A stretch of 64,000 bases of DNA, taken from the NCBI GenBank assembly GCA_035772405.1, contig JAYKKM010000474.1, positions 560,001-624,000 on the forward strand, given 5' to 3'. Each line of letters begins with the position of its first letter. Position 1 is the first letter of the stretch. The notes beneath the pieces are model-generated. The model saw only the letters and a list, made by a program, of their open reading frames with translations. It had not been told where the DNA came from and ran no database searches. This DNA comes from Chrysogorgia sp. JL179-B06. Taxonomy: Eukaryota; Cnidaria; Anthozoa; Scleralcyonacea; Chrysogorgiidae. Shown piece by piece: positions 1 through 64,000 of this stretch. The position numbers were made by a program, and so were the translations under genes.

Positions 1-40
1 ACAAATCATCTGTATGACATGAAAGCTTTAATGAACGAGC

Positions 41-103
41 TCTGATTGGTCCAACCATCCTACCCCACAGTAACGCATAGTAACGCAGGATGCTATTATA
101 AAA
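41..103 (+). promoter_or_regulatory. CCAAT plus TATA promoter of the inverted-repeat gene
   Basis: An inverted CCAAT box (CTGATTGG, about 42-49) lies about 50 bp before a TATA-like tattataaa (about 94-103), which lies about 55 bp before the ATG at 157. The same arrangement is found in the right arm and, with two CCAAT boxes, upstream of the gene at 25299. This is a polymerase II style promoter read from sequence only. Confidence 0.5.
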
Positions 104-156
104 CCTGATGTAGGTTCGAAAATAATTAATATCCGTCTGAGTGAAAGAGAGAGAGA

Positions 157-1523
157 ATGGCAAAAATATTTGAGAAGAAGAACGTGAACAGCGAAACAGA
201 AATTAAAGAAGCAGATGACTACATCCCGTTAGAGACAACTGATAATCAACAGAAAAAATCTGAAGAGAGTATCGAGGAGTTGTATATGGGTAAATATAAT
301 TGTGCATTAAACAAATGTAAAGAAGAAATATCCCAAGAACGACAAAAATTATTTTTATACCATATCACTCGTATAATGGATTGTGAATGTTACCAGTTTA
401 AAGTGCCACTACGATCAAATTTTTACCTATCGATATTTTTACGTATTTATAAAGCAGAGCTGCTAAATATTACTTGGTCGAAACCGTTTTGCGATTCGAC
501 GATGGCAAGTATTATTTTTCTTACTCCGAATCTGGAGTTGTTATATCCGCCATTAATCGTTCATGTTCTTGACCAGCGTAACGAAGTGACGTCATATTCT
601 CAACGCGAAGACTCCACGTGGCTAATTCTTCAAGTAAATCAAGGTCGTTTTTTCAAATTCTTCGTCTGAAAGGCTGGACATTTCATCTACTTCTCGAAAA
701 AAAAACAAGAAAACAAATAACCTCGACCGAAATTCAGGCGTAGCATTGAGAATCTGACGTCACAAACAATATTATCTTTTGAAATTGCGGGCTCACTTGG
801 AACACGTTTTTAGTAATGGTGGGCTAAATAATAGTGATTTCAGAGCTCAAAATACTTACTTCAAAATACCATTTTTTAGTTTTTTTTTACATCGATGATC
901 ACTTTCGACCCTGAAATACTATTCTATGCTAAAGAAAATCTAAAAGACGGGGGTGAATTTTCATCGTAGTGGCACTTTAAGGGTTTAAGGGAGAGAGACC
1001 CAGTTATCGTGAAGTAACTCTTCTCGAACTTCAAACGAAGAAGTATTTTATTTATCATTGTTATGATGTCAAAAGAACTAACTCGAAGGGAACGTTCTAC
1101 CATCTACTATCAATATCGATGTCATGGTTTAGACTATTTATCTGAAAAACAATCAAGAGATTATTTTAGTCAAAGTGAACTTATAAATAGATTAAGTTTT
1201 TTATTTCGTAATGTTTTTTCCCCGAATGCTATTATCGGGTATAAAGGTGGTGATAAAGAATCTTCTTTAGTTAAAACACTTCAAAAAAAAACTATTTTAT
1301 ATTGTGTTAATCTTGAATATTTTGGAATTGAGAAGTACGATCATTTACTTTCGTTTTATAATCTTAAACCAAGAAATTGTTTGTATCATACTAGCGAACC
1401 AACATGTTTATTGTATCATTGTAGTTTGTTTGAATGTCTTTTATTTGCTGCATGTTTGTTTCGTAAATTAGAAGATGAGGTTAATGAACGATCTGTACTG
1501 ACTATGTATGATAAGGAATTTAG
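157..1523 (+). pseudogene. Inverted-repeat gene, left copy, broken by a MITE
   Basis: This is the left copy of the unknown gene that is intact at 19317-20102. It opens at ATG 157 and matches the right copy to about residue 80, where a MITE (402-976) interrupts it at a tyrosine-glutamine-phenylalanine stretch. Coding similarity resumes at about 985 and runs to about 1523, where the last residues of the right copy are replaced by unrelated DNA. An extra 8-bp duplication (tttaaggg) next to the MITE adds to the damage. The product cannot be full length. No known domain was recognised. The C-terminal part is rich in Cys, Leu and Phe. Confidence 0.75.
402..976. mobile_element. TTAA-flanked MITE
   Basis: A 575-bp insert starts AGTGCCACTACGAT and ends with its exact reverse complement. 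TTAA flanks it on both sides (398-401 and 977-980). The intact right copy of the gene has a single TTAA at this place. This fits piggyBac-type target choice. No transposase ORF is present, so it is non-autonomous. The terminus AGTGCC recurs in the MITE at 31430. Confidence 0.8.
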
Positions 1524-1619
1524 TTGCTGCCGTAGGCAGCACACTAATCTTGACTTGGGTTGCTGTGTCTCGTGCCCAGACCTCTTCGCGGAACTATGTA
1601 TAGTCGATCGACTTTAAAT

Positions 1620-2395
1620 CTCGTTCCAAGAAAACAGAGGCTCTGGGGAACTCCGATGAAAAAGTCCCCAAATTTGGGTTTTTGTTCCCAGTCCTCTGGT
1701 TCCCAGTTCTCTATAATTTGCTACTGTCATCGACGATGTTTAGCTTGTTCGAAGACCAGTAAAAATATTTGTTTACCGATAAAGAAGGGCCCAGTATGTT
1801 TTACAAAGCTCTTGGCAAAGCGTTGCGATACAAATGGTCTTTCTTAGCTTTTCGCTAAATCGTCAACCGTAGGATTGACGAGAGTGTTTTATATGTCCGC
1901 GTCGCCCGTCGGCAGTGATCGGCTCAGCCGCTCAGGTAGGCTCAGGTTACACAGAACACATTAAAATGTAAGGAATTGTTCTTTCTGTCAAGAACTTTGG
2001 CTAAACTACATCGACCTTGTAGTCTCTAATATAATTTTAAAGTTCTGAGGCGAAACTGCGAAGAATTACGAGACGAGTCAGACGATGGATGTTTGTTTGG
2101 CGACGAAGCGAGAATAATATTAATAATAGTTTTAAGTTTTAACTTATTTCATGTGTTCAATTGTATTTTGAGTCTGTCGTGTATAATTATGTGTTGCAGG
2201 TGTATCGAATAAATCTTTACCAGCCATAGTTCTGAAAAATATAACTGTTTATTTTTAAACCGCGATTCGAAGCTCGAGCAATTAGCTCCTAAAGAAACTG
2301 GTGCGAGAGCTCAGCATCAACCAATCAAATGACGAGTTTCATCGGAGTTCCCCAGAGCCTCCGTTTCCCCTTCGCAGGCTCTGGGTACGAGATTG
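1620..2395. mobile_element. Non-autonomous DNA element, imperfect terminal inverted repeats
   Basis: The left end (ctcgttcc ... aggctctggggaactccgatgaaa) is an imperfect inverted copy of the right end (tttcatcggagttccccagagcct ... gggtacgag). The sequence ctttaaat occurs on both sides (1612-1619 and 2396-2403), a likely 8-bp target duplication. Its terminus (CTCGTACCCAGAGCCT) resembles those of the foldback element at 6161 and the fragment at 29560. No long ORF was recognised inside. It lies just inside the left inverted repeat. Confidence 0.65.
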
Positions 2396-2597
2396 CTTTA
2401 AATTACGAGTTTTATGACGTTTTATGACGTAACTCGTAGATGTTCGTATAATCGCCGGATGTGTAAACTATCAAATGTTCAAATGTTCGGAACTCGCCAA
2501 CGGAAACAAAATAAAATGTCTTTAGCTACGAGGGCCATCATACTTTGTGAAGAGAGCTTCATTCGTCAACTGTCATATAACGTGTTCTGCTTTAGTG

Positions 2598-2664
2598 ATG
2601 AACTTCTGGCAGCTGTGCTTTAGCCTGGTTGTGCTTGCGAATTTTAACTTTGACTCTTGTCAAG
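2598..2664 (+). CDS. Candidate first exon encoding a signal peptide
   Basis: ATG 2598 opens 22 codons with a classic signal-peptide shape: a short N region, a hydrophobic core (CFSLVVLA) and a small-residue end. They run into a good splice donor (caag|gtaagg at 2664/2665). A polypyrimidine-AG acceptor follows near 2834 (ctattttag), after which the frame stops in four codons. Either a tiny secreted peptide is made or the real second exon is missing. Its base composition is less AT-rich than the neighbouring viral genes. No homologue is recognised. Confidence 0.3.
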
Positions 2665-3039
2665 GTAAGGCAACTAGAATTTAACTCGCTATTAAATTTT
2701 AAGGAGATAAATTGTCATTGTTTATAATATGCTTAACCTTCCACAATTGGTATAAGTAAAGTGTACTCGTCAGGGTATCAATATCACAATTATCAAATTA
2801 TTTGTTTGTTAATAAGATTTACCTTCTATTTTAGGTGTATATTGGTAACACAGCTGTGAGATATATTATTATTGAACTGCATTTTTATACAAATTTATCA
2901 ACTGTTATAATGTCAAGAAACAAATTCTGATTAACTTAGTTTATCAACTGTCATAATGCCAACTTTTTGTGTTCATATTGAACTGCATTTTTATGCAAGA
3001 AACAAATTTTGATTAATTTAGTTTATCTTATCCAATGCA
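2665..3039. repeat. Intergenic stretch with a duplicated segment
   Basis: No long ORF. A segment beginning attgaactgcatttttat occurs at 2871 and again at 2978. A partner segment, tttatcaactgt(t/c)ataatg, occurs at about 2895 and 2941. This makes two partly shuffled copies about 107 bp apart, just before the acidic-protein gene. The role is unknown. Confidence 0.5.
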
Positions 3040-3567
3040 ATGGAATTTGACGATGATCCAACACCAACAACCAGCAACAACAACGCAACGTCAAGTGAAA
3101 TCGTATGGTCTGATGACTGGGGTAGTTTTCCTATTAAAAAGAAAGATTCCTTGGATGAATATATCATTGCCCTAAGAAAGTATAATCATGCGACAGTCCA
3201 TAAATCCCCACCTACCACAGTCAAAAAACGAGTATTGAAGAAAAAGAAACCCCTGATCACACTCAATTTTGACGACGACGTCGACGATGACGACGACAAC
3301 GATGTCGAAAAGATTAAGAAAATAAAAGTAGAAAGTGATGATGATGAGGTTTGTCACCGTTTAAGTCCAACAGTAATTTCAGAAATTTTTTATTATCGTT
3401 TTAGATGTTGTAAAAATATACAAGATACATTATGTTTGTACGGTAATACTATAAATAAAGAGTTAGCATGTAAAAATATAGAAGTTGATTTTATGGGGAT
3501 ATTACGCGATAAAGAACTCGTTGATGAACTTGAAGAATATTATATTTATTTTATTTCTTTATTTTAG
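3040..3567 (+). CDS. Hypothetical acidic protein upstream of integrase
   Basis: The ORF has 175 codons and opens at ATG 3040. Residues about 75-110 form a highly acidic stretch (DDDVDDDDDNDVE) flanked by Lys-rich blocks, including KKRVLKKKKP, a possible nuclear localisation signal. The C-terminal third is different: ordered-looking, with CCKNIQDTLCLYG and a DELEEYY end. The stop lies three bases before the integrase ATG, so the two genes may share a transcript. No family was recognised. The acidic, lysine-rich layout suggests a nuclear or DNA/histone-associated role, but that is inference. Confidence 0.6.
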   Translation: MEFDDDPTPTTSNNNATSSEIVWSDDWGSFPIKKKDSLDEYIIALRKYNHATVHKSPPTTVKKRVLKKKKPLITLNFDDDVDDDDDNDVEKIKKIKVESDDDEVCHRLSPTVISEIFYYRFRCCKNIQDTLCLYGNTINKELACKNIEVDFMGILRDKELVDELEEYYIYFISLF

Positions 3568-3569
3568 AA

Positions 3570-4472
3570 ATGAGTAAAAACAAAAAAACTAAATTTTCTG
3601 CTGACTTTATTGAAAAAGCTTCAAGATTATTAAAAGGAGAGACATTAACTGATGAGGATTATTCTAATTATAGATTACATAGTAGTAGTAAAAAAATATA
3701 TAGACGTTTGAAATATGCTGTTAATAAAAATAATGAACAATGGGAAATTGATTTAGCTGAAAATAAAGATTTAGCCCGATATAATAATCAATATCGTTAT
3801 TGGCTGGTGTGTATTGATATTTTTTCAAGATTTTGTTGGGTAAAATTAATAAAAAAGAAAACGTCTAATAATGTTAAAAATAAATTTGAAAGTATTCTTA
3901 TTGAAGAAGGAATAGCGCCTCTTAAAATTCAAAGTGATGAAGGAACAGAATTTCAAGATATACGTACGAAATTAAGTAAAAAGTATAATTTTGAAGTATT
4001 TCATACGTATAATAGAGAAATAAAAGCATCCCATGTGGAACGTGTAATTGGAACTTTAAAAACAATGGTTCGTCGTGTTTTAACAATGACTGGAGAATTT
4101 GACTATATTCAATATTTACCCCTTATTGTTAATCGTTATAATAATTCCCCACATAAAGCATTAGCTGGTGCAACACCTTTTGAAATTTATCGCGAAGAAA
4201 AAAAAGGAAAAATACGTAAAATAAAAAATAAAATAGTACGTGATCATTTAAATTATCCTATTCCCACTCAAGATCTGATACAAGAAGGTACTCGTGTACG
4301 TATTGTGAGAGTAAAAAATAATATTTTTGAAAAAAGTAGTCTTCGACGATGGACTAATGAGATATTTTTTATTAAAAAAGTATTTATCACCGATCCCGTT
4401 ACATATCAATTAGAAGACGAACAACGTGAAGAAATTAAAGGAATTTTTTATCGTGCTGAATTACAAGTTTAA
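3570..4472 (+). CDS. Retroviral-type (rve) integrase of Polinton kind
   Basis: The 300-residue ORF is intact. It carries a DDE core with D61 in WEIDLAEN, D123 in IQSDEGTEF and E157 in KASHVERVIGTLK. The motif YWLVCIDIFSRFCW (about 77-90) and a C-terminal SH3-like tail ending in FYRAELQV are typical of Maverick/Polinton integrases. It would join element ends to host DNA with short staggered cuts. The N-terminal zinc-binding region is reduced, and no chromodomain is visible. It follows the acidic ORF by two bases. It is one of the few core genes without a frameshift. Confidence 0.93.
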   Translation: MSKNKKTKFSADFIEKASRLLKGETLTDEDYSNYRLHSSSKKIYRRLKYAVNKNNEQWEIDLAENKDLARYNNQYRYWLVCIDIFSRFCWVKLIKKKTSNNVKNKFESILIEEGIAPLKIQSDEGTEFQDIRTKLSKKYNFEVFHTYNREIKASHVERVIGTLKTMVRRVLTMTGEFDYIQYLPLIVNRYNNSPHKALAGATPFEIYREEKKGKIRKIKNKIVRDHLNYPIPTQDLIQEGTRVRIVRVKNNIFEKSSLRRWTNEIFFIKKVFITDPVTYQLEDEQREEIKGIFYRAELQV

Positions 4473-4480
4473 AAAAAAAA

Positions 4481-5439
4481 AAGAATTTACACATTGCTAG
4501 TAATTCAATATCAAGAGGACTTCAAAATAATTTGATTAATGATTTTGAAATGAAAATTGCACAACCTATTGATGCTTTGAACAATGAATGTTTTTTAGAA
4601 GTTTTACAAGTTTGTTATCCCCAAACAACTAAAAATATTGTGGGTGATGAATGTTTTTTTTCATTTATCATAACCTATAAGAATTTTATACCTGAAGAAA
4701 TTAATAATACGGTATACGCAAGCAGTGAGTTCGTTTTTACATCGGATAAATTTATTATACCCGACGGAATTTATGATTTATCTTCATTAATTATATTTTT
4801 AAATAATATCTTAGAAGGATTTGAAATTTTTTTTACCATCGGGTCAAATGGGAAAGTAATTATTAATGTTAATGTTGAGATTGAGTATTGGGTATATGAA
4901 AATGCGAGTAAAGCAGTCGATGGGTTACAGGTAAATGAATTTCGATTATCTAACAAGACTACGATAGAAAAAAGGGTATTCAATATGCTTCTTTTAATCA
5001 AAAGATTAATATATTATTTTCAAAAAAATTAGCTTTTATGCTAGGTTTAAAAAATGAAAAAGATCTTGAAATCGTACCTCTCTTCTTTGAAATAAAAAAA
5101 GATAACCCTACACCTCGAACTCTTTTTTCTAAACATTTTGATTACTTACCCGATGTATCCGACGGATTAAATAAAATGTTTATATATTGTGATGAAATAG
5201 AACTGGGGTTAGTTGGTGATAGTTGTGCCGAATTGTTAACAACAGTCCCCATTCAATGGAATCGACAAGGTGGTGGGGGGAATGGACAATTAATTTGTTA
5301 TAGTCCCCCAAAATCATTGAGAAAATTAAAAAAAGACATTATAAGAGAAATTCATATTAAAGTTAAAGATACTACAGGAAAATTAGTTTCTTTTGATTCA
5401 GGAACGCTTAGTATTGATTGTTTAATACATTCAACATAA
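4481..5439 (+). pseudogene. Penton-like (minor capsid candidate) protein, frameshifted
   Basis: Two adjacent ORFs in different frames (to 5032 and from 5038) look like one protein. The first has the pattern IAQPIDALNNECFLEVLQVCYP and later FIIPDGIYDLSSL. The second has MFIYCDEIELGLVGDS, then KDTTGKLVSFDSGTLSID. In this order they match a common Polinton virion protein that I take to be the penton-like minor capsid family. The break falls at an A7 run near 5022-5030. There is no ATG at the 5' end: the frame is open from about 4460, across an A12 run after the integrase stop. It may be a pseudogene or an assembly indel. The family name is moderately sure. Confidence 0.65.
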
Positions 5440-5723
5440 TGCTTTTGATTGTTCTTGAAGAAAAAAATGGGGAAATGATAATTAAAAAATATAAAATATT
5501 TTATCCTTTTTCTCTTTACATTTTAGTAAATAGTGGGCAAAATTTTTTATGGAATTTAAATTCGATTGAATATAAAAATACCAAAAATTCATTTCGAATT
5601 ACGTGTGCAAAAAAAATGGATTTCAGTGCAATAACACAATCAAAAAAAAAAATAATGGAACGATTTCAGTTTCTTCATCTACTATTATTTCTAATGCAAC
5701 ACAACGTTTTATATATACTATAA
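5439..5723 (+). CDS. Hypothetical ORF after the penton-like gene
   Basis: ATG 5439 overlaps the previous stop (TAATG). The product has 94 residues: an aromatic and Lys-rich N-terminal half (IKKYKIFYPFSLYILV) and a hydrophobic C-terminal end. No family was recognised. The last third may be out of frame, since the composition changes after an AAAAAAAAA run near 5641. It could be the remains of a longer virion gene continuing into 5739-5927. Confidence 0.35.
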   Translation: MLLIVLEEKNGEMIIKKYKIFYPFSLYILVNSGQNFLWNLNSIEYKNTKNSFRITCAKKMDFSAITQSKKKIMERFQFLHLLLFLMQHNVLYIL

Positions 5724-5738
5724 AATAATTATTTTATA

Positions 5739-5927
5739 TTGACGAAAAAAAATCCTTATACATCATTAAATGATGAAAAAAAAAAATTCCCCTATTTTTT
5801 ATTTATGAGTGATAAAGAGGCTAAACAATCACTACAGTTCTTTATTAACTATGAGAATAACGTGCCGTTAAAAGGTGAAGAAATTAAGATATATATAAAT
5901 TTATTTGAAGAAAAAAATAATGACTGA
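5739..5927 (+). pseudogene. Short ORF without ATG, probable gene fragment
   Basis: The frame is open for 62 codons from a TTG, and its first ATG is internal (about 5805). It is Lys/Asn-rich with LQFFINYENNVPLKGEEIKIYINLF, which looks like real coding text. It overlaps the next gene by a few bases. Homopolymer A runs before it suggest it is the shifted end of the preceding ORF. No function is recognised. Confidence 0.3.
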
Positions 5928-7588
5928 AAAAATAAATGAACTATCCGTAGAAGATTATACTGAATTGTTAAATGGTAGAAATCGTGGAAAAAATTATTCA
6001 TCATCATATTTTGTTGTGAAAAGAAAAAATAAAGAAAATCCAACTAAGAAAGAAATTTTATTAAATGAGGGTGTGGGATTACCCTCAAATTTAAATTTAG
6101 ATACTTATTATACAAGTGATAATAAAAAAAAGAGAAAAAAAATAGATTCAAATGTAATACCAACCTCGTACCCAGGGCCTATCTCCGCCCGCCGCCGACC
6201 CCCCGCCACGCGCGCTGCGAAAAGGCCCTGGCAGGGGCTGGTCACGTGTCACCCAGATTCTGGGTGATAACAAAAATTAATTTAGTGGGAGGGGATGGTA
6301 CGTTTTGGTTGTCCAGGTGCAGCTACTGGCGGCATGTAATGGCTCCGATACTGAAGTTTTATCCTGTCGTCGTAGATGGAATCGATCTTTCCTCGAACCG
6401 TCGCGGACTCCGCACGCTGTAAGAAGTTGAAAATGTGTCAAAAGCTCATGGCGACGTGCTTCAGCGAAACAAAGCGCTTCCTGAACTCATCTGTCGTCGT
6501 TGAGAAAGAAAAGTAAAGAACGCTTCAAATTTAAAGAAAATTATTGCTAACACGCGAAAGTTACTTATCCAGAATTCAGCCGATTTAAAAGGTGCATTGA
6601 AATATCGCCGTCTGCCCTTTCCCTAGAGAAATATTTCTAAACCGACGCCGCCTCGTCGTCTTCAATTTTCAAAGGTTAGTTTTAAAATCATCAGTTGTTG
6701 TTTTAATCTAAAATATATAATAACATCATGACAGAACGTTGACGCTTTATAACTGCCTTTTTACATTGAAAGAGTTGAATAGAGATAACAATGATCGTCA
6801 CTGCGTCAAGTGATTTTCATAATAGCATATTTCCAATGTAGACATGTTAACCCGAAATTTTCGAAGTTGACAGAAAATGGAAAATAACACTGCGTACGCA
6901 ACACTGTGTACTTTGTTATTTCGAATGTCTAGGATAGTATTATGCTTGTGTCACTTCATATTAAATTAAAATATTTCGCAAATATAAGTAATTCGATCGA
7001 TCGGATATTAAAATACTATATTTGGGATAAATACTATCAATAGACATTCGAAATAACAAAGTAGACAGTGCTGCATAGACTGTTTCTTTTCTATTATTAA
7101 AATCACTTGACGCAGTGACGATCATTTCTATCTCTGTTCAAAAGGCAGTTAAGCGGTAAACGTTATTATATATTTTGGATTGAGTCAACAACTGATAATT
7201 TTAAAACTAACCTTTGAAATTGAAGATGACGAGGCGGCGTCGGTTTTGAAGTTCAAAAACGTTCTTTTCGACAAAGAGACAGACGGCGTTCTTGCAGTAC
7301 TGTATGTGGAGTCCTCAAGGGATTCGCAGAGTCGATAGAACAAAAAATCGATTCCATCACAGGATAAAACTTCTTCGCATCAGTGGCAAGGTGCAGCAAC
7401 TGGCATATAATGGCCACCTGGACAACCTCCCCCTCCCACAAATTTTTTGTTATCACCCAGAATCTGGGTGACACGTGACCAGCCCCTGCCAGGGCCTTTT
7501 CGCAGCGCGCGTGGCGGGGGGTCGGCGGCGGGCGGAGATAGGCCCTGGGTACGAGGTTGATGTAATACGTTTTTTACAAAATAGATAA
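5920..7588 (+). pseudogene. Small lysine-rich gene split by foldback element
   Basis: ATG 5920 starts a Lys/Asn-rich ORF (ELSVEDYTELLNGRNRGK near the N terminus, then KKKRKKIDSN). It is cut at 6160 by the 1.4-kb foldback element. After the second copy of the 9-bp target duplication (7560-7568) the same frame continues for only a few codons to a stop at 7586-7588. The ancestral product was therefore about 90 residues, and the insertion replaced only its last few. Function unknown. Confidence 0.55.
6161..7559. mobile_element. 1.4-kb foldback (MULE-like) element, 9-bp target duplication
   Basis: The outer about 130 bp (caacctcgtacccagggcct ... and reverse complement) are near-perfect inverted repeats. 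They are GC-rich (CGCCCGCCGCCGACC), unlike the AT-rich host element. Similarity continues inward: the region near 6650-6720 (cctcgtcgtcttcaatttt) matches the complement of 7200-7245, and attcgaaataacaaagta matches across about 6910 and 7050. The whole element is thus one large imperfect palindrome. The 9-bp atgtaatac flanks both ends (6152-6160, 7560-7568). No transposase is present. Long arms with 9-bp duplication fit Mutator-like or foldback elements. Confidence 0.85.
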
Positions 7589-7701
7589 ACTGTAAAAAAA
7601 AGTATAAATAAAAAAAATGTTAAATAAAAAAATCATAATGTTGTGGATATTATTATTATTTTTATTGTTGTGGCTATTGTTGTTTTTTAAAAATAAAATA
7701 A

Positions 7702-9125
7702 ATGACTCGTAAAAAATATATAAAACAAAGAAAAAACAAAAGAGGAATAAGAAAGCGGAGCATTGGTACAAAATTAACGTTTAAAAAAAAAAAAATGAGT
7801 AAAAAAATTGAAGATGTGGAAAAAAATGAAATATTATTTAGTGAACCTTTACAATTTTTTGCTTCATCACCCTATAATGATACGTTTACAGAATGTCGTG
7901 AAACTGAAATTATTGCGACGCCTGTCGATAATCAATCGTCAGTATACACGTTTACAAGACATGGGAACGCTGTTGGATTAATGAAAACAAGTGATGCTAA
8001 AATAATGGCTAGAGTATCAATTAAAAATGCTGCTGGAGTTATAGCACCTGCAGCATCGGGGTTTTCGATGGTTACATTACCCCTTCGTACAATGTGGAAA
8101 ACAAAAGAATTAAAAATAAATGAAAATTTAATTACCCCATCAGATAATTTTGCACATTTTGCATCATGGATAGAATTTATAATGCGTCAAACACCGTCGG
8201 GATATAAAGATTCTAAAGAGCTTAGTTTAGCATATTTAGATACAGCCGAACATATGAGCGATATTGCGGGTTTTCATAATGGAACTGCTGTCGTAAATGT
8301 AGGTGGGAGACAAAAAGCACAGGCATTTCAAAATCAATCACAGTATTTGATAGATGAGATTGATTGTTCATTATTTAGCGAAGGTGGTGCTGAAATATAT
8401 ATTCCTACAGCGTATAAAGTTGAATTACGTTTAACGCGGGCGTTAAATACAATTGTAATGATGGGGCCAATCATGCGAATATGCCCATTGCTGATACTAT
8501 AATTACCCTACACGATTTTAAAATAAAAATTCCTGTATTTAAACCAAAAAAACAATTATCAAATGCTATTAATATAGGGATGATGACCCATAATAAAGAA
8601 ACATTATATTATACAACCAATTATCGTTGTATTAATGAATCATTAGCTGCAGGACGAAATTCACATCAAGTAATCGATGTGTTTAATGGTAGCGTTCCTA
8701 CACGTTTATATATTGTATTTTCTCCATTAGCAAATTGGAACGGATCATATACTCATAATATTTTTGAATTTAACTGGCCTAATTATGATAATGTTGAAGT
8801 TTCGGTAAATAACGCTGTTTCCGGGAAAATAGAAAATGAAGCTGAAGCTTACTCAAAATTACGCTCGGTATTAAATCGTAACTATTCAGAAATGCCCATG
8901 ACTTATAATGACTTTAAAAACGGGTATTGTATATTAGCATTTGATTTAACAGATAATAGAGACTCTCATCTTGCAGTATTACCCATAAGACCGTCGGGAA
9001 ATATTAATGTGGATTTTCATTTTTCTCAAAATACAGTGGCAGGGGCGTTAATATTTGTTGGTGAATTTCGAAATGAAATTAGTGTAGGATTAAATACCCC
9101 TGAAAGATTATTACACAGCATTTAA
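7702..9125 (+). pseudogene. Major capsid-like protein (F54H12.2 family), frameshifted
   Basis: Two long ORFs (7702-8502 and 8463-9125 in the next frame) together give a protein of about 470 residues. The first starts at ATG 7702, or more plausibly ATG 7795 (MSKKIEDVEKNEILF). The layout matches the Polinton/adintovirus F54H12.2-like family usually taken as the double jelly-roll major capsid protein: an N-terminal sheet region, a middle LYTTNYR-type segment and a late FDLTDNRDSHLAVLPIRPSG followed by a terminal VGEF. The frame change lies at about 8466-8490, not in a long homopolymer. The basic leader 7702-7794 may belong to a separate small gene. It would form the virion shell. Confidence 0.75.
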
Positions 9126-9299
9126 TTATCAACATTTGTAACAAGGGGATGTACAAAAAAATATGAAGAACACAAAACCATTACAACAAAGAATAGAATA
9201 AAAAAACCAAAAATAAAAAAAAAAGTTATTAACAAAATACCCCTAAATCGTGAACATATTCTTGTATATCCACCGTTTTCAGTTTACGCATAAAAAAAA
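9126..9299. other. AT-rich intergenic stretch after the capsid gene
   Basis: Lys-rich short frames are open here in several phases but are broken at A runs, with no convincing ATG-led gene. One frame ends in a plausible coding patch (9241-9294, ILVYPPFSVYA), so a small degraded virion gene is possible. Confidence 0.3.
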
Positions 9300-9855
9300 A
9301 TGAATGAAGAAAAAAATGATGAATTAAAAAAAGAAGAGGAAAAAAAAGACGAAAAAATTGATAATTCAAGAGATGATGATGATGATGATGAAGTTGATAG
9401 TGAAAATGATAGCGATGTTGTTAGCGATGATGGTAGTGATGAAGTGGATCGTGAAAGTTCAATTACTTCTTCTTCATCAAGTTGCGAAGATGATTTAAAA
9501 TTTTTAGAAACATTAGTTCAATTAAATAAAATAAAGAAAAAGCCTTTGAAAAAAAAAAGGATTTTTTACCATCGTTAAAAAATATCTTAAAGCAGATATT
9601 GATAAAAAAAATACGTTGTTAGATTCTCAATTAATTAATAAATTACAATACATTGCTAAAAATATTTTAAATAAAAAAATTTCTATCCAACTTTCCAGTG
9701 ATAATAAATATATTTTGAATAAGTTTTCTAAGAACAAAATAAAAGAAAAAGATTTAAAAATATTATTATCTGAGGATTTTCGTATAATCAACATATATCA
9801 AAAAGCATACAAATTACTTAACCAACAAATAAAAAAAAATGACCGAAGTAAATAA
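9300..9855 (+). pseudogene. Acidic/basic small virion-type protein, frameshifted
   Basis: ATG 9300 opens an ORF with a strongly acidic N terminus (residues about 22-52, DDDDDDEVDSE and similar), then a Ser run and a Lys-rich end. Its frame breaks at an A10 run near 9549-9558. A second frame continues with LINKLQYIAKNILNKKISIQ and LKILLSEDF to 9855. The second part resembles a helical segment common in small Polinton proteins, but the family is only tentatively recalled. It overlaps the next ORF by 17 bases. Confidence 0.45.
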
Positions 9856-10521
9856 AATGCAATTAATTAATCCGAGTAAATTGAATGAAATTTTAGATTT
9901 AATCAAAACTGATCATGAAAATGAAAAATTATTGCAGGGAATTAACAACAAAAATAATTTCGAACTTATTGAAAGTAAAAATAAAATGAAAGAAGAAATG
10001 AAAAAAGTTAATAATGATCAACGTGTCGCAGAGAGTATGGTTAGTTTTTTACAAAGACAACAAAAGATGAAAAGAAAAAGTAATGAACTTGAAAATGAGG
10101 TGAACAATGATGAATCACCCGAGATAAGGAAAACACCAACTGTGACAAGCGGTCAACAAATAAAAGAATTTCTTGAAAGGAAAAAAATTAAAATTGCGGG
10201 TACAGATATAATAAAATTAAACGGTGTTGGAATAAACCATCATGATTTATTATACGATTTAACCATAATGTCAGCAAACAAAACATGTTCAATCTTACAC
10301 AACATAAGCAGACGGTTGCTTTAAAAGAATTGAAAAAATTAGATATGCCCGCCTATTATATACGTAATATAAAATTACGACAACGTTATATAAATTTGGG
10401 AAAAACAGCTTCGGGTCTTTCGAGTAACGAAGAACCATCTACATCACTCACCACCCACATTCCTACCCCACCTTCAACACCCTATTCAACACAAAGAAAA
10501 TGGCGACGAAAAAATCAATGA
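9839..10521 (+). pseudogene. Polinton virion-type coiled protein, frameshifted
   Basis: ATG 9839 opens 161 codons, then coding text continues in another frame (10285-10521). The N-terminal half is helical and charged (KMKEEMKKVNNDQRVAES). The middle has GVGINHHDLLYDLT, the second part has LKELKKLDMPAYYI, and the end is Ser/Thr/Pro-rich (TPPSTPYSTQRKW). This order recalls a frequent Polinton ORF of unknown function next to the protease. The frame change is near 10270-10285 (aaacaaaac). Its end overlaps the protease start. Confidence 0.5.
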
Positions 10522-11109
10522 ATTTACATTGTTTTTTAACCCAATTTTTATTTACGAACGAGATTAATAAAATTTCAAAAATAAATAAGTTTTTAAATAA
10601 ATATTATTTGGGTACATTTCCTGCAAATATTTTTCCTAAAAAAATTTTTTATCCCTCGTGTTGGATTTGGAATACGGATGAAGCAGATCAAAACGGTCAA
10701 CATTGGGTTGCTATATGGGTGGATAAAGAAAAACATGAATTTTTTTGATAGTTTTGCTAAAGATGTATCGTTTTATAAGCGTGAATATTGGTATGATTAT
10801 AGTGTAAAAAAAGGACTAAAATTTCAATATATTCAAAGTAAACAATTACAATCCAAAAATACTGCCGTGTGTGGAAATTGGAGTTTATTATATTTATACA
10901 ATCAATGTCGTAATGAAATCGAAAATAATAATAAACAAAAAATATTTAAAAATGAACGTATTAAAATAAAAAATGATATTAAATTAAAAAAAAAAATAGA
11001 AACAATTTTAGGTAGTGTACTCGTGGGAATATATAATAAAAAATGTAAAAAAAATTGTAAGAGTAATAACAATCAGTCATGTTGTAGTTTTAATAATGCC
11101 AATTTTTAA
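10500..11109 (+). pseudogene. Adenain-type (C48) cysteine protease, frameshifted
   Basis: ATG 10500 opens a protein with the catalytic His in GQHWVAIW (residue 68). After a frame change at a T7 run (10740-10746) the second part has FDSFAKD (catalytic Asp/Asn position) and the nucleophile Cys in NTAVCGNWSLLYLY. A QSKQLQ oxyanion-type Gln precedes it. Order and spacing match adenovirus protease-like/Ulp1 enzymes that mature Polinton and adintovirus virions. The C-terminal extension is Lys-rich with a Cys-containing tail. A single base at the homopolymer separates the halves, so a sequencing indel is possible. Confidence 0.8.
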
Positions 11110-11148
11110 TTAAACAAAAAATTAACTATTTACAGTGATTTTTTATTT

Positions 11149-11368
11149 TTATTTTAACCATGGGTCAAAACCGCTAAAATTGTAACCTCCTTTTTGTTTT
11201 CTTTTTCGAATACCCCCTTTTTGTTTTCTTTTTCTTTTTCGAATACCGAATCCCAATTGACTTCCAATTATCGATCCCAAAGGTCCCAAAAAATCTAGAA
11301 CACTACTACCCCCTTTTTTTTTTTTTTCTAAGGATAATTCCCCTGCTTCTATATCTTCTTCTTGCCAT
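11149..11368 (-). pseudogene. Small basic and hydrophobic virion-type protein, frameshifted
   Basis: Read leftward from ATG 11368 the product begins MARRRYRSRG, an Arg-rich start typical of DNA-binding core proteins. An A15 run (on this strand) then changes the frame. The next frame encodes a hydrophobic Gly-rich helix (VLDFLGPLGSIIGSQLGFG) and two copies of a (R)KRKQKGG repeat, ending FSGFDPWLK at 11149. Polintons and adintoviruses often encode such a pVI/pX-like small protein. It is a candidate minor virion or membrane-active core protein. Confidence 0.5.
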
Positions 11369-11493
11369 GTTTTTTAAAAAAAATTTATACACAATATACA
11401 CACCCCATACTATATATACTTTTTAAAAAAACGATTTTTCAAACAACTCTTTTATTTTTTTTAAAAAACTTTAATTTTTCTTTTTACATTTAT
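11369..11493. other. AT-rich spacer
   Basis: Poly-T/A rich spacer between two minus-strand genes. No gene or clear structure is seen, apart from poly-A/T tracts that may serve as polyadenylation context. Confidence 0.4.
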
Positions 11494-12171
11494 TTACAAA
11501 TCATAGATTATCGTTGATTCATGTGGAAATACATTGGTTCTAATTCTACAATTTTCATACCCTTTTCTACAATTATCAAATACCAAATAACCATAGGGCT
11601 TCTCATTAATTTCACTTAATACTTTATTAAATCTATTTCTATTAATTTTTTTATTATCACATATCGTATACATATTATTATAATCACTTAAATTTTTAAA
11701 CATAACATAATATTGACTATTGACACGTAAATTTCGCAATTTACCATTACCATATGTTAAATTTTGGCATGTAAAAATAACACTAATATTACGATGATGG
11801 ACATCTTGAGTTGCAATATTATCTATTCTTTCAAGATTTTCTTTTGATGATGTTGCAACTAACATGAGATCATCTAATATTATTAAAGTATTTTCACGGG
11901 TATTCGTTTATATATCGGTAATGCGGGGAATACCCTTTTGACAATCGATAAATTCAACACTAATATCTGTTTTTTCCGCAAGAACTTTTTCCATTTCAGC
12001 GTACAGAGGTTGATAAATTGAATATAAATAAACAATTTTAACAATTGCTGGTGTAATCATAATGTTAATATTTTTCAATAATTGTAATATCCAATATGTT
12101 TTCCCGCTTTGACTAGGACCACATAACGTTAACATAAAAGGGTGTTGAAATGGTAATGAAACATTGTTCAT
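11494..12171 (-). pseudogene. FtsK/HerA-type genome packaging ATPase, frameshifted
   Basis: From ATG 12171 the product has FQHPFMLTLCGPSQSGKT, a Walker A motif at residues about 17-24 (GPSQSGKT). After a frame change near 11895-11908 the second part opens with a Walker B site (LIILDDLM) at about 11870-11890. It then continues with VIFTCQNL and YGYLVFDN to the end at 11494. These are the hallmarks of the A32-like packaging ATPase shared by Polintons, adintoviruses and virophages. It would pump DNA into capsids. The gene lies just downstream of the polymerase on the same strand. Confidence 0.8.
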
Positions 12172-12230
12172 TTCAGTTATCTAATAATCCAAACGGAATC
12201 GTATTAAAATTATTTTTAACAACACGTTTA

Positions 12231-15200
12231 TTAAATGTCAATAAAAATATGATTAAGTTTATCTTTACATATTTTATTGTGATATTTAATTTCGATGATC
12301 TGATCTTGATTTTTAACACATTGTGTCAAGGATAAAAAATTCAATTTTTCTTTTATTGTTTCATTTTTTAAAGTAAAACCTTTCACATGAATACATTCCT
12401 GATTTAAATTAGTTATATACGCGTAACATTTTGGACCCGTTGAACAAAAATTTGTTATCCATTCATTTTCATTTAATTCATTCGTTAAATCTCCTAAATA
12501 ATTTCCCGTTTTAACATCAGTATAATTATTTTCATCAGATATATAAATAACAGAATCTGTATCAAAATATAAAACGCAATCGTCTAATGTATTGAGTAAC
12601 TCGTATAATTTCAAACGTGCATATGCAGTGACAAAACATGCAATGATTACATTTCCCGTTTTTAGAGGTGTTGTTGCATCATCAATTTTTTCATATGTAC
12701 AACGTAATAATGTTTCGTTTATAAATTCCATCGATGTTAATTTTTTACTTTTATCATTGGCAATATTTAATAATTCTTCATAATCGTTTAAAAAACACAC
12801 TTGTGTATTATTTTGTTTTGGGCAAATTTTCCCCATAACGAATTTAAAAATGTTTTTGCAATAGTTCTTAATCCGGGATTTTTCTCTATTTTGTCTTTAT
12901 CTAAAAAAAACATTTTCATTTTTTAAATAATCATTACAATACTGTTTAGTTTTATCATCATTTTTACTTCCATCTGCGTCCAAACAATCCGTAGGAATTC
13001 CTGAAGATTCTTGTTTTATTTTTAAAAATTGATTTACGTATTGTGAAAAAATTTTTTCTTTGCGTTCAAAATGATATATTTCGTAAAGAGCTATTATTTT
13101 ATATCCCTTATCTATAGCAACATTAATCTCAACACTAGTCCAAGTACCCGTTAAGTATCGATCGCTTTCATTATGTTCACATTTATTACATTTATTCACA
13201 GCACATTTATAACATAATGGAAATAATAATTTCCCATCTATTCTAACAGGTAAAACAGGAAAATAAATATTTCGAGGAGGTGCAATACAAGATTTTACTA
13301 AACCAAATATGTCCTTGATTTTTATTTTATTACAATCTTCCCCCAGTAAAATAGTAGGATGACCACAGGAAAATCATAATTTTTTTGTACATAAGGGTAT
13401 AGCGATGTAAAATCTACATAACTTATTCGTTCGTTGGGTTTTGTTTCTTTAAATAAACATACGGGGGAAGTTCGTCCCCCATATAATGCGTCACGTGGTG
13501 TTAAAGGAGTAAACGGATAAAATTTTCTTTTCTTTTCAATTAATTGTTTCCGTGTATATATTTTTTCTTCTAAATAATCACATTCCCACATCTCGATTAA
13601 TTTGTAACCGGCATTTTTTATTGTCCAAGAAAAACGTTGCGTATTTGCATATAAATTACTAAATTTTTCGTTTGTAAGAACGTTTAATGCATAGGGGTCA
13701 AAACATTTGGGACATCCGTGATAAAAACAACCATGAAATTGATATATCGTATCAATATAAAAACCGTCGACAAAACGTCCTAGAATTTTTTCTCCTCATT
13801 TTGTGAACAGATATATTCTAAATTTCCTCCTATTTCTCGATTAATTTCATCTAACCAATCAATAGCAATTAAACTCTGTTTTACACACCCCCTATAGCCC
13901 GAAGCAGGAATAATATCTACACAATTTTTTTTTTAAAAATTAAGTCTATACACTTTCAAAGCTAAACTAGCAATTGTAATACAATTCTTTGCATAAAAGG
14001 GTGTAATATGACCTATGGTCATATGACCTATGGTGCCTATCATTGTAGAAAATTTAACACATCCCTTTCTTAAAATATCTACATCACTACAACAATGATA
14101 ATAAATCTCTTTACGAAATATATATTTCTCTTTTTTTTTTTCTAAATACCATTTTTCAAATTCCTTAAGTGTTGCTGTATTCATATGTTTCGTATCAAAA
14201 AATTTCCGATCTACAATTTCACCCTCATAAGTTAAATCGTAAAATTCATAAGGATGAAATCCCTTACATTCCCCTTGAAGATCCATTGCTTTTGGAATAT
14301 CGGCTAATTTCATACTAAAAAACAAATAACTATCGAGGATTCTAATATTTTGTTCTTTAATTATTAAACTCATTATTTTAGTACAGTTCATTATAGTATT
14401 CGGTATTATCTGTTTTATTTCTAAAAGATATTTTAAAATAAAAATAGTATCAAATCTACCCCCGTTATGAGCTATCCAAACGGAATTTTTTTGTTCAAAC
14501 ATAAATTCACATAAAGTTTCAATAATATTGTTATCAAAAATAAATTGTCTATTCCCACAACAACTAACTTTTTCAATACAATTAGCGATAATTTCTTGAT
14601 CCTTTTTTTCAAAAATTTTTGTTTTTTTAAATTCACTATGTTGACATTTTTTACATACCTTTTGGACGATACAATAAAACGGTACGAGCAATTTAGTTTC
14701 GGTTACTTTTGTTTCAAAATCAAAAAAAAATAAAGTGCGTTCACTTTCTTTCCCCTTGTTATATTCAAGTGAAAGGGGTTTCACATAACAAAAATGAGGT
14801 TGTTTCATGTATTTATCACAATGAAAACAAAATCGTTTGCTACAATCATGTTTAACTGTTTTATTAGAAAAAATGAAAAAGAATCGCGGACAAATTTTGT
14901 TACAGGTTTTACAAAAAAAATAATATTGACAAGGTGTTAAACGATCATAATTATTTTGAGAGGGTTTAAAAATTTTATTTGTTAAATGATTTGTAAAACA
15001 ATTTTCATCATAAAAAATTATATCACAACTGTTACAAATAAGTTTATTATTTTTATCTTTACACTTATTCGGATATTTATAACATCGTAAACAAGTTAAA
15101 TTATTTGTAGTACATAGGTGATTATCGATATATTCATGGCGTGTAAAATAACTCATACATTTAACACAAAAAGAACTGGTGTTAAGTTTAGAAAATTCCT

Positions 15201-15471
15201 TTATGCTTAAGACTACATCGTAATGATTATTATTTAACCATAAACATACAATTTCATTAGTTAATTTAAAAAGATTACCCTCACTATCAGTTCGTGAATC
15301 ATAAATTATATTATCGGAATGAGTGTCAGCATACACTAACAAATCAACACCCTGTTTTTTAAAATAATTATTATATACTAACTCAAACTGTGTGGCATCA
15401 ACATTACCCTCGGGTATCCCACATTCCCGATATACATTTCGAATTTCTTCACACGTAAATAAATCATCCAC
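12231..15471 (-). pseudogene. Protein-primed family B DNA polymerase, multiply frameshifted
   Basis: Four ORF pieces in order from 15471 down form a Polinton PolB. The N-terminal piece (15471-13933) has zinc-finger-like Cys clusters, then exonuclease motifs FFFDFET, AHNGGRFDTIFIL and CCSDVDIL. The region 13930-13592 has a VDGFYIDTIYQFHGCFYHGC patch. The next pieces carry palm motif A (YVDFTSLYPYVQ, about 13420-13395), motif B (FLNSLWGKF, about 12850-12830) and motif C (YFDTDSVIYI, about 12560-12530). At least four frame breaks are present. No ATG leads the first piece (GTG at 15471). Catalytic residues are all conserved, so decay is recent or partly an assembly artefact. Confidence 0.88.
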
Positions 15472-15506
15472 GGGTTTATTGGGTTTTCTTTTTATATTTA
15501 TAGCGT

Positions 15507-15698
15507 CTAATATTTAGCGTCTTGTTGTAAAAATGATAAACCTACTAATATTGCTAAAGCAAAACAGCAATCTTTCACTGTACGAAATAATACATGGCTA
15601 AGAATATAAAATACACCCGTGCGAAATTTACGGCCATATTTTTTTACATACATATTACTTTTCACACCGCCTTTATCTGTAGCATTTCCCTTATTCAA
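15507..15698 (-). CDS. Small membrane protein candidate
   Basis: The frame is open for 63 codons with a TTG start; the first ATG is about 16 codons in. The N-terminal half is basic (MYVKKYGRKFRTG). The C-terminal half is a single hydrophobic segment (CCFALAILVGLSFL) ending in a short polar tail. The layout is that of a small one-pass membrane or membrane-active virion protein. Coding text may extend upstream in another frame. It sits at the 5' side of PolB on the same strand. No family was recognised. Confidence 0.35.
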   Translation of the reverse strand: MNKGNATDKGGVKSNMYVKKYGRKFRTGVFYILSHVLFRTVKDCCFALAILVGLSFLQQDAKY

Positions 15699-15819
15699 AC
15701 TATTATAAATACTTTTTTCCTTAATACACTATTTTTTTTTTATTTGTACTTATTCCTGCGGGAAAAGTTTGAACTATTACCTTACTATTCCAACCATTAG
15801 CTATTATTTCTTTATTACT

Positions 15820-16371
15820 CTACATAAATTTTTCCATAATATTTAAGAAATATTTAACGTCAAAGTCTTTCACGGGTAAAACGGCTGTAGAGAAAAAACT
15901 TTTTGGCGCATTACTAAAGATAAATCTAACATAATCGTCATCACTTTTTACATTTGTCCGCGCAATGTTAATTAAATAAGAAAAAACCAACGATAACGAT
16001 TGAATAAAACTAATAAAATTAACCGTTTTTTCCCATGAAACATCCAAAGAAAAATGTTGTTCAGTGACTTTAAATTTTTCTCTACTAATAGTTTCTATAT
16101 GATTAACAGAAAAATAATCGTCTATTTTTTCATTTTTCTTACTTTCTTTTTTCTTATTAAATCTATATCTTTTTGACTATATTTTAATTTTTTCTGATCA
16201 TCATTCATCTTCTTTTTTTTTTCTAAAACAAGAAAAACACGCCGTTTTATTTTTATTTATGTTTTCGTCTTCTCCATCAACACGATCAATAGTAACATCG
16301 TATGAATCCTGTATATTAATACACGTCAACGTAACTATAGGAGGGATTTTTTTTGATAATAAAGAACCCAT
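15820..16371 (-). pseudogene. Unknown gene with myristoylation-like start, frameshifted
   Basis: ATG 16371 opens MGSLLSKKIPPIV, with Gly2 and Ser6 matching an N-myristoylation signal. The ORF ends after 56 codons at 16201 near A runs. Coding-like text continues in other frames to a final piece (16047-15820) with a helical region (FIQSLSLVFSYLI) and a terminal NIMEKFM. A single protein of about 180 residues with two frame breaks is the simplest reading. It could be a membrane-anchored virion protein. No family was recognised. Confidence 0.4.
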
Positions 16372-16412
16372 TTAAAAAAAACTAAAACAAAAAAAAGAGA
16401 GTAAAAAAAAAT

Positions 16413-16625
16413 ATGAGTGAAATTGTTTATATTGAAATTTATTTACAATCGTCTAATTTACCTTATATCGGATATGAAATTCAAGATAATGATCCTTCAA
16501 TATTATTTACGCCGTATCTTTTAAGGGAATGTTTACTAAATTTTACAGAAGATAAAGAAAAGATAATACCCATATCATCAAAGATTTTAAAACAAAGAAT
16601 AACAGAATTAAAAAAAGTAGTATAA
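16413..16625 (+). CDS. Small hypothetical protein
   Basis: ATG 16413 opens a 70-residue product (start MSEIVYIEIYLQ, end ITELKKVV) with no frame break. It begins only about 40 bp from the divergent start at 16371, so the two share a promoter region. Another short open frame (about 16650-16755) follows but lacks an ATG. No domain was recognised. Confidence 0.45.
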   Translation: MSEIVYIEIYLQSSNLPYIGYEIQDNDPSILFTPYLLRECLLNFTEDKEKIIPISSKILKQRITELKKVV

Positions 16626-16758
16626 ACAGTATATATATAAAAAAGTATATAACTGCCCCGAAGATATTATCTATAAAGTAGATTGTTTGGTAAAATTTAT
16701 TCAGAGACATGAAAAAAATAATGATTATTTAGGAATAAAAACTATATTTTAAAACAAA

Positions 16759-17310
16759 ATGGTAAGAGTTAAGTTACCTCGAAAAAAAAGACGCAATGAT
16801 AAATCTCAAAGTATACGTCACGTTCTTCAATGTAGAAGTAAAACCTTAAAAAAAATAAGATGTCGTAAACGAACAGCAAAAACAAAAAAATGTTGGATTC
16901 ATTTAGCAAAACAAAATAACTTACGTATCAAGAAATCAACGATCCCCAATGCGGGTGAAGGATTATTTGCTTGGAAAAAACCTTTTAAACCCGATCGTAA
17001 TATTTGTTATTACACGGGTCAAAAAACAACACAGGTCAAATTGGATCGTAAATATGGTAAAAACACTAATGCTGTATATAGTATTTGTAACGATGCAAAC
17101 ACTTGTATCGATGCTTATTTGACAACTCACGCCGCAGCACGTTATGCGAATAATGGGAAAACCGGTTCTATATATAAAAATAATTCCGATTTTGTTTACG
17201 ACCCCAATAATAAAAAAATGTATTTAGAAAGTATAAAACATATAAAAGCCCATGAAGAAATTTTTGCAGACTATGGTGATAACTATTGGCAGAGAAAACA
17301 ACCTTCATAA
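16759..17310 (+). CDS. SET-domain protein lysine methyltransferase
   Basis: The 183-residue ORF is intact from ATG 16759. An N-terminal basic region carries a Cys pattern C-x9-C-x9-C-W-x-H (residues 25-48), like the small zinc modules of large DNA viruses. The SET domain spans about 55-177: GEGLFAWKK (cofactor loop), a YTG strand at about 85-87, AARYANN (position of the usual R(F/Y)(I/V)NH motif) and the C-terminal DYGDNYW with the catalytic Tyr. It would transfer methyl from S-adenosylmethionine to lysine. It has no post-SET zinc cluster and is compact like viral SET enzymes. Histone H3 is a plausible substrate, but the sequence does not show this. It neighbours a basic GG-repeat protein. 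Confidence 0.88.
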   Translation: MVRVKLPRKKRRNDKSQSIRHVLQCRSKTLKKIRCRKRTAKTKKCWIHLAKQNNLRIKKSTIPNAGEGLFAWKKPFKPDRNICYYTGQKTTQVKLDRKYGKNTNAVYSICNDANTCIDAYLTTHAAARYANNGKTGSIYKNNSDFVYDPNNKKMYLESIKHIKAHEEIFADYGDNYWQRKQPS

Positions 17311-17312
17311 CA

Positions 17313-17597
17313 ATGGTAGGAAGAATAAGAGATTTACGGGGTGGTGATTTTAAGGGGAAAAAAAGGCAACGTGGAGGTATTTTTAAAGAGAAAAAAAGGC
17401 AACGTGGAGGACATAAAACAGTCAATAAATACGGCAAACTTTTTATAAACGATTTTAAAAAAGAGCTTAAAACAAAAGCTAATGTAGTAAAAATTATTGC
17501 AAAACTAGGAACGAAAAAAATCAAAAGACATTTTCAAAAAGGAGGACTTGTATATCATAAACCCAGAAACCATGTTGAAAAGTTTTTAATGTATTAA
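17313..17597 (+). CDS. Basic GG-repeat protein, candidate virion core protein
   Basis: ATG 17313 starts just after the SET stop (17308-17310). The 94-residue product is Lys/Arg-rich. Residues about 9-33 hold two tandem copies of a (K/E)KKRQRGG unit, encoded by a near-exact 27-bp DNA duplication. Its last part has KKIKRHFQKGGLVYH. Paired Gly sites in basic small proteins are common in adenovirus-type core precursors, where the viral protease cuts, but no exact cleavage consensus is claimed. It may bind genome DNA or be a SET substrate. Confidence 0.55.
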   Translation: MVGRIRDLRGGDFKGKKRQRGGIFKEKKRQRGGHKTVNKYGKLFINDFKKELKTKANVVKIIAKLGTKKIKRHFQKGGLVYHKPRNHVEKFLMY

Positions 17598-17621
17598 TTT
17601 TTTTAAAATAAAAACATACAT

Positions 17622-18215
17622 TCAGTGTATTATTTCGTTACATAAGAGGTTATTGTCCATTGAATATTTTTCTACATTATAAGCTCTTATTTCATTAAAA
17701 TTTACACTGATGAAATTAGGGTAATCCACATTACATTCGCATTCCCCTTTACATTTTTTACAAGTGTATTTTATAGTTTTATTATAAACAAAAAAATCAT
17801 AATATAATGCTATAATACTCCTAAAGCACTCATAACTAAAACAATGTTTTCTATCATAATCTAGTATCTTTAAATATTCTCCAATTCCTTTGTCGTTGAT
17901 ACGTGGGAGTTGGTCATCATTCCATGCTTCACATATTTTACGAAGAAATTCATAACATTCTTCTGGAATTTCGTGTTCCTCTTGATGTATAATATACATT
18001 TTGGGATTTTTTGAACATTCTACTTCCAGTATAAATTTATACCGCAAATATGTTTCATAATCAGCTATAGATATTAGTAGATGATATCTTGATTTTTCAA
18101 TTTCCACACTTCCTACTAAATGCCAAAAAAAAACGGATTCCGCATAACTATATTGTGTTAAATCATGATAAATCTTATATCCCTCTTGATTTTGTACTTG
18201 CTGAAACATAGCCAT
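17622..18215 (-). CDS. Hypothetical protein, 197 residues
   Basis: The ORF is intact from ATG 18215 (second ATG two codons later). It is rich in aromatic and acidic residues. Near the C terminus lies a cluster KYTCKKCKGECECN, four Cys in a possible zinc-binding knuckle. The first two thirds look folded (FFWHLVGSVEIEKSRYHLLI). It is in the minus-strand trio before the right inverted repeat. No family was recognised. Confidence 0.55.
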   Translation of the reverse strand: MAMFQQVQNQEGYKIYHDLTQYSYAESVFFWHLVGSVEIEKSRYHLLISIADYETYLRYKFILEVECSKNPKMYIIHQEEHEIPEECYEFLRKICEAWNDDQLPRINDKGIGEYLKILDYDRKHCFSYECFRSIIALYYDFFVYNKTIKYTCKKCKGECECNVDYPNFISVNFNEIRAYNVEKYSMDNNLLCNEIIH

Positions 18216-18257
18216 GACACGTACCCCTCTTTGATAAAACGATCTTTATATATACCC

Positions 18258-18941
18258 CTATCTACGTATATCCATCAGAATAAACAAAAGAAATATCGTA
18301 TTCATTATAGGGTTTATCCGCCTCGCCAATTTTAATACCATATTTATAAAAAAATGATCATCTATAAATTGAATGTTTTGAATCAAAATAAAATCTTCGT
18401 TAGCAGGTAAATTATAAGCTAAATCTACAAAACGTTTATCATCGTTAAAGAAATTTTTCTCAGGATCAATAAACAATTGATAAGTGGCAAAATAATATTT
18501 ACGGGCTTGGCCAATATTTGATCCCAAATCACCCTCTTCGAATATCTCTTTTTTAACTTGAACAATACTCCATCCTATTGCATCGTTATATTTTTCTCCA
18601 ATATTATTTTTAAGTTTTACATCAATACTATGAATTATTTTTCGTTTATACCAATTTTTTTTTCTTGCTTCTAATTCTCCCATACGATAATTCTGTTTAT
18701 CTGTTTGAAATTTTCTATTGTCGCTAAATGTCAATGAAAAATCAGTAAATGGACCTGAAGCTCGAATATTTGTTTTAATTTTAAAACCGTCAAGAAAACT
18801 CGTGGGTATTACACCACGTTGCCAAGGAACTTCTTGAAACTCATATAAATTTGCTGCTGATTTTAAAGCAACTGTCGCGCTTTTTCTTTGATTCGTAAGC
18901 CAAAAACGTTCACTGTGATGGATGATTTTTTTCTGACTCAT
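18258..18941 (-). CDS. Hypothetical protein, 227 residues
   Basis: ATG 18941 opens a long ORF with mixed beta-rich text (GFKIKTNIRASGPFTDFSLT and DAIGWSIVQVKKEIFEEG). The last about 20 residues turn very hydrophobic (NTIFLLFILMDIRR), which may be a tail helix or the result of a frame change at the end. The beta-rich body would suit a virion structural role, but no family was recognised. It lies 42 bp from the downstream 17622-18215 gene. Confidence 0.5.
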   Translation of the reverse strand: MSQKKIIHHSERFWLTNQRKSATVALKSAANLYEFQEVPWQRGVIPTSFLDGFKIKTNIRASGPFTDFSLTFSDNRKFQTDKQNYRMGELEARKKNWYKRKIIHSIDVKLKNNIGEKYNDAIGWSIVQVKKEIFEEGDLGSNIGQARKYYFATYQLFIDPEKNFFNDDKRFVDLAYNLPANEDFILIQNIQFIDDHFFINMVLKLARRINPIMNTIFLLFILMDIRR

Positions 18942-18985
18942 TTTAATTCCAATACGAGAAAAAAATTAAGAACGTTTTATTTATA

Positions 18986-19270
18986 CTATACGTAGAATGA
19001 TATCATTTTTATATATTTAAATGTACAAAGAGTTGCTAAGATCATCTTAATTTTTTTAAAACTTCTCTCTCCTATTTTAACAAAAATAGTATTTTTGATA
19101 ACATGTACATCTTTAACAAAATAATACCGTTCTAATGTACGTTTTATTTTTAAAATATAAACAGTTGTCAAATGTACTTTTGATAATTTTTTAAACAATC
19201 TTTGTGTTTCTAAAAATAAAAGGAAAATACATTCAATATTTTTTTGATTTTTTTTAAAATCAAAAGACAC
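18986..19270 (-). CDS. Small Lys-rich hypothetical protein
   Basis: ATG 19270 gives 94 residues, with helical charged text (RLFKKLSKVHLTTVYILKI) and a hydrophobic end. It is highly AT-biased. No domain was recognised, and it might be a fragment. It sits just inside the right inverted-repeat arm. Confidence 0.35.
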   Translation of the reverse strand: MSFDFKKNQKNIECIFLLFLETQRLFKKLSKVHLTTVYILKIKRTLERYYFVKDVHVIKNTIFVKIGERSFKKIKMILATLCTFKYIKMISFYV

Positions 19271-19316
19271 AAGTGTATTTTTTTATTTAGGAAAAATGTT
19301 CAGGAGAGAATAAATT

Positions 19317-20102
19317 TTAAAAATTAAATTCCTTATCATACATAGCTAGTACCGATCGTTCATTATCCCCATCTTCTAATTTACGAAACAAACATGCAGC
19401 AAATAAAAGACATTCAAACAAACTACAATGATACAATAAACATGTGGGTTCACTAGTATGATACCAACAATTTCTTGGTTTAAGATTATAAAACGAAAGT
19501 AAATAATCGTACTTCTCAATTCCAAAATATTCAAGATTAACACAATGTAAAATAGTTTTTTCTTGAAGTGTTTTAACTAACGACGATTCTTTGTCACCAC
19601 CTTTATACCCGATAATAGCATTCGGGGGAAAAACATTACGAAATAAATAACTTAATCTATTTATAAGTTCACTTTGACTAAAATAATCTCTTGATTTTTT
19701 TTCAGATAAATAGTCTAAACCATGACATCGATATTGATAGTAGACAGTAGACCGTTCCCTTCGAGTTAGTTCTTTGTAGGGTTTTAACTTCCCATCATAA
19801 CAATGATAAATAAAATACTTGTTCGTTTGAAGTTCGAGAAGAGTTACTTCACGATAACTGGGTCTCTCTCCCTTAAACTGGTAACATTCACAATCCATTA
19901 TATGTGTGATACGCGATAAAAATAATTTCTGTCGTTCTTGGGATATTTCTTCTTTACATTTGTTTAATGCACAATTATATTTACCCGCATACAACTCTTC
20001 GATAGTCGTCCCTTCAGATTCTTCCTGGGGCTTTGTCTCTAACGGGATGTAGTCATCTACTTCTTTAATTTCGCTGTTCACGGTGTCTAATCTTTTTGCC
20101 AT
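19317..20102 (-). CDS. Inverted-repeat gene, intact right copy
   Basis: The ORF starts at ATG 20102 (MAKRLDTVNSEIKE) and has about 261 residues. An earlier in-frame TTG exists, but ATG 20102 matches the left copy's ATG 157. An acidic N-terminal region precedes YNCALNKCKEEISQERQKLF. The core has IIGYKGGDKESSLVKTL, and a hydrophobic Cys-rich stretch (CLLYHCSLFECLLFAACLF) lies near the end. A diverged paralogue lies at 20790-21785. No known family was recognised. A gene kept in both arms is likely an early or host-interaction gene, but that is inference. Confidence 0.7.
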   Translation of the reverse strand: MAKRLDTVNSEIKEVDDYIPLETKPQEESEGTTIEELYAGKYNCALNKCKEEISQERQKLFLSRITHIMDCECYQFKGERPSYREVTLLELQTNKYFIYHCYDGKLKPYKELTRRERSTVYYQYRCHGLDYLSEKKSRDYFSQSELINRLSYLFRNVFPPNAIIGYKGGDKESSLVKTLQEKTILHCVNLEYFGIEKYDYLLSFYNLKPRNCWYHTSEPTCLLYHCSLFECLLFAACLFRKLEDGDNERSVLAMYDKEFNF

Positions 20103-20252
20103 CTCTCTCTCTCCTACACTCAGACTGATATTAATTATTTTCGACATCGGGTTTTATAATAGCATCCTGCGTTACTATGCGTTACTGGGGATAGATTAGT
20201 TTGACCAATCAGAGTTCGTTGATTAAAGCTTTCATGTCATACAGATGATTTG
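19320..20252. repeat. Right arm of gene-bearing inverted repeat
   Basis: Reverse complement of 1-1524 minus the MITE. It ends at 20252 only because the window's left edge limits the comparison; the bases beyond (gatactcatgtac) may also be repeated outside the window. Confidence 0.85.
20151..20212 (-). promoter_or_regulatory. TATA and CCAAT elements of right inverted-repeat gene
   Basis: On the minus strand, attataaaac (about 20151-20160) lies about 50 bp before ATG 20102, and CTGATTGG (about 20204-20211) lies about 50 bp further upstream. This mirrors the left arm. Confidence 0.5.
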
Positions 20253-20556
20253 TGATACTCATGTACAATGAATGTGTGTTGTGGGAATTAGAGACGCGAC
20301 GCCCTACTTAGCGAATTTCTTCTAAACAAATACTCGCGGATTAGTTGCCGCAATGCTATGTTGTGGGATTAACGAATGTTGTGGGATTAACGACACGAAT
20401 CCCTAATTTTGTTCTAAAACACACACACGTCACATCAGTTGATATATTATATAGTCGTGGGATTAGTTTATAGATACAATAATACTTTTTTCAAATTTTG
20501 ATCAAAATCGTGTTAAATTCTACATGTGAAATATATATTATAAGAATGGGAAAATA
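20253..20556. promoter_or_regulatory. Non-coding segment with repeated TTGTGGGATTA motifs
   Basis: No gene. The motif (G)TTGTGGGA(A/T)TTA recurs near 20278, 20370 and 20385, and GTGGGATTAG occurs near 20458. The stretch 20436-20467 is an imperfect inverted copy of 24831-24861. This could be a regulatory or end-associated region. Confidence 0.4.
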
Positions 20557-20558
20557 GT

Positions 20559-20853
20559 GTATATATACAAGTCGATTTCTTTAACAAACGCGTTCCATCA
20601 TTCGTTTTTGAGAATGTCGTTAAACATTGGTGATAAAAGAAGCTATGCAGAAGCTAATGACCACGGTCCCAATATTAAGACGATATTGAAAATTGTTTAT
20701 TATATACAACATTTTCGTAACCGATACATTGGATTATTATTTGCCGCTGTGACTTATGTGACTATTACTATGGGGGAATTATCGAATGTATGGAAATTGA
20801 ATCGAGACAAATTGGTCAGGGATATAAAGACTACGCCTATATTGAAAAAATGA
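20559..20853 (+). CDS. Hypothetical ORF with upstream TATA box
   Basis: TATA-like gtatatatac (20559-20569) lies about 45 bp before ATG 20614 (MSLNIGDKRSYAEAN). The ORF has 79 residues, with a hydrophobic middle (YIGLLFAAVTYVTITMG), and overlaps the next gene at 20790 in another frame. A run of five G at 20774 marks where the frames could have been joined. The two may be one gene with a frameshift. Confidence 0.4.
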
Positions 20854-21785
20854 AAACTGAAATGCATCAAGATGAATGCAGGGATTGGCGAATCTTAACA
20901 GATAAACAACACTATATAATACCCGTTGTTCATACACAACGAAAATATTATATTTATGGTGAAAAACTCTGTGGGCGTTATCAGAAATTACAATTAATAC
21001 CCTCTCAAACATTAGTGAAATCTATTTTTCATTTGAATGATAATCATTCTGATAATTTTTTTATTGAAATTCAAACAAGTTGTTACCCAAGAAATGATGT
21101 TTACCACTTTATTTCTATTACTATTAATGATGAGCAAACTACAATTCCTAAAGCGATAGGGTATGGAGGATCTTATCTTTGTAATACATTACATAGACTT
21201 AATCGTTGTTTTAGTCATGAATTTACATATTGCTGTATTTATTTATATTTTATAGATCCGTTTTATTTGAAGGCTACTTTTTTTTATTATCAACATAGGT
21301 TAGATACTTTTGAGAAAATAGTGTATCAACTTGCATGTTGTTTTATTTTCTTTTGCGAAAATCATAACCCTATATCAAAACTTAAAACTAGTAACGATAG
21401 GGTTTATACTTTTAATCTCGATAAGATTGTTAAGCTAATGATAACGAAACCCCCACCCTGTACCTGTTGTTATAAAAATTGTCAGAATTACTCTTATTGG
21501 TTTAAATTATTTTATAAGACAAGTAAACCTTATAAGTTTAAAATCAGTTTATTTTCAGATATAGTTAAAAATAATAGTATTATACAAAATAATAGACCCA
21601 TTAGTTTACAATATTACCCCCCGCATTTGGATATAATATATAATTATTCTATAAGGGTAAGGATTACATCTAATAATACTACATCATCTACTTTTATTAT
21701 TAAGAGTATTATAGAATCATATAATATTAACTTTGAAGATCCTGACATTATAATACAGAGTATTGAAAAATTGTATTTAGACTAA
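20790..21785 (+). CDS. Diverged paralogue of the inverted-repeat gene
   Basis: ATG 20790 opens 331 residues. It aligns by eye in order with the inverted-repeat protein: IGQGYKDYAYIEKMKTEMHQ against YAGKYNCALNKCKEEISQ, RKYYIYGEKLCGRYQKLQL against NKYFIYHCYDGKLKPYKEL, and AIGYGG against IIGYKGG. A Cys/aromatic-rich hydrophobic stretch follows (YQLACCFIFFCENH against CLLFAACLF). A C-terminal extension of about 120 residues includes TKPPPCTCCYKNC. Function unknown. Its presence outside the short repeat suggests gene-family growth within the element. Confidence 0.6.
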   Translation: MEIESRQIGQGYKDYAYIEKMKTEMHQDECRDWRILTDKQHYIIPVVHTQRKYYIYGEKLCGRYQKLQLIPSQTLVKSIFHLNDNHSDNFFIEIQTSCYPRNDVYHFISITINDEQTTIPKAIGYGGSYLCNTLHRLNRCFSHEFTYCCIYLYFIDPFYLKATFFYYQHRLDTFEKIVYQLACCFIFFCENHNPISKLKTSNDRVYTFNLDKIVKLMITKPPPCTCCYKNCQNYSYWFKLFYKTSKPYKFKISLFSDIVKNNSIIQNNRPISLQYYPPHLDIIYNYSIRVRITSNNTTSSTFIIKSIIESYNINFEDPDIIIQSIEKLYLD

Positions 21786-21902
21786 TTTAAAAAATTCAAA
21801 GAATATATTCCACAACCAAAACCACGTGTGTTTTTTATCATGGGGGTATAAAATGAATTTAAGATGCGAATTTCTAAAATCTAAAATTGTTTGACGTACA
21901 AA
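21786..21902. other. Short intergenic spacer
   Basis: AT-rich convergent spacer between a plus-strand and a minus-strand gene. No structure is seen apart from poly-A/T tracts. Confidence 0.3.
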
Positions 21903-22172
21903 TTATTTTATATAATATTCCTCATTATCAATGTGTTTATATCTAAAAAAACACAGGATTAAAGCAAAAAATGCTATTATTTGTCCAATTTCATGGCGAT
22001 CCATGCGATTATAGACATCCAAAAGTTCACGTGGAATTTTTAAATGGGCAATAATATTTTTAAATAAATTCTCATGTTCGTCAAGACATTTCCACACACT
22101 TTGTTCCATATTTTTATTGATTTTTATTTCAAAACGGGACAGTTCTTTTACCATAATATTCCACACCTCCAT
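21903..22172 (-). CDS. Small hypothetical protein, 89 residues
   Basis: ATG 22172 opens a helical-looking product with NLFKNIIAHLKIPRELLDVYNRM and a hydrophobic segment (IIAFFALILCFF) near the C terminus. It could be tail-anchored to a membrane. No family was recognised. It is AT-rich like the other virus-type genes. Confidence 0.45.
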   Translation of the reverse strand: MEVWNIMVKELSRFEIKINKNMEQSVWKCLDEHENLFKNIIAHLKIPRELLDVYNRMDRHEIGQIIAFFALILCFFRYKHIDNEEYYIK

Positions 22173-22361
22173 GATATTTCACTACACTACTATTTTTATT
22201 TACAACACTCTCATTTTATACATTTGGGTTTCCTTTTTTTTAAATCATTCTTTCTTTTTTGTATTTGCTTATTATTATCCATTACATAGCGTTTTTCCAT
22301 CAAATCGCTCGTAAATTTTTTAGAACGCCATTGCAAATATTGTTTATTTATATATAGTTTC

Positions 22362-23381
22362 TCAATATAGAGACTCTAACTCACGATATTTATCGCGTTG
22401 TGTACAAATAATATCTTGATTATAATTCGAATAGATTGTCATTCGTTTTTCTTCATGATGTTCATCGCCTTTTTTTTCACGTTTCATATAAATTAAAGAC
22501 CGTTTGAAGCATCTTTTCTTCAATGGTGGATCGTTCGAAACTTCTCGATCGTCGTCATCTTCCTCTTCTTCTTCGTCCTCTTCTTCACACCGTGGAAATA
22601 ATGGTTGGGGTGATGTAACCATAGGTGGTGGCGGAATAGGCGATAATGTTGGGAGAAGAGCGTTTGCTGCTTCATCCACAATTTGTATTAATTGGGGAAC
22701 GGGTATCATTTCATCACACATTCGTATTAAATTCGAAGGTGAAGGAATAGGGATTTGTCCAAAGAAATCAATGGGCATTTCGTGTATGTAATTATCTAAT
22801 TCACCTTCTTGCCCCGGTATTTCATATACCTCTGGCGGCGAAATCGTTTGCGGTGGAATAGGAGATAAATTATACCTTGCTTGCGGTGTTTGAAGAGGTC
22901 TATTATACTGTTCTTGCGATAATAGAGGTGGTGGGGGGTTTACTTGCTGGGGTAGAGACGGTAGCTTTGCTTGCCGTGGCGACGTGTTATACTTCGCTTG
23001 CAGGAGTAGAGGGTGTATGTAACCGGACTGTTCTTGAGATGGTGAATTTACTTGCGGGGGTAGAGAGGGTAGCTTTGCTTGCCGTGGCGACGTCTTCGCT
23101 TGCAGAGGGTATATGTGACTGGACGGTGTTATCGGTACAGCAAAATTTAATGGCGACTGTGCAATGTCTTTAGTTGTTCGATGGTTGACGTTCTTTTTTC
23201 TTGTGATTTCTTGACTGTATGCTTGTTCATCATCTGAAATATTCCGTCCCATTTGACGATATTCTTGTTGCTGTTGACGGCGTTGTTTTAACATTTTGGG
23301 AATATCTTTTCCCCAACTTTCAACCCGTGCAATGGTTTTTCCGCTTTCCAAATTTTTATGAGTCTGTTTCACACGGGCCAT
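22362..23381 (-). CDS. Proline-rich protein with histone H3 tail-like N terminus
   Basis: The ORF is intact from ATG 23381, 339 residues. The first residues, MARVKQTHKNLESGKTIARV, match the histone H3 tail in register: Ala1, Arg2, Lys4, Gln5, Thr6, Gly13 and Lys14 (counting after Met) are shared without gaps. Residues about 35-60 are basic and Gln-rich (KQRRQQQQEYRQ). Residues about 80-190 contain two to three copies of a SPRQAKLPSLPxQVNxP unit. An acidic run (EEEDEEEEEDDDD) and a basic patch (LKKRCFKR, possible nuclear signal) follow near 280-310. The body is probably disordered. A nuclear, chromatin-directed role is inferred. Confidence 0.7.
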   Translation of the reverse strand: MARVKQTHKNLESGKTIARVESWGKDIPKMLKQRRQQQQEYRQMGRNISDDEQAYSQEITRKKNVNHRTTKDIAQSPLNFAVPITPSSHIYPLQAKTSPRQAKLPSLPPQVNSPSQEQSGYIHPLLLQAKYNTSPRQAKLPSLPQQVNPPPPLLSQEQYNRPLQTPQARYNLSPIPPQTISPPEVYEIPGQEGELDNYIHEMPIDFFGQIPIPSPSNLIRMCDEMIPVPQLIQIVDEAANALLPTLSPIPPPPMVTSPQPLFPRCEEEDEEEEEDDDDREVSNDPPLKKRCFKRSLIYMKREKKGDEHHEEKRMTIYSNYNQDIICTQRDKYRELESLY

Positions 23382-23414
23382 GCTGAGATTGTGACTAAAA
23401 ATTTAGAAACAAAC

Positions 23415-23500
23415 GCTTATAAAAACACGGTAAAAAAAATGGGGTAACCTGATTGGTTGAACTTAATTCCCTAATAAAAAATCGGGGTATTCTCATTGGT
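23415..23500 (-). promoter_or_regulatory. TATA and CCAAT elements upstream of H3-mimic gene
   Basis: On the minus strand a TATA-like tttttataagcg (23415-23426) lies about 35-45 bp before ATG 23381. Plus-strand gattggtt motifs (about 23451 and 23495) supply inverted CCAAT boxes. The block lies between this gene and the divergent gene at 23682, so it may serve both. Confidence 0.45.
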
Positions 23501-23630
23501 TGAATGATAAAATAAATATTATAAGACCCTCCCCGACGATTACTACATGTAAATCTTTTTAATCTTTTTGTTGACTTAATAATGCAGTACACATTGCTTA
23601 AAATATTTATCGGTAGAACGTTGTAGGGAA

Positions 23631-23945
23631 AGATATAAAAACACATGTTAAAAGTCATATTTATTTTAGAACACTTTCAAAATGATTGCAGGTACTAAAG
23701 AAAATCCTCTGTTGGTAATAATTACCGATTTAGCAAAGTATTTTTCACACATTGAATATCAAGTGGTTGAATGTCGTAAAATGGATATGTTACCAAACAA
23801 TGAAATTCCCGAAATAATACTATATAAGATATTATTTTTATGGGATACGAAATATATATATACCTACTCATCGGACGATTTTACACATTTGATCGGTCAG
23901 TTTGTGAATATAGCAATCGATGAACCTCCACCCTATCAACCATGA
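23631..23945 (+). CDS. Small ORF A of a tandem trio, PPPY tail
   Basis: TATA-like agatataaaa (23631-23640) lies about 42 bp before ATG 23682. The product has 87 residues and ends EPPPYQP, containing a PPxY motif of the kind that binds WW domains of NEDD4-type ligases and acts as a late-budding motif in some viruses. The segment FTHLIGQFVNIAID resembles a segment shared with the next two ORFs. The stop overlaps the next ATG (ATGA). No known family. Confidence 0.5.
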
Positions 23946-24184
23946 ATCAAGCAACATTTATAGATATAATATCTATGAAGGCTCTATCTCGTGAACGAAA
24001 TCTACAGTTAATTGGTTCAAGACCCATACCCAAACCTGCTGGCGAACCGACACAGATGTATCAACTTTTTTTTAACGATGAATATAACAATTATTTTAAA
24101 ATAGAATTCGGTTCATCCCAACACGATAAGATTGGTAAAAGTGTGTATCTTACCAATCAATATATATTCATTGTAAAAGATTAA
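23942..24184 (+). CDS. Small ORF B of tandem trio
   Basis: ATG 23942 overlaps the stop of ORF A by four bases, which suggests coupled expression from one transcript. The product has 80 residues. LFFNDEYNNYFKIEF is followed by DKIGKSVYLTNQY, matching the (I/V)GxxVxx pattern of its neighbours. No family was recognised. Confidence 0.45.
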   Translation: MNQATFIDIISMKALSRERNLQLIGSRPIPKPAGEPTQMYQLFFNDEYNNYFKIEFGSSQHDKIGKSVYLTNQYIFIVKD

Positions 24185-24190
24185 TCCTTT

Positions 24191-24566
24191 GTATATATAG
24201 ACATCTCTACCCAAAAACATTTATTAGACAAGGCTCATCATGGCAACAAGTATAGATATAAACGAAATTAAACTTGATAACGTGAAGTTATACAGCTCTG
24301 AATTTTTATATGCCATGTGTCCAGACTCTAATTTTTATGTGGTCGAATTTATGAGCGAAAATAAAATTTGGCTGGATGACCGACGCAGGATAATATTAAA
24401 ATATTTTAATCTTACCTCTGTTCTTAATACCCGAATGGGTGTCGAAGCTGGAATTATTATTGCTGTGATTCATCGAAACGAAAATCAAGAAGATCTCGTT
24501 GGCAAGCACATCTTCTTTGCAAACTCTTACACAATGTGTTGTACCCATCCAGAATTATTACGTTAA
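24191..24566 (+). CDS. Small ORF C of tandem trio
   Basis: TATA-like gtatatatag (24191-24200) lies about 40 bp before ATG 24240. The product has 108 residues and includes EDLVGKHIFFANSYTM, which parallels ORF A (HLIGQFVNIA) and ORF B (KIGKSVYLTN). It is intact. No known domain was recognised. Confidence 0.5.
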
Positions 24567-25138
24567 AACATGTATATTAAAAACCATTTATCATCTGTTT
24601 TGACATGTATGAATTAATTAACACTCTTCTCGATATCGAGCAAATTTGTTTAACGGGTATATTAAAATATATACTAAATTGTATGAAAAGTGTAAAATAG
24701 AGTATCAAAAAGCATAAAAATGTTTTAAATAAATGTAAAAATGCTTAAATATCTAGAATATAGACGTATTTAAACATATACCTCTACGGAAATATATATT
24801 TCACAGGGACTAATCCCTCCAAAATGGCCGCTAATCCCTACGCGTAATTAATACATCAACTGAATAGACAGGTTAGAACTCATTAAAAAAACGTATCTCC
24901 AAAGTCCACAAACAAAATGGCCGCTAATCCTCAACAAGTATAATACATCAACTTTTGACATCGTAGGCCCTATTGCTAATTATAATCCAGCGTCTTTAAC
25001 CCCAGCAACACAAATTCATTGTCCCTACCCATATTATTAATCAACTGCTTTTGACATAAGGGGAGAAATTAGAACAAGACGCTTATTATATATACGCGTC
25101 CCTAAGCGTTTAACAACACTCATTGTTCCTACCCAATC
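24567..25138. repeat. Non-coding segment with repeated GGCCGCTAATCC blocks
   Basis: No gene. AAAATGGCCGCTAATCC occurs near 24820 and 24915, each followed after about 15 bp by an aatacatcaact-type sequence. One of these blocks is an imperfect inverted match of 20436-20467. Related motifs (catattattaatcaactgcttttgac) occur near 25030. This repeat cluster may mark the right side of the virus-like segment. Confidence 0.45.
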
Positions 25139-25240
25139 TCTGATTGGATAGATACGGGGGAGGGTTTGATTACAGAAACTCTGATTGGTTAAAGTCGCAA
25201 AACCCTTGTAATAGTCCGCAGACCGTGATTATAAAATAAG
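25139..25240 (+). promoter_or_regulatory. Double CCAAT plus TATA promoter
   Basis: Two CTGATTGG boxes (about 25140 and 25182) precede attataaaataag (about 25230), with ATG 25299 about 65 bp further. The CCAAT-plus-TATA arrangement is that of the inverted-repeat gene. Confidence 0.5.
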
Positions 25241-25298
25241 CATGTAAGAACGTCTCAAACCAAAACGAATTCAAGCTGGAGCCAAGCAAACGAAAAAG

Positions 25299-25720
25299 AT
25301 GGGTGACAACATGCAACCAAGAAACTCAGACGCCTCCAATAACGCAAAACCGCGCAACACAAACTCCATCGAGGAAAAGAAAGAAGAAAATGTAAGATAG
25401 CGCTAAAATGTTTTTTACTGTCTGTATACAATCGCCATGTATTTATTATGTTTTTTATTTTCTCTTAGAAAGAAACCATCCCTCCACCCCGGGGATCCTG
25501 CTGGTGCATTCCGCGTCCAAAACAGACTCGAAGTATGACTTCGACGACTACGAAGCTCCGGAAGACGACAACGATGACCCCCGCGTGTGGGGTATGTAGA
25601 CTCAAGGGGTGAGCAATTCATGCACTTTGAAAGTACAAAAACCATGGTAAAAGTGCAGAAACATTAAACTGCTTTTTATTTTTAATTTGTAGGGGTATTA
25701 TATCCCACAAGGGACCCCTT
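25299..25720 (+). CDS. Probable spliced small gene, three exons
   Basis: Exon 1 (25299-25391) reads MGDNMQPRNSDASNNAK and onward to a donor (aat|gtaaga). The acceptor tctcttag at 25461-25468 starts exon 2. Its best coding frame is acidic (YDFDDYEAPEDDNDDPRVWG) and ends at a gtatgt donor near 25587. The acceptor aatttgtag near 25691 joins to an exon 3 that closes with YYIPQGTP and a stop near 25720. Exon 1 enters exon 2 in a different phase, so one base is missing or extra, or another first exon is used. No family was recognised. Confidence 0.4.
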
Positions 25721-26670
25721 GAAATGCATTACAAACTTTTTTTTATCGTAATATTGCTTGTAAATATTTCCATGTTTTTTTAAAATATAATTCATCCAAC
25801 TTCTACATCGTGTGTGTGTTTTTACTATAGCTAACTCTTTCATCATACGCTAACGAACAACCCTTGCGTAAAATAAGCAATTCATTGAATAAGGGATGAC
25901 CAGTACTGTCACTATGGACCTGTGTCAATCTCATTCCAATCGCAAATTCGACTACGGGTGAACGCGCGCCAATGCAGTTTAATAATAAACAGAACATTGG
26001 AAGATGTCAGAGTCTTGTACCGAAGCACAACTTACAAGCGAGCAAAACACACACAACGGATAAAATATGAAAAAACATCTGCTTATATACTCTACTATTC
26101 TCTTAAAATTTATTTGGGGTTTTCTCCAAATTTAATAAAACACTTTTACGGTTTTAAAACTTTTTCCACAACTCTAATATTTTTATTGGGTAATATTTCA
26201 TCTAAAATTATTTTGAGGTTTTTCAAACTATAACCCTCAAACTTTTTGTAAGAAACATCCACAATAATTTTTATGAGATATATCATCTTAAAATATTTTG
26301 AGGCAATATCATTTTTAAATATACAGTAACTAGAGAATATCAGTCATTCGGCCATCAGATGGCGTCGAGGTAAGAGCTCCATGGTAGAAATTTCTATGAT
26401 TAATTCAATCAAAATATGCGTTTTATTTTTATTTCAATAAACATTACTACTCTTCAAAATAAAAATAAGGACAATCCAACACTGTTTTATTTTTGTTTCA
26501 ACCAACAATACAAGTCTTCAAATAAAAATATGGAGTTTTTGGATGGCACGTGCACGTAAGTATACATCACATCGGGTGAGGTATGATGGTTATGTATAAT
26601 AGAATTTTTTGTATTTTTTTTCAAAACGAGGTGTGTGTCAGTATATATATCACAGTGTGAATGATGATCT
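25721..26670. other. AT-rich non-coding stretch
   Basis: Only short ORFs occur here, none with recognisable motifs. Poly-T tracts and imperfect repeats of ttcaaaataaaaat(a/g)agg near 26450-26530 are visible. It marks the change from the virus-like segment to repeat-rich DNA. Confidence 0.4.
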
Positions 26671-26671
26671 G

Positions 26672-26972
26672 ATTAAGTGCTGTCTCGGATGCTATATGGG
26701 GTTGAAAGCATTGATGGACCAGGAACAGGATGTTTAGTCGTAGAATTTCGTGTTCCGAATAATTGATAATCAGTGGGGAAAGTTTGCCCAGAAACCAAAC
26801 ATGTCTAGAGTAAAAACTTTTTCACTTTAGACATGTTTGGTTTCTGGGCAAACTTTCCGCACTGATTATCAGTTGTTTTAAACACTAAATTCTACGACTT
26901 AAACATCCTGTTCCTGGTTCATCAATGCTTTCAACCCTGTATAGCAAATGACGTCAGTACTTGCTTAACACT
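26672..26972. mobile_element. Palindromic MITE
   Basis: A nearly perfect inverted repeat centred near 26820: gctatatggggttgaaagca on the left matches the complement of 26925-26945, and the inner arms (gaaagtttgcccagaaacca) are almost identical. Outer parts match less well. No ORF. Confidence 0.75.
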
Positions 26973-27297
26973 ATTCACCTTGAATGACCTTCAATCTCTC
27001 TGGTCGTTAAACTCAGGGACGACTAAAAAACTGGTCGTACAACAACACGAGCAAAGTGATATATATATACTTTTGACCGCGACCACTTTTTGACTAATTT
27101 TATACGAAAAACCTCTTGTATACGACCAGGTGCATATCCCCCCTGATTTGATGGCTGGTCGCTCTTTACAGGGTGACCACACCTTAAAACTAGAACACCC
27201 TCCTGGAAATTTTGGACTGGCTGTGCTCTGATTGGTCCATTCAAATCAATTCTTGATTCTGATTGGCTTAGAGCTCGGTCCAGTCCCAAACACATTG

Positions 27298-27321
27298 ATA
27301 TATATATATATATATATATTA
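27298..27321. repeat. TA microsatellite
   Basis: Short run of alternating ta. Confidence 0.9.
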
Positions 27322-27855
27322 CTACTGCGAAATTAGCCCTTTTTCGTTGGGGGGGGGAGGGGTGTACGGTAAAATTGACCTGCTAAAATCTTTGTTGCCC
27401 TGCAGTGACCGCATTTTTTAGGGGGGGTGCGGGGGTGCTCCCCGGAAAATTTTGAAATCTAGAAGCTCGGAAAGACAATTTGCAGCAATTTGAGCAAACG
27501 TTTTTCATCTAATTCTACAAAGCGAGCATATTTCAAGTGAATCCAAGCTTACCTGCAGCTGCCTCTTACCAAGTGCCGCCATTTTTTGCGCCCAGTACTG
27601 ACAGAAGGGTCTGGGAACCAATCTAACACTCGCGTGGCCAACTCGTTGCCAGAGCCTGCAAGGGTTTAGGGGTTGGCTAACACTTCAGGCAACACCCGTT
27701 TGTAAAATCTCGTGTAGATGAAGCCCGTAGGTAGATTACCGTAAGTAGCTTCTCTGCTAGCCTCCGACTGAACTGCCCTGCGGCCTGCAAGATCTCTGAT
27801 TGTCCATTTTTAGTATTTTGGGGGTGTCACACCCCCCTCGAGTTTCGCCCCTGTA
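27322..27855. other. Non-coding stretch
   Basis: Contains a G-rich patch (ggggggggagggg near 27350) and no recognisable gene. It may be transposon remains. Confidence 0.3.
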
Positions 27856-28480
27856 TGTGGTGCTTTCTTCTTTATATGCTGTGCTTTCTTTATATGCGGT
27901 GCTTTCTTCTTTATATGCAGTGCTTTCCTCTTTATATACTGTTCTTTCTTCTTTATATGCTGTGCTTTCTTCTTTATATACTGTTCTTTCTTCTTTATAT
28001 GCTGTGCTTTCTTCTTTATATGCTGTGCTTTCTTCTTTATATGCTGTTCTTTCTTCTTTATATGCGGTGCTTTCTTCTTTATATACTGTTCTTTCTTCTT
28101 TATATACTGTTCTTTCTTTTTTATATGCTGTGCTTTCTTTATATGCTGTTCTTTCTTCTTTATATGCTGTTCTTTCTTCTTTATATGCTGTTCTTTCTTC
28201 TTTATATACTGTGCTTTCTTCTTTATATACTGTTCTTTCTTCTTTTATACTGTTCTTTCTTCTTTATATGCAGTGCTTTCTTCTTTATATACTGTGCTTT
28301 CTTCTTTATATGCGGTGCTTTCTTCTTTATATACTGTGCTTTCTTCTTTATATACTGTGCTTTCTTCTTTATATGTTGTGCTTTCTTCTTTATATACTGT
28401 GCTTTCTTTATATGCGGTGCTTTCTTCTTTATATGCAGTGATTTCTTCTTTATTATACTGTGCTTTCTTCTTTATATGCT
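27856..28480. repeat. About 21-bp tandem array
   Basis: About 30 copies of a unit like ctttcttctttatatgctgtg, with variants (ctgtt, atactg, atgcgg). All frames are open because 21 is divisible by three, which creates long ORFs on both strands. These are repeat artefacts, not genes. Confidence 0.9.
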
Positions 28481-28486
28481 GAAATA

Positions 28487-28840
28487 TTTTTGTCACCAGG
28501 GAGGGGAGTGTGTGGCAAAAACATTTTGTCACCAGGGAGGGGAGGGTGTGGGTGGATTTTTTTGCCACCAAGAAGGGGAGGTTGGGGGGGAAATTTGTGT
28601 GACCAGGGAGGGGAGTTTGGGGGGATTTTTTGTCACGGGGAGGGGAGAGTGAGTGGGAAATTTTGTCACCAGGGAGGTGCCGGATTTTTTGTTACCAGGG
28701 AGGGGATGGCGGGAGATTTTTTGTCACCAGGATGAGGAGGGTGTGGAAAAAAATTTGTTATCAGGAGGGGTGGTTGGTGGAGAATATTTTTGTAACCAGG
28801 GAGCGGTGGGTGGGGAAAAAATTTTGTCACCAGGGTTCCC
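28487..28840. repeat. G-rich minisatellite
   Basis: Degenerate units of about 30-40 bp built on ttttgtcaccagggagggga(g). Around ten copies follow directly on the 21-bp array. Confidence 0.85.
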
Positions 28841-28859
28841 CACAGAATACATCCTTCGT

Positions 28860-29430
28860 GAATTGTTAATTCATTGCGTTTGTTCTTGAAAGGTATCAAG
28901 TTGGCATCCACCACATACGGTCAGCCACCAACCACATACTGATACAGTCGATAAAACAGGATCTACTTGTGTCTTCTTGATTAACTCTCTGTAACATTGG
29001 TAACCACTTCTGTTTCAAAGACGTAGCACTCAACATTCTTACTATTTGGTGACCAGGTCTGAGGCAATGGAAGACGCGACATACTGTCAGCATCAGCATG
29101 TGCAACAGTATTACGATACTCTATGGTGTAGTTGTAGGATGCAAGAATCAAGGACCATCTTTGAAGTCGAGCGGCTGCATGGGCTGGAGCAGGGCGAAAT
29201 GGTCCCAACAGTGAGGAGTGGACGATGATCTGTTAGGATAGTGAAACGGCGTTTCAATCCAAATATTATACTGAAGGCTTCTTTCTCTAGCTGTGAATAG
29301 TTTCTTTGAGTGGTGCAGGAGGCAAAGGCTACTGGTTGATGTTGTCCTTCAACCACATGAGAGAGAACAGCTCCAGCACCATAAGAGGAAGCATCACAGG
29401 AAAGAGATTCTTGGCAGCAGTAAGAAACAA
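28860..29430 (-). pseudogene. Ty3/gypsy RNase H fragment
   Basis: On the minus strand, pieces in two frames give CDASSYGAGAVLSHVVEG (about 29425-29345), then PVAFAS, NYSQLEKEAFSIIFGLKR and FTILTDHRPLL, and finally RLQRWSLILASYNYTIEY. These are the ordered motifs of the gypsy-type RNase H after reverse transcriptase. Frames are broken near 29200, and the flanks are lost. It is a dead fragment. Confidence 0.85.
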
Positions 29431-29559
29431 AAACTTGAACGTGTTAACAATCCCACATCCTGTGGGCTGGTACGAGTGCCATGTATTTGCTCGCCAATGC
29501 CTTCTATTTGCTCGTCGGCCACTTCCTTATATGCAATACGTACTAGAAGTAAATATGTT

Positions 29560-29640
29560 TTCATCGGAGTTCCCCAGAGCCTATATGTTTCATGGCTCAG
29601 GCAAAAAGGAACGCAGGCTCTTGGTACGATATTGGGCCGT
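29560..29640. mobile_element. Terminal fragment of the element family at 1620
   Basis: The sequence tttcatcggagttccccagagcct matches the right inner end of the 1620-2395 element. The stretch ends in ggctcttggtacgata, close to its terminus. No partner end was found nearby. Confidence 0.6.
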
Positions 29641-30419
29641 CGCAAGAGGGGGGGGGGGATCTGGTGGTGACGCCCGCAGCAAAACCGGAGACGGCAAATG
29701 AACCAGTATCACAGTCGAAAAATCACTATTCAAAATTGGGGGATCCACAGCAGAGGAACTGAGGAGTAAGTAACTGTAGTTATGAGTAAGTTAGTTAGTT
29801 TTATCTTGCTTTGTATTTGATTTTTTTTGGTTTTAATTTACCAATATAATTATGAGTACAAAAACAATCAAAAACATCCTGTGGCTAACCGTAGATTACA
29901 CTATTTTCTTCAATACCTGTAGTGTACCATAGCCATAGGTATTATAGTTTCTTGCTTTTCTATGATTCCGTCTTGGAACACTAGCTTAATGATTTAATTT
30001 AGCAGATAATATTACTGACAGATGTAGTTCGTGAGTTCGACACTCTAGATCAACAAAAAATCATCGACTTTTCCTTGATAGTAAATTAAGGGGGCGCTTC
30101 ACACCAGTTGTTCATGAAAATTCACAAAACTTAGACCATCGCTATTTAGCAGGTTTTTAACTCTAATATGCAAAACCTAGATAATTTTAGAAACTGCTGA
30201 ACTCCAGCTAGAATCAACTGGTATATGGAAAACTAAAAACGTTGCTAAGGCAACGGGAAAAACAGATTGCAAACATGATTTTTCTATAACTCCTGTTAGA
30301 AAGTAGATTACCTAAAGCTAGACCTGTGCTAAAAATGGTTCATTTTCATCAAAAAACGGTAGTGAAAAATGTCAGGGGGCAGTTCACATAGGTCCGAAAA
30401 TCAGGTTTCGAGAATCAGG
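29641..30419. other. Non-coding stretch
   Basis: No gene is seen. Two patches, gggcgcttcacaccagttg (about 30093) and gggggcagttcacatagg (about 30375), resemble each other and may be ends of an unrecognised repeat. Confidence 0.3.
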
Positions 30420-31110
30420 TTTGCCGTTACGAAATGAAATCGTTACGGTTAAGCCTTGTGTGCACACGATACGTCATGAAATGACATGAAACCGTCATGC
30501 TAACCGGAACGATTTGAAACCGCAATGCTAACCGGAACGATATGAAACCGTAACGAAATTATTCCTTACCGGCATCGTGTGAACACCTAACCGCAATGAT
30601 TTCATCACGGTTTTACCAAACTTTTTTCTCAGCTAAAAAATACGGGATAAAAGAAGCGCGGTGGCGGGAATTTTAATAAAAATGGAGTTAATGAAGTTGA
30701 TAGTTGGGTTTTCCACATTACAACTGAGCTTAAGTTTATTACAACAACGTTTGACGGACAGTAACTTAAAAGAAAATACGCATTTTATTTACCATTTTAT
30801 CGCAGCTACTGTATATATAGGCACCAACAAACACAAACGAAAAAAGAAAAAAACGACAACGCGGACGATTCTGGACTTGACCTGGATGAAGTTCTTCTTG
30901 GTGGAAGAACTTTAAAGAGGGATAATAACGTTTAATCGTTAATGGCAGTATCGAATATGATAGCGATCAAAACGGTCAGCAATAATCAAAAACTCGAAAT
31001 CATACCGGCATCGTGTGAACGCAACACCGTAACGGCATGAAATGATACCGGTACCGTGTGAAACATGATTTGATGCCGGTACGATTTGATGCCGGTACGA
31101 TTTCGTACCG
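30420..31110. repeat. Region of short CCGGAACGAT/CCGGTACGAT repeats
   Basis: The units taaccggaacgat(t/a)tgaaaccg (about 30495-30555) and gatgccggtacgattt (about 31065-31105), with inverted relatives, bracket an ORF-poor 450-bp middle. This looks like a non-autonomous DNA transposon with internally repeated ends. Its exact borders are not set. Confidence 0.5.
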
Positions 31111-31157
31111 GCATCGTCATTAAAATACACAATAACGGTAATTCCGAATAACGTCAA

Positions 31158-31268
31158 CATATTTATTAGAATTCAACGTTTCGACTAACTTGAAGTCATC
31201 CGGTCAGTCAGCATTCCTGATGATGACTTCAAGTTAGTCGAAACGTTGAATTCTCAATAAATATGTTT
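31158..31268. repeat. Inverted repeat with hammerhead-like tail motif
   Basis: The sequence gaattcaacgtttcgactaa is repeated in inverted form 40 bp later, making a hairpin of about 40-bp arms. The right arm includes ctgatga (31217-31223), a GACT/AGTC stem and GAAAC (31240-31244). This is close to a hammerhead core of the Penelope type, but lacks a clear stem III. Confidence 0.6.
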
Positions 31269-31429
31269 ACATTATTCAGAGTTACCGTTATTGTGTATTT
31301 TATCAAAATACTTGGTGGTTAATCTCGTAAATTGTGTACCCTGATCAATATGTAAGTTCGTGATTGGGATTACTGATGATATCTGGCTATGGATAAAGGA
31401 TTACCTGCGAGATATCAACGATTTGTTAA

Positions 31430-31916
31430 AGTGCCCATAACCTCAAAATGTTTTATTGTCTTGTTTGGAAGAACTTTTGAAATGATAAAGCAACTTCTTT
31501 TGAAGATTTTCGTTTCTTTGCTTTCTTTTTGAGATATATCAGTAATTGTGTGATATGCAAATGTCTGGAATTGTGTCACACATGCATGATGACTTATTGG
31601 AGAAATGTGTATATCTCTTTCATTCTCGAACGAAATCCTTTAAAATCGAGAGGTTTGGTGTTGTGGGAGAAACGCACATACGTGTTATTCACACTTAGCT
31701 TTAGTGTTTTTATTTTATGAACGCAAAGATATATAACATTCTCTGATAACTGATATGATTATGCATGTGTGACGAAATTCCGTATATTTGCATATCAAAC
31801 AAACTGATATATCTCAAAAAGAAAGCGAAGAAGTGAAAATCTTCAAAATAAGTTACTTTATCATTTTAAAAGTTCTTCCAAATAAGACAATAAAACATTT
31901 TGAGGTTAGGGGCACT
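31430..31916. mobile_element. TTAA-flanked MITE in LINE
   Basis: The left end agtgcccataacctcaaaat and the right end are near-perfect inverted repeats of about 90 bp. TTAA lies at 31426-31429 and 31917-31920. The terminus AGTGCC matches the MITE at 402. Confidence 0.85.
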
Positions 31917-32101
31917 TTAACGGATCAAAGTCGGACTCACGTGAAGTTAAATTCGGAATACCTCAGGGGTCAGTTTTGGGACACATTCTTTTCTCCATGT
32001 TTTGTAACGACCTTCCCGACATTATATGTGATGAGGAAGGGATAATAGAAATGTACGTGGATGACACCACTATCTACGTGACTGGATCAAACCCTGATCG
32101 A

Positions 32102-32666
32102 GGGGTAAATTACTCTGAAAAAAGCGTACGAAGATTCTTGGGATAATTTTTGCAATTTTTCTCGGGATTCTGGGATTTTTTTGTCAACTTTTCAGGGATT
32201 TTTGGATTTTTTCAAGATTATTTTCGAAATATTTTCCCCGTTTTTTTTTCCGCCGAACTTTTTCCGCAATTTCGAATTAATAAATTCCGAATAAATATGC
32301 AAAACTTACCCAAACACGTGTTTGTCGCCATTTTTCTCCCGACCTCCTGTGATAAAAAATTCTTACATGAAGTATTGCACTGAACATGGAGATTTCGAGG
32401 GTATGGAATGGATATAAGGGTATTTTAAGAGTTTAAATAGGATATTCCGTGGGAGATTTTTCAAAATTTGATGGATATCTCGATTTTGCGATGATGTTGA
32501 GGTTTTTATTGTTTTTTTCCGAGTATTTTCTGAAATATTTAGAGATTTCGTAGGATTTTTTGGGATTTTGGGATTTTTATTAAAATTAGTAAGATTTTGG
32601 GATTTTTTAAAAGATTTTTTTGGATTTTTGACGAAGTGTACGAAGATTTTCAGAGTAATTTACCCC
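32102..32666. mobile_element. MITE in LINE with TCGA duplication
   Basis: Inverted ends ggggtaaattactctgaaaa and complement. TCGA is duplicated at 32098-32101 and 32667-32670. The inside has a repeating ggattttttggga-like simple pattern. It falls just after the LINE's YVDD motif. Confidence 0.85.
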
Positions 32667-33547
32667 TCGACCATGAAAATGTTGTTAATACTTTGAATGG
32701 TATATTGCATAAGCTGTCAGAGTGGTGTCTCGAAAATACAATCACTCCTCACTCGGGAAAACCGAATACATGTTATTGGGGTGCTCCAAGTTTATACGAC
32801 CCTTTCAACAAATCAGGCTTGCAAATAGAAATATTAAACAAGTCTATTCGAAAACATGCCTTGGTTTAAAAGTTGACTCTTGCCTAAAATGGGATATCCA
32901 TGCCTTGAGAACGGTTGAGTCATTCAACCGGAAGTTGAATTTACTTAAATCATTCCATTTTCTTTCTCTGCAAGCAAGACTGGACTTAAACTTTAAAGTT
33001 ATCCCGCAATCAATAACTTATGGAATTCATACCTGGGGAACAGTGGGTAAAACAGTATTCGACATATTAGAAAGGACCCACATCAGGGCAGCAAGGATCA
33101 TCTATGGTTATGCCTGGGACCAACCTTCAATTGAAGTCCAAAGGCTAACAAACTGGAGGCCTCTTAAATTATTTTATTACTTAAAATTATTAAATTTAGT
33201 TTTTAATTGTTATCATAATTTGGCACCTCTCCCGCTCCAGGAATTATTTAAAAAGAGAGAGAGAGAGTGTATAATTTTAGAAAAATAAATTGTCTTAGTT
33301 TTCCAAAATGTAAGATGGATTGCATGAAGAAATCTGTTGGGTATCAAGGAGCAATTTTATGGCATTCATTAGAAAATGAGGCAAGATCCTCAACCAGTTA
33401 CGTTGTTTTGAAGTACAATTTTATACAGAATTTTAAATGAGTTTGGTGTTTTGTAATTATTTAGAAATAATGTTCATGACCACTTCAGTTTTTACTGTAC
33501 TTAATATCGTGATTAAATAAAAGCATATTATTATTATATTTATTATT

Positions 33548-33810
33548 ATCTTCTCTTGATCGGTGAAACTGGGCGACGCCTTTCAGACAGGTTTGCTGAA
33601 CATCTTCGTTCCGTGAGGAACAATGATGTTGACAAACCTGTAGCCCGCCATTTCAACAGCTCCAACTATTTGGTTTCAGACATGAAAGTCTGTGCCATCC
33701 TTCCCATCTCAGGTGGTAACGATAACCGGAAACGGCAAGAGAAGCGTCTCATTTTTAAACTTGGCACCACACATCCTCTTGGTCTTAACGAACGTTTTCC
33801 TTTTATTTAA
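33548..33810 (+). pseudogene. Penelope-like element GIY-YIG endonuclease fragment
   Basis: The ORF has IGETGRRLSDRFAEHLRSV followed by VARHFN and RQEKRLIFKLGTTHPLGLNE. This is the second half of a GIY-YIG nuclease as found at the C terminus of Penelope-like elements. The GIY half and all upstream parts are missing: it starts directly after the LINE tail. Confidence 0.8.
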
Positions 33811-34195
33811 TTTCCTTCAAGTTTTTTGTTATTTTAGTTTGCTTGGAACTTTTTATTATTAGCTTATGCACTTTCCTTTTCAAGTTTTTGTTTCTTACTG
33901 CAAATATATTATCGCCTAATCCCCTTGGATATTCGACCTATCATTTCTCCCTCCCCCTCAGTCTGTTTGCTGATCAACTGTAAAAATAGCGAATAGAAAA
34001 AGGCTTAGAGGTAATTACTTCCGTCCCTCACATGTCCCTCATACGGAATATTTAATAAAGAGACATGCTATGCGTTCGCAACGCGTTCGTCACACTAACA
34101 ATACTAATTACTTTTTGTGCGTAACGCCCTTTGTTCTGCCTATTGTTCTATTGAAATACTAATGAGGCGGCATCCTTTGATTGGTGAACGGGGGG
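33811..34195. other. Non-coding, probable 3' tail of the Penelope fragment
   Basis: T-rich sequence without genes. It likely includes the untranslated tail of the endonuclease fragment. Ends in a poly-G run (34190-34203). Confidence 0.3.
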
Positions 34196-34510
34196 GGGGG
34201 GGGTTATCTACTCAGAGCTATCTTTCTGGACGCAAACATCGTGTTGCTCTCGAGGGAATTCATTCGGATTTCGGAACGGAAAAGTTCAACATGCTGGTGT
34301 GCCTCGGTCCCCTGTTGTTTCTTGTTTATATTAATGATATTGCAGATGATATTGACTCTAACGTTTTTATATGCTGATGACTCAATGTTGTTTGAATCAT
34401 TGATTCACCTACTGTATCTGCTGTTAAACGTAACTGTGATCTTGTATCTGTAGCAAACTGGGAAAATAAATGGATGGTAACAATGAATGCCTCTAAAAAT
34501 CTCGCTTAAT
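34196..34510 (+). pseudogene. LINE reverse transcriptase fragment
   Basis: A frame with GPLLFLVYINDIADDI is followed, after a frame break, by LYADDSMLF, the RT motif B/C region. A stretch with ANWENKWMVTMNASK follows. It is short and broken. Confidence 0.75.
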
Positions 34511-34990
34511 GATTTTCCATAAAAAAGATTTTTTTACTCACGAGTTACTATATCAAAATAATGATGCCACCGAGGATTAATTATATATGGTCACCAGTAA
34601 TATAACCAATGCTCCTCTTGCTGCCTTTACAATATCTGTCCGTCTTATATGACCGATTTTAACTGCGCCAGACATGAAAGATTTAATATACAATGGCAGA
34701 GATTTTTCGCATTGATCAATTTGATATTTTCCGCTGATTTTTTCATCATCGTTCTAAGTCGGCTAAACAATTACACATGTACAAAAATTAAACCAATTTG
34801 GTTAAATATTTCCTACTTTTCTAAACACGGTGATTTTGGTCCACTGGCTGCCACAAATCATGCATAGAAAATATAGTGTTTGTTGTGTATAAATAGCTTG
34901 CGCATCGTGTTTATTAGTATGAGCTCCTGTGCGGGTGGACTGGTGTAGTTGGGATCTCTGCAAAGACTCTGCTCCGGGTAACTAGCTGTT
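34511..34990. other. Non-coding stretch
   Basis: No recognisable gene or repeat is seen. Confidence 0.3.
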
Positions 34991-35380
34991 GTGGTCTATA
35001 GTGGTTACCACACATGTCTATGAGTTGGGAGACACAGGTTCATATCCTGGGTCGGACCACCACTCAGGGCCTTAAAAATAACGAGGAGAAAGTGTCGCCT
35101 TTGCAACAACACCAGCAAATGGTAAGACTTTCGGGTCTTCTCGGATAACGACCTCAAATCGTAGGCCCTCGGAACCCTATCAATCGGGCTTCTATCTAGC
35201 CTACGCATAGACGGCGGAATTCCTCTTATTACCCTCTTAATCCCCCATTAATCAGGGCCGGATACGGAGCGTCTGCACGCAGGCTAGCTTCTAGCCTGCT
35301 GGGGAATTCCGTTCACTTAAAAGAGTGATAAATAGAATAAACTAAACTAACCTCTATATCTTAACCTCTCATTGAGGGGG
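34991..35380 (+). mobile_element. tRNA-derived SINE
   Basis: The first 72 bp fold like a tRNA: GTGGTCT pairs with GGACCAC as acceptor stem, TAGTGGTTACCA serves as A box, GGTTCATATCC as B box, and CAGG/CCTG as T stem. About 300 bp of non-tRNA body follow, ending in an A-rich part (aataaactaaacta). The anticodon loop is enlarged, so this is a SINE head and not a working tRNA. Confidence 0.65.
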
Positions 35381-35735
35381 AAGGGGGGCAGCAGAGAATG
35401 GGGTTACTGTTTTACTTTGATAAACTTGATAAACTGTATTTACATTGATTAATGTCAATTCATACCATAAACATATAGTAACATATAGACATAGAGGGAG
35501 CATATCCAGTTTTATTAGTCTATATATTTATACGAGTTTTTACAGGAGAAAGGGAGGCTGGCTATGTACTTCGGCTCGTATCTGCACGCATTCCCTTTGT
35601 CGTATCAAATATTTTGATTGGGGGCCTATATTTGCATTGCGTAGCCCTAGTAAGGTACGGTCGCATATTGAATATTGATGTATCTTGTATTACACCTGAC
35701 CAACCCTAGTATCCTATAATTTGACTTAGCATTGC

Positions 35736-36228
35736 TCAGTGATTTATTTTGACTACGACAGGTTGACAAAAATCCAGACTCCGAGGTATCGTTTTGATTT
35801 GGTACATACAAGTGGAGTACCATTTATAGTGAATAATCGGAGGACCATTTAGTGAGTAATCAGAGGCAACTGTATTTAATTTACGTGATATCCGTTGGAC
35901 TTGCATTTGATCACTTGCATTTGAGACCGTCATAAGAAGATCTGGAGTTAAGGCTGCTAAGGTCGTCCTGTAGCGATGTATAGCATCATCAGCTGTGGAC
36001 TTTATATAGAAAAACAACATCAGGGCCCACCTGAAAACAACATCAGGTACACCTAATGTCACTAGAACAACTTTTGATGTTACACCAAGAACTGTTAATA
36101 CTCGTTGACGACGATTTGGCAAGTATGATTTGAACCACTCTAACAGCTTGCCTCCTAAGTCGTAAAGGCGTAATCTTTGAAGAAGTTTCACATGGCATAC
36201 TACGTATCTCTAGGTATATGATATCCAT
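35736..36228 (-). pseudogene. LINE reverse transcriptase fragment
   Basis: The minus strand reads LLQRLRLYDLGGKLLEWFKSYL, NRRQRVLTVLGVTS and LVTLGVPD, then a degraded ADD-type region and a C-terminal SRSLDFCQP. This is the finger/palm part of a jockey/CR1-type RT with several breaks. Confidence 0.75.
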
Positions 36229-36633
36229 TTGCTATCCACCATCAAGTCACACAGGATCTTCCCGCGATAAATCCGTGTTCAACAATTGAATGTTTAATTG
36301 AATGCCTAAAGAGTCGTGTTTGTATATCCATCGTGAATTGCGGATGCCATAAAAAACCATCAGTATTCTAAACCATGGTGCGATTAAAATATTCTCAGCC
36401 AAATATTCTCAGCTTAAATCGTTGGGATTTTTAAATTAATGGAATTTTCTTTAACTTTGGTTTCATCTGTTTCCTCACATGGACGGACACCAGCTTCAGG
36501 TAGTGTTACTGTTGTGCTACTCGTGCCGAATCTGTTGCCATTTTTATCAATCGCCTGTAAATTATTCCTGGTAGAATAATCGCGGTTAACCTCCATACTA
36601 CGAAATAGCACATCGTACACATGTGTCCCCAGT

Positions 36634-36923
36634 TCATCCACCAGTCCCCATGTGTTCCTCAACCAAACCCAAAGTAATGGAACTAAAAAGCTGTAGTTTG
36701 GTGTAATGGGGTCTATTCAGTGACGCCACGTTAATGTACGGTTGCTGCAGCGGGATTATGGCACTATTAACAGACGGCAACAATGGCTCCCAATTTTCAT
36801 CTACATTTTCATAAATTTGAGGACGAACGCTAGCCACATCAGCTGGTTCTGCAGAATTCTCAGTATTCTCATGTTCAATGGGAATTACTTTACCGAAATG
36901 AAACACAGCATATGGCTCGTATT
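36634..36923 (-). CDS. Receptor cytoplasmic-tail exon with YxN motifs
   Basis: The acceptor tttctcttag precedes 36923. Entered in phase 1 from the transmembrane exon, the frame reads YEPYAVFHFGKVIPIEHEN onward, with QIYENVDENW and PYINVASLN. Both YENV and YINV are pYxN sites of the kind that bind Grb2-type SH2 domains. The frame stops at 36634. Another open frame downstream (36662-36414, TEEL/GTSSTT text) may be a further tail part after a frame change or alternative splice. It is the last exon seen of the kringle/TSP1 gene. Confidence 0.6.
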
Positions 36924-37322
36924 CTAAGAGAAAAAGCAAATATACGAGCGATTATTAAATAAGTTCCGTCTTACGCACGCTGTGATTGGTCAGCACGTAC
37001 TACAAATACGCAAGTAATGCAAACACGAACATGAAGTCATAGCACATTTAGTCTTATTTTATAAGAAAAAGGAAATGGACCCTTTGTTTTTACATAAGCT
37101 GATATAAACACTCGAGGAATTTTGGAAAATTCGAAAGTACTGTACTTATATAAAGCCTCGGGCTCACACAAACTTCTCCCAAACTCCATCACGTGTTTAC
37201 ATCATGCCATGTACACATTGGCGGATATTATCTATTTCCGTAAATGGTGAGAAAAGGATCAGAGAGAGAGTGAAGAGAGGCGGGAAACGGAAAGGAACAA
37301 GACAATATGTTCGCGCACTCAC

Positions 37323-37424
37323 GTCGTTTCATTCTTCGATATGCTAATATTCCAAAAATGATTAACATTACCAGAATTACTGGGGAAACACCAACACCAA
37401 TTGCTATTTTCACGGTATTTATTC
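37323..37424 (-). CDS. Receptor transmembrane exon
   Basis: This 102-nt exon lies between acceptor ggtttttag and donor cgac|gtgagt. It is phase 1 at both ends. It encodes IAIGVGVSPVILVMLIIFG, a single transmembrane helix, and then YRRMKR, a basic stop-transfer. It joins in phase to both neighbours and completes a type I receptor layout. Confidence 0.65.
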
Positions 37425-38087
37425 CTAAAAACCATCAAGATAATATCTGATTATATCAAGCAATCGTCGAGAAGGATTTCAATAGGATTAGTAATATTGT
37501 TAGATTATATAAAATAACATTCGGAAATCTTGAGCCGCGGTAATTGGCTAAAGTACGTGTTTCCAAACCTCGATAGAAACATGGAAATCTAACGCCATAA
37601 CATACAATGACACTAATAATAAACATAATTATATTTATTACTAGAAATACGTGTACGCAACAACCCCTCGCCCGCTATTGCCAATCTGAACAGATTTTCA
37701 AACTGCTTATTTTTTGGGTGCAATTTGTGGGTAGTGCACTGAACAGAACACAAGTGGGCAGTGTTAGAAACCAATTGTGTAACTCTTGATTATTGAAATT
37801 AATAATTAATTTTAATAATTATTAATTTCAATAATAATTTTATTAATTATATATTACAAAATTAAAGTTAATTATGTCAGTTATGGTTTTCATAATAAAT
37901 TTCCACATGCATGTTTTACAGTAACAGTGGCATACTCATAATTTTACTCAAAGTACAATTGTATTCACTAGACTGCATAACCTTAATACATACATGTACC
38001 CTACTGTAATAATGTAATCTGCATGTTCCTTATTGTCTAAATTGTCAGTATAAGCAGATACCAAAAGATACAATACTTAAATTTATC
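37425..38087. other. Intronic non-coding DNA
   Basis: No gene. A 46-bp palindrome (ttattgaaattaataattaa ... complement) sits at about 37791-37836. Confidence 0.4.
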
Positions 38088-39410
38088 CTAGACCAAATTG
38101 ATAAGCCTGATAAATCTTTTATTCTTTTAGAAGACTTCGGTTTATTTTATTAACATTATATAATTATGGCACCACATACATGTACCAGTATTTCAATGGT
38201 AATTCAAGTACCGGTAACACAATTTCAAAAAGATGAAATGACAAAAGCCCAATGCAACAAAGAATGATATTGCTTAATCTAATTATTTCACCAATATATA
38301 TGTATTAATTCAGAATGAAATTCCTTTCAGCTGCAGTTCTTGTCAGTGAGGTGATACCAATTGTTTAATCCCTAACATGTTCCCCTGACACAGTGAGTGT
38401 TAACCTACAGTACCCAATTATACATTATAAAGTATTTATCCTTCAAAAGCTGTGTAAAATATACATATTGCAAGCAGGACTGGCACTGTCCAGACAAAGG
38501 TGAATTTACACAGACACACTAAGCCATTGGCCAGAAGGGCATGCCATAATATCAGATGAGCGTAAACACTGATTGTTATAGCCAGTATGCCATGCATGTT
38601 TACACTATTAAAGTCAATAAAATGTGGCTGGCCAGGTTGGTCCTATAGATTTGCAATATACTGTATGTAAACAGCAAAGTTTGTACTTTTTTACATCCTA
38701 ACTACCAGACACCAGTATACTCTCTATATTAGCTAATTTTCGAGTTTTGCAATGAGCGTTGTCTGACTATATATTGATAAGCTCGATAAACCTTTTATTC
38801 TGTTAGAATACTTCTGTTGCTTTTATTATATAATCTTATTATATTATACTGTATAATTATGCATACATGTACCGGTATTTCAATGGTATTCAAGTACTGG
38901 TAACACATTTAAAAAAGATGAAATGACAAAAGCCCATAATATGCAACAAAGCACAACATTGCTTAATCTAATTATTTCACCAATATATCATTAATTCAAG
39001 ATGAAATTCCCTTCAGCTGCTTGTTGTCAGTGAAATGATACCAGTTGTTTAATCCCTAACGTGTTCTCCTGACACAGTGAGTGTTAACCTACCCAATTAT
39101 ACATTATACAGTATATATCCTACAGAAGCTGTGTAAATATATACATTGCAAGCCTAGGACTGGCATTGTCTAGGCCTATAATACAGGACAAAGGTGTTTA
39201 CACAGACACACTTAGAAGCCATTGGCCAGACCAGCCATCAGATGAGCGTATAAACACTGATTGTTATAATCAGTGTGGTGCATGTTTACACTATTAAAAT
39301 CAGTAAAATGTAAGCCAGGCCCAAGGTGGCATCCAGCCAGCTATAATCTGTACTTTTTTACATCCTTACCAGCAGTACCGGTACTGACTATATAGGCTAA
39401 TGATCAAGTA
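38088..39410. repeat. Tandem duplication of about 650 bp
   Basis: The segment from gataagcctgataaatctttt (38088) to about 38740 is repeated from gataagctcgataaacctttt (38775) to about 39410. The copies share blocks such as gacaaaagcccaa, ccctgacacagtgagtgttaac and ggccagaagg/ggccagacca. They differ by small indels. No ORF. Confidence 0.75.
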
Positions 39411-39562
39411 TTGCAATTATTCCATTGTGGATGAGGTTTCAAAGTGACCGAGTGAAACAATGGTGATGGATAATTTAAATAAAAGTATAAAACCTACCAT
39501 TCAAAATTTGTATTAACATTTGTTATTCTGCAATATTATAATAAAGCACAAAATTTAAATGG

Positions 39563-39592
<30 letters not shown>

Positions 39593-39594
<2 letters not shown>

Positions 39595-39898
39595 AGGGTG
39601 ACTGCAAATAGCAGTTATCTTCATCCTGCTTATCAGCACTACACTGATGAGGCCCAAAAGGCCGAAACGGTACCGTCTGTAGTTAGATATCGCTCTATGA
39701 CCTTTAGGTCATATTGAGCGCTCTACAGGATGAACCACTGTCGCTTACGCATTGTGCGCACGCTCACTGCTTGCAGTTTGAGCGCTCTGGCATGGTTTTT
39801 GATGTCCCACATTTTGTGTGCATCAAGGGTGACTGCAAATAGCAGTTATCTTCATCCTGCTCATCAGCACTACACTGATGAGGCCCAAAAGGCCGAAA
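39593..39898 (+). repeat. Retrozyme-like 231-bp direct repeat, 1.3 units
   Basis: The sequence caagggtgactgcaaatagcagttatcttcatcctgct ... ccgaaa occurs at 39593 and again at 39824, 231 bp apart. Each copy ends in a hammerhead core. The second copy is cut off after GAAA by a ta microsatellite. Unit size and self-cleaving motif match animal retrozymes or Penelope terminal repeats. Confidence 0.75.
39638..39683 (+). ncRNA. Type I hammerhead ribozyme
   Basis: All conserved parts are present in order. Stem I is ACTACA (39638-39643) with TGTAGT (39678-39683). The core is CTGATGA (39644-39650). Stem II is GGCC-caaaa-GGCC (39651-39663), followed by GAAA (39664-39667). Stem III is CGGT/ACCG (39668-39675), followed by TC before the cleavage point at 39677/39678. 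Stem III has no loop, typical of retrotransposon hammerheads that work best as dimers. A second core (39869-39898) lacks stem III and the cleavage site. Confidence 0.85.
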
Positions 39899-39901
39899 TA
39901 G

Positions 39902-39961
<60 letters not shown>

Positions 39962-39980
39962 TGTATATATATACTGTATA
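39899..39980. repeat. TA microsatellite
   Basis: Alternating at for about 60 bp, then ctgtatatata repeats. A shorter run occurs at about 39562-39588 on the other side of the retrozyme repeat. Confidence 0.9.
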
Positions 39981-41058
39981 TATATTAGCAGTGTTTTGCT
40001 TAAATTTGTTAAAGTAAGATTGAGCTGTAAAAAGTGGCCAAGTTCACCATAGCAACTGGTCTTGCTATGCAAATTTTGAAACGATTTACATTTTCAGATA
40101 TTTAGAAATATATTGTTTCCAAAATATGCAGATGTTTATAAATTAGCATAGCATGACCAGTTGCTACGGCCAGCTTCGCCTGTAAATTAAGGCAAACAAA
40201 GATTCAAAGAACACTGGTCTAAACAATGCGCTCGTTACTCGTCATTTTGTTTACAATTTTTACTGATCTCTCCAAACCTGACTTCGTTTACCTAGCACCA
40301 ACTTGTCGCCTTTGTTCACGATCTTTTGACCTAATAGTATGGAGTTTCACTCGCGATTTTCGACGCCTTTGTTCACAGTCTTGTAACCATACCTGTTGTT
40401 GGTTTGGTTTTCCAGCAGGCAATATCGGACTTTACTTCCTCTCGTCTTCTCGTCTTTGAACTCTGATGAAGGGCTCCGCTCCAAACGTCAGTATTTCGCC
40501 ACTAAATTATTGGCAGTTTACCACCTTTTCACTTTGGTACTTTTTTACTTCCTGTCATTTCACGTTTTTTCGAGTTTCCAATGCTGTTAAATTCACAAAC
40601 AGTAAAAATCTCTTTTGGAAAATAATACAAAATGTTCCCGGGTCACGACCTAGATAAATATCCTTGTAGATCCATAACTATCCTTGTTTACTCACTTTCT
40701 GTTTGAAACTTTTATAGCGTAGTTGCTAATTTACTACTGTAATACAGTACTGTAGTTATGCGCTTTGTCCTAGTGACGTCATCAGCGTTCAATAATTTTT
40801 GTTTTGGACACCTCCGTTCAATAATTCACAGTATTCAACGGAATTGGGGAACAGTGTTGAGATGAACTGGTACTTTGTGTTAGGTATGCAAAATGGTTGC
40901 AACAATTCATTGGTCTGCAGATTACACCAGTCACAAGTGATTGATGTGGCGGCGCGACCGGGCCCCTTGCAAGGTCCCAGGCTATTTTGCCCCCCCCTTC
41001 TCACCGACCTTGTGATTCATGAAATAATCAACTATAAAAAGACACCAAAGACTGTTAA
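39981..41058. other. Intronic non-coding DNA with Penelope-like tail motif
   Basis: No gene. At about 40463-40488 the sequence ctctgatgaagggctccgctccaaacgtc resembles a hammerhead core with one changed base (CAAAC for GAAAC). Confidence 0.4.
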
Positions 41059-41561
41059 AGGGACACTCCGGCCGAAATACAAATGTAGTTCATATGAAAG
41101 ATCTTACTGACTTTAGATTATTTCCAAAGTTTCAGCATTCCTATCAATTTAGTTAAGAAGACGTGGCTACTTGAAGTTGGAGAGTTTGTCCAATTTCGAC
41201 GCCATTTTGTTTCTCAAATATGACATCACTGAGTGACGTGATCTCGTATTATGCCTAAGAAGCTCCTCTACTTTCCTGCATGATGAACTAAATAGTTTAT
41301 TTCGACTAATTTTCGTCCAAAGACCATTCACAATAACTATCACTATGTGATCGCCATCAAAACAACTCCACTGACGATAAAGAATCACTCAATGACGTCA
41401 TATTTTCAAAACCAATATGGCGTCAAAATCCACAAATTTTCAACTTCAACTAGCAATATCTTCTCAACTAAATTGATAGGAATGCTGAAACTTTGGAAAT
41501 AAACTAAAGTCAGTAAGATCTTTCATATGAACTGCATTTGTATTTGGGCCGAAGTGTCCCT
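41059..41561. mobile_element. TTAA-flanked MITE, 503 bp
   Basis: Ends agggacactccggccgaaat and near-complement (ggccgaagtgtccct), with inverted arms of about 110 bp. TTAA lies at 41055-41058 and 41562-41565. No transposase. Confidence 0.85.
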
Positions 41562-41565
41562 TTAA

Positions 41566-43330
41566 AGAATGAAGGAAGAAAGTGCATTCTCTTTATCATT
41601 CAAATGTCTAGGGGTGCATATAGTGCAAATTTGGTTTTAATACAGTATTAGGGATTCTATTCCGATTGTTGGTGAGGATAGATGCTCTTGAGGTTTCAAT
41701 GCAGGGCAGAGAAACTGACCTTTCCTAAGTCTGGACATGAAACTGATCGGTTAATAGAAACCATAGGATTGGTACCATGTTAGTTAAGAAATGTCTTGAA
41801 GGCATTTTACCACCATTTCTAAAGAACTATTTTAATCTCAATGAATTTGTTCATTGCATACATGTAAGAGCATTATCTAATATCTATTGCCTTAATTGAC
41901 AATACTACATTTGTAGGATAATTTATACAACTTTCAAGTTATAATTAGTTTTTGTAACATATTGTACATACATATATATGAATACAGTATCTGTAATAAA
42001 TTTATATTTGTAATAAATAATAATTGTAATTTGTTAGGAAACAGGACCCCGTCAATACCAGTGTTAGCATTGAACAGGCTATCCTGTATTTTTATTAGTA
42101 TTATTAATAATGCCTAAACTTTTCCCAATCCCAGAATGTATATAGTACAACTCTCTCGGTTAAGTATTTCAAAATGTGTCTAAAGATTTCTGAACAATCA
42201 CAATGCAGACTATACAAGTTACAACTAACAAACAATAACATGACATGGTTGTTTTATTGAAGATAAAATATTGTTCAACGTACTGTACATTGTTGCACTG
42301 CCAAAATAGTGTGTAACAGGTCTCAGACATTCAACGTTTCGAGCGAAAGCCCTTCGTCACTCAAGTCAAGAGTCTTTTATAATTCAACGAAATGCTAATC
42401 CTAATATAACTACCTAACCAAATTACCAACCCCAACTATGCTGAAAAGGCATATTAATGTATTAAAAATAATGTTTTTCGAACTCGACCGGAAATCGCGG
42501 GTTGTCACTATATTATATCAGTAATTTGTGTCAATATATATACACTGCTGTAGTGAATGCAAGCTACATAGGCAGTATTGTATACCTATATCAACCGAAT
42601 GTATTATGTTGAATTTGTAACCAGCTTCACTCTGTAGCTCAATGGTTAGAAGCAATCAAGTTACAGGTTCGAGTCCAGGACTCAGAATCATTTTATGAGG
42701 ATATGAGCTTGACAATCCATGTATCATCTTTCTACTCCAATCTCTCCCTTATTCACTATACAGCAGTGTATATATTAACACTGACCAGTATACAGTAATG
42801 CTTGTTTATATACTATAAATTGTAGGCCAGGCCCAGGTCGTATAAACACTGAAACACAGCTATAGTCTACTATATAGGCTCATTATCAAGCACAGAATAA
42901 ACATACTGTATATTTCAAAATATTGAGGTTTTGTGTCCCCTCTCGTTCTCTTCTGCTCGTGCAGCTTCAGCCTGCCATTCGTTATTTAAAGTACTCATTT
43001 CACGTACATTTCACGTTTTTTCGAGTAAAACAACACAAAATTATGTTCTCGCTCACGACCTTAGATAAATATCCTTTTTTGATCCTATAAATATCCTTGT
43101 TTACCTACTTTCTTCCCCGTGATACGTCATCGTAACCAAGACAACCGATGTCCGCCGTCCGCGGTTGATGGATACCTATATATATACGCCGCACAAACAT
43201 TTTACAGAACTAACTTCCCATATACGACCGGACATTGTACACTACCGGACATTCTACCACCCCGTCAAGATTATCACCCTCGCCCCAACGCCTTCGGCGT
43301 TGGACGGCGCTTCGCGCCGTCCGGGCGAGG
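41566..43330. other. Intronic non-coding DNA
   Basis: No gene. A tRNA-like remnant (tagctcaatggttagaagc ... ggttcgagtcc, about 42635-42675) and a tail motif caacgtttcgagcgaaagcc (about 42330) are visible. Near 43285 there are two GC-rich hairpins. Confidence 0.4.
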
Positions 43331-43460
43331 GAATTATAATTAAATTTAATTATAATTAAATTAAATTAAATTAAATTTTAATTAATTAATTAATTAATTA
43401 ATAATTAATTAATTAATTAATTAATTACATTTTAATTAATTAAATTTTAATTAATTACAT
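43331..43460. repeat. AATT low-complexity tract
   Basis: Repeating ttaattaa and aattaaatt units. Confidence 0.9.
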
Positions 43461-43996
43461 ATTGGTTTAATGGTTTAAAGTGTTTATGCAATGAAATTTC
43501 ACTGTGAGCTGATTATCCTGTGAATGTCAATAGGTAACGTAATTATATTTTATCTTCAACCATAGCAGCAATACACCACTTCTTATTCTTCACCTATACA
43601 TTACGAAATTAAGCTGTTTAGTATTTTATTAATCTGTTTCCATCGAGTTATAGAAACACTCGTGGAAGTTTGCGAGAACGAGAAACTCGCAATGAAACAC
43701 GAGCCTGAATCGCGAATGTAATTCCATTGAGATTCGGGATATATTTCTATTTCTTTAATTTAAACTAGCTTTTCTTATTTCGGTAGTTAGTCTCCATTAT
43801 CTTTGTGGTAACCTCTGTGGGTATGGAATATGCTATCACTTTTCGATTATAGTGGTCAACTGTCCCTTTCATAACAATTGACTATTTTATATTTAAGCTG
43901 TATAAGAATATTGCCGAGTTACTCTTTATATCAAACAGTTACGCTAACAGTTGAATCAACTTCCTGCAAAAAAGGCATGGAAATCTAAAAGTTTAC

Positions 43997-44185
43997 CTGT
44001 CGGTTCAGGTTTACAAATTGGCATTTGACACGGTTTCCAGTTTTCGGCTTTATCAAGCACCAAGCAGCTGTTCCCGCCAAAGGCTGGCTTAGGATTGTCA
44101 CATTTTCGAATCCACATTTGAAAACCATCGCCACAAGTAACATTACATGTTGACTTTCTTATCCAACTTCCGTAGTTACCATTTA
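43997..44185 (-). CDS. Thrombospondin type-1 repeat exon (second)
   Basis: The 189-nt exon lies between acceptor gttttttcag and donor acag|gtaaac, phase 1 at both ends. It encodes NGNYGSWIRKSTCNVTCGDG, then MWIRKCDNPKPAFGGNSC and a final Cys pair: the six-Cys TSP1 pattern with W and R ladder residues. It is extracellular and follows the TSP1 exon at 58 kb in the same gene, across a 13.7-kb intron. Confidence 0.85.
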
Positions 44186-44657
44186 CTGAAAAAACAATAA
44201 TGACGAATAAAGTTCCGAAAGAAATAATGGACTGATCTAGCTTCACGTTAGCCTGGTGCGGTATTTGTCAACATTTTAAACAGTGGATGCGACTTTGCGG
44301 AACGGCTTATACAGTATGCAAAGGTGCGCAATAAGTGATCGTCAATACGCATGTCAAACCTAATCGAAACCAACGTATACATTTCAACTAATATGAGCGT
44401 GGGAAAATCTTTTTACCCCTAACAAAAATTTTATATGTCATTTGACATACTACCATTTGCAAGCAACATTTTTTCTCGTTTGTTTACGTTTCAAACCCGC
44501 ACGTTTGACCTTACTAACGTGTCACTTTCAACCTATCAATCAAACATTTTGAACTGCGAGACAAACACGTTTGTAAGTCCCGCCCATATTGTTTTAGAAA
44601 CGTAACAGAAAGGTTTTATTAATTAGGACATGTTTGTAATATATACAATTTCGCACA

Positions 44658-46278
44658 ATGTCTGTGCAAGTCAACATTTTATACGGCCACAATTACGATC
44701 GTTGCAAGAAGACCACAATTACTGAGCGGGCTTTAAAAGAATTAAACTTAAAAAGCCTTTCAAACATTGTAAGCGAAACGGTTGGCGCGTTCTATCATGG
44801 CGCAAAAACACTTCGAATACAGTACCGAGACGATGAAGGAACGTTTGTCACAATTACGAATTGTCAAGATGTAGAAGATGCTACGAACTCCTGTGAACCA
44901 ATATCTCACGGAGATGCCAAGATTACCCGCTTATGTTTGAGAGTTGATGATGTCTGTACGCCAGTCGGAACTGTTGAAAATCATCCTCAAACGTCACCTC
45001 GAAGGAAACGGCCGCGCCAAAGCGAGACGTCGAAGAGAAGTTTGTCGTTTGATCCCGATATCGCTGACGAAGAGGAAGAAATTAGGCAAATGTACTCTGT
45101 CGACGCCGCTGTTGACCATTCAAATTCTCCAGTCGTTCAACTGACGCCGTATCAAAGGTATATCAAGAAAGTTGATAGGGACATTGAACAAAAAAGGTCT
45201 GCACTGCTCGATATTGAAGGAAAAGAGCACGAAGTACAACGCAAAATCTTAAGAGTAAAATCGAATCCTGCCGAAGGTAACATGTGTCGCAACTGCCATA
45301 TGCGGCTTGGACACACGGCAAGAAGTTGTGAATACGAGAAATGTTGCTCAGTATTTCGTTGCGGGGAGGAAAAACTTCATCCGGGCGAGATTGACTTCCG
45401 AGGCAAGCGTTCGAATATTTAAAAGCTTAAGGCAGAGATTGCAAAAACTTGAACGAGACCGGGATTTAAAAGAGGAATCGTCCCAAAAACTAAACGAAAG
45501 TTTGGCCAAAAAGGTCGAAACAAAGCTTATGCAGGAGAATATGCACAAATATATGGTAAATGGGAGTAAGAATTGGTCTTAATTACGCAAACATGTTTAC
45601 ATTATCGAGAAACATTGCAAGGAACACTTCCGTGGGAAGATACCTCCAAAACATAATATTTCTGACATCTTAAGCTTGGCATTAGAAGGAGGTGGCACGT
45701 TTTACGAGCAAACTAAAGGCAAAGAGCACCAGACACAACTGTCACAAGTGAAGTCCAAAAGAGGAAATCCCGCGAAGAGTTTATTAGAAACACGTGGTAT
45801 AACCTTTCCAGACCCAAACTGTGCGTCTACATCACAATCTGCAACTTTGCTTTATCGCTGTAAGCCCATTACAGTGGAAGAGGAACAAGCACAAATCGAC
45901 ATGGCGTTGCGACAAAGTATACTGGAATCGAGTACAAATCCTTCCGAGCCCAATCAATTACTTGAACCATCAATTCCCCGACTACCGCCACAAATGCCAA
46001 CGCCACAAATGCCAACGCCGTTAATGTTTCATTCTCCGCTGTTAAACGGACCTATTAACCCTCATTTCCCGCATCAAATTTCTCCAGTTTTTCAACCGTC
46101 CTTTGGGGCGTTTCATCAATCAATGGACGACACTCAGAGCAGTGAGAGCACATTGTCATCATGCAGCATAAAGAATGCCGTCGAAATGGAACGACTTCAG
46201 TTAGCAGAGTCAGAAATGACTAACGCAGCTATGCAGTTGATATATCTATCCTCTGGACCGTCTACTGATAAAAATTAG
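44658..46278 (+). pseudogene. Transposon accessory gene: PB1, zinc knuckle, coiled coil, UIM
   Basis: ATG 44658 opens 254 codons. Residues about 1-90 form a PB1-type domain with LRIQYRDDEGTFVTITNCQD (OPCA-like motif). A CRNCHMRLGHTARSCEYEKC zinc knuckle lies near 212-231. Frame shifts near 45350-45410 and 45580 separate it from a coiled-coil piece (QRLQKLERDRDLKEES) and a C-terminal piece (45676-46278). The latter has VEEEQAQIDMALRQSILESS, a good ubiquitin-interacting motif, and a Pro-rich tail with a duplicated QMPTP. It is one protein of about 530 residues, or spliced exons. PB1 and UIM domains suggest oligomerisation and ubiquitin binding. Confidence 0.65.
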
Positions 46279-46299
46279 AATAACACCAATTGACAACCC

Positions 46300-46680
46300 A
46301 AGCTTTCGATGATTATTGTGTTTAATACTTAACACTTCATACTGGATACTTAACACTTCAACTTTGGTAAACAAATTCAGCATCCAATGTTATTTTATTA
46401 TGAACAATGTTATATTATCAACAATGTTATATTGTGAACAATGTTATGTTATGAACAATGTTATATTATGAACAATGTGAATAATTATGTTATGTTATTT
46501 AACATAATGAACATTATGAACAATTATGTTATGTCATGAACAATGTTATCCAATGCTATATTATGAAAAATGTTATTTTATTATATACAGTGAATTTTGG
46601 ATACTTAACACTTAACACTTAACACTTCAACTTTGGTAAACAAATTCAGCATTTATTTTATTATGAACATGAAAGATCCA
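46300..46680. repeat. AACAATGTTAT simple repeats and duplicated segment
   Basis: Many variants of gaacaatgttat(at) at about 46385-46560. The stretch acttaacacttcaactttggtaaacaaattcagcat occurs twice (about 46345 and 46610). Confidence 0.7.
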
Positions 46681-46796
46681 TACTTTAAAATACCGTAATT
46701 TCATGCTAGTTTTCTTCAGTTTCAAATGCGCCAAATTAGATAAAACTGTGCCAAAATAGTAGGCGAAATTACATGCATTAAATCAGACGAATTATT

Positions 46797-47870
46797 TCAT
46801 ACCAGCGGAAATAAGTATGAAGTAGTACGATTGAAATGTCTGGCGTCCAATGTTGTAATTCGTTGCACAGCTTGAGCCACGGCCAATTTCAAATTTTCGT
46901 GCACGTCGTTGGAATGCCGCCCATTTAATTCGGTTTTGATCTTATTGAAGCATAACTCGATTGGATTTAAATCTGGAGAGTACGTGGGCGTAAATATAAG
47001 TTCCATACCCATCTCCCCAAGCATCTCCTCAAGAATTTCTCCCCCTTCATAATGATGTACCGCCAGATTATCCATGACGACGATGTCACCGACTTCAAGC
47101 GCTAAGCGACCGGTGACTGGATCTGCAGCTTGACATGCTTCCCAAAAAAAATCCCAGAATCGTACGGTGTCAGTTGCCCCGTCGAGTATATTGAAATATT
47201 CAGTCCCGTTCACTGATATTAGCATATTTAAAGTTAAATTTGGAGATTCCATTTTCCTAATTATTTCAACGCATCGCTCTCCAGAGGGTGCACTTCCATA
47301 AAGCCGCGTGCCATCGTCTGGAGTTTTAACTCCGGCCTCGTCGAAGAATTTAATTCGGGCAGGGTCTTTCGAAGAGAAATAATTGATGAACAGCTGAGTA
47401 TAAATCATGTTTTGTTGCGTAAAACGTTCGTTAGCTACGTGGGTAATTCGTTTACGGGTGTAATGTTTTCCAGATAGAAGTTTAGATTTAACTGCCCTTG
47501 AAATTGAGGACAGTGAAATATCCTCAACATCACCAACTTCTTCTAGAATAGAATATAACTCCCTGAGTTGTAAAGAACCCTTTACAGTCTTTAATATTTC
47601 AATCAGCTCCAGATCTCCTTCTGAAAGCTTGCTGCAACGATCTCCTCCCTTTGGATCAGGGTCAACTTGTGCTTTGTTACAAAAATTCTGCCATATTTTT
47701 GATACAGTACACAAACTAACCCGACAAATACTTGCTACCAAATTATATGAAACTGGGAGATACCCAGTTACAGGATCGCCACCAGATGCTAAACATTGAT
47801 CTATTATAAGGCGTCGTAAATCCCCATCCAAAGTTTTTCCATGGCTGTACGATCTGCCGTGTTTATTCAC
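46797..47870 (-). CDS. Tc1/mariner-superfamily transposase (DDE, D-37-E)
   Basis: The ORF has 357 residues, intact, from ATG 47870. An N-terminal helix-turn-helix region (VSYNLVASICRVSLCTVSKI) is followed by a second DNA-binding region. The DDE core has D in IKFFDEAG, D in GDIVVMDNLAVHH and E in YSPDLNPIELCFNKI. I count 37 residues between the second Asp and the Glu. It would cut at the 44450-48115 ends and insert at TA. No stop or frame break, so activity is possible. Confidence 0.9.
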   Translation of the reverse strand: MNKHGRSYSHGKTLDGDLRRLIIDQCLASGGDPVTGYLPVSYNLVASICRVSLCTVSKIWQNFCNKAQVDPDPKGGDRCSKLSEGDLELIEILKTVKGSLQLRELYSILEEVGDVEDISLSSISRAVKSKLLSGKHYTRKRITHVANERFTQQNMIYTQLFINYFSSKDPARIKFFDEAGVKTPDDGTRLYGSAPSGERCVEIIRKMESPNLTLNMLISVNGTEYFNILDGATDTVRFWDFFWEACQAADPVTGRLALEVGDIVVMDNLAVHHYEGGEILEEMLGEMGMELIFTPTYSPDLNPIELCFNKIKTELNGRHSNDVHENLKLAVAQAVQRITTLDARHFNRTTSYLFPLV

Positions 47871-48117
47871 ATTAATTATGACATGCTATCAACTGCACAG
47901 AAAATCGAAAAACAAACATGTCCTAATTAATATAAAACCTTTCTGTTACGTTTCTAAAACAATATGGGCGGGACTTACAAACGTGTTTGTCTCGCAGTTC
48001 AAAATGTTTGATTGATAGGTTGAAAGTGACACGTTAGTAAGGTCAAACGTGCGCGTTTGAAACGTAAACAAACGAGAAAAAACGTTTGCAGTTGGCGGTT
48101 GCTTGCAAATGGTAGTA

Positions 48118-48298
48118 TGAATTTGGAATTTCATATCGGTGAAATAAAGGACATATGAAATTTTTTATTTCATTTGTGTAATAAATTTTCACTTGTAATT
48201 TTACATATTTTACATTTCACATTTCATATGTGAAAAAAATTTCATATGTGAAGATTTTCATAATATGAAATGTGAAAAAAATGTGTTTTTCACATATT
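48118..48298. repeat. Short palindromic AT-rich segment
   Basis: Repeats of (t)ttcatatg(tga) and complement fill the gap between the transposon and the foldback element. Confidence 0.6.
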
Positions 48299-49239
48299 CA
48301 AGCTGCGAATGTTTTTTGCGTGTCCTAGCAACTAGGTGTATGCGGTGGGCGAGAACGTACGAACATGCCTTAATTCATATACATTTTACATTGAGTCATT
48401 AGTATTCAGGCTCTTTTGGGACCCTCTAATCATAACCCCCGTTGCTATTCATATCATATGCGATACTTTCGTCACTCATTTCTAGACCTTCACCACTCCT
48501 AACCCTAGAATTCATTAATATTTGTACGTTTCAGAAATCCTGCCGAAGTTTTCCGACGATTACGTCATTATCAAAAGGTTGCCTTTATGTCTCTTAATTG
48601 TATAAGAAACACGTTCGTATTTATTCACTTTTTGGCCATGTGTCAAACTATTTGTGGGGCAGTATGCAGTCCGAGAGCAGCGCATGTGCGCAGTAGATTT
48701 TGGCTAAATAATATAATCTGAAATTAATTGAAGAGAGATAGCGTTGAAGAAACATCTTATATGCTATCATACTAACTCGTGGCTCGACCAACATAGAGAT
48801 TTATACGATATAAGCTCAAATACCCCTTTAGATCTTCGACAGGTCTATGCAACTCAACACACAAAAGAGGGCACGCGTATTTCCATCAACACAGAACAAA
48901 TAATCCAACTTTGTTGAATATATTACCTTAGCGCACGCAACACGGACAAAAGAAAAAAGGTCATTAATGATCATTAAGGGTTTAAATTGTCAAATTAACG
49001 TCAAGTAATCGTATTCATTCGAGATTTTTCACCTGAATCACTTTCGATCCCATATCAGTATCATCTGGATTTTCTCTCTCTGCAGGTTCATCTATATCAC
49101 TTACGTTCACAGTAGTATCATATCTTGATGTTCTCCTTCGCTTTCATCATATCACTTTCGTCCACATCGGTGTTACGTACTGTTTGCAAGTGTAGCTCTG
49201 GATGTTCAAGCGTCGGAGGAGCTCTTAAATAAATATGCC

Positions 49240-49582
49240 TTAGGTGTAACAGGGACCGCGGGGGGATATGCTAGACTTTGAGTGCGATGCTGGGTATAGT
49301 TGTGATAATATCCAGATACTTTGGCGATAACACCAAATGATACGTTCAAGAGAGGGACTGATGCTGCTTTTGGCGTTCTCTAAAAGCTTTCTTACCCAAA
49401 CGGTCTTGCCACTTTGAGTACATCCAGCCACATGTGAAAGGATGTTTCATGATGCTGGACCCACTGACAACATGAGTTAGTACTTTGTGATTGTTTCCAT
49501 TCCCATGGACTCTTTTGATATGGCGTTGCTTGTTAAATAGTGCTGAAAAGCTTTTCCTGTAGATATTGCAGACGTATGACAT
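49240..49582 (-). pseudogene. Inverted partial copy of ATPase gene (left arm)
   Basis: The minus strand reads a C2H2-like start (MSYVCNIYRKSFSALFNKQR, second Cys lost), KHPFTC and then AGCTQSGKTVWVRKLLENAK with the Walker A motif, plus ERIIWCY. It ends abruptly where the left arm is deleted. Frames are broken by short deletions. Confidence 0.75.
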
Positions 49583-49944
49583 ATTGCTATACGGTGACTA
49601 AGAGTAAAATGATTGATCATGAGCAAAATCAATGTTTTTATTTCTCATTTTCCTCTTCCGCTTGCTCCCCCTCCTGCTCCTCTTACTCCTCCTCGTGTTT
49701 CTCTGCTCGCTCATGCTCTCACTCCTTCTCCTCTTACTCCTCCTCTAAGAACAGGAGCATGAGGAGAAGCAGTAGAAGAGAAATAGGAGTAGAAGCAGTG
49801 GAAGAATAGAAGCAGTAGAAGAGAAATAGGAGTAGCAAGAGGAGGAGAAAGAGGAGCAGGAGCAAGAGGAAGAGGAAAATGAGAAATAAAAACCTTGATT
49901 TTGCTCATGATCAATCATTTTACTCTAAGTCATTGTAGAGGCAA

Positions 49945-51264
49945 CATGTCGTACGTCTGCAATATCTGTGGGGAAAGCTTTTCAGCACTATTTAAAAAGC
50001 AAACCCATATTAACAAGTCCATGGGCTGGAGATAATTATAAAGAACCAACTCTTGTTGTCAGTGGGTCAGCGTCATGAAACATCCTTTCACATGTATTGT
50101 GGCTGGATGTACACAAAGTGGCAAGACGGCGTCGGTGAGAAAGCTTTTAAAGAACGTTAAAAGCATCATCAGTCCCCGCTCCTGAACGTATCATTTGGTG
50201 TTATGGGCAGTGGCACTCCATGTACCTGGATATGATCACACATTGCCGAAAAGAACTTTTTAGATGTCTCGGAGAGAAACCTTATTGTCTTGGAGGATCT
50301 TATGGATGAATCAGGAGGTGACAAGCGCATAGCCGACCTATTCACAAAAGGGAGTCATCATCAGAATCTGCTTGTGATCTACATTGTTCAAAATATATCT
50401 AATCAAGACAAAGAAACCATAAATATGAGCCTCAATGCTCACTATATCGTACTCGTGAAATCTCCGCGAGACAAGCAACAAATTTCAGTCTTAGCGCGAT
50501 AAGTCAACGCTGGTAATGTTCAAGAATTGCTGAATTGCGATGAATCAACGAGCCGCCCCCTACGGATATCTTATACTTGCTCCAAAACCGACTACCGATG
50601 ATCAATATCAAGTGAAATGAAAGGTAACGCCCGAAGAAAATATCTCTGGTCAACAAGACCTGTACCGTTATATTCGAAAGCGATCGTATCAACAACCACC
50701 CGTCCTGAACGCTATGTACAACTCCGGTGAACGGATGCACAATATTATGCATGCGCCTCAGATAATTAATGTAAAGAGTATACCTTATTCGAATGAATTA
50801 TACCTTTTCCAGTAATTCCAGAATCAACTTCAAAATCATCTTCACTTTCAAATAATCTTCAAGATGAACTTCAGAGTTTCTTAACTACGGTCACGAATAG
50901 CCTCGCAAAGGCTTCAAAGAAACCACGTTCTGCCAAACCTATGCAAAATCTTGTGGTGGCTTCAACCAACAAAGTCTGGCATATTCCCCGGGGTGCCTGC
51001 TACGCCTAAGGCATATTTTTAACAGCTTCTCCGACAGTTGAATATCCAGAGCGAAACTGGCACACAGGTGACACCGATTTGGACGAAAGTGATATAGATG
51101 AAAGCGAAGGAAAACATCAAGATGATACTACTGTGGACGTAAGTGATATAGATGAACCTGAAGAGAGAGAACATTCAGCTGATGTGGTCGAACGTGAATC
51201 AGGTGAAAAAGTCCCGATTACATCACGTTCACTCCCAGGAGTGACCTTCAAAATCCAAGAATAA
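49945..51264 (+). pseudogene. C2H2-finger plus packaging ATPase pseudogene (right arm)
   Basis: ATG 49945 opens a C2H2 finger (YVCNICGESFSALFKKQTH). MKHPFTCIVAGCTQSGKT (Walker A, about 50078-50130) follows, then LIVLEDLMDESGGDKRIADL (Walker B, about 50290), FTKGSHHQNLLVIYIVQN (sensor Gln/Asn) and PYGYLILAPK. An acidic C-terminal piece (51079-51264) reads DESDIDESEGKH onward. This is the HerA/FtsK-type Maverick packaging ATPase of a lineage different from the one at 11.5-12.2 kb. Several stops and indels make it dead. Confidence 0.8.
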
Positions 51265-52183
51265 TTAGATTACTGAAAAATCGCTATTACATGACAAGCA
51301 GACCTTATTGAAATGTAGCATAATGCATGCCTGCTGTATAACTTTGAAGCGAAATAAACATTATTTAAACTCAATATCTGTGTCGTATTGTTAATTTTAT
51401 CATCTGCTATTGACGTTAATTTGACAGTTTAAACCCTTAATGATCATTAATGACCTTTTTCTTTTGTCTGTGTTACGTGCGCTAAGGTAATATATTCAAC
51501 AAAGTTGGAATATTCATTCATGTGTTGATTGAAATACGCTTGTCCTCTTTTGTGTGTTGAGTTGCATAGATCTGTTGAAGATCTAAAGCGGTACTTGATC
51601 GTATATCGTATAAATCTCTATGTTGGTCAAGACAAGAGTTAAAGCATATAACACGTTTCTTCAACGCTATCTCTCTTCAATTCGTTCCAGATTATATTAT
51701 TTAGCGAAAATATTCTGCGCACATGCGCGGCTCTCTTATTGCATACTGTCCCACAAGGAGTTTGACACATGGCCAAAAAGTGAATAAATACGAACGTGTT
51801 TCTTATACAATTAAGAGACATAAATGGAGCCTTTTGGTAATGACGTAATCATCGGGCAACTTTGGCAGGAGTTCGGAAATGTACGAATATTAATGAATTA
51901 TAGGGTTAGCGATTGTGAAGGACTATATATATGTGAAGGACTATGTTAGAGTGGTGAAGGACTAGGATTGAGTGACATAAGCATAGCATATGATCTAAAT
52001 AGTAATAGAGGTTAGGGTCAAAGGTGAGACTGAATACTAATGACTCACTATAAAATGAATAATTGTGGGCATTCTCGTTCTTGCCCACCGCCTACACCTA
52101 GTTGCTAGGACACGCAATAAACATTTCCAGCTTGGATAAATTAACACAAACTTAAAAATAGTGATGTAATCGGTGGAGCATAA

Positions 52184-52375
52184 AGCCTGGTTTCCATTTG
52201 GTCGCCACGATCGCAACGGTGTCATAGTGGACGATGTAATATAGTGTCCATCTATCTCTGCAATCAGTAAAGACTGCTTTGCATACAGCAGACAAAAGAC
52301 AAGATAGATCGACACTCTATTACATCGACCACTATTACACCGTTGCGATCGTGGCGACCAAATGGAAACCAGGCT
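52184..52375. mobile_element. Short MITE with TAA duplication
   Basis: Ends agcctggtttccatttggtc and complement, an arm of about 40 bp; TAA on both sides. The TAA target points to PIF/Harbinger type. The middle is less well paired. Confidence 0.75.
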
Positions 52376-53160
52376 TAAGGCTCCACCAGCTCCACCGGTC
52401 TCAGAACCCATCTACTCTATACTAAATATAAATTATATATTGGATACCTCTATGACTCTTATTTACAGGGAGACACCATTGACGAATGTAATCAAAACTT
52501 TATCGCGTGCCACTGGTGGTTACTTTTAATCCTTTGTTAGGTGCCCTGAGCTCTATTATTGGTAAACATCTTAACATACTATATCGAATCATGATTGGCT
52601 ATTAAGACGGTTTTTACTCCGCCACCTTTCGTGTCCTTTAGATCTGATTTTAGTTTGAGGAATCATCTTGTGAGGGCTGAGATATATCCGTTGGAAACGG
52701 AAACCGGATCTTATCAATATAGTGAATTACGTTATTTGACAACCTTAATATGAAACAGGTCGGCACGTTTAAAATTCCCGTCTGCGGCTCAGAAATATTT
52801 TTTATGACTTTAAATTAAAGTTTGAGAGCAAACAATTTACTATACATGAATGAGTTATATGACTTGTACACTCTAATACAAGATCACATGTTATGGCCTC
52901 GCCATTGAATTCAGGTACATCAGGGCTTTAGTGACAACTTGACAAGCTGTTGCTTTACTGATACACTTAAGTAGAAAATGAATCGACACATCTGCAGTGC
53001 TATCTCATGTGATCTAGCTGCTGCCTCCTCCGATCATGTGATACCATCTCCATCAAACTTTCACTTAATCAATTCCTGAAAAAGCTATCATTCCGTAACA
53101 CTTCAAATTATATTTAGGCCTGAGCGTAATGATCTAACAGGTGAGGTTTTAATTATATAT
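52376..53160. other. Intronic non-coding DNA
   Basis: No gene or clear repeat is seen. Confidence 0.35.
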
Positions 53161-53169
53161 AGTTGTAAA

Positions 53170-55560
53170 ATTCATTAATAATTACTGAAGAAAATTCAAA
53201 AGAAATTAATATTTAATCAGCATCTTTAACTGAGGATAAAACATTGATTAATAAAACATCAATGTTTTATCAAAGTTAAAGGTGCAGTCCAGTCTGTTCT
53301 GCGCATGTGTGATATTTCAAACGTTGGGGACCCCACATGAAAACAAACTTTAACGGAATAGATTTGCGACAGTTCGAAAGCGAGTATTCGTTAAAGGTGG
53401 CGAAGGCACGAGTGGTAGTTTGATATATTATCCACATTTAGGAACAGAACAGCTTCTAATAACACGCTTTTAGGCGGAAAAGCTCAAGCGTGTGAAAAAA
53501 ATCCACAATACTTCATGTTCAATGTTTATATAATGCAATGTAAACAAACGATGTAAACAGAAACGTACACATGCGCAGAACGGACTGGACGGCACCTTTA
53601 ACTTACTTAAATTGAGATTTTTCGGAGTTAAAATAATTTGTTTGTACCGTTTCTACAACTTCCAAACAAAGTATGCATCATATATTCTATTCATTTTACA
53701 AGTTCGTTGCGTCTCGCCATTGTAACTGCCCATAAACATCAGCCGCTCATGTTTTAACTGCTAGTTATAATTTCTTGGAGATACAACGATGCCAGACCAT
53801 GGAGAGCTTTTATATTATTATCTAAATATCATGGATAGAACTTTAAAATTAATCCTTCCATTCACAGTACAGTAAGCCAGTATATAACTCCCTACTAACT
53901 GAAGTAATATGTTCTTACATGTGCTTCTGGGTACACGTAAGAAGATGGTCTGCGGAGTTTCGCACATTTTACATGAGGTTTTAGAAGAGAATTAACTAGA
54001 TACATAAGAAATTAAATGCAATAATAAAACTTAGATTAAATAAATAAGAATCGATTAATAGATAATAATAAATGTTATATCCAATGGAGCTTTTTGCGAA
54101 TAGTGGATTTAGATTGTGACTTATACTGTAAATTCAAAAGAGTCGTTTTGACCCCAAGGATCATTTCAGCACATTCCTCGAAGGGTCATTTTGACCCTTC
54201 AAAGAGTGGTTTTGACTCTAAGGATTGTTTTGACCCCAACATGAGGTCAAAAGGACACTTTAGTGAACTCCATAAACTCTTTCTAGGAGTTATAGGACTC
54301 CTGGAGGAGTCGATGGACTCTTTGTTAGAGTCAATAAGGAGTCCCAGCACTCTTTGTTGCAGTCATAGCACTCTTTGTTGGAGTCATTATGCTCTTTCTC
54401 GGAGTCATTGTAGTTTTTCTTGATAAGTTGAGGCAAAAATTGGTAATTAAATATTTAAAATATTCTATTCAAAAACATTTGAATAATTATGAGCTATTCT
54501 GTATTCTGTTTTAGTAATGAAAAACAACTGAATGCTGATTTCACTAATATCATAAATGAAATTGAATGCATCATTGTCTTTATATATGGTTGTCTACACA
54601 CCAAATCTGTCTAACATTACACCAATCTGGTCTAAAATAATACTGAAATCCTCGGGCTCTGAACATGGTATCAAAATGCCGACCGGTACTTTATTCCCTA
54701 ACATAGCACGTTATCATAGTGACACGTGATGTTATGGCCGCAATATTTCGTATTCGTCGCTTCGAGATTGTACATCTTCTGCGTCCGAAGAAAAACTCGT
54801 ATCTTTATAACTTTATTTGACGTTGATAAAACATTGATATTTTATTAATCATGTTTTATCCTGGGTTAAAGATGCTGATTAAATATTAATTTATTTTGAA
54901 TTTTCTTCATGAATTATTAATGAATTTTACAAGGTTAGTTAAATATACAGGATTGATCTTCATACTGAAATTGGATGACTTACGATTAAGCAAAGAATAT
55001 ATGTTATAACTTTAATTATTTTACAAAATACATTATAGACTGGTGAAACAACTGTTATTAGTATGTATTTCCATTTTGAAATCTTGCACAGTCATGATAC
55101 TTGATTATCATTAAAATGTAGAAAAGGGAGATTTTTAACTAAACCTGATTTTAAGAAGAAAACATTTTTGGCAAGAGCATTTAGATGAGAATATGAATTT
55201 TTCTTTGACAACTGCTTTTCCAAAACAACAGTGATCAACTCCATGCCTTCTTTCTTCGAATTAGCTAGCGTAATCGCGAACAAAATCTTCAGTAAGGATA
55301 GTCGTGTAGTTGGTATAAGTCAAGTGGATCAATACGTATTTCATCTCGCTTCTAGAAAGTTAACTTGCTCAAATTGAGCTTTTTCGGAGTTAAAATAATT
55401 TGTTTGCACCGTTTCTACAACTTGCAAACAAAGTATGTATTATACCTGTATATTCTAGTTCGTTAAAACATTCGCGGTCGATGTTTATGGGCAGTTACAA
55501 CACCTCGCATGCGGCTCGCCATTGTAACTGCCCATAAACATCGGCCGCTCATGTTTTAAC
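53170..55560. repeat. Large element with inverted and direct duplicated blocks
   Basis: Block 53170-53275 (taaaacattgattaataaaa) recurs inverted at about 54825-54940. Block 53605-53760 (ttcggagttaaaataatttg ... taactgcccataaacatc) recurs directly at about 55375-55560. The inner 54130-54420 holds short repeats of gagtca and ttttgac. It may be one composite repeat interrupted by the MITE at 53280. Confidence 0.6.
53280..53597. mobile_element. TTAA-flanked MITE, 318 bp
   Basis: Ends aggtgcagtccagtctgttc and near-complement (cggactggacggcacct), with a shared gcgcatgtg. TTAA lies at 53276-53279 and 53598-53601. Confidence 0.85.
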
Positions 55561-55988
55561 TACTACGTACTGTATAGAATATTGATTCTATGGAAACTTA
55601 GATTAGAATATTGATTCTATATAGCAACTTTATTCAGCAGTTTTTCTAAATAATTTAAAGAATCATGATTTAGGGCAGATCTCTAAATATACAGCAAAAG
55701 TTAAGTTGAGGTAATATCAGTGCTTCGGAAACTTGCTTTAAATCTTTAGTTGGCAAAGTAGTTGGTAAATCATTAATAAACAAACTGAAAAATAAAGGCC
55801 CTGAAGCTACTCTGTAAGATATTGTGGGAGTCCTGATAGCAGCGAATTATAAAAACTTAGTCTCGAAGTGACATAAACGCATCAATTAGAATTTTGCAAT
55901 GTTGGTATTATAAAAACTTTCTAATGATAGCAATGTTTCTCAGATGATAAAAGCAGATCATAGTCGCTTGCTTATTCATATATATACA

Positions 55989-56019
<31 letters not shown>
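55561..56019. other. Intronic non-coding DNA ending in a TA microsatellite
   Basis: No gene. Alternating ta from about 55979. Confidence 0.4.
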
Positions 56020-56022
<3 letters not shown>

Positions 56023-56553
56023 AAATACGTATATGGAAAAAGTGACTGCCCCAACCGGGAATCGAACCCTGGTCTCCGAATCAACGTTTCAGCGCTCTGA
56101 CCTTTGAGCTAATGAGACACGGTCAGAACAGTCAGTGATTTCTCCATATACGTATCAATTCGCCGCTTTCACTTAAACACCAACAGGCAGACATCGCATC
56201 TAACCATAGCGTGGTGCAAGGCCTCTCGAGCGCACTTCCCAAAGTAGCGAAGCGATACACGACTTCTTGTATACAGAGGGCTTAAAGAATAATAATCTGT
56301 ATACAAGAAATCGTGTATCGCTTCGCTACTTTGGGAAGTGCGCTCGAGAGGCCTTGCACCACGCTATGGTTAGATGCGATGTCTGCCTGTTGGTGTTTAA
56401 GTGAAAGCGGCGAATTAATAACTATATGGAGAAATCACTGACTGTTCTGACCGTGTCTCATTAGCTCAAAGGTCAGAGCGCCGAAACGTTGATTCGGAGA
56501 CCAGGGTTCGATTCCCGGTTGGGGCAGTCAGTTTTTCCATATACGTATTTGAC
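56020..56553. repeat. 534-bp near-perfect palindrome with two tRNA-like arms
   Basis: Inverted arms of about 265 bp meet near 56285. Each outer part holds a tRNA-like unit. The plus copy (about 56452-56526) has TTAGCTCAAAGGTCAGAGCG (D arm/A box), CCGAA/TTCGG (anticodon stem) and GGTTCGATTCC (B box). No paired acceptor stem is found. Likely two SINE-type copies head to head. TA microsatellites flank it. Confidence 0.75.
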
Positions 56554-56576
56554 TATATTTAAATCCTCTCTCATAT

Positions 56577-56623
<47 letters not shown>

Positions 56624-56628
<5 letters not shown>

Positions 56629-56751
56629 CGCTTACCTCAAAACTGGTCTGCTACAACTTGTTTCATCTGTAAAAGAATCTTCAGGCAGTGCCTGAAGATT
56701 CTTTTACAGATGAAACAAGTTGTAGCAGACCAGTTTTGAGGTAAGCGAAAA
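56624..56751. repeat. 128-bp perfect hairpin
   Basis: The sequence ttttcgcttacctcaaaact is followed, around a centre at about 56688 (cttcaggcagtgcctgaag), by its exact complement. A long TA microsatellite (56579-56624) precedes it. Confidence 0.85.
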
Positions 56752-57932
56752 TCTATTATTTGCTCTAACTATATGTTGTTGAGCACTCTTTGCATTTCGT
56801 AGACCAAATGTCAAACCAGACCCCAATGATCATAGCTGACTGAGCAATTAAGACTTTTCTTTTTTTGAACTAATAGTTATCATCGTTTTATTGTTATAGT
56901 ACGTAGTAGTTTTTATTTTATAATAAAATGAAATTAGTTTTATATGTAACTTAAATAACATTATGAATATATTGTTGTAAGAGCATTAAGATTATTGTAT
57001 CATGACTATTGTATAAAACGTCTTTATTATTATTATAATTATTTGCGTACTATTTGCACTATTCGCATAGTATTCGCACTATTCGCGTACTATTAATAAT
57101 AAATGATAATATAAAATATTTTAATATCCATGTAAAGTTAAAAAGTACAATGAATATACATATTTAAATAATAGTATATAGTAATATAAATATACTATAA
57201 CATCGTAATGATATGAAATAGATAAAAAGGTATATACAATATTTAAAAGATTTGAAAACCGAATTACAAAAATTTGAATGCTCGTGGAAGAAAAAATCGT
57301 TTGTGTTTTCAATTCCTGAGAATATGTTACCATTACTTGTTTTTTTAAGTTATATGCATGGTTATTTGGCAGGAAGGAAACTGCGACATTGCTCGCTTAG
57401 AACATTTACCATCCAATCGGATTCTGATAGTAAGATCTCTTCTGCTGCCAAGATCAGATAAACTTTCCTTATCCAGACCTAGAATTCGAAGACTTCTCGG
57501 CTGTATCCGCTCAATTTCGTTTTGTTCACACTTTTCGCGTCTATTCGCACTATTCGTATATTATTCGCACTATTAGCGTATAATTCACACCATTCTGGTT
57601 TTATCAATTCATGCCATTAGTTTCTAACCCTGTCTGCATGCGAGACAAGTAATACTTTCTTAGTAAGCAATTAGGTAGAAAGACTAGTAGATTTTCCCAA
57701 TGTCCAGTGCAGGTACTTCCACCAATGTTTTGTGAAAAAATGAAATTCAGACAATTACAAGCTTCATAGTTTAAAGGGTCTCAATATTATCTATTTTTAT
57801 AAGCGAACTGAGCATTGCACTATAAAAACTTCAAATAGTAAGTAGGCGAGGCGATGTTGCATACACGTATTTCTAATTGAATATCATTTTACTATAAAAC
57901 ATACAATTAATAATTTTTATACTTAAACTTAC
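56752..57932. other. Intronic non-coding DNA
   Basis: No gene. Short repeats of ttcgcactattcgc(g)ta occur at about 57050-57095 and 57540-57580. Confidence 0.4.
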
Positions 57933-58112
57933 TAGGACAAGGTGGCAAATTTGAACAATTTCTATAATCTGTTGCACTGCCCAATGAACTACAATTATTT
58001 CCACCATATCTGGGTGCAGGAGCATCACAAAATCTCCTCCATTCCTTTGTTCCCTGGCCACAAGTCGAGTTGCATCCACTGGTTGCAGTCCAGTTACCGT
58101 AACTTCCATTTA
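57933..58112 (-). CDS. Thrombospondin type-1 repeat exon (first)
   Basis: The 180-nt exon lies between acceptor tttgcttttag and donor cta|gtaagt, phase 1 at both ends. It encodes NGSYGNWTATSGCNSTCGQG, then WRRFCDAPAPRYGGNNC and CSNLPPCPS: six Cys and the W/R ladder of TSP1 group. It lies 73 bp from the kringle exon, so the two domains belong to one secreted or surface protein. Confidence 0.88.
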
Positions 58113-58185
58113 CTAAAAGCAAAGAAACAAAATAAACAAAACTCGTCTCTGGATTTCTGGTGCGGTAACAGCATGTTTCACTTAC

Positions 58186-58431
58186 CAGGCAAGCAACTTT
58201 TTGATATATTACAGTAGTCCCATCTCTTGTTCTTATCGCTTGTAAAACACCATGGTCGTTGGCCTGAACCATGGGGATTTCTGCAGTAATTCGATGCATT
58301 CTTTAGTTCAGGATATGTTGTTGTCATTGCGTGGCGATGGGGAAATTGTGCTTTCCATGATTGACATGGAATTCCTGATAATGTAACTGACATGTTGCCT
58401 TGGTAATTACGACCATCCAGATAAATACAAT
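58186..58431 (-). CDS. Kringle-domain exon
   Basis: The 246-nt exon lies between acceptor attaaaag and donor cctg|gtaagt, phase 1 at both ends. It encodes CIYLDGRNYQGNMSVTLSG, then IPCQSWKAQFPHRH, NYCRNPHGSGQRPWCFTSD and RWDYCNI. These are the ordered kringle motifs with six Cys. Kringles bind ligands in extracellular proteases, growth factors and receptors. Here it precedes TSP1. Confidence 0.88.
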
Positions 58432-58517
58432 CTTTTAATTTAAAATAAAATATTTTTAAGTGAAATTAAAAGCAGAGATAACAAACAGTTATAACGTATT
58501 CCTACTGAAGACATTAC

Positions 58518-58547
58518 CTATCAAAAAGTCCTGGTTCGATTTAGTCT
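58518..58547 (-). CDS. 30-nt microexon before the kringle
   Basis: It lies between acceptor attttttag and donor atag|gtaatg. Read in phase 1 it gives TKSNQDFLI and joins in frame to the kringle exon. It is a short linker. The exact length and good splice sites support it, but it is small enough to be chance. Confidence 0.5.
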
Positions 58548-59001
58548 CTAAAAAATAAAATAATAATAAGTATTTCCATGACTGTATATCAAAGCTAATA
58601 TTATATACGGGTGAAATTCTCATACAGTTTACATGAACCGTTTATCCCTGTGGAATATATGGACTCGTGATTTATTATGCCACACCGAAAATTCTCTACT
58701 CTTGTTAATATTTTATTCACTCATTCACAACACTACCTTTTGCTAAAAGAAAACCTACAACAATATAAATCCTGCCCTAATTCTGTTTTATAATGTGCAT
58801 GTAAACATCAATTTTAATTGGTACACTGTATAGTCAATGTTTCTATACTTTGAAAGATTTTTCCTTCCATAAGGAATTTTTAAAAAATAAGCATTTTTTA
58901 TAAACATTCGGTTATACTCAAACAATCCAAAGGGTGTTGTCATTGCTGTTTTGGCTTATCATTCTCTACAACCGCTACTTGCAAGTAACCGCTTTGCAAG
59001 T
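58548..59001. other. Intronic non-coding DNA
   Basis: No gene is seen. Further upstream exons, including a signal peptide, are expected but not recognised. Confidence 0.3.
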
Positions 59002-61659
59002 CTAAAGCACAAAATCCGACTGTGCTCCTTGGCGAGATTCCAATGTCTCTGTTATATGAGGAATTGGGTATGAGTCTCTTACTGTTTTCGCATTAAGTCT
59101 ACGAAAATCTACGCAAACTCTCAGACTACCGTCTTTTTTGCGTACTAAGACGACGGGGGATGCATACGGACTTCTTGATTCCCGAATGATTCCTGCTTTC
59201 ACCGCGGTCCGAAACTCTTCTAACTGTGCAGGTGGTACTCTCCTGTGTGGTAGGCGGAATGGAAGGTCGTCAGCTTTATGTCGTGTTTGGTTGCATCCGT
59301 ACAACCAAGATCTTTTTCGTCTCTTGTAAAAACATGGGACATACGAGATAGCATTCTTTGGACGACTGCATTCTTTTCCTCTGTAAGTGACGTATCACTT
59401 AGATCGATGCCAACTTCCCCGTTTTGTTTATCCACAGAACTCGCCTGTTCGTTCTTTCTCTGTTCACGTACTACCACTCCTTGAGCCAGGTGCGCACTCG
59501 CTCTCGTTTCTCCGGGTCATGGGCTCCGAAGAATTGTTGGTAATTTCGACGGCCACTCGGCATCTTGTTCCCTTAGGAGATAAGGTAACCAGGCTGGGAG
59601 TTACAACCAGTCCTTGGGATTGGTCTCACGAGATGTACTCTTTCAGCTGGTTGGCGTTTTCCTCCTTGAAAAATTTCTACGGTACTTTAAATGTTTCCCA
59701 TAAGTGCTTTAAATGCGCGTGTCCAGGCCGGAGATAGTTTGGTAGTTTGCAGAAACATCTTTCCTTCTGTTCTCTCAAAGCTCTTCTTGGAACGCATGAC
59801 ATGATAATTCCAATTATAAGCGGTACTCTAGAATTGTACTCGTTATCCGGAACAACCAATGCGAGTGTTTCAAATCTTTCCGCGGTCCCGATATCGCCTT
59901 CGGAGAAATGTACAACAACTGCCACGTAACCAAGAAACGGAACATTCTGACCACCAGCACCAACAACGCGAACTAAATTCTCTAACGGCTCGATATCTTT
60001 GTTACTCAAATAATTCTTATAGAACGATTCTGATATGGATGTTACCTGGCTTCTGGCTACACCTGCGTCTACTTAAAATCCAGCTGTGTTGTGACCCTAT
60101 TGTTGTAGGTCCATTATTTTTTCTATGGACTAGAAGCTATCCATTATTTTGAACAACCGTCCATTATTTTTCTAATAATGGACGCTGTCCATTATTTTTC
60201 AATATAACGCAATGTATATTTAAATTATTCACCATCCATAACATTAACACATAAAAAATTAAAAATCCTTTTTAATTCAATTCCAATGTATGTCTTTTAC
60301 TTACAATCCAATCAAAATACCATCAGTATCACTTTCCACATCTCTACTACTAAACATCTCGACTGAGTTATAAATAATACTTCATCGCTTTCACTGGATT
60401 CCGCCATTTGTTTACAAACTCGCACTCAACAACTTCACATAAATACTTCTACTCAGTCAATGTCCATTATTTGTTACGCATTGCTAAGCACTGGATGTGC
60501 AATCTCAATTAATTTCAAAACTAATTTATGGAAGCTGGGTTTTAAGCGGTCTAAAAGCCTCAACCCAAGAGAAACCGAATAATCAAATAGAAATCAAAAC
60601 AGAATAATCAAATAGAAATCAAATCAAAATAGAAACAGAAATCAAATAATGGATTGAGTTTCGGCTTTAATCCTTTACATAGGCCGCACACTCGTTCGCG
60701 TTTCCAATCAGTCCTTCTATCACCGTGGACTTATGGGACAAACTTTCTTTCACGATCTCTGGTTGCACCGCGGCAGAGATCGACGTCCGTTTCCCGAATT
60801 TCCTTGGGGTCGGTAACTATCACTTGGTCAGTTTCGATATCCAACCGCGATATGCCCAGGCTGGCCCCAGCGAAAGCACACTGGCACGTCATCATCACCA
60901 TCATTGTCGTCGTTATTTCTACTTCGTGGTATTTCATTACCCCTATACCTTTTCTTTCAGGGCTTCTCGAACTTCTCTAGCCATAGCACAGCATATCTCT
61001 GCCATCCAAGCAGGTTTGGCTTCGGGCTGTGCCGCAGTGGAGGTCGACGCATGGTTTGAGTGGGCAACACGCTTAGATGAACGGCTAACAACAGATTCCT
61101 TTTCTGCGCAACGCGCTGCAGTAATTAAATCCGCGAAGGACGGTGTCGGACTTTCTCTTTAACGGGTTCCTTCATGCCTTCCCAAAGCAACATTCGTAGT
61201 TTCCTCTCAACGGCATCATCGTCAGGCAAAAGTTCTGTCCCACGAAGCTTAGCCAATCATACGTACATGGTTGTCAAGCCTCGATGCAAAGGCGGCAACT
61301 TCTTCGTTCTCGGCTTGTTGAAAACGATAAGCTTCCGTCAGTAACTCATCTCCAGTGGCGTCTCCCACGTCGCTGTAAAACTGGTCGAGTTTTAGGAGAA
61401 TACTCTCGCAGATAGCCTCGCGGCCTAACCCAACCAATTTGGTTTTCGCTTCTCCATAAAGGGATCGGCGTATTTGCTCGGATATCACTTCGCTCGAATA
61501 CAGTCCTCCACGAATAGCGGAGTCAACCTCGAATCTCCACAATCGATATGGAACTCCTTTTACCTCGCTCCGTTTCAGAAAACCATAAAACGGCGAGAAC
61601 TGCGGTCGAGAGACGTAATGTATGGTCGAAGAATTGCCACCCGGTACCGAATTTCCCAC
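59002..61659 (-). pseudogene. Degraded Ty3/gypsy retrotransposon, gag to RT
   Basis: On the minus strand in order: a gag-like piece (61659-61249: VPYRLWRFEVDSAIRGGLYS and AYRFQQAENEEVAAFASRL); a protease region (60075-59677: ENLVRVVGAGGQNVPFLGYV, LALVVPDNEYNSRVPLIIG, with the catalytic DTG region degraded); a linker (59477-59220); and the start of reverse transcriptase (59304-59002: AGIIRESRSPYASPVVLVRK, VCVDFRRLNAKT). It stops before the catalytic YxDD. Repeats of tccattatttt (about 60107-60470) interrupt the region between gag and protease. Confidence 0.85.
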
Positions 61660-63367
61660 GACCGGCTCAACAAGTGTTGATAATTTGATATTTCCATCGC
61701 TGCTTACATGTATATTAATATTGCACGCATGCTTTAGAAAACCGTTTCAAGGACGCAAACTCGATCTTAAACTTTTCCAGATCCGATTTAAATCGCTCCT
61801 TGTATTCCTTACTTAACTTCTCAACGTCAAACCCTTCCGATTCTGCGATATCCTTGAGAATGGCGAAGACGCGTTCTTTTTCGATGTTGCTTGTAATCGC
61901 CCTAGGCTAATACCACTACAGAGCTGCAGCAATTAATGTTAACGACGTACGTTTTATCCGTCATTTATCAAAACTGTAAAGTGTAGTAAAGTAAGGACTA
62001 TACAATTGTGGCGAGCCTTACATAATTTAGTGTAAGCATACGGTAAAAGATGGACTGGGCTAATTTTTTACTCTAATTATATTTTTTCGGACAATTAGCT
62101 GCATGTGTAATATATCTACAGGCTTTAAAACGACCGGAATATCCCTTCGCTTGTAAGCCAAAAACTTGTCAAAAACTCCATTCATTCAGGGTGTCAGTAT
62201 GGCGCTTCAGGTTTAATCCTGTTATACGATATAAAGCTTCCGCAGCTTCGGTTCCTTCATGCGAAATGAAACGGTATTGTGGCAGGCAACTGACAGTTTA
62301 TGGAGTTTTAGTACAATAACATAGTGTTGGTGTACTAAAAGTCCATAAACTCAGTTGCTTACGCACCTTGTCATTTTACTGCATTAAATAACAACAGCTA
62401 TAGGCTCGCTAAATCCACCTTTCATCAGCGTTGTCGCAGAGTCGTTATGAGGGCGAGCGGCGTAAACCACAGAGTTAAAACGCGTCGAAAAGGTATCCGT
62501 TTTAAAATGAAACATAATTGCGGGCGGAACTTGTCTAAATTCTGCCGACGACGCTAATGAAAGGTGTATTCACGCAGCGCAGCTCAGCTGTTGTTATTCA
62601 ATCTGTCGGAAATTGCCTCCTCGACTTCACACAACAATTCATTAACAATCACTGGTTTTGTACACATTTATTCAAGTTACTTCACTCACAATACACGTTT
62701 TACCATCACAATCGCTCACTCTCTGATTACATACCTGCAAATACTTCTATTATTCTTATCTTATTACTTGGGCTACCTGTGGTAGCACAAGTCTTAAATT
62801 CGCCTCTGTCTCTGTTTTTTTGTCGTCGTTACAAAATTGCCAAATTGTGCAATAGTGGGCGGGACTTATCGATCGCTAAAACCAACTAAATTTTACATGC
62901 TCGATTTCACGAGTTTTCTACATTTGATTTCCAAATTCTTGCCATCGCCAAGTTTATCAACAAGGTGGCTCATTCAAAAGTATAAATCGCAATGCCAAAA
63001 CTGCAGTCAGTAGCTTGATACCGTACGACTGTAGTAAGACCGAAGACGCCATATTTCCGTTGCCACGTTGGATATTTGGATTCACTTCAAGAGAAGGAAT
63101 ATCGATATATCACCAAGAAGATAACATTATAATACCAGACATAAAGGTAAAATGTTTACAAACTTAAGGTAAAATCTGAACGTCTTCACTGGCACACTAT
63201 GCCTATGGAAATTGGACATTATCAATAGTTAATACTGTAAATGAACAATGTTGATTACAAATTTTCTGAACTTTCAAGTTGTCACTCCGCAGCCATACAA
63301 ATTGCTGTTATTCCATGTCCACCAAAATAACTTTACTTTAACCATATGCCTAAATAGATGAAATGCA
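61660..63367. other. Non-coding DNA
   Basis: No convincing gene. A hairpin (gtttatggagttttagtaca and complement) lies at about 62287-62357. Confidence 0.35.
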
Positions 63368-63728
63368 AGTAGTATAGGGTTTGGGGGTACGGGTGCAGAT
63401 TTAAAATTTATACGGTCGCCAAACACTGACTCAGCGTACCGCCAGGCCAAGCTGACCTCAATAGTGTCGCTTCACGCGCCGAAATTCGCCAATCAACTTT
63501 AAACCCATTTCAGATCGATAAAACAGCCCCCATCAAGCTCCAACGAGCGACTTTTCGAACGACTTTTTGGAACACGTCGCTTCATATTCCAGTTTACTCA
63601 CTAGTTAAGCAAGTTTGGCGCACTTGTCGTGTCACAACACTAACCCCGCAGCTTTGCCTAGAGAGTCAGTGTTTGGCGATCGTATAAATTTTAAATCTGC
63701 ACCCATTCCCCCCAAACCCTATACTACT
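63368..63728. mobile_element. MITE with about 60-bp inverted ends
   Basis: The left end gtagtatagggtttgggggt and the right end are near-complementary, including ttaaaatttatacg and the ccaaacactgactc block. The inside has no ORF. Confidence 0.8.
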
Positions 63729-64000
63729 ACGCTGTCACACGCGTGAAAAAAGCCACTAGATTGTGAGTCTAGTAGCAATATTAAATAAACTTCGTATGTC
63801 TCTTGGTGTTTTTCGCTCACTGTTTTGATGGACTCACAGAGACGTTTGTTATGGAGACCACAAGCCACCTGTCATGCAGTCCGCTCGAAAAATAGCCAGG
63901 GAGCGTCCACGGCAAATGTTTTATCCAAACAAGTATCCAAATGGATAGCAAAATGGCGCTCTTTTGATTGGCTAGCACACACAATGTCCACGGCAAATGT
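63729..64000. other. Non-coding DNA at window edge
   Basis: The sequence gtccacggcaaatgtt appears at about 63905 and again at the very end, so a further inverted or direct repeat element may begin here. No gene. Confidence 0.3.

What the first reader, a model, noticed from the sequence alone, without database searches (positions are those of the whole stretch)
22362..23381. Virus-like element encodes a protein whose N terminus imitates the histone H3 tail
The predicted protein starts MARVKQTHKNLESGKT. Against the H3 tail (ARTKQT... with Gly13-Lys14), Ala1, Arg2, Lys4, Gln5, Thr6, Gly13 and Lys14 coincide in the same register without gaps. The rest is disordered, proline-rich, acidic and has a basic patch: unlike any histone. 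Mimicry of the H3 tail is known in a few viral and host proteins, where it diverts chromatin readers. Here it sits in a mobile virus-like element that also encodes a SET methyltransferase. The match is short, so chance cannot be excluded.
Basis: partly seen in the sequence, partly recalled or inferred. Interest (0 to 1): 0.88.

Follow-up and report, generated by a model that had tools for sequence, protein, structure and literature searches.

The report
Mobile virus protein imitating histone H3
A gene in or next to a virus-like mobile DNA element encodes a protein whose first residues copy most of the start of the histone H3 tail, and some relatives of the SET protein encoded nearby (SET is a domain typical of histone-modifying enzymes) begin like that tail too, so the element likely imitates histones to attract chromatin-binding proteins, although the same short match also occurs in proteins of bacterial viruses and may be chance.

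Summary
The minus-strand ORF 22362-23381 starts MARVKQTHKNLESGK and matches 7 of 15 H3-tail residues in register, five of them in the first six. The start codon is well supported. Chance is about 1e-5 per ORF.

Two results pull in opposite directions. Against: exact MARVKQT and perfect MARTKQT starts occur in viral contigs, among them phage portal and internal virion proteins, whose hosts have no H3 readers. For: the window's SET protein (16759-17310) has 39 relatives, seven of them from the octocoral Paramuricea clavata. Eleven of 39 start MAR[TV]K (ten MARTK, as H3 does), and the window's own starts MVRVK. This is rarer than tail composition predicts. The SET model matches H3K4 enzymes (MLL1, SETD7, PRDM9), but others equally.

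Best reading (0.42): an N-terminal mimic of the H3K4 region, possibly methylated by the element's SET protein. Chance is almost as likely (0.40). The SET-family tail is the stronger lead.

The parts
22362..23381 (-). ORF of the finding, 339 aa, Pro/Gln-rich; disorder judged from composition only
23334..23378 (-). codons of residues 2-16 (ARVKQTHKNLESGKT), 7 of 15 identical to H3 1-15 in register
23277..23294 (-). next in-frame Met (residue 30, MLKQRR); a start here would remove the likeness
23403..23405 (-). in-frame TAA 24 nt upstream of the start codon
23416..23421 (-). TATAAG, TATA-like box 40 nt upstream of the ATG
23449..23458 (.). CTGATTGGTT (CCAAT-box-like) between this gene and the divergent ORF at 23682; also found in both inverted-repeat arms
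   Evidence: 6 matches in the window, 0.41 expected; motif chosen after reading the sequence
23492..23501 (.). second copy, CTCATTGGTT
22939..23127 (-). internal repeat (22939-23031 and 23047-23127), unit TSPRQAKLPSLPxQVN; 2 silent and 1 replacing codon change in the 16 codons compared
22542..22589 (-). acidic run CEEEDEEEEEDDDDRE
22500..22529 (-). basic patch PPLKKRCFKR, possible nuclear import signal (recalled pattern, untested)
16759..17310 (+). SET-domain protein, 183 aa, starts MVRVKLPRKKRR; of 39 relatives 10 start MARTK and 1 MARVK
16762..16773 (+). codons of VRVK, residues 2-5 of the SET protein
3570..4472 (+). integrase (rve, PF00665, E 2.8e-8)
12231..15156 (-). family B DNA polymerase in pieces (PF03175 on 13322-13591; DNA polymerase PHROG on 12231-12836; 13933-15156 no profile match)
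1..1525 (.). left inverted-repeat arm, cut by the window edge
19322..20253 (.). right inverted-repeat arm, as far as the left arm is held

Best explanation
The protein of 22362-23381 starts with five of the first six residues of histone H3 (Ala-Arg-Val-Lys-Gln-Thr) and likely works as an imitation of the H3K4 region, which would be exposed once the first Met is removed and would bind host H3-tail readers such as PHD fingers. A second, less certain step is that the SET protein of the same window methylates this Lys4-like lysine, and that its MARTK-type relatives methylate the matching lysine at their own N termini. That would give a ligand for H3K4-methyl readers and tie host transcription or chromatin factors to the element's DNA or away from host genes. 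Shown: the sequence, the start codon context, the SET gene, and MARTK/MARVK starts in 11 of 39 SET relatives. Taken from established knowledge: removal of Met before Ala (recalled) and the reading of free ARTK/VRTK N termini by a PHD finger. Untested: binding, methylation and nuclear location.
Confidence: 0.42

Rival explanations
1. Chance resemblance: a fast-evolving, disordered viral protein happens to start MARVKQT, and its basic N terminus serves an ordinary purpose or none.
For: The same start, and even the perfect MARTKQT, occurs in viral-contig proteins: 5-7 of 15 H3 matches in the five with a phage family match, up to 9 in others. No relative found, so no sign of selection on the tail.
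Against: Per ORF the match is rare, it is the best of 28 ORFs compared (next best 4 of 15, the SET protein), and H3-like starts recur in the SET relatives.
Confidence: 0.4
2. The SET tail is the real H3-like feature, acting as a built-in substrate or pseudosubstrate that regulates the enzyme, and the 339-aa protein is unrelated to it. (Overlaps with the chance reading of the 339-aa protein, so the odds do not add to 1.)
For: 10 of 39 SET relatives start MARTK, up to 6 of 15 H3 matches; self-methylation of H3-like motifs is known for G9a/GLP (PMC9768651 passages).
Against: The predicted structure leaves residues 1-5 unplaced. The window's own SET protein starts MVRVK, 4 of 15 H3 matches. 28 of 39 relatives lack MAR[TV]K, three of them because their database entry does not begin with Met.
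Confidence: 0.3
3. Basic starts without reader binding: [AV]R[TV]K-type starts in the SET proteins and in the 339-aa protein serve nucleic-acid binding, nuclear import or translation efficiency (Ala at position 2, basic residues next).
For: The SET tails are Lys/Arg-rich. Other SET relatives have different basic starts such as MSQKRQKF, MSRRQKF and MNRQRRAF. The 339-aa protein has a separate basic patch.
Against: Composition shuffles of these same basic tails almost never give the motif. MARTK is fixed while neighbouring residues vary (rows selected for that start).
Confidence: 0.13

Closest known systems
Influenza A (H3N2) NS1 tail ARSK
   Same: A viral protein copies H3 residues 1-4 and engages an H3K4-methyl reader (PMC10612106 passages)
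   Different: NS1 carries it at the C terminus without a free amine, and the methyltransferases named in the passage are host ones; here it is at the true N terminus and the window also encodes a SET protein
H3 (ARTK) and PAF15 (VRTK) N termini bound by the UHRF1 PHD finger; DPPA3 VRT
   Same: A non-histone protein with an [AV]R-T-K start read by a PHD finger (PMC8034647; PMC11187062; passages)
   Different: Host proteins with Thr3; here Val3; binding here is untested
[quoted passage not shown]
   Same: Title alone says that N-terminal H3 mimicry is a described kind (seen only as a reference)
   Different: Paper not held, so its cases could not be compared
G9a/GLP self-methylated histone mimic
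   Same: A SET enzyme carries H3-like motifs that it methylates and that bind HP1 (PMC9768651 passages)
   Different: Those sites are at K185/K239 of G9a; the SET relatives here copy the H3K4 region at the N terminus; methylation is untested
SARS-CoV-2 ORF8 ARKS
   Same: A short H3-like motif in a viral protein proposed as mimicry
   Different: A caution: a later paper disputes it on localisation grounds (PMC10833455 passages)
Viral SET proteins, such as vSET, FirrV-1-G2, medusavirus and adomavirus SET
   Different: The 3kma chain is a bare 105-residue SET domain (its virus and H3K27 specificity are recalled); this family adds a conserved Cys/His cluster and a basic tail; tails of the other viral SETs were not examined

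Membership tests
Polinton/Maverick (adintovirus-like) element | retroviral-type integrase | tested here: met
   PF00665 E 2.8e-8 on 3570-4472, 34.4 bits against cut-off 32.6
Polinton/Maverick (adintovirus-like) element | protein-primed family B DNA polymerase | tested here: met
   PF03175 E 3e-6 on 13322-13591 and DNA polymerase PHROG E 4.4e-14 on 12231-12836; broken into several frames; protein priming itself not tested
Polinton/Maverick (adintovirus-like) element | terminal inverted repeats | tested here: met
   arms 1-1525 and 19322-20253, pieces 85% and 93% identical; the left end lies outside the window, so that the arms are terminal is inferred
Polinton/Maverick (adintovirus-like) element | packaging ATPase, capsid proteins, cysteine protease | tested here: inconclusive
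   weak Pox_A32 match on 11908-12171, E 0.0036, below cut-off; no informative match for 7702-8502, 8481-9125 or 10678-11109
Polinton/Maverick (adintovirus-like) element | the 339-aa ORF lies between the element's ends | tested here: inconclusive
   beyond the held repeat arm, but near copies of the CTSATTGGTY motif that is also in the arms; the element's end and target-site duplication cannot be seen
Histone H3 | histone fold after the tail | tested here: not met
   no Pfam or PHROG family and no histone among PDB sequence matches
H3-tail mimic (functional) | free N-terminal Ala after Met removal | not testable with these tools
   Ala at position 2 predicts removal (established rule, recalled)
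H3-tail mimic (functional) | binding to an H3-tail reader | not testable with these tools
   no complex prediction on hand
H3-tail mimic (functional) | conservation of the motif above the body in relatives | tested here: inconclusive
   no relative of the 339-aa protein found; in the SET family 11 of 39 share a MAR[TV]K start
SET-domain lysine methyltransferase | SET fold with the conserved Asn and catalytic-type Tyr | tested here: met
H3K4-specific methyltransferase | substrate specificity | tested here: inconclusive
   MLL1, SETD8, SETD7 and PRDM9 within 1 Z, EZH2 and vSET just behind; sequence profile puts EZH2 first

The most novel reading that the evidence does not exclude
Octocoral-type Polintons carry a complete home-made H3K4-like signal: a viral SET writer whose own N terminus is an ARTK/VRVK H3 tail, plus a separate disordered protein with an ARVKQT tail as its substrate and adaptor. 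A mobile DNA virus would then create its own methyl-lysine mark outside nucleosomes to recruit host H3K4 readers.
Probability: 0.17. Interest if true: 0.87.

Novelty: new variant of a known kind. Interest (0 to 1): 0.52.

Why it matters
The best-studied viral H3K4-region mimic among the passages I saw, NS1, carries the motif at its C terminus and is methylated by host enzymes. An N-terminal mimic beside a SET gene, with H3-like N termini recurring in that SET family, would be a writer-and-substrate pair in a mobile element, testable with short peptides and small recombinant proteins. If it is chance, the control is a useful warning: perfect H3 1-6 starts occur in portal proteins of bacterial viruses.

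Tried and rejected
Homologues of the 339-aa protein: none in 5.8 billion clustered proteins with the whole protein (7402 candidates, none at E 1 or better) or with residues 1-75 (1 candidate, none at E 10 or better); none in viral contigs; nothing convincing among PDB sequences (best E 0.57). These searches need shared exact words, so distant relatives can be missed. Relatives of the SET protein, the 7702-8502 ORF, the integrase and a polymerase piece in viral contigs: none. SET alignment in genome contigs (prokaryotes): none. Integrase against phages: none.

Adintovirus oncogene-like (LxCxE) reading of the acidic Cys-Glu run: the residue two before the Cys is Pro, not Leu, so it was dropped; the defining paper (recalled) was not held and no held paper had both terms. 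Passages of two papers on such viruses (PMC11071296, PMC11071308) had no 'methyltransferase'; the first speaks of histone-like 'Histoid' genes in adomaviruses, which is not this protein.

A second copy in the other inverted-repeat arm was the best local test; the left arm lies off the window and the genome search did not complete. SET substrate by structural rank: undecidable. The window SET model (A2, mean pLDDT 66.5) was not searched further. The looser promoter motif STSATTGGNY gave 9 matches against 3.16 expected, weaker than the tight one.

Print: in the rows listed (several lists were cut, such as 25 of 40, 20 of 29, 10 of 18 and 10 of 76) no title or shown abstract describes an N-terminal H3 mimic in a Polinton or an H3-like tail on a Polinton SET protein; most papers were not opened, and a directly relevant one was not held.

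I had given named phage proteins 9 matches; they reach 7, others 9.

Full report
What is there. Seven of 15 residues match the H3 tail in register, five of the first six. The open frame is longer than any in 2000 order-1 resamples of the region (346 against at most 255 codons). The start codon has an in-frame stop 24 nt upstream, no competing ATG in the 100 nt upstream, a TATA-like box at -40, A at -3 and G at +4. Two internal repeat units differ by 2 silent and 1 replacing codon change in the 16 codons compared, which is in keeping with a coding sequence but too few to prove it.

The element. An integrase, polymerase B pieces and inverted-repeat arms about 17.8 kb apart mark a decayed Polinton-type element. 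Capsid, protease and ATPase were not confirmed by profile. The ORF lies 2.1 kb beyond the last base of the right arm that the window allows to be paired. A promoter-like motif, CTSATTGGTY, occurs six times in 64 kb (0.41 expected, none of 100 shuffles reached 6): once in each repeat arm, twice between the ORF and its divergent neighbour, and at 25181 and 27228. The two in the arms are copies of one site, so five are independent, and I chose the motif after reading the sequence; a looser form gave 9 against 3.16 expected. This makes common membership likely, not certain.

How surprising is the match? By composition it is about 1e-5 per ORF (2e-6 to 8.5e-6 under three pools; 6.7e-5 from its own residues 2-41). 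I then looked for the same start where it can mean nothing. In IMG/VR the degenerate DNA patterns hit 18 plus 115 loci; 86 of the 133 read Ser instead of Arg at position 3; of the 47 left, 14 read MARVKQT (5 with ORFs of 60 aa or more, or open-ended) and 33 read MARTKQT (23 such). Ten of these were scanned with PHROGs: two portal proteins, one internal virion protein, one endonuclease, one family of unknown function, and five without a match. The five with a phage family reach 5-7 of 15 H3 matches; others in the set reach 9. So the likeness arises without chromatin, and the motif alone is not evidence of function. I did not count how many proteins the collection holds, so no rate is given.

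What changed the picture. The window's SET protein has 39 relatives, seven of them named as Paramuricea clavata, an octocoral. Of the 39, 36 begin with Met; 10 begin MARTK and 1 MARVK. P0004, MARTKKTPRRKQF, matches H3 at residues 1, 2, 3, 4, 6 and 8; the other nine vary after MARTK. The window's own begins MVRVK. Of 14 lineage representatives that I chose with the tree in hand, 4 carry [AV]R[TV]K at residues 2-5; shuffling each tail gave 0, 1 or 2 carriers in 199,184, 814 and 2 of 200,000 trials. In the ten MARTK proteins, columns 2-5 are all invariant, against 8 of 33 in columns 6-38. Limits: the motif class was set after seeing the data; the ten were chosen by their start and are close kin; P0004 and P0009, two of the four carriers, belong to one group. 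The tree holds 27 of the 39 relatives plus the window (12 short, fused or divergent rows were left out, three of them MARTK); it needs 3 changes of the label and does not decide between one origin with losses and several gains; 20 of its 28 rows, P0007 beside P0006 included, lack MAR[TV]K.

Mechanism. A PHD finger reads the N terminus of H3 (ARTK) and of PAF15 (VRTK) (PMC8034647; PMC11187062; passages). Influenza NS1 copies ARSK at its C terminus and, methylated, binds CHD1 without a free amine (PMC10612106, passages). G9a methylates H3-like motifs in itself, which creates a site for HP1 (PMC9768651, passages). Put together, the likeliest functional reading is that ARVKQT, with Met removed, competes for or recruits H3-tail readers, and that the SET protein may methylate the Lys4-like lysine. 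Every binding and methylation step is inferred. Val in place of Thr3 is a weakness for UHRF1-type readers, where changing the matching Thr of DPPA3 to Ala lowers affinity. The dispute over SARS-CoV-2 ORF8 (PMC10833455, passages) shows how such short motifs can mislead.

Verdict. Observation confirmed; interpretation partly supported. The mimic reading and the chance reading are near even (0.42 and 0.40; the rivals overlap). The decisive test, conservation in related copies, needs the host genome, whose search did not answer in 17 attempts.

Noticed in passing
P0003, P0004, P0006, P0009, P0010, P0027, P0031, P0034, P0036, P0037, P0002 (relatives of window 16759-17310): SET proteins starting MARTK (10) or MARVK (1) among 39 relatives; possible H3K4-like self-substrate.
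   Followed up: partly
L054, L033, L008, L017 (viral contigs); also L042, L103: Viral-contig proteins start with MARTKQT or MARVKQT, the first residues of histone H3; the first four match phage portal, internal virion or endonuclease families.
   Followed up: partly
window 42, 20203, 23449, 23492, 25181, 27228: CTSATTGGTY (CCAAT-like) motif in and beyond the inverted repeats; 6 found, 0.41 expected.
   Followed up: partly
window 25300-25600: Short ORF (MGDNMQPRNSDAS...) after a CCAAT/TATA-like stretch, running into a GTAAG, with an acidic open frame after TTTTCTCTTAG: perhaps a spliced gene (read by eye).
   Followed up: no
window 401-983: The left repeat copy carries about 580 bp that the right copy lacks, interrupting the gene that is a single ORF at 19317-20147.
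   Followed up: no
P0038; window 16413-16625: Relative P0038 begins with a stretch resembling the separate small ORF just upstream of the window's SET gene (compared by eye only).
   Followed up: no
window 27860-28481: A 21-bp tandem repeat of 30 copies makes up most of the 265-aa ORF at 27855-28652, which is therefore probably not a gene.
   Followed up: no
window 26733-26902: Palindrome with 84-bp arms, 88% complementary, 2 bp apart, resembling a small inverted-repeat transposon.
   Followed up: no
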